Source: a virus | IMG/VR virus record: IMGVR_UViG_3300032174_000009 | Location: 1-52,440 of that record | DNA: 52,440 nt | Reading direction: 5' to 3' (one strand) | Shown: positions 1 through 52,440 of the stretch, one piece after another | How the letters are laid out: every line of letters starts with the position of its first letter | How positions within the stretch are numbered: the first letter of the stretch is position 1 | Position numbers and translations under genes: made by a program | The notes under the pieces: model-generated | The model's input: only the letters and a program-made list of their open reading frames with translations | Told to the model about the DNA's origin: nothing | Database searches by the model: none

Positions 1-36
1 TATTGATAATAGTAAGCTTTGTGATTATCTCATCAA

Positions 37-144
37 ATGCCGGATCTGTTCTATTTTCTTATTCGTTACGCCATACCCACCACCATCATATTTATCATCA
101 CGGCCTTCATCATTATCGTGCTCGCGCTCCGATTTCTCCACTGA
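37..144 (+). CDS. Tiny membrane protein
   Basis: A 35-residue frame with ATG start. After a short polar start (MPDLFYFLIRY) almost the whole protein is one hydrophobic helix rich in Ile, so it should sit in the inner membrane. It ends 11 bases before the metallophosphoesterase start. No family is recognised. It is too short for firm coding statistics; it is supported mainly by composition and by the many similar tiny membrane genes elsewhere in this genome. Confidence 0.45.
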   Translation: MPDLFYFLIRYAIPTTIIFIITAFIIIVLALRFLH

Positions 145-155
145 AGTGATGCTTG

Positions 156-1160
156 ATGCCTGAAGCCGAAACTGAGTTCGCTCCACCACCGGGTTTCGCA
201 TTGCAAAAGGTGACTGTTCAAACCGGTCCCGACGGTCGAGTCGAAAGGCAATGGCCGCGTTACGCGCCGAATGCCGATCTCGTCAATCTAGCAATTGAAT
301 CTCTAAAGCAGACCTTTGAAGAATATCAGGGAAGAGCAGAGCTAACGCCGCCACCAATGCATTTCACCGATGACCTAGCTATCGGCTTCATCATTGGCGA
401 CGCTCATTTCGGAGGATATGCAGATGCGTTTGAAACCAAGGTGGCAAACTGGGATACCAAGATCGCTGAACGCATGCATCTCGACGCAATGCGCGATTTG
501 GTCAATTCCATGCCCTCTACCAGACGGGCGTTCATACTTGGCCTTGGGGACTTCATCCATTTCGATACCGCCGCCGGGACGACTACCGCAGGCACACAAA
601 TAGACGTTGACTCTCGACGCTCGCGTGTATGCCGTGCAGCGTTGGTCTCCGCCCGCTCGATGATCGAACTTGCGCTGCAGAAATATCAAGAGATTGAGGT
701 TGAATTTCTCCCTGGCAATCACGATGAGTTTAGCGCTCCATGGCTTGCTTTGGGTCTTTGGTCGTGGTTTCATAATGAACCGCGCGTCAAGGTCAACTGC
801 GATCCCAGCTTCTTTTGGAAATGGACTTTCGGACGAAACTTTATCGTTTCCTACCATGGCAACAATGCTAGGCCGAAGAATGCCCCTGAGATAATGGCGC
901 GCGACTTCCCAAGAGAATGGGGAGGGTCAGACTATCGTTATGCGTTTGTTGGTCACACCCACCATATAGACAAGTTCCGAAAGGGCGGCGCGATTGTCGA
1001 GGCCTTTGAGACTCTATGCCCGCCGGATGCTTGGCATAAGCGCCAGGGATATGGTGCGGGACCGATCTGCGGCCGTAGCATGACGGCGATCGCATTTCAC
1101 AAAAACTACGGGGAACGTTACAGAACCACAGTCACGGCGCAGCAATTGGAGAGAAAATGA
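156..1160 (+). CDS. Phage metallophosphoesterase
   Basis: Calcineurin-like metallophosphoesterase of about 334 residues. The metal-binding motifs appear in order: GDAHFG near residue 81, GLGDFIHFD near 130, GNHDE near 187, a YHG histidine near 233 and GHTHH near 266. These residues bind two metal ions in the family. Phage members are usually annotated as DNA repair exonuclease- or phosphatase-like; the substrate cannot be read from sequence. I prefer the ATG at 156 over a TTG one codon upstream. The stop overlaps the start of the dNMP kinase gene (ATGA), so the two are probably translated together. Confidence 0.88.
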   Translation: MPEAETEFAPPPGFALQKVTVQTGPDGRVERQWPRYAPNADLVNLAIESLKQTFEEYQGRAELTPPPMHFTDDLAIGFIIGDAHFGGYADAFETKVANWDTKIAERMHLDAMRDLVNSMPSTRRAFILGLGDFIHFDTAAGTTTAGTQIDVDSRRSRVCRAALVSARSMIELALQKYQEIEVEFLPGNHDEFSAPWLALGLWSWFHNEPRVKVNCDPSFFWKWTFGRNFIVSYHGNNARPKNAPEIMARDFPREWGGSDYRYAFVGHTHHIDKFRKGGAIVEAFETLCPPDAWHKRQGYGAGPICGRSMTAIAFHKNYGERYRTTVTAQQLERK

Positions 1161-1726
1161 ACTTTCCCAATGTCATCGGTCTCAAAGGCAAGATCGGCGC
1201 AGGCAAATCGACGGCGGCCGAATATTTCATCGAGCGCGGCTACAAGCTCATAAAGGTTGCTGATCCATTAAAGAACATGCTCCGCGCGCTCGGACTTTCC
1301 GAAGAGCAAATAGAGGGTGAGCGCAAAGGTGAGCCCTCGATTCTCTTGTCCGGAGCAACGCCGCGCCATGCGATGCAAACGCTCGGAACGGAATGGGGCC
1401 GAGGCATTCATCCTGATTTCTGGGTCAATCTCTGGCGCCATGAAGCGATCAAGCACCCGCTCGTGGTCGTCGATGATTGCCGCTTTAAGAATGAAGCGCT
1501 GGCGATCCACGACCTCTGCGGAGTAGTGATAGAGATCCGGCGTCCGGCGCCCCCGGGTGCAGCTGATGCGCATATCTCCGAGGTTCAAGATTGGCGAGCA
1601 GATATGTGCGTTCTAAACGAAGGCTTCAACAAAGAAATCCTATTCGCTCGCCTTGAAGGTGTGATTGCGATCTGGGACGAAAGCAACACTTGCCACTGGA
1701 AGCGAGATGCAGCGCGCTTCGCATAG
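1157..1726 (+). CDS. Deoxynucleoside monophosphate kinase
   Basis: A 189-residue P-loop kinase. The N-terminus carries GKIGAGKST (residues 11-19), the Walker A loop. A VVVDDCRFKNEA segment in the middle and an IEIRRP strand follow, as in phage dNMP kinases such as T4 gp1. The likely reaction is ATP-dependent phosphorylation of dNMPs to dNDPs to feed phage DNA synthesis. This fits the ThyX and dCTP deaminase genes encoded further on. It overlaps the upstream phosphoesterase by four bases. Confidence 0.85.
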   Translation: MNFPNVIGLKGKIGAGKSTAAEYFIERGYKLIKVADPLKNMLRALGLSEEQIEGERKGEPSILLSGATPRHAMQTLGTEWGRGIHPDFWVNLWRHEAIKHPLVVVDDCRFKNEALAIHDLCGVVIEIRRPAPPGAADAHISEVQDWRADMCVLNEGFNKEILFARLEGVIAIWDESNTCHWKRDAARFA

Positions 1727-1943
1727 CCACGCCGAGTCGCTGGTGAACATGTTTGCCGGGTCCGCAATAAGCCAAGCAGTGTTGTGGGCTTTCGGAATAC
1801 CAATAGTGAGTGCTGCGTCGATAACCCTGATCATGATATTTCTGTCCTATTGGCGCCAGTATTTCATCCGACGCATTTTCAACAGGATTGCTAGCCATGG
1901 CAAACGCGAAGGTTCACGCATTTCGGAACAAGTTCGAGCGTGA
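1707..1943 (+). CDS. DUF7220-like small membrane protein
   Basis: A 78-residue protein starting at ATG 1707, preceded by GGAAGCGAG and overlapping the kinase by 20 bases. The pattern RASHSHAESLVNMFAGSAISQ, then a Val/Ile-rich membrane stretch, then YFIRRIFNRI, resembles the DUF7220 family common in alphaproteobacterial phages: S-x-x-ES-x-x-N, two hydrophobic segments and a conserved R-R-x-F-x-R end. The function of that family is unknown. The match is from memory of the pattern. Confidence 0.65.
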   Translation: MQRASHSHAESLVNMFAGSAISQAVLWAFGIPIVSAASITLIMIFLSYWRQYFIRRIFNRIASHGKREGSRISEQVRA

Positions 1944-2130
1944 TCTGCGCAAAATCATTCCTGTCGCGTGCGCAATTGCCACATGCACGAATGACGGTGA
2001 CTCCGCTACCGAAGAGAATGAGATGAATGCGCTTGCGGCGATTGTTCTTGATATCGTCGAACGGGCGAAACGGGCGAGGAAAACGAGGGAGAATCAAACC
2101 GAGTCGAGCGTTACTATTTTGCGAGCTTAG
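1897..2130 (+). CDS. Hypothetical protein
   Basis: A 77-residue protein with ATG at 1897 and a modest AGGA upstream. It is helical and charged, ending in a basic stretch (ERAKRARKTREN). It is the last plus-strand gene of the left block and overlaps, tail to tail, the end of the minus-strand gene at 2114. No family recognised. Confidence 0.55.
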   Translation: MANAKVHAFRNKFERDLRKIIPVACAIATCTNDGDSATEENEMNALAAIVLDIVERAKRARKTRENQTESSVTILRA

Positions 2131-2422
2131 ACTCTATGTGTTTACCGACTATACTCTCAAGCGCGGCGATGCGCTCTCCAAAATTATTCCAATGATCAAC
2201 TGCTTCAAGCGCGGCGATGCGGGCATTGAAGCCACCCAACACACCATCTTTTTCAAGATAATCAAAATAAGCTTCAAAGCGTTCAAGGGTTTCCTCAAGC
2301 ATGGCGACGCGCTGCTCATGTGTAGAAAGCTTGCTGTTTAAATAGAGTGCATCGATTTTTGCCTCAAGCGCGGCGATGCGCCGGTCAAAAGCATCCCAGC
2401 CATATTCAGTTTCCGTGTTCAA
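2114..2422 (-). CDS. Coiled-coil protein with RIAALEA repeats, TTG start
   Basis: A 102-residue, acidic, mostly helical protein. The heptad-like motif RIAALEA/RVAMLEE occurs four times (codons near 2378, 2309, 2222 and 2176), giving matching DNA repeats of the form TCAAGCGCGGCGATGCG. The start is a TTG at 2422 because a strong GGAGGAG sits seven bases upstream. The start codon lies inside the palindrome GTGTTCAATTGAACAC. A trimeric or dimeric coiled coil is likely; no function is recognised. Confidence 0.6.
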   Translation of the reverse strand: MNTETEYGWDAFDRRIAALEAKIDALYLNSKLSTHEQRVAMLEETLERFEAYFDYLEKDGVLGGFNARIAALEAVDHWNNFGERIAALESIVGKHIESKLAK

Positions 2423-2442
2423 TTGAACACTCCTCCATTTGT

Positions 2443-2880
2443 CTAAGTGCAGTGCTGCGGCCCAGTTTCGAGGGGACTTGGCTGTACTGCAGCGGCACTG
2501 GAATGTGAGATAGCGGCCTCAAGCATTCTAATGAGCACCGGATCTATCCATGATTTTGTTTCTTCAATTTTCTGCGCGCCCAGCATCCATTGTAAAGCGC
2601 GAATCGCAGCATATTTAAGTTCGGCTTCCGCTTCTGTGTTCAATTTAACACTTTCGATTGCTGCACGTGCCTTGCAGCGCTTCATCTCATAAATCATGTC
2701 GGCGTTTGGCTTGCTAAGACTGTCCTCATTTTTGAATGGAGGACCGACAAACATTATTCTGTCGGTTCCATCATAGCAGAAAGTCCATACTATCTGCCAC
2801 ACCAGGCCATGAATGCCGCCAGTCATAAACTGGACATTATCCGTAGCTTTTACAACGGACTCAACTTGGTTAGTGTTCAA
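2443..2880 (-). CDS. Hypothetical protein, probable TTG start
   Basis: A 145-residue protein if translation starts at TTG 2880, placed in the same GAGGG-palindrome-TTG layout as the gene at 2422. An ATG at 2913 with a poorer ribosome site would add 11 residues. The middle has an aromatic segment (GLVWQIVWTFCYDGTDRIMFVG); the C-terminal half is helical and holds a second internal palindrome copy encoding VKLNTE. The last residues (LETGPQHC) read through a degenerate copy of a tRNA-Thr 3' end. No family recognised. Confidence 0.55.
   Translation of the reverse strand: MNTNQVESVVKATDNVQFMTGGIHGLVWQIVWTFCYDGTDRIMFVGPPFKNEDSLSKPNADMIYEMKRCKARAAIESVKLNTEAEAELKYAAIRALQWMLGAQKIEETKSWIDPVLIRMLEAAISHSSAAAVQPSPLETGPQHCT
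2452..2477 (-). repeat. Degenerate tRNA-Thr 3' end (second att-like copy)
   Basis: Bases 2452-2471 match 19 of 20 positions of the att core at 2932-2951. After a three-base deletion the following ggggac also matches. The CCA tail is changed. It lies 480 bases from the intact core and is read as the C-terminus of the neighbouring ORF. Confidence 0.55.
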
Positions 2881-2930
2881 TTGAACACCCTCGATATTCT
2901 CGCTCATTTCCATCAACTTATTGATTTCAT

Positions 2931-2975
2931 TGGTGCTACGGCCCAGTTTCGAACTGGGGACCTCTCCCTTACCAA
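2931..2975 (-). other. attP: attP core: 3' half of a tRNA-Thr(GGU) gene
   Basis: Read on the minus strand this is a tRNA 3' half: anticodon loop TTGGTAA (anticodon GGT), stem strand GGGAG, variable loop AGGTC, a perfect T arm (CCCAG-TTCGAAA-CTGGG), acceptor strand CCGTAGC, discriminator A and CCA. The matching 5' anticodon strand (CTCCC) and 5' acceptor (GCTACGG) are absent, so it is not a working tRNA. Tyrosine integrases commonly use such tRNA 3' halves as att cores, and the integrase gene is about 0.8 kb away. Phage-type genes lie on both sides, which favours attP over attL/attR. Confidence 0.75.
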
Positions 2976-2995
2976 AATTGTGGTTCTATTGGAAT

Positions 2996-3238
2996 CTAAG
3001 GGCTTTTGGTGTCGTCTGGTTCATTTCGTTGTGCATATGGTGCCGTTTTGTGCATCTGGTGTTCTGTGGTCGTGTTCATTTGAACACGGGAGCACTCCGC
3101 AATAGACTCATATTCCGCAAGGACTTCACGCAAGCGAGCAAGCTTTTTATAGATCTGATGGTGATCAGCGCGGAGGCTCATCTCGAGCCTCGCTATCTCT
3201 GCTTTCATTTCCCACACTAGGCCGTATTGTATTGTCAT
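2996..3238 (-). CDS. Small coiled-coil protein
   Basis: About 80 residues from ATG 3238 (other ATGs at 3208 and 3079). It holds a helical, charged stretch (KAEIARLEMSLRADHHQIYK) typical of a coiled coil, then the palindrome-encoded VQMNT and a polar tail. It overlaps the end of the gene at 3165. The start is uncertain: the internal ATG at 3079 lies in the fourth palindrome copy and could give a 27-residue product. Confidence 0.4.
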   Translation of the reverse strand: MTIQYGLVWEMKAEIARLEMSLRADHHQIYKKLARLREVLAEYESIAECSRVQMNTTTEHQMHKTAPYAQRNEPDDTKSP

Positions 3239-3419
3239 TGCCTTGGCACTCCGCATTTTCGATTTCCCATCGGATATCGTCTAACGTCAAGCGTGCACAA
3301 ATCATTGAACATTCTCCCCAATCTTCAGTCAGGTTCCCGAGATTCTTCTGCTCGGCATAGTAAGCCAATTTCTCAACGTATTTTGCCTCGAGCCGGCGTA
3401 GCGCTGCCATTGCACTCAT
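3165..3419 (-). CDS. Hypothetical protein
   Basis: An 84-residue protein whose ATG overlaps the stop of the upstream gene (ATGA at 3416-3419). It has a helical N-terminal half, one pair of cysteines and a polar C-terminus. It overlaps the next gene by about 70 bases. No family recognised. Confidence 0.5.
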   Translation of the reverse strand: MSAMAALRRLEAKYVEKLAYYAEQKNLGNLTEDWGECSMICARLTLDDIRWEIENAECQGNDNTIRPSVGNESRDSEARDEPPR

Positions 3420-3784
3420 TTTTCCGCTTCCCTAAAACAATTGATAATTTTCCTAGACAATTTCATGCACCATTCGTCAGATTTTCCAATTCCGTGTTCC
3501 CAATAAGCGCCGCCAATTAAAGCCGCAATGCTTTCTTCACTAGGCCATGAGCGCTCCGCATCTTTTGACACAGGACTTTGTTCTGAATGCTCCGCAAAAA
3601 CTGTTGTCCTTATCGGTACGGAATTGCTATCTACGGCTTCATAGTCGATGTACAGGCGTCGTCCCTCGGTAGCGATAATTGGCTCAAAGCATGACGATAA
3701 AGTCAACTCTGCCGCTCCGTCTTCAACGCTAACAATTAGTGTCTGTTTACGATTGCTTGATATAGTGTCGAATACCTTGACCAT
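3416..3784 (-). CDS. Hypothetical protein
   Basis: A 122-residue protein starting two bases after the integrase stop. It is predicted mixed alpha/beta: a Val/Ile-rich N-terminal half, then a helical C-terminus (SEESIAALIGGAYWEHGIGK). It is translated with the next gene through an ATGA overlap. Its place between int and the att core suggests it is co-transcribed with int. No family recognised. Confidence 0.55.
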   Translation of the reverse strand: MVKVFDTISSNRKQTLIVSVEDGAAELTLSSCFEPIIATEGRRLYIDYEAVDSNSVPIRTTVFAEHSEQSPVSKDAERSWPSEESIAALIGGAYWEHGIGKSDEWCMKLSRKIINCFREAEK

Positions 3785-3786
3785 TT

Positions 3787-4788
3787 TTAACCTGTCTTAA
3801 TCTCCAGCGCTTCAGCCGCATCCCTCAGATAATCCGGCGAAAACTTAGCGTATACCCGCGAAGTGATCCGGCTGTCAGAGTGCCCGAGAAATGCGGCGAT
3901 ACGATCCATTCCGATTCCGGCCTCGGCCATCCAAGATGCGGCTGAATGACGGAATATATGGGCAGTGACCCATGGCAGCCCGCAGCGCCTTCCGGCGGCT
4001 TGTAGACCGGTCTTAATGCTTTTGACTGGTTTCCCATTCCACTCCACCACAAAGTCCGTCAGTGCTCCCATTTTGGCCTCTTGGAGAGCTGCCATCAAGG
4101 TCCGGTTAATCGGGACTACCGCTCGTCGCTTTTGTCCTGACTGACAAGGTAGGTTCAGATCTATTAAACGGGTCTCGAAATTCACTCTGCCCCACGTCAG
4201 GCCGAGCAAGGCACCAATACGTGCTCCTGTTGTCATGGCTGCAATAACGCAAAGTCGTATGTGCGGGGTGGAACACGATGAAAGGAACCGGTTCGCTTGT
4301 TCCCGTGTCAAACGCAAATCCCTCGGTGGCGATATAGCCGGGCGGGATATGTAAGGCGCCTTGGCTATCAGATTCTTTTTCTCTGCCCATCTTAGCGCGC
4401 TCCTGAGTCGTCCAAGTTCGGTCCAGATTGTGCCAGGTTTGCGACCTTCCATTTCCCGTCTAACGCGATAATCGAAGCAAGCTTGTTCGCTGAGCCCGTC
4501 GGCGGCCATATTGCCAAAGAAAGGAAGGACAGAGCGCCCTTCAAAGCCCATAGTCTGAAAAGCAGGTCGCCCTTTAAGCGTCTCACGATATCCATTCCAG
4601 ACAAGCTCCACCGTTATAGTTTTTGGCCGGTTGGCGATTTCGTATTGCACGGCAAAACTTCGTAGCCCTTGCTCGGCAATCTCATGATTTTGGGTCCGAA
4701 GTGAACATCGGCGGGTAGCACCGCGATCTCGCCATGCTGCGTAGTACCAACCTCGGAAGAGGACGACGCGGAATTTAGGAGGTGACAT
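3787..4788 (-). CDS. int: Tyrosine recombinase (phage integrase)
   Basis: A 333-residue tyrosine integrase. The N-terminal residues 10-45 look like the arm-binding domain, residues about 60-140 the core-binding domain, and the catalytic domain follows. Catalytic residues are visible: Arg190 (TTGARIGALL), Lys220/Arg221 region, His277 and Arg280 (HIFRH), His303 (LGHSD) and the nucleophile Tyr313 (RVYAKF). It would recombine the tRNA-Thr core at 2931-2975 with the host tRNA gene. The 5' end overlaps the upstream HTH gene by 175 bases in another frame, which is unusual. Confidence 0.95.
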   Translation of the reverse strand: MSPPKFRVVLFRGWYYAAWRDRGATRRCSLRTQNHEIAEQGLRSFAVQYEIANRPKTITVELVWNGYRETLKGRPAFQTMGFEGRSVLPFFGNMAADGLSEQACFDYRVRREMEGRKPGTIWTELGRLRSALRWAEKKNLIAKAPYISRPAISPPRDLRLTREQANRFLSSCSTPHIRLCVIAAMTTGARIGALLGLTWGRVNFETRLIDLNLPCQSGQKRRAVVPINRTLMAALQEAKMGALTDFVVEWNGKPVKSIKTGLQAAGRRCGLPWVTAHIFRHSAASWMAEAGIGMDRIAAFLGHSDSRITSRVYAKFSPDYLRDAAEALEIKTG

Positions 4789-4940
4789 TTCTCGTATGCC
4801 TCGACCGCCTCAAGCGGCACCCGAAGCAATTTGCCACCAAGTCGTATCGCTGGCAACTCCCCCTTCTGAATCAGGCGATGCACAAAGCGATCAGAGCATT
4901 GCCAGCGTATCGCAACTTCATCAGGACGCAACACGCTCAT
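4614..4940 (-). CDS. Excisionase-like HTH protein
   Basis: A 108-residue protein whose ATG overlaps the thyX stop (ATGA, 4937-4940). Residues 1-55 look like the MerR-type/HTH_17 excisionase fold: RPDEVAIRWQCSDRFVHRLIQKG, then LPAIRLGGKLLRVPLEAVEAYE with its beta hairpin. It probably binds DNA and steers the integrase toward excision or controls int. The last 58 residues overlap the integrase start in a different frame and are polar, so the functional part may be only the first half. Confidence 0.75.
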   Translation of the reverse strand: MSVLRPDEVAIRWQCSDRFVHRLIQKGELPAIRLGGKLLRVPLEAVEAYEKCHLLNSASSSSEVGTTQHGEIAVLPADVHFGPKIMRLPSKGYEVLPCNTKSPTGQKL

Positions 4941-5641
4941 GCCATAGTTTCCCATGCGCGCATCGCGACCGGCGCGACGTGTTGGGCAATATCCTTCAAG
5001 GCATAAGCGTATTCTCGAATCTCATATTGCGAATGATCGTGACAGCGCAGTGTCAGGAACTTCATTAGGTTTAGCAGATTCACTGTCGCGAACATATGCG
5101 AGTAGGTCGAAACTGGTAGTACGCCGCGCGCTAGCTCTCGCGGCCAGCCGCAATTAAGTAATAGGCGATAATTTTTGAAAGCCTTCGCGCAGGCTTGTGC
5201 GTAGACATGACATTGGAACGATCGACCCTCGTCCGATCCTAATTCTGGGGCTAAATCGCGGGCCTGCTTATTGCTCTTAGATTGCTCACCTACATGCTCA
5301 GGCTTCGGTACATAGAACTCGTCCGGCAGCTCGCTATACCTTCCGCTTACCTCATTGAAGCTCCACGTTCTATGCCGGTGCCATTGCCTGAAAACGAAGA
5401 TCGGCGCCTTGACTTCGAAGGTTATCGTGACGTGCTCGAATGGCGAAGTGTGAGCGTGCTTCCATAAATAATTGATTAGGCGCTCGTCTAATCCTCCCAC
5501 TCCTCCGTCCTCGTCTGCACGCCATGGGGTGTTATATGAGACCCGCGCCGCGCGCGCTATTGAAAGATCGCTGCCCATGAAGTCTACTAGGCGGACGAAA
5601 CCGTGGTCGAGAACGTCTATTTTAGAGCCGAAAATATTCAT
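4937..5641 (-). CDS. thyX: FAD-dependent thymidylate synthase ThyX
   Basis: A 234-residue flavin-dependent thymidylate synthase. The ThyX signature is clear: FRQWHRHRTWSFNEVSGRYS (RHR at residues 89-91). An HAHTSPFEH segment precedes it and a conserved C-terminal region ending in an ALKDIAQHVAP helix follows. It methylates dUMP to dTMP using methylene-tetrahydrofolate and FADH2. It sits in a nucleotide-metabolism and recombination operon with dCTP deaminase and SSB, overlapping both neighbours by four bases. Confidence 0.95.
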   Translation of the reverse strand: MNIFGSKIDVLDHGFVRLVDFMGSDLSIARAARVSYNTPWRADEDGGVGGLDERLINYLWKHAHTSPFEHVTITFEVKAPIFVFRQWHRHRTWSFNEVSGRYSELPDEFYVPKPEHVGEQSKSNKQARDLAPELGSDEGRSFQCHVYAQACAKAFKNYRLLLNCGWPRELARGVLPVSTYSHMFATVNLLNLMKFLTLRCHDHSQYEIREYAYALKDIAQHVAPVAMRAWETMA

Positions 5642-5919
5642 GTTTCTTTCCTGCGCATAATCATCACATCGATGACAACAGAGTCGTCCCGATCATCAAT
5701 TGAAAGATTTCTAAGAACGACGGCGGTCGTCATGCCAACATCACGGCCGATAGAAACGAGAAGACGCTCGAATGACCGCATCATCCCGCCAACAAAAAGC
5801 GGCGAAAGCGCGCCCCCGGGGGTTGGCGTTATCTTAAACGAAAGATAGTGATCGCCGCGCATATCTGCGGCTAGTTCAAAATTGTGTTGAGCATTGCAGC
5901 TTGGACAAGTGATCTTCAT
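5638..5919 (-). CDS. Hypothetical protein with N-terminal CxxC
   Basis: A 93-residue protein starting MKITCPSCNAQHNF, a zinc-ribbon-like half site, followed by a predicted beta-rich domain with FERLLVSIGRD. Both ends overlap neighbours by four bases, so translation is coupled. Function unknown. Confidence 0.6.
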   Translation of the reverse strand: MKITCPSCNAQHNFELAADMRGDHYLSFKITPTPGGALSPLFVGGMMRSFERLLVSIGRDVGMTTAVVLRNLSIDDRDDSVVIDVMIMRRKET

Positions 5920-6116
5920 TCCTGCGGTTCCGTAAGGTCTGGCAAAGAGAACCCGTAAATGCTCTTTAAAAGCTCGAGCTCATGCCGATCCACCACAGCG
6001 GCGCCCATCCAACTGATGGCAGAGAGAGCCACTTTCGCGCGCTCCAACCACGGGGCATTATGACCAAGCTCTATCATTGTGCTCGCCATCACCCTAATGA
6101 TTTCTTCCCTGGTCAC
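5916..6116 (-). CDS. Hypothetical protein, GTG start
   Basis: A 66-residue helical protein. I place the start at GTG 6116 because it overlaps the stop of the upstream membrane gene (GTGA) and has GGAG eight bases upstream. A longer reading from 6182 would run through that gene. No family recognised. Confidence 0.55.
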   Translation of the reverse strand: MTREEIIRVMASTMIELGHNAPWLERAKVALSAISWMGAAVVDRHELELLKSIYGFSLPDLTEPQE

Positions 6117-6253
6117 GTCACAATCTCCAAACAAATCATCGCCAGAAACAGTAATATGCCGCCTAGCAAAATGTTGATCCAAAAATCACGCCTGATTAGT
6201 TTTTCTTCATCTTTCCGTATGGATTCCAGCAATTTACGTAGTTCAGGACTCAT
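6113..6253 (-). CDS. Tiny membrane protein
   Basis: A 46-residue protein whose ATG overlaps the dcd stop and whose stop overlaps the next gene. A charged N-terminal helix (LRKLLESIRKDEEKLIRR) is followed by one membrane helix (WINILLGGILLFLAMICLEI). The perfect junctions on both sides support it as real. Confidence 0.6.
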   Translation of the reverse strand: MSPELRKLLESIRKDEEKLIRRDFWINILLGGILLFLAMICLEIVT

Positions 6254-6735
6254 TTCGCTTCCTCATATCTCGCCTCTTGCGGGCCGCGCTCTTGATCGAA
6301 ATATTTCCCGCGGTAGGGATACAGCGTCGGTTCATCAAGTTCGCAGAATACGAATTGGCAAAGAGGATCGCCCGGCGCAAATATCACCGTCTCCGGACCA
6401 TGATTAATTACCTCGATTGTTGCAAAGCCCTCGAACCCGGGATCAAAATGCGTATTGAACACAGAGACGAATCGCCGCGCTAAACTCGATTTGTCACGAA
6501 CGTGACCGCAAACATCGTCCGGGAAAATGAAGCGCTCTATTGTGCTTGCAAGCGCACAACATTTTGGAAGAATGACAAGATCATGATCTATTCTGACATC
6601 ATACGAACATGCGGAAAGACCGTAGGATCGTCCGTTAGATATACCGCGCTCGACAAACGGCGATATTAGCGGCCGCAGATTGTACTCAAGATGGGTGCAA
6701 AGGGCTCGGATTGATTGGGCGCTCAAAACTGACAT
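6250..6735 (-). CDS. dcd: dCTP deaminase
   Basis: A 161-residue dCTP deaminase/dUTPase-fold protein. Signatures are RDKSSLARR (residues 80-88) and THFDPGFEGFATIEV (about 95-109), which holds the glutamate used for deamination, then a PGDPLCQFVF segment. The product is dUTP, or dUMP in bifunctional members, which supplies ThyX. The start at ATG 6735 has AAGGTGA upstream. The gene overlaps the small membrane gene below it. Confidence 0.9.
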   Translation of the reverse strand: MSVLSAQSIRALCTHLEYNLRPLISPFVERGISNGRSYGLSACSYDVRIDHDLVILPKCCALASTIERFIFPDDVCGHVRDKSSLARRFVSVFNTHFDPGFEGFATIEVINHGPETVIFAPGDPLCQFVFCELDEPTLYPYRGKYFDQERGPQEARYEEAK

Positions 6736-6739
6736 TTCG

Positions 6740-6859
6740 TCACCTTGGTAAATGCGTGACAACGAAAATCAGGATTAAAAATCCTATGAACATCGCTATA
6801 CCAATAAAGAATCCACCAATTCCTTGAGCGTGCTTGTCTATAAAATCCCAAAAGCTCAT
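6740..6859 (-). CDS. Tiny membrane protein
   Basis: 39 residues: a short polar start (MSFWDFIDKHAQG) and one Gly/Ile/Phe-rich membrane helix. GAGG sits seven bases before the ATG. It overlaps the start region of dcd. Unknown function; it belongs to a set of tiny membrane genes wedged between the replication genes. Confidence 0.55.
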   Translation of the reverse strand: MSFWDFIDKHAQGIGGFFIGIAMFIGFLILIFVVTHLPR

Positions 6860-6868
6860 TGTGCATCC

Positions 6869-7297
6869 TCAAAATGGCATGTCGTCGTCGACGATATCGG
6901 CTGCACGTCGCGTATCCGGAGCTGGCGATGAGCCAGACGATTCCTTTTTGCTGTCGAGTAGAACCATGGCGCCCTGGTAGCGCTGCAAGACGACCTCTGT
7001 AACCTTGCGAGTGACTCCGCTTTGGTCGGTATATCCGCGTGTCTGCAGCTGGCCCTCGAGGTAAACCTTCGAGCCCTTCTTGACATAAGCCTCGGCAACA
7101 TTCGTGAGCTGTTCGTTAAAGATGACAACATTGTGCCACTCGGTGCGCTCCTTGCGCTCTCCCGAAGCCTTATCTTTCCAAGACTCCGAAGTTGCAACCG
7201 AGAAGCTGACGATTGTATTTCCGCTGGCGGTTAGCCTGACTTCCGGATCGCGGCCGACGTTGCCGATCAAAAGCACCTTATTTAATGAGCCAGCCAT
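6869..7297 (-). CDS. ssb: Single-stranded DNA-binding protein
   Basis: A 142-residue SSB: an OB fold from LNKVLLIGNVGRDPEVR to GQLQTRGYTDQSG, an acidic disordered linker, and the C-terminal DDDMPF tip that contacts partner replication proteins. GAAAGGAT precedes the ATG. It coats single-stranded DNA during replication and recombination and works beside the ERF and exonuclease proteins of the same operon. Confidence 0.96.
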   Translation of the reverse strand: MAGSLNKVLLIGNVGRDPEVRLTASGNTIVSFSVATSESWKDKASGERKERTEWHNVVIFNEQLTNVAEAYVKKGSKVYLEGQLQTRGYTDQSGVTRKVTEVVLQRYQGAMVLLDSKKESSGSSPAPDTRRAADIVDDDMPF

Positions 7298-7308
7298 CGA
7301 TTATCCTT

Positions 7309-7383
7309 TCATCCAATGAAGTGCCGGACGATGTTCGTTAAGGTGATACCAAGCAAAAACCATCCCATATTCTCAATACTCAT
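7309..7383 (-). CDS. Possible 24-residue membrane peptide
   Basis: The ATG overlaps the stop of the HNH gene (ATGA). It encodes a hydrophobic peptide (GWFLLGITLTNIV). It fills the gap before ssb exactly, which argues for it, but 24 residues is too short to be sure. Confidence 0.35.
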   Translation of the reverse strand: MSIENMGWFLLGITLTNIVRHFIG

Positions 7384-7748
7384 TCTTGTCGCTCCTGGTA
7401 GAGTGCCCTTGGTTCCAAAGGCTGTTTCGGTTCTCGTTTCTTAGCCTTCATAAAACCCCTTGATTTGATCTTCTGTTTCGGCCGGTCTGCACCGAGGTGC
7501 TTTGCCTCGACGCGTTTCGTTTTCGCCGCCTTCTTAGTATCAGACGGATTCTTAACCGAGTAGCAGCACCGTCCTAAGAGCTGCGCATTTTCTAAGGTTG
7601 CAGGGCCCCCTAATGCGGCTGGAACTATGTGGTCGATTTGGAATTCCCGCGTCCAACATCCGCATCCTTCGCAGTAGATGACGAAATCCTTAGTCGCCCG
7701 CTTGATAACAGCAACACGGACCTTCGTTGGAAACTCCTTACGCGACAA
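7380..7748 (-). CDS. HNH endonuclease
   Basis: About 122 residues. The HNH core is YCEGCGCWTREFQIDHIVPAALGG...LENAQLL...CCYSVKN, with the DH pair and zinc cysteines, followed by a very basic tail. A strong AGGAGGG just upstream points to TTG 7748 as start; GTG 7763 is the alternative. It could be a homing-type nuclease or a general phage HNH protein. It lies inside the recombination operon. Confidence 0.85.
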   Translation of the reverse strand: MSRKEFPTKVRVAVIKRATKDFVIYCEGCGCWTREFQIDHIVPAALGGPATLENAQLLGRCCYSVKNPSDTKKAAKTKRVEAKHLGADRPKQKIKSRGFMKAKKREPKQPLEPRALYQERQE

Positions 7749-7890
7749 TATCCCTCCTAGCACCCTTGATCGTTTCGATAATACAAGCGATACGTAGAAG
7801 CACCCACAGAGGAAGGCGGCTAACGCGCCAAAGATAAATTAGAGGCTCACGATAAAAGGGAGGCGTGGTATTATGTCCGTACATCATCAT
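7738..7890 (-). CDS. Small membrane-associated protein
   Basis: 50 residues starting with three ATG codons, the first overlapping the upstream stop (ATGA at 7887-7890). It has a hydrophobic, basic segment (RLPLWVLLRIACIIETIKG). The stop overlaps the HNH start region. No family recognised. Confidence 0.5.
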   Translation of the reverse strand: MMMYGHNTTPPFYREPLIYLWRVSRLPLWVLLRIACIIETIKGARRDIVA

Positions 7891-8078
7891 GCACGTTGTT
7901 CGGCCCTCGCAATGGCCGCTTCGAGACGTCTATATGCACGTTCATGCTCTTCATCTTTAAGCCACCGCGTGGCGCGATAGACATCCTTCGCCGCCCAGAG
8001 CAGCTCATTGCGCTGCGCTTTGATGGCACGATATTCTTCTTCGAGCTTATAGAACGCCTCACGGTGATACTCGCTCAT
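7887..8078 (-). CDS. Hypothetical helical protein
   Basis: 63 residues from ATG 8078, which has GGAGTGGAAAGA upstream. It is almost entirely charged helix (YHREAFYKLEEEYRAIKAQR). It overlaps the ninB gene by 20 bases. Confidence 0.55.
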   Translation of the reverse strand: MSEYHREAFYKLEEEYRAIKAQRNELLWAAKDVYRATRWLKDEEHERAYRRLEAAIARAEQRA

Positions 8079-8475
8079 TCTTTCCACTCCCATGACTGTC
8101 ATGCCAAACGATGCCGTTTTGATCGCCCCACGCCTGCATGAATGAAATTAGCTCGCTCATCTCTTCCTTCGATAAATCCGACGACCTAAAGCCCCATGGA
8201 AGGAATGTTAACCCGTCCAAAGTGGGGATGTACTGAAGCTCGGCGCCGCACGCGTCCATGAAAATTGCCTTCCATTGATCCGGCGTGTAGCGGCCTCCGA
8301 AGTGCTCCCTTTGCGTGGCTACGTCGGTTAGCATTGCCCACATGCGATCGTTTTGTGGTAGTGTGCGCTTTGCAGCCTTGAACTCAACACGTGTTCCCTT
8401 AGGCGATTCAGCAAGCCAGTGGAGCGCGCGCGCACGCGATAGTGGATCATTGAGAATTACGAGCGCACGGCTCAT
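8059..8475 (-). CDS. ninB: NinB/Orf-family recombination protein
   Basis: A 138-residue protein matching the NinB pattern: an N-terminal domain with FKAAKRTLPQNDRMWAMLTDVATQ, then YTPDQWKAIFMDACG and a C-terminal helix ending in a WGDQNGIVWHDS segment. Lambda NinB (Orf) helps load recombinase onto SSB-covered DNA. It sits between SSB and the exonuclease/annealing pair, the usual recombination cluster. Confidence 0.88.
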   Translation of the reverse strand: MSRALVILNDPLSRARALHWLAESPKGTRVEFKAAKRTLPQNDRMWAMLTDVATQREHFGGRYTPDQWKAIFMDACGAELQYIPTLDGLTFLPWGFRSSDLSKEEMSELISFMQAWGDQNGIVWHDSHGSGKNERVSP

Positions 8476-9095
8476 AACGAAAACTCGCCCCTTGCGACGA
8501 CCTTGCTAACTACCTCGTCAAGTTCTGCATTGAATGCATCGATCGCGTCCGACAGCTTTTTAATATATGGTTCGTCGCGTTCCGCGCGCATGATGATTGC
8601 CGGAAAGTCAGGCCAGTAAACAAATAGGTCGATCCATTCACGCTCCGCTATCAACAACTCGCCCTGACATTGCGCTTTGTGCATAGCTGGAAATTCATCC
8701 TTGAGCATGGTTTCGATCATGAGGTGCGGCAGCTTTGTCTTGATCTCAAGCAAGCCGTTCTCGCCAATAAGCGCATCCGGGCTGCATCCGGCTCGACCGT
8801 TGCGGATAAAGCCAACCCGCATCGGCTCCGTATCAGTCATGAAGGCATAGAGCCGGCGCGCGTCTGGCTCCATGGCATGCCCGCGCTCAGTATGAACGTT
8901 TGAAAATGATTCTGAAGGCTGCTTTCCGGTGATGATTTCTCCGGCCAGCTTGTAAAGATAGGTTTGCCGAGTTTTACTCGCCTCGCCGCCAACTCCCTTG
9001 GATAAAACCAATGGAAAGTTCGATGCTGTCGGGAGTCCAATGCGTCGCGCGAACCATTCGTCGGAACCCTGCTCGCAATCGAAAATTTCCATCAT
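8472..9095 (-). CDS. YqaJ-type viral recombination exonuclease
   Basis: A 207-residue PD-(D/E)xK exonuclease. QGSDEWFARRIGLPTASNF marks the N-terminus and GCSPDALIGENGLLEIKTK holds the catalytic Asp...Glu-x-Lys. QCQGELLIAEREWIDLFVYW follows, as in lambda-exonuclease relatives. It should resect double-stranded ends 5' to 3' to give single strands for the adjacent ERF annealing protein. The genes overlap by four bases. Confidence 0.9.
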   Translation of the reverse strand: MMEIFDCEQGSDEWFARRIGLPTASNFPLVLSKGVGGEASKTRQTYLYKLAGEIITGKQPSESFSNVHTERGHAMEPDARRLYAFMTDTEPMRVGFIRNGRAGCSPDALIGENGLLEIKTKLPHLMIETMLKDEFPAMHKAQCQGELLIAEREWIDLFVYWPDFPAIIMRAERDEPYIKKLSDAIDAFNAELDEVVSKVVARGEFSL

Positions 9096-9862
9096 CCGGA
9101 GCTCTTAGCCTTGAGCAGATTCATAGCCGTTCGGAATTGGCTAGCCCGAAGGTCGACAACTGATTCCACCTTGAAAAATGCGAGAAACTTAGTTAAATCC
9201 GCGCCGGTCGATATAAGCTTTTGTCGAATGAGCTCAGCCTGAGAACTGGTTATCGCGCTATCATTCTGGCCGCCCGCGCGATTGCCATCATCGTCCTCGC
9301 TATCGCCAACCGCAAGATTGAAAATCATCTTCAGCAAATAGCGCATGCCGTATGTGATAGCGCTGCCGATCGCATGAGTCTTCGTCATGACATCGCCGCC
9401 TTTGGCGCCCTTGCCATCGGCGGGAATTAACAGCTCAACATCTCGCGAGGCACCCCCCTTATGAGAAATTCGGCAGACAAGGTTTATGAAATTCTCAGTT
9501 AAGACTGGCATCGTGCGGAAGCTTAGAGAGAATCCTTGCTCGGTATAAATCGGCCTGATCGCGCCATCTAGGGCGGCATAGCTGGCATATTTACTTCGCG
9601 TTTGGCTGTTGTCTTTGTCTGCGGCCACGCTCTTCATAGTTGCTTGGGCGATCGCCATCGCTTCGTCGAACAGCCTTTCCTCATCGCGCTTCTGCATCGC
9701 CTGATACATAGCGAACAAGCGATCCATGCGGTCGAGATCATAGTTTGTATCGCCGGCGGCACGCGAGATGATATCCATAAGCACCGCCGCGTCGCGCGGT
9801 TGATCCGGCTGCTTGACTGGCGCGATTTGTTGAGTCTGTTCCTCAACTGGTGGTTTGCTCAT
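9092..9862 (-). CDS. erf: ERF-family single-strand annealing protein
   Basis: A 256-residue protein. The ERF core runs from about residue 60 to 180: FDEAMAIAQATMKSVAADK, SKYASYAALDGAIRPIYTEQGFSLSFR, then KTHAIGSAITYGMRYLLKMIFNLAVGD, the family's most conserved stretch. An acidic linker and a helical C-terminal domain follow. It anneals complementary single strands in phage recombination, paired with the neighbouring exonuclease. Confidence 0.92.
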   Translation of the reverse strand: MSKPPVEEQTQQIAPVKQPDQPRDAAVLMDIISRAAGDTNYDLDRMDRLFAMYQAMQKRDEERLFDEAMAIAQATMKSVAADKDNSQTRSKYASYAALDGAIRPIYTEQGFSLSFRTMPVLTENFINLVCRISHKGGASRDVELLIPADGKGAKGGDVMTKTHAIGSAITYGMRYLLKMIFNLAVGDSEDDDGNRAGGQNDSAITSSQAELIRQKLISTGADLTKFLAFFKVESVVDLRASQFRTAMNLLKAKSSG

Positions 9863-10044
9863 TTGAGGATTCTTTCAATAGCTATATCGACTTGGAATTC
9901 TAGGTTTTTGCTCTCAATCAAAACACTGTGATCTCTCGTTTTAAAATATTCTTTTTGTCTTTCTCGCATTGCCTTCACAAGCTCTGCAAATGCCGGAGCG
10001 CACGTCGTTGCAAGCTCAATCGTAAGCTGCTCTAGTTTGTTCAC
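9859..10044 (-). CDS. Hypothetical protein
   Basis: A 61-residue helical protein with ATGA overlaps to both neighbours. Basic middle segment (VKAMRERQKEYFKTRDH). Unknown function, probably a small early phage protein. Confidence 0.55.
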   Translation of the reverse strand: MNKLEQLTIELATTCAPAFAELVKAMRERQKEYFKTRDHSVLIESKNLEFQVDIAIERILK

Positions 10045-10223
10045 AGATGTTCACCATTTTCTGGAATTTCGTGCATTTGGAACGACTCTGCATCCGGGTT
10101 TTGGCAACCGATAATTCGCATAGTGTCGAGCGCGTGCTTGTCGCCTTCGTGATAGCCCAAGAGGAATCCACACAGGTAGACGACCGCGCCACAGATGATA
10201 AAAATTAAACGTCGAAGTTTCAT
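10041..10223 (-). CDS. Small membrane protein
   Basis: 60 residues. A basic start (MKLRRL) and one membrane helix (IFIICGAVVYLCGFLLGY) are followed by a polar tail. Coupled by overlaps at both ends. The topology suggests a C-terminal tail outside the membrane or a weak signal anchor. Confidence 0.55.
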   Translation of the reverse strand: MKLRRLIFIICGAVVYLCGFLLGYHEGDKHALDTMRIIGCQNPDAESFQMHEIPENGEHL

Positions 10224-10378
10224 CGAAGCATCTCCTCAACTTCTTCTCCGCATTGCTTCACCGCTTCGATGAGCACGGACTTGATAAGCCGCGCGCGAAG
10301 TCCATAATCCCGATCGTCTACCGCTAGAACACAACGGATTGCCTTTAGCAGTATGCTAACTCTCTGTGCGTCAGTCAT
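10220..10378 (-). CDS. Hypothetical protein
   Basis: 52 residues, helical, from ATG 10378. The ATG lies inside the end of the upstream gene, and the stop overlaps the next ATG (ATGA). GAGGAG precedes that next gene. No family recognised. Confidence 0.5.
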   Translation of the reverse strand: MTDAQRVSILLKAIRCVLAVDDRDYGLRARLIKSVLIEAVKQCGEEVEEMLR

Positions 10379-10553
10379 TGGCAAGCACTTCATGCTCCGC
10401 CATAACAGCGTCTATCGCGGCCAAGGCCAGCACCAGCATATCCTCAGAATCAAAATCGTCTGCGCTGAAGCCGCACTCCTCAAGAGCGTCAAGCAGGGCA
10501 GCCTTTATTCTCTTGATTGGTGCTATGGGTTTAATTTCGCTCGTGCCGGTCAT
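10371..10553 (-). CDS. Hypothetical acidic protein
   Basis: A 60-residue, mainly helical acidic protein. GAGGATGCA precedes its ATG. The same leader carries one copy of the dispersed GACGCTTCAC motif (10571-10589 region). No family recognised. Confidence 0.55.
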   Translation of the reverse strand: MTGTSEIKPIAPIKRIKAALLDALEECGFSADDFDSEDMLVLALAAIDAVMAEHEVLAND

Positions 10554-10570
10554 TGCATCCTCTCAAATTA

Positions 10571-10600
10571 GTGAAGCGTCGTGGGCCCCGCTATCCGCGC
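10571..10600 (-). repeat. Dispersed leader repeat, copy A
   Basis: The motif GTGAAGCGTCG(C/T)GGGCCC (plus-strand reading) also occurs at 11443 and 22177, with a shorter form at 10740. Copies A and 22177 also share TATCCG(C/T)GCATT after it. On the minus strand three of the copies sit just upstream of a ribosome site, so this may be a shared leader or promoter piece. Confidence 0.5.
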
Positions 10601-10716
10601 ATTTTAGCCAACCGCCATGCCAGCCGCCACCGCCTAGCCCCATGAGCATGAGCAATGACTCCGAAAGCGAACATTGATGCGATTATGAAAATAAATGCGA
10701 TTACACGAACGATCAT
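10591..10716 (-). CDS. Small membrane or exported protein
   Basis: 41 residues: a membrane helix at the very N-terminus (IVRVIAFIFIIASMFAFGVI) followed by AHAHGA and a basic Trp/Arg tail. AAGG precedes the ATG. It could be a signal anchor. First complete gene of the long minus-strand operon that ends near 4614. Confidence 0.5.
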   Translation of the reverse strand: MIVRVIAFIFIIASMFAFGVIAHAHGARRWRLAWRLAKMRG

Positions 10717-10826
10717 TTTTTTGCCTTCTTGTTTGAGAGCGAAGCGTCGAGCCTAAACTCGAAATTCACAACGTCTTCGAGGTTACTAATCGTAGGTTTG
10801 CTTGGCGCTTCGCACTGCTCACCGGG
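10713..10826 (-). pseudogene. Protein-like frame without a start codon
   Basis: Minus-strand frame of 37 codons ending in a TGA that overlaps the next ATG. The composition is protein-like (TISNLEDVVNFEFRLDASLS), but the frame opens after a TAG with no ATG, GTG or TTG early on; only a late GTG would give 18 residues. It may be the 3' remnant of a gene cut near the rearranged region at 10.9 kb. Confidence 0.3.
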
Positions 10827-10929
10827 CTAGTAGTGAGCAGGCCGAACCGTCAGGCCTTTGATAATTTTCTCGGGCTGGCTTGATGGCAGCGACGCCAAAA
10901 ATGAGGCCAAATTGACATAACGTGGCCGT

Positions 10930-10964
10930 TTCATGATGGGAACCTTGAATGCTGGGAAGCCTAT
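10930..10964. repeat. 35-base perfect repeat of the AP2 ORF (copy at 28291-28325)
   Basis: These 35 bases are identical to 28291-28325, inside the AP2-domain ORF. Here the surrounding sequence is different and no AP2 frame continues, so this looks like a gene fragment or recombination scar between repressor-region genes. Confidence 0.7.
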
Positions 10965-11137
10965 TCTGAGATGCGCTCATTAAGCAGCCGTCGCTTGATC
11001 GCAAGCCAACGTACAATCCAACGTTGCATTGTCTTACGTTCGGTCTCATTTATGACATGAAGACAAGCGCCGAGTTGATTAGCAAGCGAAACAGCTTCAT
11101 CAATCTTATCCGCTAAGCGACGATCTGATTCTTGCAT
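10961..11137 (-). CDS. Hypothetical helical protein
   Basis: 58 residues from ATG 11137, just after the stop of the secreted-protein gene upstream. Charged and helical with Trp/Arg-rich C-terminus (MQRWIVRWLAIKRRLLNE). Weak ribosome site. Its last codons touch the 35-base repeat, so its 3' end may have been altered by that event. Confidence 0.45.
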   Translation of the reverse strand: MQESDRRLADKIDEAVSLANQLGACLHVINETERKTMQRWIVRWLAIKRRLLNERISE

Positions 11138-11141
11138 TCTG

Positions 11142-11417
11142 TTACTGGCCGGGTGAGCAGGTATGTCCAAACACGGGATAAATCCCCTGAGTAATAAGGG
11201 TTGGTCTGGCGGCAATGATTCTTGCTCGCAGATCTGTTGACCATGACGCAAAGGCCGCTTCGCAGGCCGATGTGGTCTTGAAAGTTGCGATGTAGCTGGA
11301 CGATGGACCGTTCCAAACCATAGAAGCGAGCAAGACAGTATCGGTTTCCCACGCATAGCTAGGCGTTGCGGCGAGCATCCCTATTGATGCAGCGGCGGCT
11401 AGAAGATGATATCTCAT
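11142..11417 (-). CDS. Secreted protein with signal peptide
   Basis: 91 residues. A clear signal peptide (MRYHLLAAAASIGMLAATPSYA) with an Ala-x-Ala-like cleavage site; the mature part of about 69 residues has two cysteines that could form a disulphide. GGAG lies upstream of ATG 11417, and a dispersed leader repeat lies further upstream. Exported to the periplasm or beyond. Its position near the repressor suggests a gene expressed from the prophage. No family recognised. Confidence 0.65.
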   Translation of the reverse strand: MRYHLLAAAASIGMLAATPSYAWETDTVLLASMVWNGPSSSYIATFKTTSACEAAFASWSTDLRARIIAARPTLITQGIYPVFGHTCSPGQ

Positions 11418-11442
11418 AAAGTGCTCCGTGTTGGCTAAGAGA

Positions 11443-11459
11443 GTGAAGCGTCGCGGGCC
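11443..11459 (-). repeat. Dispersed leader repeat, copy B
   Basis: GTGAAGCGTCGCGGGCC, 26 bases upstream of the secreted-protein ATG at 11417. See copy A at 10571. Confidence 0.45.
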
Positions 11460-11471
11460 TTCATTTGAAAA

Positions 11472-11510
11472 TGGGGCGCGGACCGGGAGAGAAACAGTCA
11501 ACGCGCCCCA
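11472..11510 (-). terminator. Likely Rho-independent terminator
   Basis: Perfect nine-base inverted repeat TGGGGCGCG / CGCGCCCCA with a 21-base loop. On the minus strand it is followed by TTTTC, so it would end transcription from the secreted gene at 11567-12241. A second inverted pair (CCGCCGG near 11517, CCGGCGG near 11551) sits next to it. Confidence 0.5.
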
Positions 11511-11566
11511 CTCATCCGCCGGAAAGGACCCGGACAAGAACTAACCGGCGGGAACTGCCTTCGCTA

Positions 11567-12241
11567 TTACCAACCAGCGAAATCAGCGTAGACGGCTGCT
11601 TGGTTCGGAAAGTCTGTCGATGGTGCGTGTTGCCAGTTCCCAACAAACACATAGGTGTTCGACGTTGTGTTTGGCTGTGAATAGGCGTCGACAGTGCGCG
11701 CGCCAAGGGATACCTGCGTGCAGGCCTGCTCGCCAGTATCAACCTTGTACGCTAGCCATGCCGGCCCTGGAGGCACTACGCCAACGATATAGGGCGGAAA
11801 CTGATTCCACCCCTGAGTGAGCGAGTGGCATAGCTGATTTGTGCAGGGATCAGTTTCGCCGGACGCTTTTTGTTGCGGCGTGAGACCGGGCTCCTGCAAC
11901 GTCGCGCCCACCCATTGCCCGGGCTGATGATCGACAATTTTGCCGGTCGAATCCTTAATCGGGAAGTCGTTATAAAGCGCCACGTGCACGGTAGAATTCA
12001 GGCATAGCTTGGGAATATAAATGTGGAAAGTGTCTAGCCTAGCTCGCGTGATCGGAGACCCGTTGACCACGTTAGGGACATCGATCCTTTGCGCAAAGGA
12101 TTTTGTTGAATCGATGGTTGATGCGGTTGGCTGCACGGTCGTTATGCCGAGACTAAACCGACATGGAGATCCACTGACGCATGCTGCATTGGCACTTGCC
12201 GTTAAACTAAGAAACGTAGCTGCTAGGAGCAGAGCTTTCAT
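11567..12241 (-). CDS. Secreted protein with signal peptide
   Basis: 224 residues from ATG 12241, with GAGGAAAAA upstream. Signal peptide MKALLLAATFLSLTASANA, then a mature domain of about 205 residues with several cysteines (ACVSGSPCRF, DPCTNQLCHS, EQACTQVS), suggesting disulphides, and a beta-rich pattern. It carries its own likely terminator, so it looks like an independent unit. A lysogenic-conversion or moron role is possible; no family recognised. Confidence 0.65.
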   Translation of the reverse strand: MKALLLAATFLSLTASANAACVSGSPCRFSLGITTVQPTASTIDSTKSFAQRIDVPNVVNGSPITRARLDTFHIYIPKLCLNSTVHVALYNDFPIKDSTGKIVDHQPGQWVGATLQEPGLTPQQKASGETDPCTNQLCHSLTQGWNQFPPYIVGVVPPGPAWLAYKVDTGEQACTQVSLGARTVDAYSQPNTTSNTYVFVGNWQHAPSTDFPNQAAVYADFAGW

Positions 12242-12298
12242 TTGACGTTTTTCCTCGTTGCTGGTTTGAAAAATCATAGCAAGGAGGCGTCATAATCC

Positions 12299-12335
12299 AA
12301 AAAAATACCTTTGGCAACAAAAAAATTCCTTAGGC
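12299..12335. repeat. Two 17-base direct repeats, 20 bases apart
   Basis: AAAAAAATACCTTTGGC (12299-12315) and AAAAAAATTCCTTAGGC (12319-12335) match at 14 of 17 positions with a 20-base period, close to two helical turns. They lie between the repressor gene end and the secreted gene, in an AT-rich gap that also has GTTTATAAAC at 12361. A regulatory role is possible. Confidence 0.35.
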
Positions 12336-12469
12336 GCCCAAATCCTTTTAAAGGTGTCTCGTTTATAAACTCTCAAATTTGTCATTTTTAACCCAGGTAA
12401 TGTTCATGTAATGATGCGCCGCAAAAATTGGATTGGGAGCAAAAAGAATGTTTCTTAAGCTCGGCATTG

Positions 12470-12916
12470 CTATTGTCGTCGTTTTGAATCAGCGAATTGC
12501 CGAGTTAGAAACTCAGCTATCACTTTGCCAGTATGCTTGGGAGTCGAGGTGTCTAAATGAGCGCCTGAAGGTGTGTCGAGGACTCTTAGGACAATTAACG
12601 AAAGCTCAGACGCCTCTTCGTGAGAAAAATCTAGGGCAAGCAACATCCCTTCTAGAGCACCCATAAGCAAATGGCGCCCGTGACCTGACGGAAACCCCAA
12701 AATGTCGTTGGGTTCGACGCCAAGGGCGTCAGCTAAATTGGAAAGTTTGGCAAATTGCAGTGTCCCTCGTCCGCTTAAAATTTGGGACACAGCGTTGCCG
12801 GTGACCCCAAGAACTTTGCCAAGCGCTTCCTGACTCAGCCCCTTGTGGCGCATAAACATACGGATGCGCTCGCCTATTTCCTCAGCCTTGCGATTCAAAT
12901 CAGCCTCGTCAGTCAT
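12470..12916 (-). CDS. CI-like repressor (HTH, XRE family)
   Basis: A 148-residue repressor. Residues about 12-68 are a Cro/CI-type helix-turn-helix (IRMFMRHKGLSQEALGKVLGVTGNAVSQILSGRGTLQFAKLSNLADALGV). The C-terminal half is helical and does not show a LexA-like protease domain, so induction is probably not by RecA-driven self-cleavage. It lies divergent to the early operon with a -10 box six bases before its ATG. It is the best candidate for the lysogeny repressor. Confidence 0.85.
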   Translation of the reverse strand: MTDEADLNRKAEEIGERIRMFMRHKGLSQEALGKVLGVTGNAVSQILSGRGTLQFAKLSNLADALGVEPNDILGFPSGHGRHLLMGALEGMLLALDFSHEEASELSLIVLRVLDTPSGAHLDTSTPKHTGKVIAEFLTRQFADSKRRQ

Positions 12917-12922
12917 GCCGCG

Positions 12923-12951
12923 ATTTTAAGTTGCGCCATGCTGGCGACCAA
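12923..12951 (-). promoter_or_regulatory. Repressor promoter, leaderless, with operator
   Basis: On the minus strand: TTGGTC (12951-12946), a 17-base spacer and TAAAAT (12928-12923), ending six bases before the repressor ATG, so the transcript should start at or next to the A of ATG. The spacer holds the inverted repeat CGCCA-TGC-TGGCG (12934-12946), a likely operator. Lambda cI from PRM is also leaderless. Confidence 0.6.
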
Positions 12952-12965
12952 GTTTAAAAAAATTG

Positions 12966-12994
12966 TTGACATGCGTGTATCAAATTAATATTCT
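12966..12994 (+). promoter_or_regulatory. Early promoter for the plus-strand operon
   Basis: Perfect TTGACA (12966-12971), a 17-base spacer and TATTCT (12989-12994), followed by the ribosome site AAGGGGA for the gene at 13020. It is divergent from the repressor promoter and is the expected target of repression. Confidence 0.65.
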
Positions 12995-13019
12995 TATAAA
13001 GTCACGAAGGGGAACTTTC

Positions 13020-13181
13020 ATGCCTGAAGCTTTTGAAAATTGGGCGCACGGCCTTTACGATTTCGTCCCTATCGGCGTCGCCATCGCCATTGTCGTGCTG
13101 ATCGTGGATGTCGGATGTCGCCGGAACGTTTCCAAGAAGACTTCTTCTTGGTGGTCACGCGATCATCGCCGGCGTTTTTGA
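13020..13181 (+). CDS. Small membrane protein, first early gene
   Basis: 53 residues from ATG 13020 with AAGGGGA upstream. One membrane helix (VPIGVAIAIVVLIVDVG), then a basic Arg/Ser/Lys tail that would lie in the cytoplasm. It is the first gene behind the early promoter, the usual place of cro, but has no HTH. An overlapping minus-strand frame (13069-13266) is considered a shadow. Confidence 0.5.
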   Translation: MPEAFENWAHGLYDFVPIGVAIAIVVLIVDVGCRRNVSKKTSSWWSRDHRRRF

Positions 13182-13296
13182 AAATCACAAGGCGCACCGC
13201 GGATAGTGGAATCCATAGGTCGCCATCGTCGTCTTCCTCGGGGGGTTGTTGAGTTGTGGTTTCCATGCCCGCAACTTGACATGGAGATTTTTGGAA

Positions 13297-13728
13297 ATGG
13301 CCAACAATGCGTTGGACAGGAAGGCTTTTGGTACACCACTTTCTGAAGCGTCGTTTTTGGTGCGTCAGTTAGGAAACTACCAAAACGTAAGAAGCAAAGA
13401 GGCGATCAATCTTGCGTACATGCGTCTTAGTCACTTCGGGATCTTTAGCCGAAACAGAGTCAAAGAGCTTTTCTATGGAGAAACCTACCCGCGCAACAAA
13501 GTATCGTCTGCGGAAATGGACGCTATTAGATACGCGGTCTCCAAACTAACGGCCGGTGTGGGCCGGAGGGAGCAAAACAGTGATATCACTATTGAGGATC
13601 TACGAAATGCCCTGGCCGCGCTGGCTAGGCAGATTAAGAAACTGGACCCTTCGTTTGATCATTCATTCGCTGAAGCGCTCAGCGCTGCGCCACTGGCTAA
13701 AGTCCTCTCAAAAGACAGTAGCCGCTGA
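13297..13728 (+). CDS. Hypothetical early protein
   Basis: 143 residues from ATG 13297. Helical and basic. The middle (KEAINLAYMRLSHFGIFSRNRVKELFYG) and SSAEMDAIRYAVSKL could be DNA-binding helices, but I do not recognise a family. Its place right after the early promoter makes a regulatory role plausible. Confidence 0.6.
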   Translation: MANNALDRKAFGTPLSEASFLVRQLGNYQNVRSKEAINLAYMRLSHFGIFSRNRVKELFYGETYPRNKVSSAEMDAIRYAVSKLTAGVGRREQNSDITIEDLRNALAALARQIKKLDPSFDHSFAEALSAAPLAKVLSKDSSR

Positions 13729-13746
13729 AGAGTTTGAGCAATTGCT

Positions 13747-14097
13747 GTGAGCGGCGGCAAGACTCCGCGCGCAAAGGGTGATCGATTCGAGCGCGCGATT
13801 GTCCGCTTGCTTCAGGATCGCGGCATCGGCGCCGAGCGCGTCCCCTTATCTGGTAGCGCTGGTGGTCGATTTTCGGGTGATCTTTCTGTCCCATGTTTAG
13901 GTCGCGATCTTGTGGTTGAGGCTAAATCGCGTGGGGCTGGTTTTCGGCAATTGTACGCATGGCTGGACGGTCGAGACGTGCTTATCACGCGCTCAGATCG
14001 TCGCGAAGCGCTAGTCATTTTACGCCTCAACCTCGCCGCTGAGATTGCCGTCAAGGCGGAGGGAAAGAAAAGCATGTTCAGGAGTCTAAGCGAATGA
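13747..14097 (+). CDS. PD-(D/E)xK nuclease, Holliday-junction resolvase-like
   Basis: 116 residues, GTG start. The motif series GDRFERAIVRLLQDRG, RVPLSGSAGGRFSGDLSV and LVVEAKSRGAGFRQLYAWL is the pattern of small phage/archaeal resolvase-like nucleases: catalytic Glu, GDL Asp and E-x-K. It probably resolves branched DNA before packaging or during recombination. The last codon overlaps the next gene (ATGA). Confidence 0.75.
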   Translation: MSGGKTPRAKGDRFERAIVRLLQDRGIGAERVPLSGSAGGRFSGDLSVPCLGRDLVVEAKSRGAGFRQLYAWLDGRDVLITRSDRREALVILRLNLAAEIAVKAEGKKSMFRSLSE

Positions 14098-14342
14098 GTA
14101 AGGACGAAAAAATCGCAAAGTTATATATGGATGGATACACCTATGTAGAAATTGCTGAACTCTGCAATGTGAGTCGTCATGTGGTTGGGATCAGTCTACG
14201 CAGATCAAGGGATGCCGGGCATGATTTGCGTAGGATAATAGATGATCTCAGCGTAAATACGCGTGAGAAAGCAATTTTTGAGAGACGCTGTAAGCAACAT
14301 CTTGAAGATCTTTATCATCATCACGGCAAGCTAGCCGCTTAG
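14094..14342 (+). CDS. HTH DNA-binding protein
   Basis: 82 residues. Residues 1-40 (EKIAKLYMDGYTYVEIAELCNVSRHVVGISLRR) are a homeodomain-like helix-turn-helix, as in resolvase or sigma region 4. The C-terminus is a charged helix with histidines. A small early regulator is the most likely role. Confidence 0.65.
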   Translation: MSKDEKIAKLYMDGYTYVEIAELCNVSRHVVGISLRRSRDAGHDLRRIIDDLSVNTREKAIFERRCKQHLEDLYHHHGKLAA

Positions 14343-14364
14343 CAGATCACTCGCGGAATTCAAA

Positions 14365-14922
14365 ATGACCGGAACGCATCTTTGGCGGGCGGGAGTAACA
14401 TCGCCTGACGCGCGGCGAGAAAGGGATTTTTACCCTACCCCGTCTGCGGTAGTTCACGTCTTGATTCCATTCCTTGGAGACTTCCCTCGTTTCGTTTGGG
14501 ACCCCGCTTGCGGTGATGACTCACTCGCCAAGGCGCTCAATCAAGGATTCTTCATTATTGCCTGCACCGATATCGTGAACAACGAGGAACGGGATGCGTT
14601 AGATTTTCTTGCGACAACTGATCGAGTCGCCGATGCGATTATCACCAACCCGCCTTATTCTCTCGCGGAGGAATTCATTCGTCACGCGTTCAAAATAGGC
14701 GTGACTCATATGGCCTTATTGCTAAAGGCAAACTTCGAGAATGCTTACCGTGGCGGCCTGTTTGAAGAATTTCCCTATGCCCATCGCCTGCCGCTTACAT
14801 GGCGCCCAGACTTCACCGGCAAAGGTAGGCCGTTCCTTGATGTGACTTGGTATGTGTGGCAGCCGAATTGCTATCACATGACGACGACTCGACTTCTGCG
14901 ACCGGGCAAAGAGGCCGCGTAA
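14365..14922 (+). CDS. DNA adenine methyltransferase-like protein
   Basis: 185 residues. It has YPTPSAVVHVLIPFLGD, then DPACGDDSLAKAL (SAM-binding motif I, about residue 48) and IITNPPYSLAEEFI (catalytic NPPY, about 92), the order of phage N6-adenine methyltransferases. It would methylate adenine in DNA and may protect phage DNA from host restriction. No target-recognition domain is visible, which is usual for short phage enzymes. Confidence 0.8.
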   Translation: MTGTHLWRAGVTSPDARRERDFYPTPSAVVHVLIPFLGDFPRFVWDPACGDDSLAKALNQGFFIIACTDIVNNEERDALDFLATTDRVADAIITNPPYSLAEEFIRHAFKIGVTHMALLLKANFENAYRGGLFEEFPYAHRLPLTWRPDFTGKGRPFLDVTWYVWQPNCYHMTTTRLLRPGKEAA

Positions 14923-15149
14923 TGGGAAAATGGTCTCTAGCCGAACTCGCTACTCATCTTGAGCTGATGGCCAAGGGCCAAGACATCATCGTGCGGTTTC
15001 TTTCTGAGAGCGGCGCAACTCTAGATGATAAAGAATCTTCACGCGAGAAAACCCTACAAGCCGCTCGCGCGCTCAAAGAACTTGCACCATTTCAAGAAAA
15101 ATTACGGGCCTTCTTAATCGAGCAAAAAAATCAACAAAAGGATTGGTGA
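14922..15149 (+). CDS. Hypothetical helical protein
   Basis: 75 residues, start overlapping the methyltransferase stop (TAATG). Charged helices with a Lys/Gln-rich end. No family recognised. Confidence 0.5.
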   Translation: MGKWSLAELATHLELMAKGQDIIVRFLSESGATLDDKESSREKTLQAARALKELAPFQEKLRAFLIEQKNQQKDW

Positions 15150-15152
15150 TTT

Positions 15153-15452
15153 ATGAAGGTGACTCCTTGGACTAATACCGAATTAAAGATCCTTCGCGAC
15201 GCGCGGGACAGGGGAATGACAGCTAAGGGCATTTCTTCACTTGTTCTCAAGCACCGGACGCCAAGTGCCATTAATCACACAATGCGCCGCAACGGAATTT
15301 CATTCCGCGATGACGATAACTCACTGAGAACAGTTCAGGTTTCCATTTCAGGAAATGTTTACGAGCATCTAAAATCTTTAGCTACCGAACAAGGCGTGAC
15401 GGTTGCAAGGGTTTGCAGAGGCATCCTTCAAAATGCTGCGAAGGAAGCCTAA
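15153..15452 (+). CDS. Small DNA-binding protein (Myb-like plus ribbon-like)
   Basis: 99 residues. The N-terminal half (WTNTELKILRDARDRGMTAKGISSLVLKHRTPSAINHTMRRNG) fits a Myb/SANT or GcrA-like helix-turn-helix. The C-terminal half (VQVSISGNVYEHLKSLATEQGVTVARVCRGIL) looks like a ribbon-helix-helix. Two DNA-binding modules in such a short protein suggest an early regulator. It overlaps the next gene by one base. Confidence 0.6.
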   Translation: MKVTPWTNTELKILRDARDRGMTAKGISSLVLKHRTPSAINHTMRRNGISFRDDDNSLRTVQVSISGNVYEHLKSLATEQGVTVARVCRGILQNAAKEA

Positions 15453-16096
15453 TGAGCGCTCGCCGTAAAATCAAGCTTGATACTCAAATCCTTGACGCCC
15501 TCGAGAGCGGATATGGAACCGTGAAAGAGATTTCCTCGCTCATTGGCATCCCGTCTGCGACATGCTCGGCTATTTTGTGCATCCTTCGCGACAGTGGACT
15601 CGTCAAGGTTGTCGGTAAGCGCGTCACCGGTACGCAAGGCCGGCCTTCAAACATTTACTCACTGATTGAGGGAATTTCTTCCATGACTCGAAAAGTATTG
15701 CCGACGCGGCGCCGCTGCGAGCATCTGTCAATGACCTGCGGAAACGGCAAATACACCGTCAGCGTCGGACGCTATTCTGATGGAGTGCCGGCCGAAGTTT
15801 TCGTTAGCTCGTCTCGTCCATCAAGCGAGATTTCTGACGTAGCTCGCGATGCCTCGATTCTGATCTCGATCGCGCTGCAATATGGAGTCCCTCTTAGGGC
15901 TATGCGTGATTCAATCACGCGCCTATCTGACAACAGCGCGGCAAGCATTATTGGTGCCGTTCTCGACTTGATTGCGCCGCCGGATAATGACGCGGCTGGT
16001 GCCCAGATTGATCCGCTATTGTCTCGGCCAAGGTACTTTGACTGCACGACATATACGAAGCCGAGCGCGAATAAGACAATGGTTGAGGCGCTTTGA
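15452..16096 (+). CDS. Winged-HTH fused to a TSCPD domain
   Basis: 214 residues, TAATG start. Residues about 8-65 are a winged helix-turn-helix (AILDALESGYGTVKEISSLIG type, ending RPSNIYSL). Residues about 85-190 match the TSCPD domain seen at the end of B12-dependent ribonucleotide reductases: a YTVSVGRYSDGVPAEVFVSS stretch, ARDASILISIALQYGVPL and IIGAVLDLI. Stand-alone TSCPD proteins are known in alphaproteobacteria; a fusion to a DNA-binding domain suggests a regulator tied to nucleotide pools. The function is inferred. Confidence 0.65.
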   Translation: MSARRKIKLDTQILDALESGYGTVKEISSLIGIPSATCSAILCILRDSGLVKVVGKRVTGTQGRPSNIYSLIEGISSMTRKVLPTRRRCEHLSMTCGNGKYTVSVGRYSDGVPAEVFVSSSRPSSEISDVARDASILISIALQYGVPLRAMRDSITRLSDNSAASIIGAVLDLIAPPDNDAAGAQIDPLLSRPRYFDCTTYTKPSANKTMVEAL

Positions 16097-17094
16097 TGAG
16101 CGAGCTTGTTCCAATTGGCGAACACGCCGAATCAGACGTGGTTGTGGCAAAACTACATGTTGCAAGACGTGCTCTCACGCAAGCACGCACCATACAAGAA
16201 TCAAAAAAAGTAGCCGACATTTCGAAGGCTTTGGGCATCTATTCCAGGCAACAGCAACTTGGAAAGGAGCTTGAGCAAGAAGCCAAGGCGATCTTTCTCG
16301 AAGCGATGCGCCGCTGCGGCGAAATGCTGCTCGAAACGGATAGGCACGAAGGCGGGCGGCCCAAAATAACTGGTTCCGATTTGGTACCAGTTTCAGCACC
16401 ACCCACGCTTAAAGACATGACCTTGAGCAAGAAAGAATCCGCTCTTGCTCAAAAGCTGGCGGCGCTTCCCAGCGAAATGTTTGAACAAATCAAGTCTGGG
16501 GCGATTAAAATTACTGAGGCGTTTAGGCGCATTCTCGCCAGCAAAACAGAAGAGCTTAGATTAGTCGAGCCTACCGGCAAATATCGTGTGATCTATGCTG
16601 ATCCGCCGTGGAGCTACGGCAACACAATGCCAGAAGGCACAACCGAGCAACGCGACCACTATCCGGTGATGAGCCTTGCTGACATTTGCGCAGAGCCGGT
16701 TAAGAACCAATACGCTGAAGACAACGCAGTTCTATTCCTCTGGGTAACATCACCAATCCTCGAGGAATCGTTTCAGGTGATCGAAGCTTGGGGGTTCAAA
16801 TACAAAGCATCATTTGTCTGGGACAAAATCAAGCACAACATGGGCCACTACAATTCGGTACGCCATGAATTGTTGCTGATCGCCACTCGCGGCTCCTGCC
16901 AGCCAGACCAGCGCAAGCTGTTTGATAGCGTCGTTAGCATAGAGCGGCAAGAGCATAGCCGCAAACCAGAGTTCTTCTATGAGATAATCGAGACGCTGTA
17001 TCCGATCGGTAAGCGCCTCGAGATGTATCGACGCGGAGCACCTCGAGCCGGATGGGACGCTTATGGTTACGAGGCAGAGTATGCCGCTGCTTGA
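16096..17094 (+). CDS. MT-A70 family adenine methyltransferase
   Basis: 332 residues, ATGA start. The N-terminal 150 residues are helical. The MT-A70 domain begins with YRVIYADPPWSYGN (catalytic DPPW near residue 172) and continues through LFLWVTSPIL, HNMGHYNSVRHELLLIATRG and SRKPEFFYEIIETLYP, the family's conserved order. It N6-methylates adenine in DNA. With the methyltransferase at 14365 this phage has two such enzymes. Confidence 0.9.
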   Translation: MSELVPIGEHAESDVVVAKLHVARRALTQARTIQESKKVADISKALGIYSRQQQLGKELEQEAKAIFLEAMRRCGEMLLETDRHEGGRPKITGSDLVPVSAPPTLKDMTLSKKESALAQKLAALPSEMFEQIKSGAIKITEAFRRILASKTEELRLVEPTGKYRVIYADPPWSYGNTMPEGTTEQRDHYPVMSLADICAEPVKNQYAEDNAVLFLWVTSPILEESFQVIEAWGFKYKASFVWDKIKHNMGHYNSVRHELLLIATRGSCQPDQRKLFDSVVSIERQEHSRKPEFFYEIIETLYPIGKRLEMYRRGAPRAGWDAYGYEAEYAAA

Positions 17095-17554
17095 GCCAAC
17101 ATATCCTGACGCTAAGAGCCCTACGGCATATCAGGATGGCTTGGAATTCCAAGACTTCGTCTGTGACGTCCTCTCACAACATGGTGTAATCATACAGAAT
17201 TTCGGCAGTAAAAAGTTTCAATGGAATAAGGGGGAGAACCGCCAAAGCTGGGAAATTAAGTTAGACAAGCGATGTACCGAGACGGGAAGAATGTCAATAG
17301 AAGTTGCCGAGAAAAGCTCGCGCGACGTTTCATGTTGGACCAAAAGCGGCATTTTTTCCAAAGTCAATTCCTGGTTATACATTCAAGGAAATTACGAGTT
17401 TCTGGCAATCTTCTCTACTCGTTGGCTACGTCGGTATCATGACGAGATTAAGCCAGAAATTCATGAAAAACGCGGAACTATCAAAACATTCTACCTACCG
17501 CTTGAGACCGTCAAAAATTATGCAGAGAAAGTCATCGTATTGGTGCCCGCATGA
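17081..17554 (+). CDS. Putative PD-(D/E)xK-like protein
   Basis: 157 residues from ATG 17081, with GAGGC upstream inside the methyltransferase gene. GLEFQDFVCDVLSQHG, then SWEIKLDKR (a possible E-x-K) and a WTKSGIFSKVNSWLYIQG stretch resemble restriction-endonuclease-fold proteins. Lying directly behind a methyltransferase it could be a nuclease, but the match is weak. Confidence 0.5.
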   Translation: MPLLEPTYPDAKSPTAYQDGLEFQDFVCDVLSQHGVIIQNFGSKKFQWNKGENRQSWEIKLDKRCTETGRMSIEVAEKSSRDVSCWTKSGIFSKVNSWLYIQGNYEFLAIFSTRWLRRYHDEIKPEIHEKRGTIKTFYLPLETVKNYAEKVIVLVPA

Positions 17555-17712
17555 CCAATCCTTGGATGCCATTCCATGCCGTTGGCACAGCGTTTGCTAC
17601 GCGCGCGGTTATAGATACTATAATTAAGAAACAGTCACGTAAGGTTGTAATTAGCTCTTACTATACCGCACGCGCGAGGGCCTTAAGCATGGCTAACAAG
17701 GAGTGGAGATAA
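17551..17712 (+). CDS. Small basic protein
   Basis: 53 residues, start overlapping the previous stop (ATGA). Basic and partly helical. No family recognised. Confidence 0.45.
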   Translation: MTNPWMPFHAVGTAFATRAVIDTIIKKQSRKVVISSYYTARARALSMANKEWR

Positions 17713-17793
17713 ATGAGCTTGGAAATCGCTATGGTTCTTCAAACGGCTCTGATTATCATAACGATAATTGCCGTCCACTTTTGGCGGTGCTGA
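17713..17793 (+). CDS. Tiny membrane peptide
   Basis: 26 residues, almost all one membrane helix (ALIIITIIAVHFW). GGAG lies seven bases upstream and the ATG follows the previous stop directly. It fills the gap before the helicase gene. Confidence 0.4.
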   Translation: MSLEIAMVLQTALIIITIIAVHFWRC

Positions 17794-17799
17794 AACAGC

Positions 17800-19332
17800 G
17801 TGGCCTATGACCTTTTTGCGGCGCGAGCTTACTTTGACCCTGCCACGCTTAGGCCGCTTCGTTTGCGGCAATGGAAGGCTATTGCCGAGATTAAGCAGGC
17901 TGTGCGCGAAGGCCACAAGCGGATTATCCTGCAGGCTCCAACCGGCTTCGGCAAGACCTTGACTGCAGCTCACATAATCGGCGGCGCGCTTGCGAAGGGA
18001 CGAAGGCCGGTTTTTGTCTGTCCGGCGTTGACGATTCTCGAGAAAACGATTTCTGATTTTGAAGGCGAGGGAATACGAGACATTGGCGTCATTCAGGCAC
18101 AGCACGAGAGGACGGATTTTGAAGCGAGAGTGCAGATTGCAATGGCGCAAACGCTGGTGCGCCGTAAGCTGAAGGATGTTGGATTTTTTATTCGCGACGA
18201 GGCGCATGTCGGTTGCGCGGCATTGGATGAGATCATAGACCATTCTTATCCTGACTGTGTTGAAATCGGTCTTAGCGCTACGCCATGGCGCAAGGGAATG
18301 GGCCTTAGGTGGACTAAGCTAATTATTGCGGCGACAACGCGCGAGCTAATCGATGAGGGCTGGCTTTCTCCATACCGAGGCTACGGACCCGGGCTAGATC
18401 CTGATCTGACTGGTGTGCGCACGACCGCCGGCGACTACAACGAAGGAGATTTGTCTTGCGTAATGCAACGGCCTCAGCTTGTGGCAGACGTAGTTACAAC
18501 GTGGTCACAACGTGCTCACAATCGTCCAACATTTATGTTTGCAGTGGATCGGGCACACGCTGCGGCCCTTCAAGGGCAATTCCAAAAGGCTGGCTTATCG
18601 TGTGGATACATCGACGGTAACTCTACGCCTGATGAGCGCAAGGAAACCTTCCGCCGCTTTCGCAACGGCGACGACAAGATAATTTCGAGCGTCGGCTGCC
18701 TGACGATGGGAGTCGATGAGGACGTGCGTTGCATCATTATGGCGAGGCCGACGAAATCTGAAATCTTGTGGGTTCAAATGATCGGTCGCGGGCTGCGGAC
18801 GGCGCCGGGCAAGGATTATCTCCTGATTCTGGATCACGCCGGCAATGCCGAGCGGTTGGGCTTTCCTGACGAGATTCGTCACGAGCATCTAGATATTCGC
18901 AGGCCTGGCGAGAAGGGTGGCATCAACCCGCAAAATGGTGCGGAGCCTAGGAAGCCGACGAAATGCCAGTCTTGCGGCTTCCTCATGCCGCCTACTGCCC
19001 GCCAATGTTCGCAATGTGGCGCCGAGCGGCCGCGCCGTTTAAGCAGTGTTGAGAATGCTGACGGCGAGCTTGTTGAGTTTGGCATGGGCGCGAAGGTCGC
19101 GCCGACTAGGGCCAAAGAGCGGCTTGCGCGACAGGCTGGGCGAGAGATTTATCGGCAGTTGCTAAGCGCCTGTAAGAATCCCGGCGAGGCAGCGCACCGG
19201 TATCGGGATATCTACGGAATCTGGCCACATCACCCTGGCGCCGAGCCAAAGCAGGCTATGGATGACGTGATCGGATGGGTTAGGCATGCACGGTTGCGCT
19301 GGATTCACTCGAAAAGGCGGAAGGTGGCGTGA
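17800..19332 (+). CDS. DEAD/DEAH-box (SF2) helicase
   Basis: 510 residues, GTG start. It has Walker A APTGFGKT (46-53), the DEAH box (133-136), LSATPWRKG (motif III) and QMIGRGLRT (motif VI), so it is a full SF2 helicase. Near the C-terminus two CxxC pairs (CQSCG...CSQCG) form a zinc ribbon. The family resembles phage RadD/UvsW-like helicases that unwind branched DNA or start replication. It is followed by the primase gene, a normal phage replication pair. Confidence 0.92.
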   Translation: MAYDLFAARAYFDPATLRPLRLRQWKAIAEIKQAVREGHKRIILQAPTGFGKTLTAAHIIGGALAKGRRPVFVCPALTILEKTISDFEGEGIRDIGVIQAQHERTDFEARVQIAMAQTLVRRKLKDVGFFIRDEAHVGCAALDEIIDHSYPDCVEIGLSATPWRKGMGLRWTKLIIAATTRELIDEGWLSPYRGYGPGLDPDLTGVRTTAGDYNEGDLSCVMQRPQLVADVVTTWSQRAHNRPTFMFAVDRAHAAALQGQFQKAGLSCGYIDGNSTPDERKETFRRFRNGDDKIISSVGCLTMGVDEDVRCIIMARPTKSEILWVQMIGRGLRTAPGKDYLLILDHAGNAERLGFPDEIRHEHLDIRRPGEKGGINPQNGAEPRKPTKCQSCGFLMPPTARQCSQCGAERPRRLSSVENADGELVEFGMGAKVAPTRAKERLARQAGREIYRQLLSACKNPGEAAHRYRDIYGIWPHHPGAEPKQAMDDVIGWVRHARLRWIHSKRRKVA

Positions 19333-19694
19333 ATATTCATCGAATTGACATCCTACCTCGCTCGGATGGGCGCCGCTATGGTCCAGAGCCTTTCGCCTAT
19401 AACGGCAAGGAAATCGGCAAGTCTAAAGAGCCGATCCTCACAGCTGCGCGTTGGCTGCTTGATAACGGCGTGGCCTTTCCCGAGGACCTGATTGAAACTT
19501 ACCGGAACGGCTGTCTGTCGCTGTCTGGCATTGTAGGGCAATTGGCTAAGCTAACGGTGTCGGAAAGTGAAAACGGAAGGCCTTCACTTAGCTTGCGTAA
19601 ATGGAGGCCATTTCCCGATGTAACGGGTGCCTCAAAAACCGAGGAAACTGATTTTCCCGTATGCGGGTCAATCCAGGCCGATGGCGGCCTATAA
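19329..19694 (+). CDS. Hypothetical replication-region protein
   Basis: 121 residues, GTG start overlapping the helicase stop. A domain around ILTAARWLLDNGVAFPEDLIETYRNG is helical; the rest is polar. The stop overlaps the primase start (TAATG). No family recognised. Confidence 0.55.
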   Translation: MNIHRIDILPRSDGRRYGPEPFAYNGKEIGKSKEPILTAARWLLDNGVAFPEDLIETYRNGCLSLSGIVGQLAKLTVSESENGRPSLSLRKWRPFPDVTGASKTEETDFPVCGSIQADGGL

Positions 19695-20647
19695 TGGCGC
19701 CGACCGTACAGTACAAAGAAGCCTTCCGCAATCGCTGGAATGGAATCTTGCCGCAATTCGGTCTCGACCTGAAATTGCTTAACGGTAAGCACGGCCCATG
19801 TCCGTTTTGCGGCGGCAAGGACAGGTTTCGTTACACCGATTACCGCGGCCGCGGCGATTGGATTTGCAACCAATGCGGTTCCGGCGATGGATTCGAATTC
19901 GTCCAGCGCGCGCTGGGAGTGGATTTCAGGGAAGCCGTTAAGCGCATTGAGTCGGTCGCGAAAGACATACCTGTTGCCAAGCCGCTGCTTAAATCTGGTG
20001 AGCCCAATCGGCGCAATCTAAATTCCATTTGGTCAGCCGCTGAGATGGCAACTATAGGGTGCCCGGTAGGTGTGTATCTGGGACGCAGACTTGGGTACCT
20101 ACGGGCCATTTCCGGCCAATTACGCTACCATCGCAGGCTTGCCTATTTGCATGATGATGGGACCAAGACATTTCATCCGGCTATGATTGCGATTGTGTCG
20201 GACGCAGACGGCAATCCGGTCAACCTTCACCGTACATATTTGACGCCCGACGGACATAAGGCGGATGTGCCTTCGCCTAAAAAGATTTGCGCGGGCTCAC
20301 TGCCACAAGGTTCCGCGATCCGTCTGACTCCGCCGGCTCACGGTTGGCTTGGTATTGCCGAGGGGATTGAAACAGCGTTAGCCGTTACAGAGCTGACAGG
20401 AGCATTATGCTGGGCGGCGGTGAATTGCCATGGGCTAGAGACTTGGGAGGTTCCCGAGTCCGTCTGGCGCGTTACGATCTTCGGCGACAATGACTCGCAC
20501 TATGTTGGGCAAGGAGCGGCTTACGCGCTGGCCAAGAGGCTCTCTAGAGATCCTCGGCTGTCCGTTGATGTGAAGATTCCCCGCGAGCATGGTGATTGGT
20601 GCGACGTGCTGAGCGGAATGCGTGAGGAAAACAAAAATGCTGCGTGA
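19694..20647 (+). CDS. Phage primase (zinc finger plus TOPRIM)
   Basis: 317 residues from ATG 19694. The N-terminal zinc finger is CPFCGGKDRFR...WICNQCG (Cys 36, 39, 58, 61). The TOPRIM domain follows, with AEGIETALAV near residue 216 and IFGDND near 254. The layout matches T7 gp4 N-terminal and DUF7146-type phage primases without a helicase domain. It makes RNA primers for phage DNA synthesis. Confidence 0.88.
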   Translation: MAPTVQYKEAFRNRWNGILPQFGLDLKLLNGKHGPCPFCGGKDRFRYTDYRGRGDWICNQCGSGDGFEFVQRALGVDFREAVKRIESVAKDIPVAKPLLKSGEPNRRNLNSIWSAAEMATIGCPVGVYLGRRLGYLRAISGQLRYHRRLAYLHDDGTKTFHPAMIAIVSDADGNPVNLHRTYLTPDGHKADVPSPKKICAGSLPQGSAIRLTPPAHGWLGIAEGIETALAVTELTGALCWAAVNCHGLETWEVPESVWRVTIFGDNDSHYVGQGAAYALAKRLSRDPRLSVDVKIPREHGDWCDVLSGMREENKNAA

Positions 20648-20822
20648 ACATCCGGCAGTTGACCTGATAAAGCTAATGCTTATGCGGCGGGGTGATATCG
20701 AAGCTGTTGCATATGGTATAGCTTTGGCTATCACGGAAGCGTTGATCAACACGAAGATGCTCAAGAAAAAGGGTGCTTTTCTTCCGTTCGATCATGCCAG
20801 GGGGATTATCAATGTTGCGTGA
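20637..20822 (+). CDS. Hypothetical helical protein
   Basis: 61 residues from ATG 20637, overlapping the primase end, with AGGA upstream. Helical, ending in a basic stretch. No family recognised. Confidence 0.45.
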   Translation: MLREHPAVDLIKLMLMRRGDIEAVAYGIALAITEALINTKMLKKKGAFLPFDHARGIINVA

Positions 20823-21342
20823 TGCAAATATGGTTTGCTCAGACAGCGCATGGCGCGCGCATCGCCCGCCTGGGGTAAGACGTAATCGGAATCGTATCGC
20901 CAGGACGTATTTGTATGAGTTTGTCGATGATTTGAGAAATCCCGCCATCCCGGAGGACTTCGAACGACGTATATGGACGGCTTGCATGACGGACCGCGCG
21001 CTTTCCGATCCTGATAGCCGTTTTCAGGGGAATCGGCCGTTACAGCATGCGATATGGCGCGAGGCCGTCAAGGAATGGACAGAATATGGCGCAGAAGAAG
21101 TTAAGGTTAGATTTAAGCCTAGTAGGGAGCAAATTGCCGATTGGGAAACAGTCATGGGTTGGTGTGCGGCGCTGGAAAAGAAGGATTTCAGAATCGTTTA
21201 TCTTCGAGCATGTGGTTACTTTTACACAGAAGTTGCCGATCGAATGCTCAAAGCATGGGGCACAAAGTTGTCTCACGACACTGCGAAAAGACGATATGAA
21301 AGTGCAATTTTGCAACTTCATAAGCTATCATTGAGAGTCTAA
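20812..21342 (+). CDS. DUF6362-like helix-turn-helix protein
   Basis: 176 residues from ATG 20812 with AGGGGGA upstream. The C-terminal part (VEDRMLKAW-like: ADRMLKAWGTKLSHDTAKRRYESAILQL) matches my memory of DUF6362, a sigma-like HTH protein often next to phage primases. It may be a late regulator or replication factor. It ends the early operon. Confidence 0.6.
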   Translation: MLRDANMVCSDSAWRAHRPPGVRRNRNRIARTYLYEFVDDLRNPAIPEDFERRIWTACMTDRALSDPDSRFQGNRPLQHAIWREAVKEWTEYGAEEVKVRFKPSREQIADWETVMGWCAALEKKDFRIVYLRACGYFYTEVADRMLKAWGTKLSHDTAKRRYESAILQLHKLSLRV

Positions 21343-21398
21343 CCTTTGAATTATTACGAATTTTTAATGAACTATTGCCGTTAATCGGCATTTATGCG

Positions 21399-21427
21399 TT
21401 GATTTTTCCATAAAAACATGGGATAAT
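21399..21427 (+). promoter_or_regulatory. Promoter for the candidate small RNA
   Basis: TTGATT (21399-21404), 17-base spacer, GATAAT (21422-21427). Transcription would begin near 21434, ahead of a structured gene-free stretch and the terminator at 21505. Confidence 0.5.
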
Positions 21428-21433
21428 ATTATG

Positions 21434-21572
21434 ATAGGTGTTTTGTGCATAGAGCTACCGAGGACCAATTTCCGGCGCTCTTAAGCCCCCATCTATCAAC
21501 ACAATTAGCCGCCAAGCCAGACGCTCGAGCGCCCCCAGTCACGAGACGGGTTAGGCTGGCGGCTAACTTTTT
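21434..21572 (+). ncRNA. Candidate small structured RNA
   Basis: A gap of about 280 bases between genes holds a promoter, a hairpin (GAGC-TA-CCG ... CGG-C-GCTC, 21451-21480), the palindrome CGCTCGAGCG (about 21522-21531) and a terminator-type stem. No frame of note is open here. The likely RNA is about 135 nt. It could be a regulatory RNA or a long leader for 21621. Confidence 0.4.
21505..21571 (+). terminator. Rho-independent terminator with long arm
   Basis: TTAGCCGCCAAGCC (21505-21518) pairs with GGCTGGCGGCTAA (21554-21566) with one bulged A, then CTTTTTG. The 35-base interior is itself structured. It would end the early transcript or the small RNA. Confidence 0.6.
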
Positions 21573-21620
21573 GAATTACCTAACAATTTAATTTTTAAAT
21601 CAGCCATTTGGATTCGGCCG

Positions 21621-21833
21621 ATGACTATTGCCAAGAAATTGAAGCCATCTTGGGTGGAGAGGTATTCTGCCGACGACAATATCAAGGATAAAATTGGAAG
21701 AGACGCAGGTCATTGCCTGTATCCAGATGAGGATCTTAATGGATACTGGGAAGATGGCACATATTTTGTGTACGATGCAAAGATCAACGATTGGATCCCA
21801 GAAGACGAAATATTTGAGCACGGCTACTACTAA
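21621..21833 (+). CDS. Hypothetical acidic protein
   Basis: 70 residues, acidic and aromatic (NGYWEDGTYFVYDAKINDW). TAATG overlap with the DUF2384-like gene suggests the two act together. No family recognised. Confidence 0.5.
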   Translation: MTIAKKLKPSWVERYSADDNIKDKIGRDAGHCLYPDEDLNGYWEDGTYFVYDAKINDWIPEDEIFEHGYY

Positions 21834-22015
21834 TGTCTGATGACTGTGTAAGGAAAAAGCTTGAGCAATTCCTTAGCAAAGACGAGATTCGGGAATGGCT
21901 TGATCAACCTCATTTGCTGCTTAGCAATCAATCTCCAAGTGATTTTATTCGTGCTGGTCGCGACGATGATGTTTTGCGTCTCATTGACTTGGTATTTGAC
22001 AAAAATGTTTTTTAG
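21833..22015 (+). CDS. MbcA/ParS/Xre antitoxin-domain-like protein
   Basis: 60 residues. EWLDQPHLLLSNQSPSDFIRAGRDDDVLRLIDLV fits the DUF2384 (MbcA/ParS/Xre antitoxin-set) pattern W-L-x-x-P-x-x-x-L-x-x-x-x-P-x-x-h. In that family it binds RES-type toxins, but no RES toxin is visible here and no HTH precedes it. It may be an orphan antitoxin-like protein, for example a phage counter to a host toxin. Similarity is short. Confidence 0.5.
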   Translation: MSDDCVRKKLEQFLSKDEIREWLDQPHLLLSNQSPSDFIRAGRDDDVLRLIDLVFDKNVF

Positions 22016-22018
22016 AAA

Positions 22019-22180
22019 ATGACAGCGCAGATAAACAGTATTGCCTCGATTAATGATGCGCGTCGCGCCGCCGCGAAGGTTTATGCAGCTTATTTCGCCG
22101 GCGCACCGGTTAATGGTATGCTACAAGATGTTGAACTTAGGTTGCTTGAGGCTCTGATGCGCTTATACAGGAAAAGGTGA
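22019..22180 (+). CDS. Small helical protein
   Basis: 53 residues, helical with Ala-rich centre and basic end. The stop codon forms part of a dispersed leader repeat (22177). Convergent to the minus-strand operon. No family recognised. Confidence 0.4.
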   Translation: MTAQINSIASINDARRAAAKVYAAYFAGAPVNGMLQDVELRLLEALMRLYRKR

Positions 22181-22206
22181 AGCGTCGCGGGCCCTATCCG
22201 TGCATT
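22177..22206 (-). repeat. Dispersed leader repeat, copy C
   Basis: GTGAAGCGTCGCGGGCCC followed by TATCCGTGCATT, as in copy A at 10571. It lies between convergent gene blocks. Confidence 0.45.
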
Positions 22207-22291
22207 GGCTGACCACTACGAGCCAGACGTTTGCTTCAATTTCTGGCGCTTCAGCATACCGCGCGAGCTAGTACGCGGCATGTTCGAAACG

Positions 22292-22588
22292 TCACTTCAA
22301 CAAAAGTTTCTGGGTACGACGGATAATGTCGTATATTTCAGATTCATATTTGTCTATATCGATGGCATTTGCAAAGAGGAAATCTTCGGGCTCTATGCCT
22401 TCTGACTGGTAGTACAGAGCCATGCACGCTAGCTCGACATACCGTGGTATCCGGTGCTCGCCGGCCTCATATGAGTCATAGGCGTGTTGTGATAGGCCAA
22501 GGGCTTTGGCAGCTCTTTCCTTGCTACGTGTGCCGTAGCCTATTCCGAACATGCGCTCACGCCATGCTTTGAGTGATGCGGGGGTCAC
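22292..22588 (-). CDS. HTH regulator with a capsid-like C-terminal tail
   Basis: 98 residues. Residues about 5-60 form a Cro/CI-type HTH (RSKERAAKALGLSQHAYDSYEAGEHRIP). The last 30 residues (D69-K98) align without gaps to residues 27-56 of the capsid protein at 41287: 17 identities and mostly conservative changes, centred on KYE(S/T)EI(Y/F)DIIRRT, and the DNA is also similar. It is the last gene of the small-gene operon, where acr-aca loci carry their regulator. It probably represses the promoter at 25398. Confidence 0.75.
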   Translation of the reverse strand: MTPASLKAWRERMFGIGYGTRSKERAAKALGLSQHAYDSYEAGEHRIPRYVELACMALYYQSEGIEPEDFLFANAIDIDKYESEIYDIIRRTQKLLLK

Positions 22589-22719
22589 TTCTTGCCCCTC
22601 TTGGCGATCTTACGGCGCAAATTGTTTTTGCCGGTTCCGAAGCATGACGGGAAGCTATACCAATAGTCGCGGTTGAAAGTCTTGTGGCAAACCAAGCATT
22701 TGGCTTCGTTTGTGGTCAT
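22585..22719 (-). CDS. Small Cys-containing protein
   Basis: 44 residues from ATG 22719, preceded by AAAGGAGACAAAGAAA. CLVCHKTFNRDYWYSFPSC suggests a small zinc site. Basic tail. The stop overlaps the regulator start. No family recognised. Confidence 0.55.
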   Translation of the reverse strand: MTTNEAKCLVCHKTFNRDYWYSFPSCFGTGKNNLRRKIAKRGKK

Positions 22720-22740
22720 TTTCTTTGTCTCCTTTTTATT

Positions 22741-22789
22741 CGAGCGGGCGCTCGTGTCTACGGCCCAAAGGCCGCAGAGGCTAGCGTCA
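22741..22789 (-). repeat. Two-hairpin intercistronic element E1
   Basis: Plus-strand reading: CGAGC/GCTCG hairpin (22741-22754), TGT, second hairpin CTACGGCC/GGCCGCAG, then AGGCTAGCGTCA that includes the stop codon of the upstream minus-strand gene. It is followed on the minus strand by AAAGGAGAC and the ATG of 22719. Confidence 0.85.
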
Positions 22790-23095
22790 GTAACGCGCCG
22801 TCGTGTACCAATGGGAATCTGCGCACAGGAATTTATTTGGGTCCCATGAATAGATTCCCATCGTGTCCGATGGTTCGTCGCCACCGAAAGTCGATAGATC
22901 GGTTATGTCGATATAGTCTTCGATAGAGCCATCAAGGCCAGTTAGTGTATTAAGTTCGGCGACACGCTCGTCGAGCCTATTTAGATAATCGCATAGCTGT
23001 TGGAGGCTATCTGCCACTATAACCGCCTTTGTATAGTGCGCTATCTCGGTCTCAAGCTGATCGATACGAGTTTGGTCTTCTTCGATATAGGTCAT
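22787..23095 (-). CDS. Hypothetical acidic coiled-coil protein
   Basis: 102 residues, acidic. The N-terminal half is a likely coiled coil (IDQLETEIAHYTKAVIVADS...LDERVAELN), the C-terminal half is polar and aromatic. Starts in the shared AAAGGAGA leader and ends inside element E1. No family recognised. Confidence 0.6.
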   Translation of the reverse strand: MTYIEEDQTRIDQLETEIAHYTKAVIVADSLQQLCDYLNRLDERVAELNTLTGLDGSIEDYIDITDLSTFGGDEPSDTMGIYSWDPNKFLCADSHWYTTARY

Positions 23096-23114
23096 TTTAG
23101 TCTCTCCTTTGTTT

Positions 23115-23162
23115 CGAGCTGGCGCTCGTATCTGCCGCCAATGGCGGCAGAGGCTAGCGTCA
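23115..23162 (-). repeat. Two-hairpin intercistronic element E2
   Basis: CGAGCTGGCGCTCG, then CTGCCGCC-AAT-GGCGGCAG, then AGGCTAGCGTCA. Base pairs of the second hairpin differ from E1 but pairing is kept. Confidence 0.85.
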
Positions 23163-23258
23163 CTTTCGCACTAAATTCTTGTAGGTTTGAAATCCACACC
23201 TTGCCAAGAATTCGTAGATTTGTTGCAATTCCTCTTCCGTCAGTTTTTCTCTTTTCAT
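23160..23258 (-). CDS. Tiny basic helical protein
   Basis: 32 residues (LTEEELQQIYEFLARCGF core) from ATG 23258, preceded by AAAGGAGACGAAA. The standard leader and the element on each side argue it is a real gene despite its size. Confidence 0.5.
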   Translation of the reverse strand: MKREKLTEEELQQIYEFLARCGFQTYKNLVRK

Positions 23259-23276
23259 TTTCGTCTCCTTTGATTT

Positions 23277-23325
23277 CGAGCAGGGCGCTCGTGTATGCCG
23301 CCATCGGCGGCATAGGCTAGCGTCA
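23277..23325 (-). repeat. Two-hairpin intercistronic element E3
   Basis: CGAGCAGGGCGCTCG, then ATGCCGCC-ATC-GGCGGCAT, then AGGCTAGCGTCA. Compensatory changes relative to E1, E2 and E4. Confidence 0.85.
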
Positions 23326-23793
23326 GTTTCCGAAATAGAAGCATCTCGCATACGCGAGCAATATCTCTTCGGTTGATGTGTAGTCTTTTGAGCCTAAGTC
23401 CTCATCACGCCGAGGCCAAAACTCCGTCCACGGGGTGAACCAATCTTGGACTTCGAGCCAAGCCTTTTCAGGCTCGCTATACTCGTTGAGCGTGCCGCGT
23501 ATGCGTACCGCTGGCCCACCAGTGCAGAGCAATATCTGAAACTCGTCAGGATCTTCGGCCTCGCGACCAGGCTCATGCCAGTCACTACGAACCAGCACAG
23601 ACAACGCGTCCTCATGGATCGCTTGCTCTGCGTCCTCAAGGGCCGTTGCCTCTAGGTCAGTTTGGCCTTCGTCTTTGTCCTCTGCGTTGCGCGCAACTTC
23701 GAGGGCCTCGACCATCTCTTTTATGCTGTTGAATTGAGCTTGGCCTTGCTCTTTGGCATTGGCCATTTTGTCTTCAGTCTGTACGTCGGTCAT
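23323..23793 (-). CDS. Hypothetical acidic protein
   Basis: 156 residues, strongly acidic, the largest gene of this operon. N-terminal third is helical with Asp/Glu clusters (NAEDKDEGQTDLEAT). The C-terminal two thirds look like a folded domain with AWLEVQDWFTPWTEFW. Acidic small proteins of this sort can mimic DNA, but no family is recognised. Confidence 0.6.
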   Translation of the reverse strand: MTDVQTEDKMANAKEQGQAQFNSIKEMVEALEVARNAEDKDEGQTDLEATALEDAEQAIHEDALSVLVRSDWHEPGREAEDPDEFQILLCTGGPAVRIRGTLNEYSEPEKAWLEVQDWFTPWTEFWPRRDEDLGSKDYTSTEEILLAYARCFYFGN

Positions 23794-23810
23794 TTTCGTC
23801 TCCCTTTATT

Positions 23811-23861
23811 CGAGCATTGGCGCTCGTGTCTGCGGTCTGGGGACCGCAGAGGCTAGCGTCA
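23811..23861 (-). repeat. Two-hairpin intercistronic element E4
   Basis: CGAGCATTGGCGCTCG, then CTGCGGTC-TGGG-GACCGCAG, then AGGCTAGCGTCA. The second hairpin has a T-A/C-G pair set found in no other copy, clear covariation. Confidence 0.85.
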
Positions 23862-24095
23862 GTCGTCGCTTCTACGCTGGTTTAACCGCTCCCAATTGCG
23901 CTTGTCATAATCGGCGGAACAGTTCCACACTGGCATTTTGTTTTCTTGTCGCATCATGTCCGTTGCGGTTCTCAGCGGATCGGTCTTTGCCCAAACAGCG
24001 TTTGGACTTGATGGGTATGAATAGCGGGTGCGCTTGGTTTCGGTATCGCCGGCCACGAATGAGCCATCTTTGCCGTAATGATAAACGATTGCCAT
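23859..24095 (-). CDS. Hypothetical protein
   Basis: 78 residues, polar, Arg/Tyr/Asp rich (YDKRNWERLNQRRSDD end). Begins with MAIVYHYGKDGSF. The ATG is in the standard AGGAGAGACGAAA leader and the stop in element E4. No family recognised. Confidence 0.55.
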   Translation of the reverse strand: MAIVYHYGKDGSFVAGDTETKRTRYSYPSSPNAVWAKTDPLRTATDMMRQENKMPVWNCSADYDKRNWERLNQRRSDD

Positions 24096-24119
24096 TTTCG
24101 TCTCTCCTATTTATGTTCC

Positions 24120-24189
24120 GGCGGCTCCGTGCTGGTCACGTGTGAGCACTAGCTGATACGTGATAGTTGGCACGGTCTGCCCAGCCGCC
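24120..24189 (-). ncRNA. 70-base nested stem structure
   Basis: Four nested helices: GGCGGCT/AGCCGCC (24120-24126, 24183-24189), CCGTGC/GCACGG (24127-24132, 24170-24175), TCACGT/ACGTGA (24136-24141, 24158-24163) and a short AGC/GCT. It lies in the leader of the gene at 24095, between that gene and element E5. It could be a cis-acting RNA, a processing site or a mobile-element remnant. Confidence 0.5.
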
Positions 24190-24221
24190 GTCTTTCGCTC
24201 GATTGGTTACGGGCTTTGTTT

Positions 24222-24273
24222 CGAGCTTTGGCGCTCGTGTCTACGGCCCCGGAGGCCGCAGAGGCTAGCGTCA
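24222..24273 (-). repeat. Two-hairpin intercistronic element E5
   Basis: CGAGCTTTGGCGCTCG, then CTACGGCC-CCGGA-GGCCGCAG, then AGGCTAGCGTCA, ending with the stop codon of 24271. Confidence 0.85.
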
Positions 24274-24453
24274 TAGGTAGCATTTAGAAACCCTAAAGCG
24301 GCATTCGTCACCGTTGCAATTCATGCGCTTGGCAATGCGTTGCAGCTCGCGGTGCGGATAGCCCTTAGAAGTTTCAATAACCCCGTCAGGCACACATGAG
24401 CCTCGCGGATATGAAAATATAGCCCAGACCTTGTCTTTTGCTTTCTTAGTCAT
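24271..24453 (-). CDS. Hypothetical basic protein
   Basis: 60 residues from ATG 24453 with AGGGAGAGACTACA upstream. Basic, with two cysteines near the end and an AIFSYPRGSCVPDG segment. Part of the small-gene operon. No family recognised. Confidence 0.55.
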   Translation of the reverse strand: MTKKAKDKVWAIFSYPRGSCVPDGVIETSKGYPHRELQRIAKRMNCNGDECRFRVSKCYL

Positions 24454-24473
24454 TGTAGTCTCTCCCTTGTGGT

Positions 24474-24535
24474 TAGAAGCTTCGCTATGGGCCGCAACGC
24501 GCGGCCCATGCCGAAACTCAAACTTCGTAGCGTCA
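24474..24535 (-). repeat. Divergent hairpin element E7
   Basis: The same position holds a variant: GAAGCTTC, then the perfect nine-pair hairpin ATGGGCCGC/GCGGCCCAT (24487-24495, 24501-24509), and the shared end TAGCGTCA. A diverged member of the element family. Confidence 0.55.
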
Positions 24536-24658
24536 GTCATGTTTGATAAGTTTCGCCATTAAAAGGCCGTCGATGCGAAGAACTTCCGCAAGAACGTATC
24601 CCTGACGGATGAAATAGGCGAATTCTTTAGAGGCGAGGATCTCAAACCGTATTGTCAT
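24533..24658 (-). CDS. Small hypothetical protein
   Basis: 41 residues, helical (KEFAYFIRQGYVLAEVLRIDG), from ATG 24658 with AAAAGGAGACGAAA upstream. The stop lies in the shared TAGCGTCA sequence. No family recognised. Confidence 0.55.
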   Translation of the reverse strand: MTIRFEILASKEFAYFIRQGYVLAEVLRIDGLLMAKLIKHD

Positions 24659-24831
24659 TTTCGTCTCCTTTTGTTTCGAGCTGCGCGACCAGCCTCAAAT
24701 CCGCGTTGCCATGCCAAAACTATTTCACGGTTGAGCGTGGTTTGGCGCGGTTGGCGTATAGGCTTAGGGCGAAGCGCTTCTTGATATCCTTGGTCATAGG
24801 CGCGATTTAATCTAGCCAGATCAGTTTCCAG
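24655..24831 (-). pseudogene. 58-codon frame inside a split hairpin element
   Basis: Open frame whose TGA overlaps the next ATG. Protein-like and basic (LNRAYDQGYQEALRPKP, WQRGFEAGRAARNKRRRK), resembling in layout the neighbour at 24869 (GYKEGFADG...WAGR). No ATG/GTG/TTG at its start; CTG 24831 would be the first codon. It separates the two halves of element E6, so it may be an inserted gene that lost its start. Confidence 0.35.
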
Positions 24832-24871
24832 GCGCTCGTGTATGCCGCCATAGCGGCATAGGCTAGCGTCA
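24831..24871 (-). repeat. Two-hairpin element E6, split
   Basis: Carries GGCGCTCG, then ATGCCGCC-ATA-GCGGCAT and AGGCTAGCGTCA, but the partner TTCGAGCT of its first hairpin lies about 150 bases away at 24675-24682, next to the AAAGGAGAC leader. The element seems to have been opened by an insertion. Confidence 0.75.
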
Positions 24872-25132
24872 GTTTAGCCCAACCCTTTCGCCGATCGTCG
24901 GGTCATCGCCCCAATGATATCGGTCATATTCTTGCCGCCCCGCCCAGAGGCCTCGGTCATACGCTTGGCCCCAAACGCCTGCCTTCTGCTCGTGAGTGGC
25001 GCGGCTTTCGTAGTCTTGCTTGTCGGTCAAACCGTCTGCGAAGCCTTCCTTGTAACCTGGCACATTTGACCAGCGCTCGGCTTCGGTTGGAAAATGTATT
25101 TTCGTCATCGTCTTGATTTTCCGATTTGTCAT
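24869..25132 (-). CDS. Hypothetical protein
   Basis: 87 residues from ATG 25132 with AAAAAAGGAGACGACA upstream. The segment GYKEGFADGLTDKQDYESRA...WGQAYDRGLWAGRQEY has the G-x-x-x-G and W-x-x-G spacing of small ribosome-modulation-factor-like proteins, but this is weak. Ends in element E6. Confidence 0.55.
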   Translation of the reverse strand: MTNRKIKTMTKIHFPTEAERWSNVPGYKEGFADGLTDKQDYESRATHEQKAGVWGQAYDRGLWAGRQEYDRYHWGDDPTIGERVGLN

Positions 25133-25160
25133 TGTCGTCTCCTTTTTTCTGCACCGTGAG

Positions 25161-25306
25161 TGCATTGCAGCGGGCTCCGGTAGCTTCTAGGCCGGCCGAG
25201 TTTTCAGTCTGTGCCACCTCGTGTCCATCTGTGCTGCGTTTGCTTCTTTGTATCTGGTGGCTGAGCTTCGTGATCTGGTAGCCGCCCGAAAGCCCGCTGC
25301 AATGCA
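25161..25306. repeat. Perfect 16-base inverted repeat pair
   Basis: TGCATTGCAGCGGGCT (25161-25176) and its exact reverse complement (25291-25306), 114 bases apart. The right copy is inside the gene at 25204, the left copy in the gap before 25132. They could pair as RNA or be ends of a small mobile insert. Confidence 0.6.
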
Positions 25307-25377
25307 TTCTTCTTTCCGGACCGGGTCTGAGCCGGAGCCTTAGGAGGTGCTTTTGGGGGCCTTTTAGTCTTTCCCAT
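25204..25377 (-). CDS. Small basic Pro/Lys-rich protein
   Basis: 57 residues from ATG 25377, first gene after the promoter at 25398. Very basic N-terminus (GKTKRPPKAPPKAPAQTRSGKK), no hydrophobic core, likely disordered and able to bind nucleic acid. Its DNA holds one arm of the 16-base inverted repeat. No family recognised. Confidence 0.5.
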   Translation of the reverse strand: MGKTKRPPKAPPKAPAQTRSGKKNALQRAFGRLPDHEAQPPDTKKQTQHRWTRGGTD

Positions 25378-25397
25378 TTCCCTACTGCCTATAATAG

Positions 25398-25426
25398 TAA
25401 TATAAGCAAATTTGCGGGAATGTCAA
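25398..25426 (-). promoter_or_regulatory. Promoter of the small-gene operon with operator
   Basis: Minus strand: perfect TTGACA (25426-25421), 16-17-base spacer, ATATTA/TATATT (25404-25398). The spacer contains the perfect palindrome GCAAATTTGC (25406-25415), a good operator. The HTH protein encoded at the operon end (22292) is the natural candidate to bind it. Confidence 0.65.
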
Positions 25427-25585
25427 GCGAATAAGGGTGCCACGCAAGAATAATTTGCTTTTTCGATCACTAATTGTTACAAGAGGCGTGGCGTTGCTTG
25501 AATATTACTGGGCTAATCAGGACACCATAAACCCCGCTATTATTTCTTTGGTTGTGTGCGCGATTATCTTATTCAGGCCGATGTA

Positions 25586-25888
25586 ATGCGATTTTGGTTA
25601 GTCGTCATTGTCCTGATTGTGTTTTTCATTCTGTTGCCGATCGGTTGGAGCATCTTTGAGTCTAAGATACAACAGGCGAGACCAGCACCATATGAATGGG
25701 AATTGCGACGCGAAAATGAGATTTGGCCAGGCTTAATTGCATATGTCCCAAGGCGTCACCACATGCGGCGCGCACACAAGTTACCGAGTCTCCCCTTGGT
25801 CTTGCTCAAGTGCTACGACCGCGAGGGCAAGCAGATCACGCCGATCCCCAAGGGATGCACGGATTTGTTTATCGAGCGGGATAAGTGA
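25586..25888 (+). CDS. Membrane-anchored protein
   Basis: 100 residues from ATG 25586 (a GTG at 25556 would add ten). One N-terminal membrane helix (FWLVVIVLIVFFILLPIGW), then a basic soluble domain with a Cys near CYDREGK. Divergent from the small-gene operon. Function unknown. Confidence 0.55.
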   Translation: MRFWLVVIVLIVFFILLPIGWSIFESKIQQARPAPYEWELRRENEIWPGLIAYVPRRHHMRRAHKLPSLPLVLLKCYDREGKQITPIPKGCTDLFIERDK

Positions 25889-25971
25889 TGACTGAAGTTA
25901 TAGCTTGGGCGTTGGTTGTGTTCTTGGCCATTTGTGTGGCAGCGTTTCATTTTCATCCCATATGCCCCTAA
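25888..25971 (+). CDS. Tiny membrane peptide
   Basis: 27 residues, ATG overlapping the previous stop, mostly one membrane helix (VIAWALVVFLAICVAAF). Confidence 0.4.
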   Translation: MTEVIAWALVVFLAICVAAFHFHPICP

Positions 25972-25985
25972 TGAGGAGGCGGGAA

Positions 25986-26102
25986 GTGAGCACCGCGGAT
26001 ATTGCCTGTCTGGGAGTAGCCTCGATTATGGGCATATTGTCGCCTAGGCTCGGCTTTACGATTTTATTCGCTCTTTGGCTCGTTCGCACAAATTCAGCAT
26101 GA
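25986..26102 (+). CDS. Small membrane protein, GTG start
   Basis: 38 residues. A strong GAGGAGGCGGGAA precedes GTG 25986, which decides the start. Hydrophobic throughout. ATGA overlap with the next gene. Confidence 0.5.
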   Translation: MSTADIACLGVASIMGILSPRLGFTILFALWLVRTNSA

Positions 26103-26329
26103 GCCAATCAGTATCGCTTGATGATAAGCCAACCATAGAGGGATGGTATGGGCTTGTGTTCGTGGCTGATGATGGAGGCGGGCGTCTGGATATCTGGGCC
26201 GATACGGAATATTGGACTGGTACGAAATGGCGGTACGAGTTTACATGCGGTGGAGAGCGCTCGGTAGAAAGATTTGATACTGAGAGTCAGGCTAAAGCGT
26301 GGGCGAGAGAAGAAGCCGTGAAATTTTGA
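26099..26329 (+). CDS. Hypothetical protein
   Basis: 76 residues, beta-rich and aromatic (EGWYGLVFVADDGGGRLDIW), ending in a charged helix (ESQAKAWAREEAVKF). Soluble. No family recognised. Confidence 0.55.
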   Translation: MSQSVSLDDKPTIEGWYGLVFVADDGGGRLDIWADTEYWTGTKWRYEFTCGGERSVERFDTESQAKAWAREEAVKF

Positions 26330-26636
26330 CTGGGCGAGCTTTTGTTTCTCGCGAGGTTGTGATTAACGCGCGCGAGACAATAGTTGAGCTTTAGATTTCA
26401 GGTAAGCGCCCCAATTTGGCCCTACTAGGGCAAAGGTACATATTGAATTTGCTTGTGTTTCTGCGATTTATCTAATAACTCCTACGATATCGCTAGTAAA
26501 ATCGGCAGTAAGGCTTTAGCCTTAAGTGCTTGTTATAATTAGTGATATCACGATTTGTTACCTAAAGCGTTGCAGCCATTTCCTTTATCCTCTATGTGGT
26601 TGATATGGTTGACATTTCGATGCGCGATTTAAGCTC
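26330..26636 (+). promoter_or_regulatory. Gene-free regulatory stretch with extended -10 promoter
   Basis: About 300 bases without a convincing gene. It holds an extended -10 box TGTTATAAT (TATAAT at 26534-26539), the inverted repeat TAAGGCT-TT-AGCCTTA (26509-26524) over the -35 position, and the palindrome GTGATATCAC (26542-26551) at the expected start of transcription. This is the best promoter upstream of the packaging and late genes. Confidence 0.5.
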
Positions 26637-26729
26637 ATGATTGATCCGTTGTATCGGCCGTACTCATTCACCATTGGATATGCGATTGGCGTAGCGGTCG
26701 CGATCGTATTTAGCGCGTTGTTCCACTAA
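26637..26729 (+). CDS. Tiny membrane peptide
   Basis: 30 residues with one membrane helix (FTIGYAIGVAVAIVFSALF). Its TAA overlaps the next ATG (TAATG). No clear ribosome site. Confidence 0.4.
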   Translation: MIDPLYRPYSFTIGYAIGVAVAIVFSALFH

Positions 26730-26974
26730 TGATTACAGATCCGTTTCCCGACTTGCCGCGCCGAGTTCTCTTTGTGGACAAGGTTCGCAGCCCGAATCAA
26801 ATCGGCACTGTTCCAGCGTGGACAGTGAGCGATGTAACGAAACCTGTAACGAAACCTGTAACGAAACCTGTAACGAAACCTCGCGGCGGCCGTCCGGCTA
26901 AGGGCGATAAACCAATGACTGTCGCGCATCGTGTGAGGTTGCATCGCGCGGCTAAGAAGCTTGGAAGGGGTTAA
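26729..26974 (+). CDS. Basic protein with VTKP repeats
   Basis: 81 residues. A 12-base tandem unit GTAACGAAACCT is repeated four times (26834-26881), encoding VTKP four times; a basic tail follows (GGRPAKGDKP...RLHRAAKKLGRG). The repeat looks like a flexible linker to a nucleic-acid-binding tail. No family recognised. Confidence 0.55.
   Translation: MITDPFPDLPRRVLFVDKVRSPNQIGTVPAWTVSDVTKPVTKPVTKPVTKPRGGRPAKGDKPMTVAHRVRLHRAAKKLGRG
26834..26881 (+). repeat. 12-base tandem repeat, four copies
   Basis: Four exact copies of GTAACGAAACCT in frame inside the gene at 26729. Copy number could vary by slippage without breaking the frame. Confidence 0.8.
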
Positions 26975-26976
26975 AC

Positions 26977-27192
26977 ATGTCCACTCTGCGCACGCCGCTT
27001 CCGCCAAGCATGCTTGACGATCAGCCGTTCAATGAGGTTAGAATAGAACCCAAGCCTGAAGATGTTTGTCTGCAGGATGGCATGCTTGCTTATTTTCAAT
27101 CGCAGATTAAATTTACCGACGCGCATGAGGAAGGCCGGCTCGCGATGGAATATTTCGATTGCCGGGACATGCTGGGGACCGAGAAGAAGTGA
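26977..27192 (+). CDS. Hypothetical protein
   Basis: 71 residues, acidic (KFTDAHEEGRLAMEYFDCRD). It ends LGTEKK-stop, and the same end DNA recurs 201 bases downstream. The TGA is followed in the same frame by another long open stretch. Confidence 0.5.
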   Translation: MSTLRTPLPPSMLDDQPFNEVRIEPKPEDVCLQDGMLAYFQSQIKFTDAHEEGRLAMEYFDCRDMLGTEKK

Positions 27193-27393
27193 TGGAGGGG
27201 TTGGTTTTCTTTTACCGGAAAGAATGACGAATTTTCCCCTGCGGTTGACAGTTATGAGGCCGCTTGCGAAATATTTTGCGATGGCTGGGGCGGATCAATT
27301 CTTTGTGTTGATGTGCCGCGTGCGGAGTATGTCTCTACTCTTGCTGAAGCGCATGAGTTTTTTTGCGTTGGGTTGGGGGCCGAGAAGAAGTGA
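27192..27393 (+). pseudogene. Frameshifted or start-less gene
   Basis: A protein-like frame (GWFSFTGKNDEFSPAVDSYE...ILCVDVPRAEYVSTLAEAHEFF) of 66 codons follows the TGA at 27190 in frame but has no start codon. An ATG at 27192 with the usual overlap runs in another frame; removing one T from the T run near 27207-27213 would join the two. Likely a frameshift mutation, a sequencing error or recoding. It ends with duplicated LGAEKK-stop DNA. Confidence 0.45.
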
Positions 27394-27458
27394 TGTGGTT
27401 CATTCTGTTTCTTGTTGCTATGGGAATATGTTGCTACTTCATGGGCTGGAAGGGCTGA
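27393..27458 (+). CDS. Tiny membrane peptide
   Basis: 21 residues (WFILFLVAMGICCYF helix), ATGA overlap with the gene before and the gene after. Supported mainly by these perfect junctions. Confidence 0.35.
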   Translation: MWFILFLVAMGICCYFMGWKG

Positions 27459-27568
27459 TGCTTACTCTCCGCGACGCATGGATTATCGTAGTTTCGGTTG
27501 CTGCTTGGGATGGACTCAAGGTTATGCTGCACGGGATAGGGGTTGTCACGGGGTTGAGGCATGACTAA
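27458..27568 (+). CDS. Small hydrophobic protein
   Basis: 36 residues with a hydrophobic stretch (WIIVVSVAAWDGLKVML). Its TAA overlaps the terminase small-subunit ATG. No family recognised. Confidence 0.4.
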   Translation: MLTLRDAWIIVVSVAAWDGLKVMLHGIGVVTGLRHD

Positions 27569-28029
27569 TGCCAACTGACACTGAACGATTGCTCGTTGAG
27601 AACGCTGCGGCTTTTGGTATGACCCAGGCCGACATAGCCGCCCAGCTTAAGATTAGCGAACCTACTCTGCGCAAGCGTTTCCGCAAGGAGCTGAACAGCG
27701 GCAAATTCAAGGTTGCTATGACTGCCGGCAGAACCGTCATTGAGCTTTTGCGTGACCCTGACTCGCGAGTGAGGCTTGACGCGGCTAAATGGTACACTGC
27801 GCGCCGCATGGGATGGAAAGAAACCACTGTTACAGAACAAACCGGCAAGGACGGCGGTCCGATCGAAGTCTCAAACGTGAGCGCAATTGACGTGATTCGT
27901 GAACAAATTGCCAGCGCAACCGAGCGCCTCGAGGACAAAAGCGGCGAAATGGCACTCGGAACTATAGCTGAGTGGGCGAAAATTGGATCTAATAGCCATG
28001 AAAGCGCAGATAAAGGCACTGATTCTTAA
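27568..28029 (+). CDS. terS: Terminase small subunit-like protein
   Basis: 153 residues. The N-terminus is a helix-turn-helix (ERLLVENAAAFGMTQADIAAQLKISEPTLRKRFRKEL); the middle helix IELLRDPDSRVRLDAAKWYTARRMGWKE and acidic C-terminus are typical of small terminase subunits. It would recognise phage DNA and present it to TerL. Located just upstream of terL. Confidence 0.75.
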   Translation: MPTDTERLLVENAAAFGMTQADIAAQLKISEPTLRKRFRKELNSGKFKVAMTAGRTVIELLRDPDSRVRLDAAKWYTARRMGWKETTVTEQTGKDGGPIEVSNVSAIDVIREQIASATERLEDKSGEMALGTIAEWAKIGSNSHESADKGTDS

Positions 28030-28147
28030 GGCAATACAGGAATCCGAACTAGATTGCGGTGCTATCTGGAGTGAGGAAGCTCAAGAAGAGCTTGCGGAAG
28101 AAATCACAAATGCATGGATTAAGGCGCTTGGGAGCGAAGACTGGTGA
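27998..28147 (+). CDS. Hypothetical protein
   Basis: 49 residues, acidic helix (SEEAQEELAEEITNAWIKAL), overlapping the terS end in another frame. No family recognised. Confidence 0.45.
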   Translation: MKAQIKALILKAIQESELDCGAIWSEEAQEELAEEITNAWIKALGSEDW

Positions 28148-28238
28148 CGTCTATCCTGATGAGGATGATCACTTAGAATTGTATATCTGGCTAGAGGGCG
28201 AGCGGCGCGCCCATTGGATTTACTATTGGGGCGCTTAG
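28128..28238 (+). CDS. Small acidic protein, TTG start
   Basis: 36 residues, from TTG 28128 with AAGG just upstream; acidic then aromatic (LELYIWLEGERRAHWIYYWGA). Protein-like composition, but the start is uncertain. Confidence 0.35.
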   Translation: MGAKTGDVYPDEDDHLELYIWLEGERRAHWIYYWGA

Positions 28239-28241
28239 CTC

Positions 28242-28488
28242 TTGACATTATCTCTGCTCGAATCGCTGTTTATTGGCGTTAGGCCCATCGTTCATGATGG
28301 GAACCTTGAATGCTGGGAAGCCTATATCGAGCCGAATGGGCATTTTTGCCAAATAGGGTTTTTCTGTACTGCCATTGAGGCGGCGCACGCACATGATTAC
28401 GATGCTACTTTCATCTATGGTCCGGATGCTCGTTTGAATTTCCCACAATCGGAAGCAGTTCGTGACTCTATCTCTGCTAGAATCTCTG
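28242..28488 (+). repeat. Imperfect 27-base direct repeats at the terL start
   Basis: 28242-28268 and 28462-28488 match at 22 of 27 bases. The second is the terL start; the first starts the AP2 ORF. The 220-base period suggests insertion with duplication of the terL 5' end. Confidence 0.7.
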
Positions 28489-28538
28489 ACTCGTCTGCCC
28501 GCCGAGCGGCAAGAGGCGATACTCGCTCTTCTGACTGA
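28242..28538 (+). CDS. AP2-domain-like ORF inserted before terL
   Basis: 98 codons from TTG 28242. Residues about 20-70 fit the AP2 DNA-binding pattern: W-x-A-Y-I-x-x-N-G, GFFCTAIEAAHAHDYDA and G-x-x-ARLNFP. The first nine residues (MTLSLLESL) are the same as those of TerL, and the DNA there is 22 of 27 identical, so the insert carries a copy of the terL start. The last 26 codons overlap terL. AP2 domains are common in phage homing endonucleases; no HNH is present here. Confidence 0.6.
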   Translation: MTLSLLESLFIGVRPIVHDGNLECWEAYIEPNGHFCQIGFFCTAIEAAHAHDYDATFIYGPDARLNFPQSEAVRDSISARISDSSARRAARGDTRSSD

Positions 28539-29790
28539 AAACCAAGCTGAGCAGCTCAAGTACGATTGGTCCTTCTATGCTCGACCAAACCAGCTCTTAC
28601 CGCCCGGAGAATGGCTTACATGGCTGTTGCTGGCCGGACGCGGATTCGGTAAGACGAGGGCTGCCGCCGAAGCAGTTCGCCAGCTGGTATGCGGAACAAC
28701 TCCGCTTGAGGGAACCGAATATGGACACATCGCAATCGTTGCCGAAACGGCAGCTGATGCGAGAGACGTCTGCGTTGAGGGTGAAAGCGGAATCCTTTCG
28801 GTCCATCCTAGAGACTTTAGACCACAATATGAGCCTTCTAAGAGACGACTTACTTGGCCGAATGGAGCGAGGGCCACTCTTTTTAACGCGACAGAACCTG
28901 ACCAGCTTAGAGGACCTCAACACTCACTTGCTTGGTGTGATGAGCTCGCTAAATGGCAGTACGCCGAAGCAACATGGGACCAGCTGCAATTCGGACTAAG
29001 ATTAGGAAAACATCCGCGGCAAATAGTCGCTACAACGCCGCGACCTATTGCAATAGTAAAGCGCATACTTGCCGATCCATCAACGGTTACGACGCGCGGT
29101 TCTACTCTGCAGAACAAAGCTAATCTAGCGCCGAGTTTCTTTAGCCAAGTTGTAAAGCGCTATGACGGCACGCGCCTCGGCCGACAGGAGCTGAACGCTG
29201 AGATTCTTGACGATGTGCCGGGCGCACTATGGACGCGTGACACTATCGATATAGCCCGCCGCAAGGTAACTTTTCCGGGAATGCAGCGTGTAGTTGTCGC
29301 GGTCGATCCGAGCGGCGCGAGGAGCATGGATGACGAAGCGGCAGATAGCATTGGCATCGTTGTCGCTGCTCTTGGTGTTGATGGCCGGGGTTATGTTCTG
29401 GCAGACCGAAGTTGCAAGCTATCCCCTGCAGGATGGGCTCGCGTTGCTGTTGATGCTTATCACGAGTTCAGGGCGGACCGGTTGATTGCAGAGCGCAATT
29501 TTGGTGGTGCACTCGTAGAGCACACTATTCGCACCGCGGACCCGAATATCGCATATCGTGAGGTTATCGCCTCGCGTGGAAAGGTTGCGCGTGCCGAGCC
29601 CGTCGCTGCGCTCTACGAACAAGGGCGCGTCTCGCACATCGGCGACTTGGCGGCGCTCGAAGATCAGATGTGCCAGATGTCAAGCACGGGGTTTTTAGGC
29701 GAAGGTTCGCCGGACGCTTGCGACGCGGCCGTGTGGGCATTAACTGACTTGATGGTCGCAGTGTATGCGCCGCAGTTCGTGTTTGCATGA
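28462..29790 (+). CDS. terL: Terminase large subunit
   Basis: 442 residues, GTG start with GGAAG upstream. ATPase Walker A LLLAGRGFGKT (GRGFGKT 59-65), Walker B LAWCDE (156-161), the coupling ATTPRP (about 190) and a C-terminal RNaseH-like nuclease (VVVAVDPSGAR, DRLIAERNFGG, DACDAAVWAL). It pumps DNA into proheads and cuts it. Typical large terminase of alphaproteobacterial phages. Both ends carry duplicated sequence. Confidence 0.94.
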   Translation: MTLSLLESLTRLPAERQEAILALLTENQAEQLKYDWSFYARPNQLLPPGEWLTWLLLAGRGFGKTRAAAEAVRQLVCGTTPLEGTEYGHIAIVAETAADARDVCVEGESGILSVHPRDFRPQYEPSKRRLTWPNGARATLFNATEPDQLRGPQHSLAWCDELAKWQYAEATWDQLQFGLRLGKHPRQIVATTPRPIAIVKRILADPSTVTTRGSTLQNKANLAPSFFSQVVKRYDGTRLGRQELNAEILDDVPGALWTRDTIDIARRKVTFPGMQRVVVAVDPSGARSMDDEAADSIGIVVAALGVDGRGYVLADRSCKLSPAGWARVAVDAYHEFRADRLIAERNFGGALVEHTIRTADPNIAYREVIASRGKVARAEPVAALYEQGRVSHIGDLAALEDQMCQMSSTGFLGEGSPDACDAAVWALTDLMVAVYAPQFVFA

Positions 29791-29910
29791 CCCGGTGTTG
29801 ATACAGAGCCCATGATCATTGGCTTGAGTTACGCGTCAGGGGCCAATGAGAGGCCGAGCAGGAGGTTTGATTCCTCCGACCGGGGCCAGTATCGCAGTTC
29901 GTGTTTGCAT
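29771..29910 (+). repeat. 18-base direct repeats flanking a tRNA-like insert
   Basis: CGCAGTTCGTGTTTGCAT occurs at 29771-29788 (end of terL) and 29893-29910. Either copy would end TerL with QFVFA-stop. The 104 bases between look like a tRNA-like element that entered with duplication of the terL 3' end. Confidence 0.8.
29791..29887 (+). other. tRNA-like element, decoding arm abnormal
   Basis: Acceptor CCCGGT(G) pairs with (G)ACCGGG at six of seven positions; discriminator G and CCA follow; a perfect T stem GGAGG/CCTCC encloses TTTGATT. In place of the D and anticodon arms is a seven-pair hairpin (CATTGGC/GCCAATG) with an 18-base loop. At 97 bases it is not a normal tRNA; it could be a decayed tRNA or a tRNA mimic. 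Confidence 0.45.
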
Positions 29911-29924
29911 AAGGGTGAATTTCC

Positions 29925-30086
29925 ATGAGCGTAATCGTGCTTCTTGTCCTATCAGATGTTATTATCGCGGCGGTCGGATATCTGATTGGGCGTCGCTCCA
30001 TTGATGTTAGTGTTATCGGTGATATGATTGAGCGTCACCATCGCGAATCCATGGTTTTACCGACGGAGCCGACGGAGTCGGCTTGA
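29925..30086 (+). CDS. Small membrane protein
   Basis: 53 residues: one N-terminal membrane helix (VIVLLVLSDVIIAAVGYLIG), then a basic and polar tail. ATGA overlap to the next gene. No family recognised. Confidence 0.5.
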   Translation: MSVIVLLVLSDVIIAAVGYLIGRRSIDVSVIGDMIERHHRESMVLPTEPTESA

Positions 30087-30283
30087 TGCGTTGCGCGTCT
30101 TGTCATGGCTATGGTGTTATGATGCGAACAGAAACAGTTCCCTGCCCTGACTGTGCTGGCAGCGGGATTGCGTATTGCTGTGAGGGCGATCGTCACGAGG
30201 GCGGTAGGCGCAATCCCATCGCTAAGGCTGTCAGGCGGTTGAGGCCCAAGGTTGTGCCATCTGGAAAAATTTATTCGCGGAAG

Positions 30284-30364
<81 letters not shown>

Positions 30365-30382
30365 TTATAAGGAGCTATTGAA

Positions 30383-30607
30383 ATGGGAGTTAAGACAACA
30401 CTGGCCGGGTTGACGATTTCGGCCGCGGGCTTGAATCAGGCCGAAATCATGGGTTGCGATATCACCGGCATGCTTGCGGAGTTGCAGTTGCACTGCACGG
30501 AAGTGATTACTCAGCTGACATATCTCAAAAATGATATTCTCACGCCGGGCGGCGGCGATGCTGGCAACATCACGACAATCAACACGCAGATCACGAATTT
30601 AGGCTGA
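30383..30607 (+). CDS. Small hypothetical structural-region protein
   Basis: 74 residues, AAGGAGC upstream. The end (LTPGGGDAGNITTINTQITNLG) resembles the end of the protein at 39210 (LHPTSGDATTLTNLNTILAEL), so the two are probably related. Likely a small virion or assembly protein. Confidence 0.5.
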   Translation: MGVKTTLAGLTISAAGLNQAEIMGCDITGMLAELQLHCTEVITQLTYLKNDILTPGGGDAGNITTINTQITNLG

Positions 30608-30825
30608 TGCGAATTGGCAATCCTTACGATGGGACTTTTATCCCCAACCTTCCCACGACCGTATGGGAACCGCCCTCGAGTATTCCGCAGCCAACTATTC
30701 CGCCGCCTGTTACCATATTCTCGGATGTTATGAGGGCCGATATCGAGGCTCTGCGTAGCGACCTAGCGGAATTGGAGGCTCTATGCAAAGAAATAAAAGA
30801 GCTTTTGATGGAACGGTCTAAGTGA
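30607..30825 (+). CDS. Hypothetical protein with Pro-rich linker and helix
   Basis: 72 residues: a Pro/Ile linker then a coiled-coil helix (VMRADIEALRSDLAELEALCKEIKELL). The same layout is seen at 31503, suggesting paralogues. TGATG overlap with the previous gene. Confidence 0.5.
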   Translation: MRIGNPYDGTFIPNLPTTVWEPPSSIPQPTIPPPVTIFSDVMRADIEALRSDLAELEALCKEIKELLMERSK

Positions 30826-31067
30826 CCATGGCGCCCACTGCCCAGCAAATTGTAATGATATTTGACGAGCCTATGGTTGGGTTCCTTCAAGCCGCGGCAA
30901 AACTTCACGGTCTCTCGCTTGGGGACTTTACCATGATGGCCATCCTAGGCGCGACACGGCGCTCCCTGAGCAGTTCCAGTTCTAAGGAGGCATACGACGG
31001 CTTCTTGAAGGTGAGCGAGAATGAGCGGATTCGATTGGCGCTAATTCCGCTTCGAGGCTCTCAATGA
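30822..31067 (+). CDS. Hypothetical protein
   Basis: 81 residues from GTG 30822 (GTGA overlap) or ATG 30828. Helical, small-residue rich, with a Ser run. ATGA overlap to the next gene. No family recognised. Confidence 0.45.
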   Translation: MTMAPTAQQIVMIFDEPMVGFLQAAAKLHGLSLGDFTMMAILGATRRSLSSSSSKEAYDGFLKVSENERIRLALIPLRGSQ

Positions 31068-31192
31068 GCGTTGCGGCTAGGCGCCGTGCTGGTAAGCGGA
31101 TTGAACTTCGATACCCGGCCGCTCGGCGTGCCGCTCTTGAAAAGGCCGCCCGAAAAGAAGCGGCGAAGGCTATTCCAAGAAAGTCGAAATAA
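31064..31192 (+). CDS. Very basic small protein
   Basis: 42 residues, mostly Arg, Lys and Ala (AARRRAGKRIELRYPAARRAAL). ATGA start. Probably nucleic-acid binding. Confidence 0.45.
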   Translation: MSVAARRRAGKRIELRYPAARRAALEKAARKEAAKAIPRKSK

Positions 31193-31210
31193 CGGCCCTG
31201 TAGTGTGAGC

Positions 31211-31306
31211 ATGCACGGCGCGATAACAGCCTTTGCAGAAGCTAGGTGTCGTCATCACGCAAGCCCGGAGTCGCTAACCGGCGGGGTCGACCCAGAAGAG
31301 GTATGA
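31211..31306 (+). CDS. Possible 31-residue protein
   Basis: Short ATG frame (MHGAITAFAEARCRHHASPE...) filling a gap. No ribosome site of note and no family; included as low-confidence. Confidence 0.25.
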   Translation: MHGAITAFAEARCRHHASPESLTGGVDPEEV

Positions 31307-31309
31307 ATA

Positions 31310-31495
31310 ATGAACGCTTTAATAGCCTTGATCGTTCCTATTATTATAGTCGTTGTTGTGGCGCTGATTATTGTATGGGTTGCAGAGCGGTTTTCGCCAG
31401 ATCCTTTGGTTACCAAAATTGTCCATGTGATAGTTTTTGCGTGCGTGATGATTTTCCTAGTAACTAAGCTATTGCCGCTTTTGACGTCAGGTTAG
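31310..31495 (+). CDS. Small membrane protein, two helices
   Basis: 61 residues: two hydrophobic helices (LIALIVPIIIVVVVALIIVW and VHVIVFACVMIFLVTKLLPL) split by a short polar loop. GAAGAGG upstream. Holin-like in topology, but far from lysis genes and with no family match. Confidence 0.55.
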   Translation: MNALIALIVPIIIVVVVALIIVWVAERFSPDPLVTKIVHVIVFACVMIFLVTKLLPLLTSG

Positions 31496-31502
31496 ATTTT
31501 TA

Positions 31503-31802
31503 ATGTGTGTGGTATCCGCAATAATTGAAGATTGGACCCAAAAAGGGCCTGGACGTTACCCTGACATCTGGCCGGCTCCGCAGATTGTCTTGCCTCAATC
31601 ACCAATTGTCATTTCAGAGGTGACAAAAGCCGAATTCGAGGCGCTGCGTAAGGAAGTCTTAGAATTGAAAGAACTTCTGAAGGCCGCCAATAAATTCGAC
31701 GCGGCTACCGGACAACCAAATTGTGAACACGAGGAGAAAATTGCTCTCGTTAAGCGCATAGCTGAATTTGTGGGCGTTGAAATTGCGGACGTTATTAAGT
31801 GA
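31503..31802 (+). CDS. Hypothetical coiled-coil protein
   Basis: 99 residues. A Pro-rich start, then helix VTKAEFEALRKEVLELKELLK matching the layout of 30607. Ends in a second helix. Likely a small structural or assembly protein. Confidence 0.5.
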   Translation: MCVVSAIIEDWTQKGPGRYPDIWPAPQIVLPQSPIVISEVTKAEFEALRKEVLELKELLKAANKFDAATGQPNCEHEEKIALVKRIAEFVGVEIADVIK

Positions 31803-31815
31803 TTGGCTAAGATGA

Positions 31816-33171
31816 ATGGGCGTCCTAGATTTTTTCAAAGGCAAGCGGCCAGGACGCAACCCTAAGCAGCCGCAGCGCGATACGATCGCGTTTCCCAATC
31901 TTGTCCAAATGGGTCAGGTTGGTACGGCGCGCCGCATTGCATATAAGCCCACTCCGAGAAATCTGCGGTGGTTCGGTCAACAGCCTTATACGCGCCGCGC
32001 AATTAATACGATTAAGAACCCGATTGCCTTGCTGGAGTGGGAAATCGTCCCCATGCCAGACATTAAGATGAATTCCGAGCTGGAAAAGCAGGCTGAAATC
32101 GCCGCTTATTGCTTGGATCATCCGAATATCGATGACAGCTTTCGCACCTTCGCCGAGCAGGTCGTTGAAGACATGCTTATGGGTGCCGGCGCGGTTGAGA
32201 TGCAACTGTCGGGCGACGCGAATCGGCCTTTATGGATGTGGCCGGTTGATGGTCTGACGATACAGATTTACCCAGGCTGGGCGGGGAACACAAATGAAGC
32301 GCGTTATATCCAAATCGTTGGATACGGAAACTTTGTCGGAAGTGGAATCGGTCAGCAAGTTCTACTTCGAAATGATGAACTTATTTATATCAGACCCAAC
32401 CCAAGTTCCGCAACGCCATTTGGGCGAGGTCCGGTCGAGATTGCATTTAATACGATATCTAGAATTCTTGGCGTAGGCGAGTTTGCCGGCAACGTTGCGA
32501 CGAATGCGCGTCCATCGATTGCATTGGATTTAGGTTCTGGCGCATCGACAGAAATGCTGAATTCGTTCCGTCAGTATTGGCGGAATGAGGTTGAGGGCCA
32601 AGGCCTAATGCCCATGATGGGCATGACTGAATTCGATAGTATGGGGAAATCGCGCGGCCCGTCTGTGCTGAGGCTTTATCCGGAGGGTGATGATGGGCTG
32701 TATCTCAAATACCAGGAGTTTCTGCACCGAGAATTATGCGCCGCGTTCGATATCAGCCCTCAAAATCTCGGTGTTGAACGAGATCTCAATCGCAACACCT
32801 CTGAGACGGCAGAGGACCGCGACCGAGAGCAGGCCATCAAGCCTATTGCGCATTTGCTGGAATCGCATCTAACGCGCGAAGCAATTCACGCCAAGCTAGG
32901 TTTTTCGCAACTTAGATTCCAATTCGTCGGCATTGAGCAGGAAGACGAAGAGGCGATCGCGAAAACCTATGAGATGGAATACAAAAACAACGCGATAACT
33001 CCGAATGAGTATCGTGAACATCGTGGCATGCCGCCCATGGAAAACGATTGGGGCGACAAGACATTTGCCGATATGGAAATTGCTATCTCTGCAGCTCGCG
33101 GGTCGGCGAAGGTAGATGACCCGGATATAGATGACGGCAAGTCAACTACTAAACCCAAACCTAAAAAATAA
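31816..33171 (+). CDS. Portal protein
   Basis: 451 residues. LRWFGQQPYTRRAINTIKNPIALLEWEIVP at the N-terminus, a MLMGAGAVEMQ stretch, and the AAFDISPQNLGVERDLNRNT region are portal protein patterns. A dodecameric portal sits at one head corner and passes DNA. It follows the terminase, the usual order, though with small genes and the tRNA between. Confidence 0.88.
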   Translation: MGVLDFFKGKRPGRNPKQPQRDTIAFPNLVQMGQVGTARRIAYKPTPRNLRWFGQQPYTRRAINTIKNPIALLEWEIVPMPDIKMNSELEKQAEIAAYCLDHPNIDDSFRTFAEQVVEDMLMGAGAVEMQLSGDANRPLWMWPVDGLTIQIYPGWAGNTNEARYIQIVGYGNFVGSGIGQQVLLRNDELIYIRPNPSSATPFGRGPVEIAFNTISRILGVGEFAGNVATNARPSIALDLGSGASTEMLNSFRQYWRNEVEGQGLMPMMGMTEFDSMGKSRGPSVLRLYPEGDDGLYLKYQEFLHRELCAAFDISPQNLGVERDLNRNTSETAEDRDREQAIKPIAHLLESHLTREAIHAKLGFSQLRFQFVGIEQEDEEAIAKTYEMEYKNNAITPNEYREHRGMPPMENDWGDKTFADMEIAISAARGSAKVDDPDIDDGKSTTKPKPKK

Positions 33172-33191
33172 TTGTTAAGGAGTTTATTTCA

Positions 33192-33674
33192 ATGGCTAAG
33201 TATGAAGTTAATAACCGTCTTGCTGGTACTCAGCAAAACATCAGCACGACCTTCGGCGCGACTTCCGTCGCTGTAGGCATCAATGCGACAACGGCCGCTT
33301 TGTGCCGTGGGAGATTGGTCGAGTTTGCCTTTGGCGCAGATGGTGCTCCAAACGCGTCTGACACGCAGATTATCTATGATGTTTCGCGAATGACGGCCGC
33401 AGGCACTGCGACTGCGGCAACGCCGCTGGCGCAAGATACTCTTAGTGGTGCTTGTCAAACGTCAGCATTTGTGAATTACACCGTGGCCCCGACTGTCACG
33501 GCCGCAAGCTCGTTGAAGACGTTCGCTTTAAACCAGCGCGCGACGCAGAGATGGGTTGCTGGTCCTGATGATAAGCTTTCGTGGCCTGCAACTGCCGCCT
33601 CTGGTCTTGTGTTCCGCGCACTATCTCCGATTTATGCCGCGCCCGTGCTATATCATGTGACGTTTGAGGAATGA
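33192..33674 (+). CDS. Virion protein, possibly head decoration
   Basis: 160 residues, Ala/Thr-rich and beta-predicted, AAGGAG upstream. Composition and position downstream of the portal suggest a structural protein. No family recognised. Confidence 0.5.
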   Translation: MAKYEVNNRLAGTQQNISTTFGATSVAVGINATTAALCRGRLVEFAFGADGAPNASDTQIIYDVSRMTAAGTATAATPLAQDTLSGACQTSAFVNYTVAPTVTAASSLKTFALNQRATQRWVAGPDDKLSWPATAASGLVFRALSPIYAAPVLYHVTFEE

Positions 33675-33680
33675 TTCGGC

Positions 33681-33803
33681 GTGGGTGTTATCGCCACTCT
33701 TGTCGTTACCGATATCGTGCTAGTTATAGCCGCATTCTTGCTTGGCGTTTTTACGCTAGTTGAAGTTGCCAAACGATCGGACAGCAATCCCAACCAGGAG
33801 TAA
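33681..33803 (+). CDS. Small membrane protein, GTG start
   Basis: 40 residues with one membrane helix (TLVVTDIVLVIAAFLLGVFT) and a polar end. Its AGGAG end serves as ribosome site for the next gene. Confidence 0.4.
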   Translation: MGVIATLVVTDIVLVIAAFLLGVFTLVEVAKRSDSNPNQE

Positions 33804-33806
33804 TGT

Positions 33807-34064
33807 ATGCGTGGTACGCGTCACGGCGTCCTTATTACGTCAGGGCCAGAAGGTACAAAGGAAGAAGACACTTTCGTATGCGGGCATTGCTGTCGAATCG
33901 TGACTGTGAAGCCTATGTGCGATCCGGCCGAAATGGGCGGGCGCTGCACATGTTGCGACAGTCTAATCTGCAAGCATTGTGTCGGCAAGGGCTGCGATCC
34001 TATCGAAAGGAAGTTGGAACGAATGGAGAGGCGCGCGCGGATGCTTGAGGCCATGCACGCCTAA
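33807..34064 (+). CDS. Cysteine-rich zinc-binding protein
   Basis: 85 residues. FVCGHCCRIVTV...CDPAEMGGRCTCCDSLICKHC contains several CxxC pairs, a double zinc site. AGGAG lies six bases upstream of ATG 33807, which decides against an overlapping frame starting at 33803. Role unknown. Confidence 0.65.
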   Translation: MRGTRHGVLITSGPEGTKEEDTFVCGHCCRIVTVKPMCDPAEMGGRCTCCDSLICKHCVGKGCDPIERKLERMERRARMLEAMHA

Positions 34065-34073
34065 GGGGCAACG

Positions 34074-34367
34074 ATGCAAGACACGTTCATTACCATGGGG
34101 CCGCTTACTAAAGGAAAGTTCGGCGGCACATACCAGGTAAGCGCGTCTGTGATCGGCGCTAGGGCCCTTGGGGCATCCGTGCCGGTATGGTCCGCAAAAG
34201 GCGCTATAGCTACGGTTCCAACCGATGCGGCGGGCGTCAATGCGACTATGTTAGTTCCAGCTACCGCAATCGGTGGCACTCATTTTCAATTGACCGTTAC
34301 TGCGACATTGCCTGGTAGCCCACCCATCATCGTGAGCGAATCACAATCGATTGACTTAACTCCCTAA
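34074..34367 (+). CDS. Ig-like virion protein
   Basis: 97 residues, beta-rich with Thr/Val/Ala alternation, typical of an Ig-like fold in phage structural proteins. Resembles 38242 in layout. Placed before the giant repeat protein. Confidence 0.45.
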   Translation: MQDTFITMGPLTKGKFGGTYQVSASVIGARALGASVPVWSAKGAIATVPTDAAGVNATMLVPATAIGGTHFQLTVTATLPGSPPIIVSESQSIDLTP

Positions 34368-34379
34368 AGGTAGCCTAAT

Positions 34380-37166
34380 GTGGCGATCGGTAATGTTGGT
34401 GACGGCGGCTATAATTCTGCGGCTGCGTCAGGAGGAACAGCTAGCCTAACCCTCGCGTTCCCAGCGAGTATTGCGACAGGGCATCTTGTCCTCGCATCGG
34501 TATGCGTTCAGGGTGTCACGATAGGCTCCCCTGTATGCGCAACACCGACAGGGTGGACTAAAGTTGGGAATATTGCCAGCACATCCACAGGTCTGAATCT
34601 TTATTTATTTGCTGCTATCTATGCGGGCGGCCTGACTGGTGTCTTCGCCGGCTCCGGCCTCGGCACCGGCGGTATGGACGGGGAGATTCGAGGGCTCTCC
34701 GGAACGGGTGCTACTGTAGGTGCAGCACTCGGTAATTTTACGTCTGTAGCATCAGGCATCGTTGCGGCGTGCGCCATTCCAGGCCCTTCTGGCTTTACCT
34801 CTGGGCAGTGGAACTACTGGTGCTCAATCAATAACAACAACCTGGCGGTAAACAGCACATCGCCGGTCCTAAGCAATGTCTATTACAACGCTGGAGCCGA
34901 CGAGGCTTTCGAGGTCGGCACCACAGCGCCCGGTTCTGCACCCGGTACGGAAACCATCACATGGGCATCGGCCGTTGGTGATGTTCTTGGTGTCGGTGTT
35001 ACGGTTAAACCAGCAGCGGCTGCGAATGCGCCACAGTCGGCATGGTGGCCAAACGAGGCAATACGTAGACCAAGACAGGTAGATAGATACCAATCTTGGG
35101 ATTTGCAGCCAGTTGCCTTACGCTCTTTCGGAACAATTGTTCCGACGATAGTTTTGCCACCGCCGTGGTTCGATCCTCCTAAAAGGTGGGTTGCGCCGCC
35201 TGGCTTCGAGCCTACTTGGACGCGGAATTATGGTATCCTCGTCCCTACGGTATTGCCGCCGCAACCGTGGTTTGATCCACCAAAGAGATGGATTGCGCCG
35301 CCGGGGTTTGATACTGGCGTAATACCGCAAGTCTTTGGAACGCCGGTTAAACCTTCGGAGCCGTGGTTTGATCCGCCGAAGCGTTGGAACGCGCCTCTTG
35401 GCTTTGAGGTTCATGTAATACCGCCGTTTGGCACTACTGTGCCGACCGCGAAGCCAAGCGAGCCCTGGTTTTACCCGCCGAAACGGTGGGTTGCTCCGCC
35501 TGGCTTTGAAGCACCGCCATGGCGTAATCTCGGAACAAACGTTCCGCAGGTTCTACTGCCGGAGCCTTTTTGGGTTAACCCATTAAGGCGATACTCGATT
35601 CCGGGTTGGACGCCGGACGTATTTGCGCCCGCTACCGTTACGTTCTCATCTGACGCTTGGTGGTCGCCTTATCGGCAGACTATCAAGCCTCAGGTTTGGG
35701 ATAGCCAACCGCTTACAATTCCCGTTGTACAGCCGGCGCCGGTCCTGTTTACTCAGACCGATTGGTGGTTTCAGGCCAGGCGTTCTTATTCGACGCTGAG
35801 CTGGGACGGGAATCTTGTCCCGCTTGCGGTTATATTATCGCCGCCCGATAATTGGTGGACGCTAAACCGGCAGTATAATCGTCCTGCGATAGTATGGGAT
35901 AGCCAGACACCGCAGCCTTTCGGGACAACGGTCCCAATTACTGACGGCTTAGCGCCTTGGTTTGATCCGCCTAAGAGATGGATCGCTCCGCCTGGCTTTG
36001 AGGCACCGCCATGGCGCAACCTCGGAACCGCAGTTCCAACAACTAAGCCTTCGGAACCATGGTTCGATCCGCCACAACGCTGGTCACCCCGGCCATGGTT
36101 TGAGGTAACCTGGTTTCAGAATTACGGGATTCCTGTCCCGACGGCGAAACCATCTGAGCCGTGGTTTGATCCGCCGAAGCGGTGGAATGCGCCTCCTGGC
36201 TTTGAGCCCCATACGCTCAAACCTATAATACCTGGGACGGCAACGCCATCTTCGGTATTGCCGACACCATGGTTCGATCCACCAAAGAGGTGGGTTGCGC
36301 CGCCTGGGTTTGAGCCAACTTGGACGCGAAATTACGGCATACTCGTCCCTACGGCGAAGCCGTCTGAGCCTTGGTTCGATCCACCGAAGAGATGGGTCGC
36401 GCCGCCTGGCTTCGAACCCACTTGGGTGCGGCCATTTGGAACTCAGGTTCCTACCTCGGTCCCGCCGCCGGAATGGTGGACGGCCCTTCGCCGCGCGCCA
36501 CCGGTTTCGACGTGGTCGCCAGATGTCTTTAGGCCGCTCGTTGCTGCGGTAGTCACGCCAAGCTTTGTTAGTGCGGAATGGTGGCTTCAGGTAAGGCGGC
36601 AGGCCTCTGTTCCTGTCTGGGATAGCTCTACACCGCTACTTCCGTCTGCCACGCCGCCGTTTTTCTCCGGCTCGGAGTGGTGGCAGAAGTCGGCTCCTCG
36701 CCGAAGCGCGGAATGGTGGGGGGATGTTCAACGTCCTATTCCGCCCGCTACGCCAGTTGCGCCGCCGTTTATCGGTGCAGAATGGTGGCATAAATCAGTT
36801 ACTCGCCGTCGCGCGGAATGGTGGGATTTCATCCCGCCTGGCGCGAGGCTTGTTCCGTTTATGGATCAAGCTTGGTGGGGACTTACGGCTCGAGGTCGCG
36901 CCGCTGATTGGTGGCGAGACTCGCCTCTTTCGCCGCCTGTAGGCGTTTCCAGCGGTTGGCAGACGGCTTTCTTCGATCCGAAGGGGCAAACAATCCGGGC
37001 GGTGCGAGATTGGGCTCTAGGGCCATTTTTTGCATATTCCGGGGTGGCAACCTTTATCCCGCCGCTCGAGATCGTGGCTGGGTCAACACAAGCCTTTATT
37101 GTGGAGTGCGAGCCAGCGGTTACGACTGTTTCGGTCGACAATATAGTTTCAATTGTGAAGGTTTAA
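34380..37166 (+). CDS. Giant Trp/Pro-rich repeat virion protein
   Basis: 928 residues, GTG start with AAAGG upstream. Residues 1-220 are Gly/Ala/Thr-rich and beta-predicted. Residues about 255-690 hold nine units of the form PWFDPPKRW(V/I/N)APPGFE, about 30 residues apart, linked by NYG(I/T)xVPT-type strands. Between and after them come weaker units with WW...RR/RQ up to about residue 840. Probably a fibre, spike or head-surface protein. The repeat is not one I recognise. Confidence 0.6.
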   Translation: MAIGNVGDGGYNSAAASGGTASLTLAFPASIATGHLVLASVCVQGVTIGSPVCATPTGWTKVGNIASTSTGLNLYLFAAIYAGGLTGVFAGSGLGTGGMDGEIRGLSGTGATVGAALGNFTSVASGIVAACAIPGPSGFTSGQWNYWCSINNNNLAVNSTSPVLSNVYYNAGADEAFEVGTTAPGSAPGTETITWASAVGDVLGVGVTVKPAAAANAPQSAWWPNEAIRRPRQVDRYQSWDLQPVALRSFGTIVPTIVLPPPWFDPPKRWVAPPGFEPTWTRNYGILVPTVLPPQPWFDPPKRWIAPPGFDTGVIPQVFGTPVKPSEPWFDPPKRWNAPLGFEVHVIPPFGTTVPTAKPSEPWFYPPKRWVAPPGFEAPPWRNLGTNVPQVLLPEPFWVNPLRRYSIPGWTPDVFAPATVTFSSDAWWSPYRQTIKPQVWDSQPLTIPVVQPAPVLFTQTDWWFQARRSYSTLSWDGNLVPLAVILSPPDNWWTLNRQYNRPAIVWDSQTPQPFGTTVPITDGLAPWFDPPKRWIAPPGFEAPPWRNLGTAVPTTKPSEPWFDPPQRWSPRPWFEVTWFQNYGIPVPTAKPSEPWFDPPKRWNAPPGFEPHTLKPIIPGTATPSSVLPTPWFDPPKRWVAPPGFEPTWTRNYGILVPTAKPSEPWFDPPKRWVAPPGFEPTWVRPFGTQVPTSVPPPEWWTALRRAPPVSTWSPDVFRPLVAAVVTPSFVSAEWWLQVRRQASVPVWDSSTPLLPSATPPFFSGSEWWQKSAPRRSAEWWGDVQRPIPPATPVAPPFIGAEWWHKSVTRRRAEWWDFIPPGARLVPFMDQAWWGLTARGRAADWWRDSPLSPPVGVSSGWQTAFFDPKGQTIRAVRDWALGPFFAYSGVATFIPPLEIVAGSTQAFIVECEPAVTTVSVDNIVSIVKV

Positions 37167-37175
37167 CGGGACATT

Positions 37176-38009
37176 ATGCATGGTCAATGCCGTATTGGGT
37201 ATGTTAATAAAACTCAACTCAATCTTTTTCCCTATAATGGCAACCTTCTAACTATTGGAGGAATCGACTATACTCTTCCTGCGTCGACTATTTACGATAC
37301 TATAGGCAAGGGGCTAACGCCAAATACCACATATTATGTTTATGCATACTATGACTATGACAAATCCGTACAGATAGAATTTTCTACTACTAAGCGTGCT
37401 ACCGATCCGGCGACGGGATGGCCGATAAAAACAGGCGACTCGTCTCGCACCCTTTTGGGCATGGTTCGCATTGCCTTTAACGGCGATATTCTTCCAAGCA
37501 CCACCGCTTTTGTGGGCATCAAAAATTGGTTCAATAAGAAGCCGTTTCATTTGACGAATGGCGGCGGCGTAACTTACGCGAACTCTAGTTATCCGAATTA
37601 CGGATTCTGCAATCTTCTTTCCCAAATGTCGCAGTATCCAGTCGGCTACGGCGGAATGAATGCTGATGGCACCGCCAAATATGTAGTAGGAAACGGATTG
37701 CCTGGCCTAATTTGGGATTACACCGAAGAGAGTATCTTATTCGGCGAGCAGGGCGAGGCATCATGCTCTGTTTCTAATGGAACATGTCAGGTGACAGGAG
37801 GCACGGCCGCAGATGGTATTTTCAATAACAACTACTGGTCGCCGTGTCAGGTTACCACGCCCGCAAACGTTAATATGAATATTTCGTCAGCGCAACCCTT
37901 TATCGAAATCCCAAGCCGCGAGGGTTACCATGAATTCACCTTCTACGGGCAAACCTATCAGGGCACTGCGGCGTTCTATATTGTTCCTTGGCTTATGATG
38001 ACGGCATGA
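37176..38009 (+). CDS. Putative fibre or surface protein
   Basis: 277 residues, beta-rich with many Tyr/Asn/Gly (TYYVYAYYDYDKSVQIEF). Similar patterns occur in phage tail fibre or receptor-binding tips. It follows the giant repeat protein, so the two may act together. Confidence 0.5.
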   Translation: MHGQCRIGYVNKTQLNLFPYNGNLLTIGGIDYTLPASTIYDTIGKGLTPNTTYYVYAYYDYDKSVQIEFSTTKRATDPATGWPIKTGDSSRTLLGMVRIAFNGDILPSTTAFVGIKNWFNKKPFHLTNGGGVTYANSSYPNYGFCNLLSQMSQYPVGYGGMNADGTAKYVVGNGLPGLIWDYTEESILFGEQGEASCSVSNGTCQVTGGTAADGIFNNNYWSPCQVTTPANVNMNISSAQPFIEIPSREGYHEFTFYGQTYQGTAAFYIVPWLMMTA

Positions 38010-38233
38010 TAAGCGAAACATGGATGTGGGCCGCTGGCCTAGTCGGAGCCGTTCTATTTTTTGCTGCAGTTGAGGGTTTGGCGTTGCGGCATCCAAAGCG
38101 GCAATGGACGCTTTCGAAGACGATTGCCTATATTGGCTCGACATGGCCGCTGTCGATTTGGATTTGCGGCGCATTTGCGGGCGGACTTGCTGTGCACTTC
38201 TTTATACCTTTTTGCCCGATATTTTTTGATTGA
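38006..38233 (+). CDS. Two-helix membrane protein
   Basis: 75 residues, ATGA start. Two membrane segments (MWAAGLVGAVLFFAAVEGLA and WPLSIWICGAFAGGLAVHFF) joined by a basic loop (RHPKRQWTLSK). Small phage membrane protein; a holin role is possible but no lysin is adjacent. Confidence 0.5.
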   Translation: MISETWMWAAGLVGAVLFFAAVEGLALRHPKRQWTLSKTIAYIGSTWPLSIWICGAFAGGLAVHFFIPFCPIFFD

Positions 38234-38241
38234 GGGCGGAC

Positions 38242-38565
38242 ATGCCGCAAGCTTCGACCGATTTTACACCAGTTGACCCAGCGCCATACTTTGTGGGAGC
38301 GCGCGGGTTTGATTTCACAACTCAACTAGCCGTTGGCGAGACGATAACGGGGCCTCCGAGCGTTACGATATCCGTTAAGAGCGGAACCGACCCGTCGCCA
38401 TCATCTCATTTGATTGGTGCGCCGTCTCTTAGCGGTAACGTCGTGTCGCAAGTAATTGGGACTTTGGTTGGTGGTGTGACCTATCTTTTGATTGCGACCG
38501 TTTCGACGAACATGGGTGGAACTCGAACGATAACCGCGCATCTTCCGTGCCGGAATATTTCGTGA
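38242..38565 (+). CDS. Ig-like virion protein
   Basis: 107 residues, beta-rich (PPSVTISVKSGTDPSPSS, VTYLLIATVSTNMGGTRTIT), GAGGGCGGAC upstream. Looks like a fibre-associated or decoration Ig-like domain. Confidence 0.5.
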   Translation: MPQASTDFTPVDPAPYFVGARGFDFTTQLAVGETITGPPSVTISVKSGTDPSPSSHLIGAPSLSGNVVSQVIGTLVGGVTYLLIATVSTNMGGTRTITAHLPCRNIS

Positions 38566-38569
38566 TGAG

Positions 38570-38597
38570 GGCCGGGGAACCTAACGGCTACCCGGCC
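38570..38597. terminator. Hairpin between convergent genes
   Basis: GGCCGGG (38570-38576) and CCCGGCC (38591-38597) form a seven-pair stem. It lies between the plus-strand gene ending at 38565 and the minus-strand gene ending at 38608, so it may stop both transcripts. No strong T run. Confidence 0.4.
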
Positions 38598-38607
38598 AGC
38601 CCTTTGC

Positions 38608-38823
38608 TTATTCGCCTACTGTGATCTCAGCTAGCTTTGCGTGATACTCCTTGCGCATCTTGTCCCGTCTATCGCAGAACTCCTGATTAAGTGAGAACAG
38701 CTTAGCATCGTAGTCAAAACGAGCCTTTTCTAGCTCAGATTGAGTGTCGTTAAGTCCTATTGTTTCATTGACTTGCGTCATGAGAGTTTTGGACGTCTTC
38801 ATAAGTGTGATTGGTGACGACAT
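38608..38823 (-). CDS. Moron: small helical protein
   Basis: 71 residues from ATG 38823 with AGGAGAAGAT upstream, oriented against the late operon. Charged helices (SELEKARFDYDAKLFSLNQEF). Own strong promoter. Typical of a moron, a gene expressed from the prophage. No family recognised. Confidence 0.6.
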   Translation of the reverse strand: MSSPITLMKTSKTLMTQVNETIGLNDTQSELEKARFDYDAKLFSLNQEFCDRRDKMRKEYHAKLAEITVGE

Positions 38824-38850
38824 ATCTTCTCCTTTCATAGTACCGCAAAC

Positions 38851-38879
38851 ACAATATAGTAAAACTAATGACTTGTCAA
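38851..38879 (-). promoter_or_regulatory. Moron promoter
   Basis: Minus strand: TTGACA (38879-38874), 17-base spacer, TATTGT (38856-38851), 28 bases before the ATG of 38823. Confidence 0.65.
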
Positions 38880-38904
38880 GATATAATTTTTAGAAGGTAG
38901 TAAT

Positions 38905-39213
38905 ATGGCTATTGATAAACATACGATACAGGTGCTTGATGGCGGGCTGGGAGCTTTCACCGATCGCTCTATTGTCGGCGCCCAGACTGGCATTGCGACT
39001 GCCGTTGGCGGTGGCGCCGGTCAGGCAGTAACGACCGCAATTACATTCGCGGAGCCACTTCCTGCAAGTTATGCTGTTTTTGCAACGAGCAATCTAGCAG
39101 TTACGGTCAACGTAACGTCAAAGACCAATGCAGGATTTAACGTTGTAATTACGCCCGTACTCGTTGGGACTACGCTAGGTGCTGGCCTTCTTGACGTTTT
39201 GGTGCTCGCATGA
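38905..39213 (+). CDS. Small virion protein
   Basis: 102 residues, AGAAGG upstream. Gly/Ala/Val-rich, beta-predicted, likely a decoration or minor capsid protein. ATGA overlap to the next gene. Confidence 0.5.
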   Translation: MAIDKHTIQVLDGGLGAFTDRSIVGAQTGIATAVGGGAGQAVTTAITFAEPLPASYAVFATSNLAVTVNVTSKTNAGFNVVITPVLVGTTLGAGLLDVLVLA

Positions 39214-39425
39214 CTGCGCTCGTAGATGTGAAGGCGTTAGCGCCGAATGCCTCCGCGAAGGCTGCTCTTGCAGTCAAGGCTCAGGATTACGCTAGCTTGC
39301 AGAATGCCGCCATTCTTAAGGCCTCTGAGCTGAAAGTGATTGTGGCTCAAATGATAGCGCTCCATCCAACGAGTGGCGATGCAACAACTCTCACGAATCT
39401 CAATACTATCTTGGCCGAGCTATGA
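39210..39425 (+). CDS. Small helical protein, paralogue of 30383
   Basis: 71 residues, Ala-rich helices and an LHPTSGDATTLTNLNTIL end as in 30383. Overlaps both neighbours. Likely structural-module protein. Confidence 0.5.
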   Translation: MTALVDVKALAPNASAKAALAVKAQDYASLQNAAILKASELKVIVAQMIALHPTSGDATTLTNLNTILAEL

Positions 39426-39643
39426 TGGAAAGATCGCGTTCTTTTATAACCTCTCGAGAACGCGAGAGCGGCATGAAGTTCGCTCCAATATTGCCTCTTC
39501 TTGGCGCTTATGGTGGCGCGCTTCACGCAATTGAAATTAGATTGCGAGAAATCAAGCCATTTCTACAAGATGCATTCGAGCAGTCTGCAGATGATCGGAT
39601 CGATGCCGCTCTGAAGATCCTGGCAGAACTTCTGAAGGAATGA
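39422..39643 (+). CDS. Small helical protein, tandem paralogue 1
   Basis: 73 residues. The part MKFAPILPLLG...AIEIRLREIKPFLQDA...DAALKILAELLKE is repeated in the next gene with about half of the residues identical, so these are tandem duplicates. Function unknown. Confidence 0.5.
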   Translation: MMERSRSFITSRERESGMKFAPILPLLGAYGGALHAIEIRLREIKPFLQDAFEQSADDRIDAALKILAELLKE

Positions 39644-39646
39644 GGC

Positions 39647-39832
39647 GTGGAGTTTATACCCATACTGCCGATTTTAGCCAGTTACGATAATTTTTACGAC
39701 ACGACTGCTATCAAGGCACTGGAATTGAGATTGCGTGAAATCAAGACATTTCTACCACATGCGATTGAGCAATCACAAGATAGCAAGCTTGATGCTGCCT
39801 TGAGAGCGTTGGCAGAATTTCTGAAGGAATAA
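39647..39832 (+). CDS. Small helical protein, tandem paralogue 2
   Basis: 61 residues, GTG start. FIPILPILASY...ALELRLREIKTFLPHAIEQS...DAALRALAEFLKE, close to the preceding gene. Followed by the protease/scaffold gene. Confidence 0.5.
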   Translation: MEFIPILPILASYDNFYDTTAIKALELRLREIKTFLPHAIEQSQDSKLDAALRALAEFLKE

Positions 39833-39841
39833 TCTAATCAA

Positions 39842-41272
39842 ATGTCCAAACTGAACAAGCCGGCGCGCGATGCGCTGCCGGATGAGCACTTTGCTGTGCC
39901 TGGCAAGCGCAAATTGCCGATCAATGATGAGCATCATACGCGCTTAGCATGGGACATGGTGGACCGCACGCAGGATCTGACTCCGGAAGAGAGATCGGCA
40001 GCTCGCTCGCGTATTATACAGCGTGCACATGAGCTTGGCGTCGATACTGCCGACTGGCACAAAATGAAGGCGATGCACCTCGCTCCAGAGTTGTGGCACT
40101 CCATCGCTGCTATGTCGCTCAACATCTCCAACGGAGACCATCCAAATAAGATGGCATTCTCCGGCATCCTGACAAGGGTAGACGAACCGTCAGATGAACC
40201 GCCGGGAGGTTCCAGCGGCCGCCGTATCATTGTCACGAGAGAGGCTGCCGAGAAGGCGCTAGGGTCGCTACTCGGCATGGGAATTGATTTTAGCCCGATG
40301 TTTTCCGGGCACGATACGCAAGCCAAGATCGGCATAATCACGTCAGCCAATATTGTCGGCAACGCGATTGAGATCGAAGGTTTCGTTTACGCCTCTGACT
40401 TTCCAGAGGTGGCCGCTAGCATCAAGTCGCTACAATCCGCGCTTGGCTTTTCATTCGAAGCTGAACGGATTCGCGTTGAAGATCCCACTGCGGACATCCT
40501 CAGAATTACTGAGATGGCATTCACGGGCGCCGCTATCCTTCGAAAGGACCAGGCAGCCTATCAAACAACGTCACTAGCGGCAGCGGCCGCAAAGGATGAA
40601 CATATGACCGAAGAGCTTAAGGGGCTCCTCGACGGCCTTGCTGCTCAGGTGACGAGCCTAGCCGCTTCCGTTGAAGAGCTAAAGAAGGCGCCCCCGTATA
40701 TTGACGCGTCGACGCCTGTTATCGACAAAGTAGAACCGCACGCAGCGACCTTAGAGGCCTGCCATGCTGCAATGGAAGCCGCCGGCATTGGCATGCATCC
40801 CCAGCAAGGGCATGTGATTACGCTCAAAAGAATGGTTGGGCATATGCGCGCTGCGGCTGCAATGGGCAAGATTCCGCATATTTTCCGCGATGAATCCTAC
40901 CCGATGGAAGCATCATTAGACGATATCACAAAATATTTTACTCAAAGATCAAAGGAACCCGACGACATGACGCCTGAGGACGTTACAAAAGCCGTCGAGG
41001 CCGCCATGAAACCGGTCCTCGATAAGCTAGCTTCCGCCGAAACGCAGATTGCTGATCTGAAAGCTTCTGCTCAGGCCGCTAGCCCGCCGCCTACGCGCAA
41101 GACCGTCAGCCCGATGATTACGACCCTCCTCGCCAGGGCCGGGATTACCGAGCCGGAAGGTGAAGAGAAACTTGCGCTCGCCAAGGTAGACGAAGCCTTG
41201 AGCAAGGGCAACTTTACAACCCAGCAAAAGATCATGCTTAAAAATGAGCTTGGTCGCGCTGGCGCACTATAA
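39842..41272 (+). CDS. Head maturation protease/scaffold-like protein
   Basis: 476 residues. Residues 1-70 (FAVPGKRKLPINDEHHTRLAWDMV...SRIIQRAHELG) match the DUF6582-type domain of phage capsid-associated proteins. Residues about 85-250 form a beta-rich domain as in phage proteases. The rest is helical with Ala/Lys, as in scaffolds, and the C-terminal domain (SPMITTLLARAGI...) is small and helical. It lies directly before the capsid gene, the normal place. Confidence 0.7.
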   Translation: MSKLNKPARDALPDEHFAVPGKRKLPINDEHHTRLAWDMVDRTQDLTPEERSAARSRIIQRAHELGVDTADWHKMKAMHLAPELWHSIAAMSLNISNGDHPNKMAFSGILTRVDEPSDEPPGGSSGRRIIVTREAAEKALGSLLGMGIDFSPMFSGHDTQAKIGIITSANIVGNAIEIEGFVYASDFPEVAASIKSLQSALGFSFEAERIRVEDPTADILRITEMAFTGAAILRKDQAAYQTTSLAAAAAKDEHMTEELKGLLDGLAAQVTSLAASVEELKKAPPYIDASTPVIDKVEPHAATLEACHAAMEAAGIGMHPQQGHVITLKRMVGHMRAAAAMGKIPHIFRDESYPMEASLDDITKYFTQRSKEPDDMTPEDVTKAVEAAMKPVLDKLASAETQIADLKASAQAASPPPTRKTVSPMITTLLARAGITEPEGEEKLALAKVDEALSKGNFTTQQKIMLKNELGRAGAL

Positions 41273-41286
41273 GGGGAGGAACGAAC

Positions 41287-42324
41287 ATGGGATTATCACA
41301 ATCCGCTGGGTTCCTAGACCCGCATAGTGCTGAAGCCGCAATGTTGAAATTTACTGCGGCGGCAGATTTCCTTGGCAATGGCGCTATTGAAGTCAACAAG
41401 TATGAAACTGAGATTTTCGACATTATTCGTCGTACCTCAGTATTTCTGCAACGCGTTGATAGGCGTCCGGCAAATGGCCACCCGCATCGTTATTTCGAAC
41501 AAACGGCGATTGCATCGGCTACCTTTACGGACCCGCGCAATATCGTGCCGACTCCGACGGGACCAACCCGCCTTGAGAGATATGTGCCTATCAAGGCGCT
41601 TACCAACCAGACCAATCTGTCCTTGTTTGATGTCGATGTGACGCGCCAGCAAGGTCAGTTCGCTTATGTCGAGGCCAAGGATATTGAGGATATTATTTCC
41701 TCGGTTGTTGTTCTTTCGGCCAATGCGGTATGGACTGGTACCGATACATCGCTCACTACGCCAACGACCACTCAATATATGTCTGTTCTTTCGCAGATCA
41801 CGACTACCGGTTCGGTTGCGCAAGGGGCATCGATTATCGATGGTCTTAAAGCGCAAATTGCGCAGATGGCTGCCAACACGACTTACGTTATCAAGCCGAC
41901 CGCGATATATATCGATCCGATCCTCGGCGATTATATCGATCGTGAAGCAAAGGCATCGCAGATCACCTTCGATAAGATCGAGGTTACCGCCGGTGTATGG
42001 GTGCGCACCATCCAGACTCAAGTGGGGCCGATACCGCTAATTGCTGATCCGTTCCTGTCTGCGGCTATTACAGCGGCAACCGTGGTTGCTTATGGCTTCT
42101 CGGCAGTTCCGGCTGGCCAAAAAGGGTATTACGCGGTCATCGTCACCGAGAAGGACATCGAAATGCCGGTGATCCATGGCGGCGACGGCAACCTCAATCC
42201 GCGTCTATTCCAGCTTGGGTTGCTCAGCGGCTTGCAGGGCCAATATGTCGGCATCCTCTTTGACGCCATTGTTGTCAAAGGCTCGACTTATGCACATCGG
42301 CTGATTCAGGTTATCCGCCCATAA
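41287..42324 (+). CDS. Major capsid protein
   Basis: 345 residues, GGGGAGG upstream. It follows the protease/scaffold gene and has the size and fold pattern of HK97-type capsid proteins, with IVPTPTGPTRLERYVPIKALT and DPILGDYIDREAKASQI segments. Residues 27-56 (DFLGNGAIEVNKYETEIF...) are shared with the HTH regulator at 22292. Assignment is by position, size and pattern. Confidence 0.75.
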   Translation: MGLSQSAGFLDPHSAEAAMLKFTAAADFLGNGAIEVNKYETEIFDIIRRTSVFLQRVDRRPANGHPHRYFEQTAIASATFTDPRNIVPTPTGPTRLERYVPIKALTNQTNLSLFDVDVTRQQGQFAYVEAKDIEDIISSVVVLSANAVWTGTDTSLTTPTTTQYMSVLSQITTTGSVAQGASIIDGLKAQIAQMAANTTYVIKPTAIYIDPILGDYIDREAKASQITFDKIEVTAGVWVRTIQTQVGPIPLIADPFLSAAITAATVVAYGFSAVPAGQKGYYAVIVTEKDIEMPVIHGGDGNLNPRLFQLGLLSGLQGQYVGILFDAIVVKGSTYAHRLIQVIRP

Positions 42325-42326
42325 GT

Positions 42327-42410
42327 ATGAGTCATACATTATCGCTAATAGGGGCCGGTCTATTTGTGATCGGCTCCATTTTTTTATTTATTGCAGAATT
42401 ATATCGATGA
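42327..42410 (+). CDS. Tiny membrane peptide
   Basis: 27 residues with one membrane helix (LSLIGAGLFVIGSIFLFIA) right after the capsid gene. Low-confidence by size. Confidence 0.4.
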   Translation: MSHTLSLIGAGLFVIGSIFLFIAELYR

Positions 42411-42420
42411 TGAGGCTCCT

Positions 42421-42669
42421 ATGAAAATCTACAATAACGGCTCGAAGGCGGCGGCAATGCCGTCTTTTTTTATGTCCGTTTCTCCCGCGCGCCATCTGGA
42501 AGGTCAAGAAATGCCTAGCGAATGGGTGACAGACCAAAATTGGCCAATAGATTTTCAGGTCGAATTCAAATTTGGCAAGGCAGAAGTCGACAAGAATCTT
42601 GGCGAATACATGATCAAATATGGCCTCGCCTCAAGGTCGAAACTCATTATCCCTGCGAAGGCTGCTTGA
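42421..42669 (+). CDS. Hypothetical head-region protein
   Basis: 82 residues from ATG 42421 with GAGGCTCCT upstream. Mixed fold, WPIDFQVEFKFGKAEVDKNLG segment. Follows the capsid protein in the place of small head-tail genes. No family recognised. Confidence 0.5.
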   Translation: MKIYNNGSKAAAMPSFFMSVSPARHLEGQEMPSEWVTDQNWPIDFQVEFKFGKAEVDKNLGEYMIKYGLASRSKLIIPAKAA

Positions 42670-42670
42670 T

Positions 42671-43081
42671 ATGCCATTAGTTTCCCCAGAGCGCTCAGCC
42701 CAATATTGGGAGCCGGTTGCCAGTGGTCCCGTTGCGCAGGCTGATCTTTCTCTTGCCACGTATGCGTCACCTCAGGGAACCGTTCCGACTACTACACCAT
42801 GGTTCATAACATCGGCGATCAACGCTGACGGGTTCAAATTTATAACCGTCACTGCGACTTCATCTCAAGCCGGCGCAATCAATGTTCAGCTTTATGTCGA
42901 TGCGGCTGGAACAATCAAGCAGGGCGCCGTGCAGACCGTAGCGCTGGTTGCTGCCACTCCAAACATTCTTAATGTTAACGGAGCGCTTACGCCATTCCAA
43001 TCATTTACCGTGCAGATTACCAACACTGGTGGATCACCGGCGACCATTACCGGTTACGCTCTTCTCTTGACGGCGCAGTGA
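42671..43081 (+). CDS. Hypothetical virion protein
   Basis: 136 residues, Thr/Ala/Asn-rich and beta-predicted (FKFITVTATSSQAGAINVQL). Typical of a small decoration or fibre-base protein. Confidence 0.55.
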   Translation: MPLVSPERSAQYWEPVASGPVAQADLSLATYASPQGTVPTTTPWFITSAINADGFKFITVTATSSQAGAINVQLYVDAAGTIKQGAVQTVALVAATPNILNVNGALTPFQSFTVQITNTGGSPATITGYALLLTAQ

Positions 43082-43085
43082 TGGA

Positions 43086-43994
43086 ATGGCCTCAAACTAT
43101 CTCGCCGATGTCACGGATGGATATGGCATTACGCCACCTATCACTGTCAGCTTGGCGCTACAGGCCAGTGCGTTCGTCGACGCCTATTTGAAGCGGCCGG
43201 AGGGTCTCCTATATAATATCGATGCCAACGGCAATCCATGCTCGATGGCGTCCGCAACACCGGAGGTGACATACACGCTTTCCGGCTCGATATCGCCGGG
43301 TACGAATGTTGTCGCAACGGTAACGCCAGCGCTTATTAAGTCGTTTACTGTCGGCGAGGTGTTTGTTCTCGAGAATTCAAGCTCAACGCTTCGTGAAGCT
43401 TGCTTGGTAGTTTCAACTAATGGTAACAATCAGGTCACGCTAGGAAGCGTTCAATTCGCACATTCTGCAGGAGCTATTGCTCAGACAGGTTTAACGATTA
43501 CTGAAGATCGAAATTGCCCGAGCAAGCGTTCGATCATTAGGGTTGCCAAAGGGCCGATCGTGAACGTCCTCTCATTGCTCGGGCGCTATGCTTATGGTCG
43601 CCGCTCTGATCAGGTTGGCGGTCTGTACCAAGAGATGAATTTGTTGGCTGCCGTGCAGACGTTTGGCGGCCCTCCGCAATGGATACCGATCCCACTTGCT
43701 CAATGCGATTGGTCAAATCAGACTTCTGAGCTTTGGATTCCGGCTGGTCTGTTGCTGGCCTATTATTCAGATGTGCGTGTACGTTACGTTGCCGGATATG
43801 CAAAAGTCCCAGATCCGATTATTGCGGCAACAATTTCAGTAGCTTCTGGAATCTCTCAGGCTGGCGGCGCGCTGGCCGGGCAAATTAAGATGCTGGCCGC
43901 TGGAAACAGCAAAATCGAGCGGTTTGGCGCATCGGTGATTGATGATGAGACAAGGCGGCTGCTTGATCCGTTCAAGGCGAAGACGATGTTCTGA
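43086..43994 (+). CDS. Head-tail connector-like protein
   Basis: 302 residues. An N-terminal helix (SLALQASAFVDAYLKRPEG), a central beta domain, and RVRYVAGYAKVPDPI with a final helix recall gp6-type head-tail connector proteins, though longer than usual. Position after capsid supports it. Confidence 0.55.
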   Translation: MASNYLADVTDGYGITPPITVSLALQASAFVDAYLKRPEGLLYNIDANGNPCSMASATPEVTYTLSGSISPGTNVVATVTPALIKSFTVGEVFVLENSSSTLREACLVVSTNGNNQVTLGSVQFAHSAGAIAQTGLTITEDRNCPSKRSIIRVAKGPIVNVLSLLGRYAYGRRSDQVGGLYQEMNLLAAVQTFGGPPQWIPIPLAQCDWSNQTSELWIPAGLLLAYYSDVRVRYVAGYAKVPDPIIAATISVASGISQAGGALAGQIKMLAAGNSKIERFGASVIDDETRRLLDPFKAKTMF

Positions 43995-44003
43995 AGGACA
44001 GAG

Positions 44004-44090
44004 ATGTGGAAGTTCTTAGACGATAATTCTAATGGTATTTGGTGGTTAATTATTATTCTCGCGTTTATTATTTTAAATTCGAAGTGCTAA
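44004..44090 (+). CDS. Tiny membrane peptide
   Basis: 28 residues with one membrane helix (IWWLIIILAFIIL). TAATG overlap to the next gene. Confidence 0.4.
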   Translation: MWKFLDDNSNGIWWLIIILAFIILNSKC

Positions 44091-44347
44091 TGATGGAGCA
44101 ATTCATGGGCGAGTATGCTCTAAATGTGGTATTCAAAACAAATTATCCCGGTCGCGATGGATTTCCCGATAGCATGACGGCTTCATGCTGCGGCCACACT
44201 TGCACAATAAAAATTATCAAGCCATGGTGGTTTACGTCGGTTATAAAGGCGTGTCTTTTTATTCGGTATACGATGGGAATTTATATTCCTCGTTTTGTGA
44301 CTCAATGTCTATATGATTCTATCCGATACGAAAGCGGCCTTTCGTGA
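44090..44347 (+). CDS. Hypothetical protein
   Basis: 85 residues, several cysteines and basic residues (ASCCGHTCTIKIIKPWWF). Not obviously structural. No family recognised. Confidence 0.45.
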   Translation: MMEQFMGEYALNVVFKTNYPGRDGFPDSMTASCCGHTCTIKIIKPWWFTSVIKACLFIRYTMGIYIPRFVTQCLYDSIRYESGLS

Positions 44348-44496
44348 AAACACATTTATGGATATTCTTAGGTGAGCGCTTACTTAAGATACGCATTCCC
44401 GTTATGACAGGACAGTTTCTGTCTCGATATCGAAAGACCATTTTCCCACGGTTGAGGCGCCTTGGCGTCTTGATGTTAATCTCTGATGCAGGATGA
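44344..44496 (+). CDS. Small basic protein, GTG start
   Basis: 50 residues, GTG start overlapping the previous stop. Hydrophobic and basic (FLGERLLKIRIPVMTGQFLS). Low-confidence. Confidence 0.4.
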   Translation: MKTHLWIFLGERLLKIRIPVMTGQFLSRYRKTIFPRLRRLGVLMLISDAG

Positions 44497-44500
44497 CCTC

Positions 44501-44689
44501 ATGACCTATTGGGTAATCGCTCTTACGGTCGTTTGCGTGAATCCTACCGGAACGAAATATCCATGCGACATGCTCATGAATTCTTATTATGGCGACGGCG
44601 ATGGCGCCGTCTATTTAACGGAGCAAGAATGCTTGCATCAAATTGATGGTTCCAAAAGAATGACATGCATTCCTCAAGAGAGAAAATGA
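44501..44689 (+). CDS. Small exported protein
   Basis: 62 residues from ATG 44501 with AGGA upstream. Hydrophobic start (YWVIALTVVCVNPTG) like a signal sequence, then cysteines at about 25, 48 and 59. Possibly exported. Unknown function. Confidence 0.45.
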   Translation: MTYWVIALTVVCVNPTGTKYPCDMLMNSYYGDGDGAVYLTEQECLHQIDGSKRMTCIPQERK

Positions 44690-44692
44690 TGC

Positions 44693-45079
44693 ATGTCCTC
44701 GTTTCTTTATCCGAACACAGTTGATATCCATCGCTCTGAAACTGTGGCCGACGGATCGCCAAATATTGGGTTGGTTGGCTATTCCGGAATGGCGCAGGGC
44801 GCAGGAAGCGGCACCCTCGGCGAAAAAGTCATCGCGACTGGAGTTCCATGCTCTATTCAGGCCAAGGGCATGGGTAGAGTAAAGGGTCAAGGATTGCTGC
44901 CGGGTGATGCCCCTGGGCCAGGACAATGGGCTATCTATATACCGTCGACCGCCGTAGCAAGAGGTACGATCAAGGATCGTGACATTCTGATCGATGAAAG
45001 TGGCTATAGATATTATGTGAGCATGTCTGTTTGGACTCCACTCGTTTGGGATCTTATAGCGATTAGACTGGAAGTGTGA
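44693..45079 (+). CDS. Head-closure or tail-adaptor protein
   Basis: 128 residues. Beta-barrel-like: VDIHRSETVADG, GVPCSIQAKG, AIYIPSTAVARGTIKDRDILIDESGYRYYVS resembles head-closure proteins (gp16/gpFII-type). Placed between the connector and tail genes. Confidence 0.55.
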   Translation: MSSFLYPNTVDIHRSETVADGSPNIGLVGYSGMAQGAGSGTLGEKVIATGVPCSIQAKGMGRVKGQGLLPGDAPGPGQWAIYIPSTAVARGTIKDRDILIDESGYRYYVSMSVWTPLVWDLIAIRLEV

Positions 45080-45083
45080 TGCG

Positions 45084-45926
45084 ATGGCAGACATTGACGA
45101 CGTGTCGAACGCCATTGCGTCTCTTGTGACTACCGCGGTTTATCCGAACGGGATTAGCCAGCCTAGCATATCCGGTGGACAGGTTCGCATCTTTCCAGGC
45201 TGGCCTCTTCCGGCACAGCTCGACGCAGATATGAAGGCCGGTATATCGAATGTTTCAATCTTTCCGATGGCCGGCGCCACGGCAACACCGTTTCAGATTT
45301 TAGACGAATGGTACACCATTGTCCCGCCTGTTCATGGCATGGTGGTCTCGGTAGTTGGTAATGCTGTGACGCTAACTGGAACGCCAGGGTCTACTGAGTT
45401 TTGTGCGCTGGTTCTTGACAGGAAATTGGCATTTTCAGAAATCGGCTTGACGTCCGCCGCGATTCTTTCCGCACTGCTTGCGGATATTTTGACAAACTAT
45501 CCAAGCTCATCGATAACGGGCTCAACACTGACAATCCCAGGTGCGGCGTATGTGGTGGCCAGGGTTGGCGCCGCTGGTACTATAGGGCGCGTGGTGCATC
45601 GTCAACGCCAAGGTATTATGGTTAGCGTCTGGGCGCCAACGCCCGCCATTCGCACGTCACTGGCGAAAGCGGTGAGCGTAGTGCTATCGGCAAATGTCCG
45701 CGTGCCACTACCTGATACGACGCAAATGCTTTTAGTCTATAACCGCACCAACGTCATTGACACATGGGAAGCGATGACCGTTTACAGGCGAGATATGATT
45801 GTTGATGCTGAGTACGCTACCCTTGAGCAGCTCCCTGGCGTCGAAGTTACCGCGGTCGAAAATACATTATCAACAAAGGATATCGTAACCGGCAACGTAT
45901 CTGTTGCCCGTCAATTGGATAATTAA
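45084..45926 (+). CDS. Tail-completion-like protein
   Basis: 280 residues, beta-rich. A VTTAVYPNGIS and QGIMVSVWAPTPAIRTSLAKAV pattern, as in proteins that finish head-tail joining. Two genes before the sheath. Assignment by position and pattern. Confidence 0.5.
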   Translation: MADIDDVSNAIASLVTTAVYPNGISQPSISGGQVRIFPGWPLPAQLDADMKAGISNVSIFPMAGATATPFQILDEWYTIVPPVHGMVVSVVGNAVTLTGTPGSTEFCALVLDRKLAFSEIGLTSAAILSALLADILTNYPSSSITGSTLTIPGAAYVVARVGAAGTIGRVVHRQRQGIMVSVWAPTPAIRTSLAKAVSVVLSANVRVPLPDTTQMLLVYNRTNVIDTWEAMTVYRRDMIVDAEYATLEQLPGVEVTAVENTLSTKDIVTGNVSVARQLDN

Positions 45927-45928
45927 TC

Positions 45929-46129
45929 ATGGCTATTCATCTAGTGGTTCAAGTTCCATTCTGGCATTATGAGCGTGGCTCGACGATTACCGATCCAACT
46001 GAGATTGCGAAAGTAATGGAGCACCACGCTCATTTTGTAACGCAGGTTACAGCGCCGGTATCGGCCGAAGAAAACGCCACTCCGGTCGATCTTCAAACAC
46101 GCCTTGGACCGGAAAAGTTCTCGAAATAA
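45929..46129 (+). CDS. Small hypothetical protein before the sheath
   Basis: 66 residues. Starts MAIHLVVQVPFWHYERGSTI and has an acidic middle; similar short genes precede the sheath gene in many myophages. Followed by a terminator. Confidence 0.5.
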   Translation: MAIHLVVQVPFWHYERGSTITDPTEIAKVMEHHAHFVTQVTAPVSAEENATPVDLQTRLGPEKFSK

Positions 46130-46153
46130 TAAATTATTACAATCGCAATGCAC

Positions 46154-46176
46154 AGGCGCCTCGTGGCGCCTTTTTT
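46154..46176 (+). terminator. Rho-independent terminator
   Basis: AGGCGCC-TCGT-GGCGCCT followed by TTTTT. Perfect stem and T run. It may lower, not stop, read-through into the sheath gene. Confidence 0.75.
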
Positions 46177-46191
46177 ATTGGGAATTTTTAA

Positions 46192-47778
46192 ATGCCGACC
46201 TTTCTTGATGGGCAATATAATTTAGCTGCGCTAACTGTCCCTAACGTATATGTAGATGTTATTCCGCCCTCGCCCTTTCTTGCAGGCGTTCCAACAAATA
46301 TTGTTGGCCTTGTAGGGGTTGCGTCTTGGGGGCCTGTTGGAGCGGTAATCTCAGCCTCAAAGCCCAATGATGCCGCATTCGCGATTGGCGTTCCGACGAG
46401 TCGAGGTGCGCTAGGCTACAAATATGACATTGCCTCGTATATTTGGGCTTCTTCTCAAGTCGGCGGCGCGATCGGATACAATTGCATTCGGGTGACTGAC
46501 GGCACCGACGTCGCTGCATCTGTGGTGATACAATCCACATGTCTAACTGTCACCGCGAAATATACCGGTGCGCTTGGCAACGGCATTCAATACAACATGG
46601 TCTCTGGTACGGCCGCTAATTCGACCATGTTGATTGTGTCTATGCCTGGCCGCGCTCCGGAGCAATTCAACAACATAGTGGGTGCCGGTAACGCTTTTTG
46701 GGTTAACGCCGCTGCGGCAATTAATAATGGAAATTCGCAGCGCGGTCCTTCTGCGATTGTCACAGCGTCGGCCGGTGCCGGAGTTTCAGCGCCGACCCTT
46801 GGCAGCCCTGTTACTCTTGCTGGCGGAACGGATGGAGCTACAGGAGTTACAGATGCAACTCTTATTGGTCAGGACACTTCGCCCAGAAAGGGAATGTATG
46901 CTCTGCGTAGCTCTGGCGCTCGCGCTTTCACATGTTGCGACCTTACCGACGCTACCAAATATGCGGTGATTGATAGCTTTGCGCTGTCTGAAAATATGCT
47001 GGCAGTTCATGGAACTGTTTCAGGTGATACAATTCCTAGTGCCGTCGCAACTCGCGTCACGGGTGGCATAGACAGCTTCTCGAGTTGGCTAATTGTTGGC
47101 GATTATCCGACATTCAATGATACTCAGAATCAAATAGCCCGCCTTATAAATCCTTCAGCGTTCGGCCTTGGAATTATCGGCAATCAATCGCCTGAGCAAT
47201 CACCACTTAATAAGGTTCTACGAGGAATCGTTGCGACGCAGCGGTCTAATACAAGTCAGACATATTCTAATCAAGAGTTGTCGGTTGCGGAACTTGGAGG
47301 CGTTGACATAATCGTTGGTCCACCGACAACATTGGGCGGTAATTATTTCACCTTTATGACTGGCCGCAACACTTCTTCAAATACTGCGGCGAACGGTGTT
47401 GAATATTCGACAATGATCAATTTCCTTGCAGCTACCGCTCAATCAACTGCGGTTGGCGCGCTTGTTGGCCAGCTTCAATCTACAAGTCCAACTGATCCAA
47501 CCCGCGCCAGAGCGAAGGCGCTGTTCGACGGGCTGTCGGCGCAACTTGCCGCTCCGGAATCAGGCAGTAGCGGCCTAGGAATGATCGACGGGTGGGCTGT
47601 TCAGTGTGATCTCAACAACAACCCGCCTAATCTACAGGCCAGAGGATATCTGTTCATCTATTGGACTGTCGCTTTCTTGAATGTCATTCGGTACATCGTT
47701 GTGAAGCTTGCTGGCGGTCCCGCGGGAATTGTTACGGTCACAGTGCAATCAACTCCGCCATCGCCCGCTCAGTTTTAA
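46192..47778 (+). CDS. Tail sheath protein
   Basis: 528 residues. PNVYVDVIPPSPFLAGVPTNIVGLVGVASWGPVGA at the start, GGTDGATG and a C-terminal ...GYLFIYWTVAFLNVIRYIV with a final beta strand are sheath features. It wraps the tail tube and contracts on infection. It identifies the phage as having a contractile tail. Confidence 0.9.
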   Translation: MPTFLDGQYNLAALTVPNVYVDVIPPSPFLAGVPTNIVGLVGVASWGPVGAVISASKPNDAAFAIGVPTSRGALGYKYDIASYIWASSQVGGAIGYNCIRVTDGTDVAASVVIQSTCLTVTAKYTGALGNGIQYNMVSGTAANSTMLIVSMPGRAPEQFNNIVGAGNAFWVNAAAAINNGNSQRGPSAIVTASAGAGVSAPTLGSPVTLAGGTDGATGVTDATLIGQDTSPRKGMYALRSSGARAFTCCDLTDATKYAVIDSFALSENMLAVHGTVSGDTIPSAVATRVTGGIDSFSSWLIVGDYPTFNDTQNQIARLINPSAFGLGIIGNQSPEQSPLNKVLRGIVATQRSNTSQTYSNQELSVAELGGVDIIVGPPTTLGGNYFTFMTGRNTSSNTAANGVEYSTMINFLAATAQSTAVGALVGQLQSTSPTDPTRARAKALFDGLSAQLAAPESGSSGLGMIDGWAVQCDLNNNPPNLQARGYLFIYWTVAFLNVIRYIVVKLAGGPAGIVTVTVQSTPPSPAQF

Positions 47779-47820
47779 TCCACTTCATTCATTCCCACGT
47801 AATTTATTTAGGAGCTGTAA

Positions 47821-48258
47821 ATGTCCGCCAACAACATGGGCGCTGGCGTCGATTATTCGTTCATCTATTATGATGGGAATACTGCGTCGACCGTCGATCT
47901 TGGTGATGTTCAGAATGTGAAGATTACCCCTCATTACACTACTATCCAAAGTGATCCATATAACGCCGTTCCGCGGTTTGACTATGTGCCTAATGGCTGG
48001 TCGATTTCTATGACTATCACGCGCACGAGTCCGGCGCTCGAGAATTTCATGATTGATCTTGATAAGAAATTCAATGCAGGAATTGCGCTGAAGCCCGGCT
48101 ACCTTAACGAGACGATTACCAATCCTGATGGGACAAAATCTAACTACCAATACACAAAATTCGTGTTCCGCATTACTGAACACGGTGACGTCGATCGTAA
48201 AAAGGCAGTTGTGATGACCATTATGGGAGCTGCTTCTGATAGAGTACAGATTGCATGA
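47821..48258 (+). CDS. Tail tube protein
   Basis: 145 residues, AGGAGC upstream. VKITPHYTTIQSDPYNAVPRFDYVPNGWSISMTITR and a beta-rich pattern fit a myovirus tube protein; position directly after the sheath confirms it. Confidence 0.85.
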   Translation: MSANNMGAGVDYSFIYYDGNTASTVDLGDVQNVKITPHYTTIQSDPYNAVPRFDYVPNGWSISMTITRTSPALENFMIDLDKKFNAGIALKPGYLNETITNPDGTKSNYQYTKFVFRITEHGDVDRKKAVVMTIMGAASDRVQIA

Positions 48259-48740
48259 TTGAAACAAAGAGCGACGAAATTCTAGCGCGCGCAGCCCGCT
48301 ATCAGCAAAAGGAAAAAGTTTCCGACAAATGGGGCCGCATCATCAGCGTTCAGCGGCTAAAACAGTCGCAGATGGAAAGGATTCAGGGGTTTACTTCTGA
48401 CTTGCAGGGCGTGACGAAAGTTGAGGCTCCCGGAACCATTATTGACCCAGAGACCGGACAGGAAGTTACAAATCCTGATGCCGGAAAGGAATCATCAATC
48501 CCTCGCAACTGGCGCCTGATTCTTGCTGCGCATGTGCGAGAGATTAATGACAATCCGATACCATTTCCTAAAAACCGTGAAGAGTTGGATGCTATTCTCG
48601 ATCGGCTTGATGATGAGGGTATTGAAGCCGCTGCAACTGGGTTTTCGAAACTCATGACGCATGATGAGCCTCCAGCCGATGTGATTGAAGAAGCAAAAAA
48701 CGTAGTGAGGACACCGCGACCCGTCAGGCACTCGGCTTGA
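48255..48740 (+). CDS. Tail assembly chaperone, short form
   Basis: 161 residues, ATGA start after the tube gene. Helical, with acidic C-terminus (DDEGIEAAATGFSKLMTHDEPPADVIEEAK). It is the unshifted product of a chaperone pair that helps tape measure and tube assemble. The slippery site is at 48695. Confidence 0.8.
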   Translation: MIETKSDEILARAARYQQKEKVSDKWGRIISVQRLKQSQMERIQGFTSDLQGVTKVEAPGTIIDPETGQEVTNPDAGKESSIPRNWRLILAAHVREINDNPIPFPKNREELDAILDRLDDEGIEAAATGFSKLMTHDEPPADVIEEAKNVVRTPRPVRHSA

Positions 48741-48898
48741 TTAAGGGCGGTGTCCCATTTGACGTTGCGTGGGCTATGGTTGAATGCGGCATGAATATTG
48801 ATGTCATAGCTTGGACTGTTATTATGGGGGAATTCGAGGGCGGTCAATTCGATTGGCGCGGTCTCAGGTGGTTGGAGGCGGATGAGCGTGGCCCATAG
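48255..48898 (+). CDS. Tail assembly chaperone, -1 frameshift fusion
   Basis: A perfect slippery heptamer A-AAA-AAC at 48695-48701 allows a -1 shift, after which 66 more codons follow (RSEDTATRQALGLIKGGVPF, a Trp-rich middle and a final LRWLEADERGP) to the TAG at 48896-48898. This is the known G/GT arrangement of tail chaperones. The fused protein is 213-214 residues. Confidence 0.75.
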
Positions 48899-49343
48899 CT
48901 TAGGGGAATTTGCAGCTTCCTTGGCAGGGTTTGAAGCCGGCTATCTTCTGTGGGAGCATGAGGCGCTCGAGGGGGCTGGCAAGATCGTCGAGAAAGAAGC
49001 CAAGCGCGTTATTGGGACTTACGACTACGGCTGGCCGCAGCTTGCGGAGTCAACCCAAGTGGAACGGGAAAGGCGCGGCTACCCGGCCAATGAGCCCTTG
49101 CTGCGCGAAGGTGATCTTCGAGATTCGATTTCCCATACCGTTAAGGAGCACGAGCATGCTTGTTATGTCGGATCAAATAGCCTAATTGCGGTCTATCAGG
49201 AGCTTGGAACCAGCCGCATTCCGCCTAGGTCATTTCTCGGAGGCGCGGCTCGTGCGAAGGAGCATGAAGTACATGAAGAGCTAAGGCGTTCTCTTTATCT
49301 AAGATTCCTTGGTATGCTAGGTATCGGCGCCCTAAGAAAATAG
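48882..49343 (+). CDS. Putative tail-completion protein (gp10-like)
   Basis: 153 residues starting inside the frameshift extension. Helical start, then IVEKEAKRVIGTYD, LLREGDLRDSISHTVKE and GTSRIPPRSFLGGA are patterns of HK97 gp10/virion-morphogenesis proteins. Between chaperone and tape measure. Confidence 0.6.
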   Translation: MSVAHSLGEFAASLAGFEAGYLLWEHEALEGAGKIVEKEAKRVIGTYDYGWPQLAESTQVERERRGYPANEPLLREGDLRDSISHTVKEHEHACYVGSNSLIAVYQELGTSRIPPRSFLGGAARAKEHEVHEELRRSLYLRFLGMLGIGALRK

Positions 49344-49688
49344 CCATAGGATCATCCGCCAAATTGCATACAAAATTATCACCCATATGACAAATACGAC
49401 CCACGGTGTCCATCGATCGGCGATTACTTTCGATTTTGCGTCGAGCACGGCATCTTCTATCGCACGCTTCTTCTGCTCTGCAGCTAATTGAACTCTATTA
49501 CGAAAATCAGCATCAGGCTCCCCCCAATAACGTTCGATATTCAGATCATCGCCAAGCTTATCTAGGCGGATTCCTCTTGCAGTTATTCGTTCTTTCTTAG
49601 CCTGAAATGCGCGGGCTATTTCTTGGTCCGAAACACTGATGCCTATTCTCGTCCGGCGCAGGAACGGCACGCTCAACCAGAAACGCAT
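49332..49688 (-). CDS. Moron: C-terminally anchored membrane protein
   Basis: 118 residues, start overlapping the upstream stop (TGATG). Charged helical body and a membrane helix at the end (WTPWVVFVIWVIILYAIWRMILWLF). Part of a three-gene minus-strand unit. The soluble body would face the cytoplasm. Confidence 0.55.
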   Translation of the reverse strand: MRFWLSVPFLRRTRIGISVSDQEIARAFQAKKERITARGIRLDKLGDDLNIERYWGEPDADFRNRVQLAAEQKKRAIEDAVLDAKSKVIADRWTPWVVFVIWVIILYAIWRMILWLFS

Positions 49689-50020
49689 CAATCTGTACTC
49701 TCTTCTTGGACGTGTTTTGCAAAAGCGCAAAAGGCATCTCTGCCGCCGATTGTGTTGAGTTTGGATACAAGGCTATCAACTTTCTTGATTTTTGCAGAGA
49801 CCTGCTTATGACCGATTACATTTTCCATGTGGTTGATGAATAGTTCCCCGGCTTCAAGATCTATCGGAGACTTAAAATCAAGGCACATCGCAGATGCCCG
49901 GTTCGCAAATTCTATACCTGCAATAGCATCCAGCATGATCTTATCAGAGTCACCTTGTTTGGCGTAAGCACCGCTCGGCAAGATAGCCAAGCATAGCATG
50001 ATTGCGATAAACGTTTTCAT
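49688..50020 (-). CDS. Moron: secreted protein
   Basis: 110 residues. Signal peptide MKTFIAIMLCLAILPSGAYA, then a mature helical domain with two cysteines (MCLDFKSP, DAFCAFA). Exported. ATGA overlap with the RHH gene. No family recognised. Confidence 0.6.
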   Translation of the reverse strand: MKTFIAIMLCLAILPSGAYAKQGDSDKIMLDAIAGIEFANRASAMCLDFKSPIDLEAGELFINHMENVIGHKQVSAKIKKVDSLVSKLNTIGGRDAFCAFAKHVQEESTD

Positions 50021-50166
50021 TTTGATTTTTCCTTCCGCTCGATATGGAAATCCACGATGCGTCGAACGGTTTCCGCAATCGTAATTCCAAGCCTGTCAGC
50101 CTCCCGCTCTATAAAGACAAGCTGTCGCTTGGTGAATGTTATCGAAAGTCTCGGGTTTTTAGTCAT
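50017..50166 (-). CDS. Moron: ribbon-helix-helix regulator
   Basis: 49 residues from ATG 50166: a beta strand (RLSITFTKRQLVFIERE) and two helices (DRLGITIAETVRRIVDFHI), the RHH/Arc fold. It should bind its own promoter. It is the first gene of the moron unit, and the ATG is at the predicted transcript start. Confidence 0.7.
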   Translation of the reverse strand: MTKNPRLSITFTKRQLVFIEREADRLGITIAETVRRIVDFHIERKEKSK

Positions 50167-50172
50167 ATGGTG

Positions 50173-50201
50173 TATATAAGCACCACTTAACCGATTGTCA
50201 A
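50173..50201 (-). promoter_or_regulatory. Leaderless moron promoter with inverted repeat
   Basis: Minus strand: TTGACA (50201-50196), 17-base spacer, TATATA (50178-50173), ending six bases before the ATG at 50166. TGGTG and CACCA around the -10 box form an inverted repeat (about 50169-50185), a likely RHH operator. Confidence 0.7.
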
Positions 50202-50210
50202 GGGTTGCCA

Positions 50211-52307
50211 ATGGCTAGCGTTTACGAGATCGAAGCCGCAATTAACCTTAAAAACATGGTGAGCCCGGCTCTCATAAGGATGATAACAGAGGTCGGTCAG
50301 CTGGAGAAGGGCTTCGAGAGCCTTGGCAAGAAGGCGGCTCTTGTATTCGGAGGTGCGGCAGCTGTTGCCGGGGGCGGGATTATAGGCGGCCTGGTTAAGG
50401 CGACGGAGCACGCATCGAAGCTTCTGCATGTTCAGAATCAGCTTGCTGCTTCCGGATACTCAGTGGCGGAACAGGCACAGGCAACCGCCAAAGCCTTGGA
50501 GATGCAACAAAAATATGGCGTGAAATATGCGGAAGCACTTAGTGATATACGTGAAATAGCTTTTCCGCTTGGCGGCATGAAGCATGCGCTTGCTTTCGCC
50601 GAGCCTCTAGAGCAGATGCGTGTAGTACTCAATGCGTTTAAGGAAGGCACCGGCGACAAGGCTAAAGAATCTCTTTATGCCGCTGCACGTTCAGGTGAAC
50701 TGAGAGGCCTGAAAACAAATGAAGACTTCCGCAATTTATTCGAGGCAGAGACGAAGGCAATTATTGCTACTGGCGGAAAATTAACTCCCGAGGGCTTCCT
50801 TGCTGCAGCGCAATATGGACGTGTGGCGACGCAGGGATGGACACCAGAATTTGTCGCAAAGTGGTTGCCTACGTTAATCCAAGAACAAAGGGGAATGCAG
50901 GCTGGCACGGGACTGATGTCCTTGTTCCGAAATATTGCGCAGGGTCACACTCCACTTGGTTCCGTCCAAGCATTGGATGAATACGGCCTACTCACAGATC
51001 CAAGCAAGATAGTTTATAATAAGAAGGGAGAAATCAAAGGCTTCCATTATGGTGCTATCGAAAAAAGCGACTTACTGGTTAAAGATCCGTACAAATGGGC
51101 TCAGGAAGTTCTGGCGCCTGCACTGCGTGCGAAGTTAGGCCCTGATATTACCCCAGATAATGCTAAGGTCATCGGCGCTATAGGGGATTTGATTAGCCAA
51201 CGTACAGCTGCACAGTCGGCGGCGATTATGACCCTGCAGCCACAGCGTTTTGAGAAAGACGCCGCGCTCATAGGCCAAACTATGGGACTTGGCGCGGCCG
51301 ACTTTTTGGTCAAGAACGATCCCTACGCCGCCATGAACCGCTTTACCGCAGCGTGGGACGCCCTTTTGACGAAGCTAGGTGGGCCACTTGTTAATCCGGC
51401 GATTAAGGCTCTCACCGGACTTGCTGATGCTATGAATAAGATTTCAGGTTTCGGCTACTTGACTGGGCTGGCGAGGGCACTCACGGAACTTGGCTCTGCT
51501 TCTCTTGTTGGCGGCATAGGTGCACTTATTGGCGGAGCTATAGGCGGACCGGCTGGCGCGGCCGTCGGCGGAGTACTTGGTGCGCTGATCGCCGCGTTGG
51601 GTGCGCTTGTGGCGCTCAATTGGGACGAGATAACGAAAGGTTTCGATACTGTTAAAGGAGCGATCACTGGATTTTGGGATTGGCTTAAAGAGGCTGGAGC
51701 TGGAATGTTGAAGTGGATCACCTCATTAGGTGGCCTGCTGAAGACAAGCCTTGGTGGTGGTGGTGATTGGACCGCCGGCGCAGGATTAATGAATATCCGT
51801 AATCCTGTGGGAGGATACTCAGACGCCATCCGCAAGGGATTCGCCGGCTCGCCTTATCTTAATGCGGCTTTGCTGACCTATTCGAAAGAGGGCGCAAGTG
51901 GTTATGTCGGCGATGGCGGGAGTAGCTTCGGACCGTTCCAATTGCACCGCGGCGGCCCCGGCTCGCAAGGATACTTATTCGAGCATGAGACCGGTCTGAA
52001 CCTCGCGGACCAATCGACGGTAGGCGCGCAGATCGCTTTTGTCAGGAGACATGTCGAGCGCGCTGGCGGATTTAGTTCCAATATTTGGCATGGTTTGCGG
52101 CACGTTCGCAGGCCAAGCGCCGCTCCATATAAAGGCCAGCAAACTGTCCAGGCTAACATTCATACCCCTGTCTATCTTGACGGCAAGATGATAGCGAATA
52201 ATACTGTGAACCATGTTTTGAAATCGAGTGAACATAGCCGAGGAGCCGCATATTTCGATGGGTATGGAACTTTTGCGGGCGCCGATCGCCAGACTGCTAC
52301 AGCTTAG
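50211..52307 (+). CDS. Tape measure protein with C-terminal tail lysozyme domain
   Basis: 698 residues from ATG 50211 with AAGGG upstream. The N-terminal 330 residues are helical, a Gly/Ala-rich hydrophobic segment near 430-475 is typical of tape measures, and the last 130 residues hold GYVGDGGSSFGPFQLHRGGPGS and GAQIAFVRRHVERAGGF, as in phage tail lysozymes. It sets tail length and cuts the wall on entry. Short for a myophage tape measure. Confidence 0.75.
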   Translation: MASVYEIEAAINLKNMVSPALIRMITEVGQLEKGFESLGKKAALVFGGAAAVAGGGIIGGLVKATEHASKLLHVQNQLAASGYSVAEQAQATAKALEMQQKYGVKYAEALSDIREIAFPLGGMKHALAFAEPLEQMRVVLNAFKEGTGDKAKESLYAAARSGELRGLKTNEDFRNLFEAETKAIIATGGKLTPEGFLAAAQYGRVATQGWTPEFVAKWLPTLIQEQRGMQAGTGLMSLFRNIAQGHTPLGSVQALDEYGLLTDPSKIVYNKKGEIKGFHYGAIEKSDLLVKDPYKWAQEVLAPALRAKLGPDITPDNAKVIGAIGDLISQRTAAQSAAIMTLQPQRFEKDAALIGQTMGLGAADFLVKNDPYAAMNRFTAAWDALLTKLGGPLVNPAIKALTGLADAMNKISGFGYLTGLARALTELGSASLVGGIGALIGGAIGGPAGAAVGGVLGALIAALGALVALNWDEITKGFDTVKGAITGFWDWLKEAGAGMLKWITSLGGLLKTSLGGGGDWTAGAGLMNIRNPVGGYSDAIRKGFAGSPYLNAALLTYSKEGASGYVGDGGSSFGPFQLHRGGPGSQGYLFEHETGLNLADQSTVGAQIAFVRRHVERAGGFSSNIWHGLRHVRRPSAAPYKGQQTVQANIHTPVYLDGKMIANNTVNHVLKSSEHSRGAAYFDGYGTFAGADRQTATA

Positions 52308-52440
52308 CCTTATCTTAGCCTTATTGTTTGCGAGCACAGCCTTTGCTGGAACGTGCCATTATTATAGCTATGGCGGCCACGGCGTCAGCTCTTGCGAGAA
52401 TGGAAGCTTCCAAACCTGGAGCCACGGCCGGCATCGAGAG
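52264..52440 (+). CDS. Secreted protein, cut by the window end
   Basis: At least 59 residues from ATG 52264, overlapping the tape measure end by 44 bases. Signal peptide (LLQLSLILALLFASTAFA), then a Cys/Tyr/Gly/Ser-rich mature part (CHYYSYGGHGVSSCENGSF). Possibly an entry or baseplate-region protein; the rest is off the window. Confidence 0.5.
   Translation, partial: MELLRAPIARLLQLSLILALLFASTAFAGTCHYYSYGGHGVSSCENGSFQTWSHGRHRE

Follow-up and report, generated by a model that had tools for sequence, protein, structure and literature searches.

The small-gene operon and its spacers

The window analysed here, the whole of a 52,440-bp virus record, belongs to a temperate myophage with genes for an integrase, an SSB, a RecE-like exonuclease, an Erf-like annealing protein, a terminase, a portal and a tail sheath; the closest terminases are about 50% identical, the best of them being found in Brevundimonas phages. 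A row of small genes is located on the minus strand at about 22,290-25,430 (Table 1). It is headed by a single good promoter candidate, which is conserved in the locus L104 of a related phage, and no internal promoter or intrinsic-terminator-like site was detected on the coding strand of the array, nor was any promoter-like site found on the coding strand of the spacers described below, with a scan of the sigma-70 type only. Searches of Pfam and PHROG gave no match for the 87-aa and the 60-aa products. Near the start of the operon (25155-25310), an inverted repeat, GCATTGCAGCGGGCT / AGCCCGCTGCAATGC, was seen by eye. Elsewhere in the window, a 12-nt tandem repeat, TGTAACGAAACC (26833-26880), is translated within an ORF into VTKP repeats, similar VTKP/VTKI repeats being present in the L104 homologue, and a phage-borne tRNA-Met (CAT) occupies the terminase-portal gap (30284-30360).

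Table 1. Features of the operon by descending position in the window.
Feature	Position	Strand	Basis
Operon promoter candidate, TTGACA-16-TATATT	25399..25426	-	11/12 consensus matches; same place in L104, 85% identity over 48 nt
Small gene, 87 aa, ending in the TGA of E1 copy 6	24869..25132	-	ORF list; in-frame stop
5' half of E1 copy 6, from the stop through block 1 and hairpin 1 to the 5' arm of hairpin 2	24830..24871	-	Exact TGACGCTAGCCT; covariance model, 40.7 bits
Insert in hairpin 2 loop of copy 6, headless RMF-like ORF	24682..24829	-	RMF PF04957, 29.0 bits (cut-off 27.9)
3' half of E1 copy 6, from the 3' arm of hairpin 2 through the Shine-Dalgarno to the ATG	24656..24681	-	Sequence
Small gene, 41 aa	24533..24658	-	ORF list
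Chimeric junction: TGACGCTA, hairpin X, Shine-Dalgarno	24454..24535	-	X homologous to L104 operon leader; fold about -31 kcal/mol
Small gene, 60 aa	24271..24453	-	ORF list
E1 copy 5	24220..24273	-	Covariance model, 73.0 bits; stop codon in frame
Structure Y and Shine-Dalgarno of the next gene	24104..24216	-	89% identity over 119 nt to L104 operon leader; same fold in both
Small gene, 78 aa	23859..24095	-	ORF list
E1 copy 4	23809..23861	-	Covariance model, 72.2 bits
Small gene, 156 aa	23323..23793	-	ORF list
E1 copy 3	23275..23325	-	Covariance model, 72.7 bits
Small gene, 32 aa	23160..23258	-	Flanked by two E1 copies; Shine-Dalgarno and stop
E1 copy 2	23113..23162	-	Covariance model, 71.0 bits
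Small gene, 102 aa	22787..23095	-	ORF list
E1 copy 1	22739..22789	-	Covariance model, 67.2 bits
Small gene, 44 aa, after E1 copy 1	22585..22719	-	ORF list
HTH-like gene, array end	22292..22588	-	Homologue in L104 locus, 81% identity over 58 aa; HTH_31 below cut-off

As reported in a first-pass annotation, a repeated two-hairpin element, here termed E1, lies between the small genes of this one operon. Its near-identical copies are spacers of about 50 nt that span the stop codon of one gene to the ribosome-binding site of the next. They begin with TGA-CGCTAGCCT and hairpin 1; a short linker, ACA in most cases, separates hairpin 1 from hairpin 2 (CGAGC-GCC..-GCTCG), after which come AA, the Shine-Dalgarno and the ATG. 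The 12-mer TGACGCTAGCCT occurs exactly six times in the window, always on the minus strand (22778, 23151, 23314, 23850, 24262 and 24860), and in each case the preceding ORF terminates in frame on the stop codon with which it opens. Both hairpins of the earlier description are present, but they had been read in the wrong direction: on the minus strand, CGAGC/GCTCG becomes the second hairpin in the mRNA and the stop codon the 5' end of the element.

Five of the window copies are whole and one is split. The latter, previously listed at 24831 among the clear copies, is indeed a copy, but its two halves are separated by about 148 nt inserted in the loop of hairpin 2, and the 3' half of E1 forms the last codons of the headless RMF-like ORF of this insert. 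The Shine-Dalgarno and the start of the next gene follow directly in four of the six copies (AAAGGAGACNAAA-type leader), the leaders reading (A)AAGGAGACNAAA or similar. A shared leader and ATG after every copy had been proposed, but copy 5 has no Shine-Dalgarno of its own and is separated from the next gene by structure Y. A supposed seventh, diverged copy at 24474 is instead a chimera, in which the first 8 nt of E1, TGACGCTA, are joined to a different hairpin, X (about 24470-24519), whose homologue lies in the leader of this operon in L104. In the operon leader of the related phage L104/L013, X directly adjoins Y (L104 12351-12518), whereas in the window a gene plus E1 lies between them. When Y was searched for elsewhere, the one match obtained, in L217, was discarded as a chance coding match.

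The window copies share 86% identity with each other and 87% with those of other phages, so they are not the product of a recent local amplification.

Pairing and predicted folding of E1

In an alignment made without reference to structure, all cells of both E1 helices were found to pair, and hairpin 1 showed compensatory changes at six of its nine pairs with 100% pairing, whereas partners slid by one to three columns paired in 22-41% of cells. With 29 distinct copies, hairpin 1 was still 100% paired with six covarying pairs, in an alignment that was fitted to the covariance model and in which related sequences are counted repeatedly. The earlier observation of a hairpin with changing sequence and kept pairing is therefore borne out, with the variants as described and with covariation both in the window and in other phages. 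Wobbles in hairpin 1 are few; read on the mRNA strand they are always G-U, never A-C, and although the sample is small this points to RNA of that strand.

Hairpin 2, of 5-6 bp, hardly varies across copies, and for this reason its pairing is not open to a covariation test. It was nevertheless present in every genuine copy, even in those recovered by two scans that left hairpin 2 open; as these scans gave no genuine element lacking it, hairpin 2 is a fixed part of E1. The orientation is fixed also: every genuine copy examined lies on the sense strand, from upstream stop to downstream start. In eight of nine window-group copies the upstream gene takes its stop codon from the conserved 5' block. 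In L013 that gene stops 22 nt before E1 begins, and in the second group of phages described below 2-6 nt before it, so that an overlapping stop is not essential to the element.

Single E1 copies folded 2.8-4.4 SD below shuffled sequences, with helices of 9-12 bp. The predicted unpaired fraction of the Shine-Dalgarno was about half (0.33-0.59), which does not amount to a clearly open start. In three window copies an alternative outer stem (CGCT/AGCG) was favoured over hairpin 2, with probability 0.77-0.78, whereas hairpin 2 was the main predicted fold in L008, L104 and nearly all second-group copies.

Relatives of E1 and turnover of neighbouring genes

Degenerate scans of IMG/VR revealed one whole E1 each in three related phage contigs, L008, L013 and L063. 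About 20 other virus contigs, referred to here as the second group, carry a second subfamily, GACGCAAGTCT. A covariance-model search had been proposed in the first-pass annotation; with a model built from 11 copies, genuine members scored 38-77 bits and other matches in the searched loci about 22 bits or less, and the pairing of hairpin 1 was conserved in the homologous copies. A search for more relatives through a flanking protein returned only L013 and L104.

The E1 family thus recurs in other uncultured phages; the cultured-phage and bacterial collections that were searched did not yield it. By blastn against cultured phages, neither a window E1 copy nor the second element described below gave a match, and a second-group copy gave weak partial ones. 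Rfam 15 gave no match at or above the gathering score for E1, and none in the array at E up to 1. A host-derived repeat was rejected with one strict pattern, the single pattern used, which gave two chance matches without the hairpins in 84,980 species genomes; a match in a Streptomyces decoyicus plasmid was also rejected, as it lacks hairpin 1. No E1 is located upstream of the clamp-like genes of phages Bcep781 and BcepC6B. In Burkholderia phage BcepC6B (L162 5920-5995), an unrelated long hairpin lies just 5' of the Shine-Dalgarno of that gene. No description of E1 was found in the literature searched, which leaves out most subscription papers, and its newness is accordingly provisional.

At further second-group junctions a second element, E2 (TGAC-GCGCTAAGG-hairpin-CTCATAGCGCGCCA...), has the same stop-to-start layout as E1. 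Its hairpin occurs in three compensated sequences, its outer stem is strong (GCGCTA/TAGCGC), and two E2 are sometimes found per contig. With the sequence TGAC-GCGCTAAGG...TAGCGCGCCA..., E2 was seen in L039, L059, L108, L110, L125, L130, L139 and others, and some second-group contigs carry a further hairpin type 3' of the clamp-like gene. The second-group phages appear to draw on a small repertoire of structured connectors. An intergenic segment flanked by GCGAAGCGCC and GGCGCTTC-type arms, present in the left operon of the window (10716-10826), in L008 (about 5150-5270) and in L063, is perhaps one more connector family.

The genes joined by these elements differ between phages. At the L104 locus only the last gene of the array, the HTH-like one, has a homologue, while the promoter, E1, X and Y are kept; between the window and L104, the connectors have outlived the genes. 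In second-group contigs, the same beta-clamp-like gene follows E1 while the gene before E1 is of several unrelated kinds, one upstream gene is combined with three different genes downstream, and 122 of 210 pairs of copies share only one flank. Both neighbours were kept at 8% of E1 boundaries compared to 41% of all element-free boundaries; no local control was applied in this comparison. When boundaries within 2.5 kb of an element were compared, conserved adjacency was 14% (E1 and E2) compared to 28% at neighbouring boundaries, and 788 of 2000 within-contig permutations gave values as low; much of the former contrast is therefore regional. Gene content around the elements turns over, but not significantly more than at neighbouring boundaries. 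Element-specific recombination, for which the case looked strong without the local control, is not seen above the local background, and a role in recombination is no more than possible.

These data bear on the leading alternative for the function of E1, which we consider doubtful: that it is chiefly a recombination patch, whose border homology would let annealing recombinases swap or insert units of gene plus element, its structure being secondary. The connectors common to the window and L104 where the genes are not, the splitting of X from Y by a gene plus E1, the second-group pairs with a single common flank, the RecE-like and Erf-like proteins of the window phage and the fact that window copies are no closer to one another than to copies in other phages are all in its favour. 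Against it, turnover does not significantly exceed the local background, and homology alone does not explain the compensatory changes of hairpin 1. Of the two roles offered in the first-pass annotation, structured RNA or recombination unit, the covariation of hairpin 1 supports the former.

E1 as a candidate mRNA punctuation element

The reading that we favour, at a probability of slightly over one half, is that E1 punctuates the mRNA, as a structured element closing one cistron and presenting the one after it. It is based on the covariation of hairpin 1, its G-U wobbles on the mRNA strand and the stop-to-start position; on the constant presence of hairpin 2 in an array with one conserved upstream promoter and no internal promoter or terminator; and on the conservation of promoter, E1, X and Y in L104 despite differing genes, together with the same layout in E2. 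Ribosomes would finish on the TGA inside E1, the hairpins would hold gene-internal sequence off the ribosome-binding site that follows and protect the intergenic mRNA, and each gene would have a clean start of its own. The fixed sequence of hairpin 2 suggests that it may be recognised by a protein or by the ribosome. E1 may act on translation, decay or protein binding. The near-invariance of hairpin 2, the half-unpaired Shine-Dalgarno, the outer stem favoured in some window copies and the non-universal overlapping stop count against this reading. Since the same sequence of about 50 nt is present at many junctions and RecE-like and Erf-like recombinases are encoded, E1 might in addition provide patches of homology through which genes are exchanged.

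The nearest analogues of E1 are the PeSLs of T4-like phages and the ESAS of mycobacteriophages, but E1 lacks defining features of each. PeSLs are repeated intergenic stem-loops with an early promoter and a terminator stem-loop, tied to gene shuffling (PMC4503421, citing Arbiol et al. 2010; Comeau et al. 2014). E1 resembles them as repeated intergenic stem-loops in a plastic phage region, the array genes other than the last differing from those of L104. E1 differs in having no early promoter inside it (sigma-70 type scan), and no terminator stem-loop with a U run on the array coding strand, and in its order of stop codon, two hairpins and then Shine-Dalgarno. In cluster K mycobacteriophages, SAS and ESAS are repeats of unknown function just 5' of non-structural gene starts, SAS being a fixed 13-bp GGGATAGGAGCCC at the start site and ESAS 17-bp inverted repeats that keep their consensus (PMC3203893). 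The likeness to start-associated sequences drawn in the first-pass annotation holds by position only, just upstream of start codons. Neither the 13-bp SAS in the E1 leaders nor the 17-bp consensus repeats of ESAS in E1 were found; hairpin 1 varies with compensation, and E1 adds a fixed second hairpin and an upstream stop codon.

Hairpins between genes of one transcript could also be processing or stability sites at which an RNase, for example RNase III, cuts or binds, and the lack of promoter and terminator in the array fits such a role. RNase III sites of this type are found in the early mRNA of T7, and their helices usually have roughly two turns. The helices of E1 are shorter than this usual length and in tandem, and they are tied to a stop codon and a Shine-Dalgarno; the fixed block 1 and its embedded stop codon would be left unexplained, and we regard an RNase site as unlikely. 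Slightly less probable still is that a small promoterless gene and its trailing E1 or E2 form a mobile unit, swapped or inserted at the element as a counterpart of an integron cassette array, with E1 acting also as mRNA punctuation. A translational-coupling switch, in which the outer stem would exclude hairpin 2 unless an upstream ribosome covers block 1, is very improbable: the three window copies that favour the outer stem and the strong outer stem of E2 agree with it, but hairpin 2 dominates in L008, L104 and nearly all second-group copies, the alternative is not conserved, and the switch was rejected.

Integron attC sites are structured sites that trail genes in promoterless arrays, with conserved ends and a variable stem. 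The least probable reading is that E1 is a site of this kind, folded in single-stranded DNA and used by a site-specific recombinase: it likewise trails small genes behind one promoter, with fixed orientation and a stem of variable sequence and conserved pairing, but the R'/R'' core boxes GTTRRRY and RYYYAAC are absent from the aligned copies, the only integrase seen in the window is of phage type and 18 kb from the array, and the G-U wobbles point to mRNA.

Repeated intergenic stem-loops are known in a few phage groups. In E1 the covariation is strong, the second hairpin is fixed and a stop codon is built in, and with about 30 genuine copies across two phage groups its structure and sequence are separately testable. 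It provides a concrete test case of how small, ever-changing phage genes may be kept expressible through standard structured connectors that outlast the genes.
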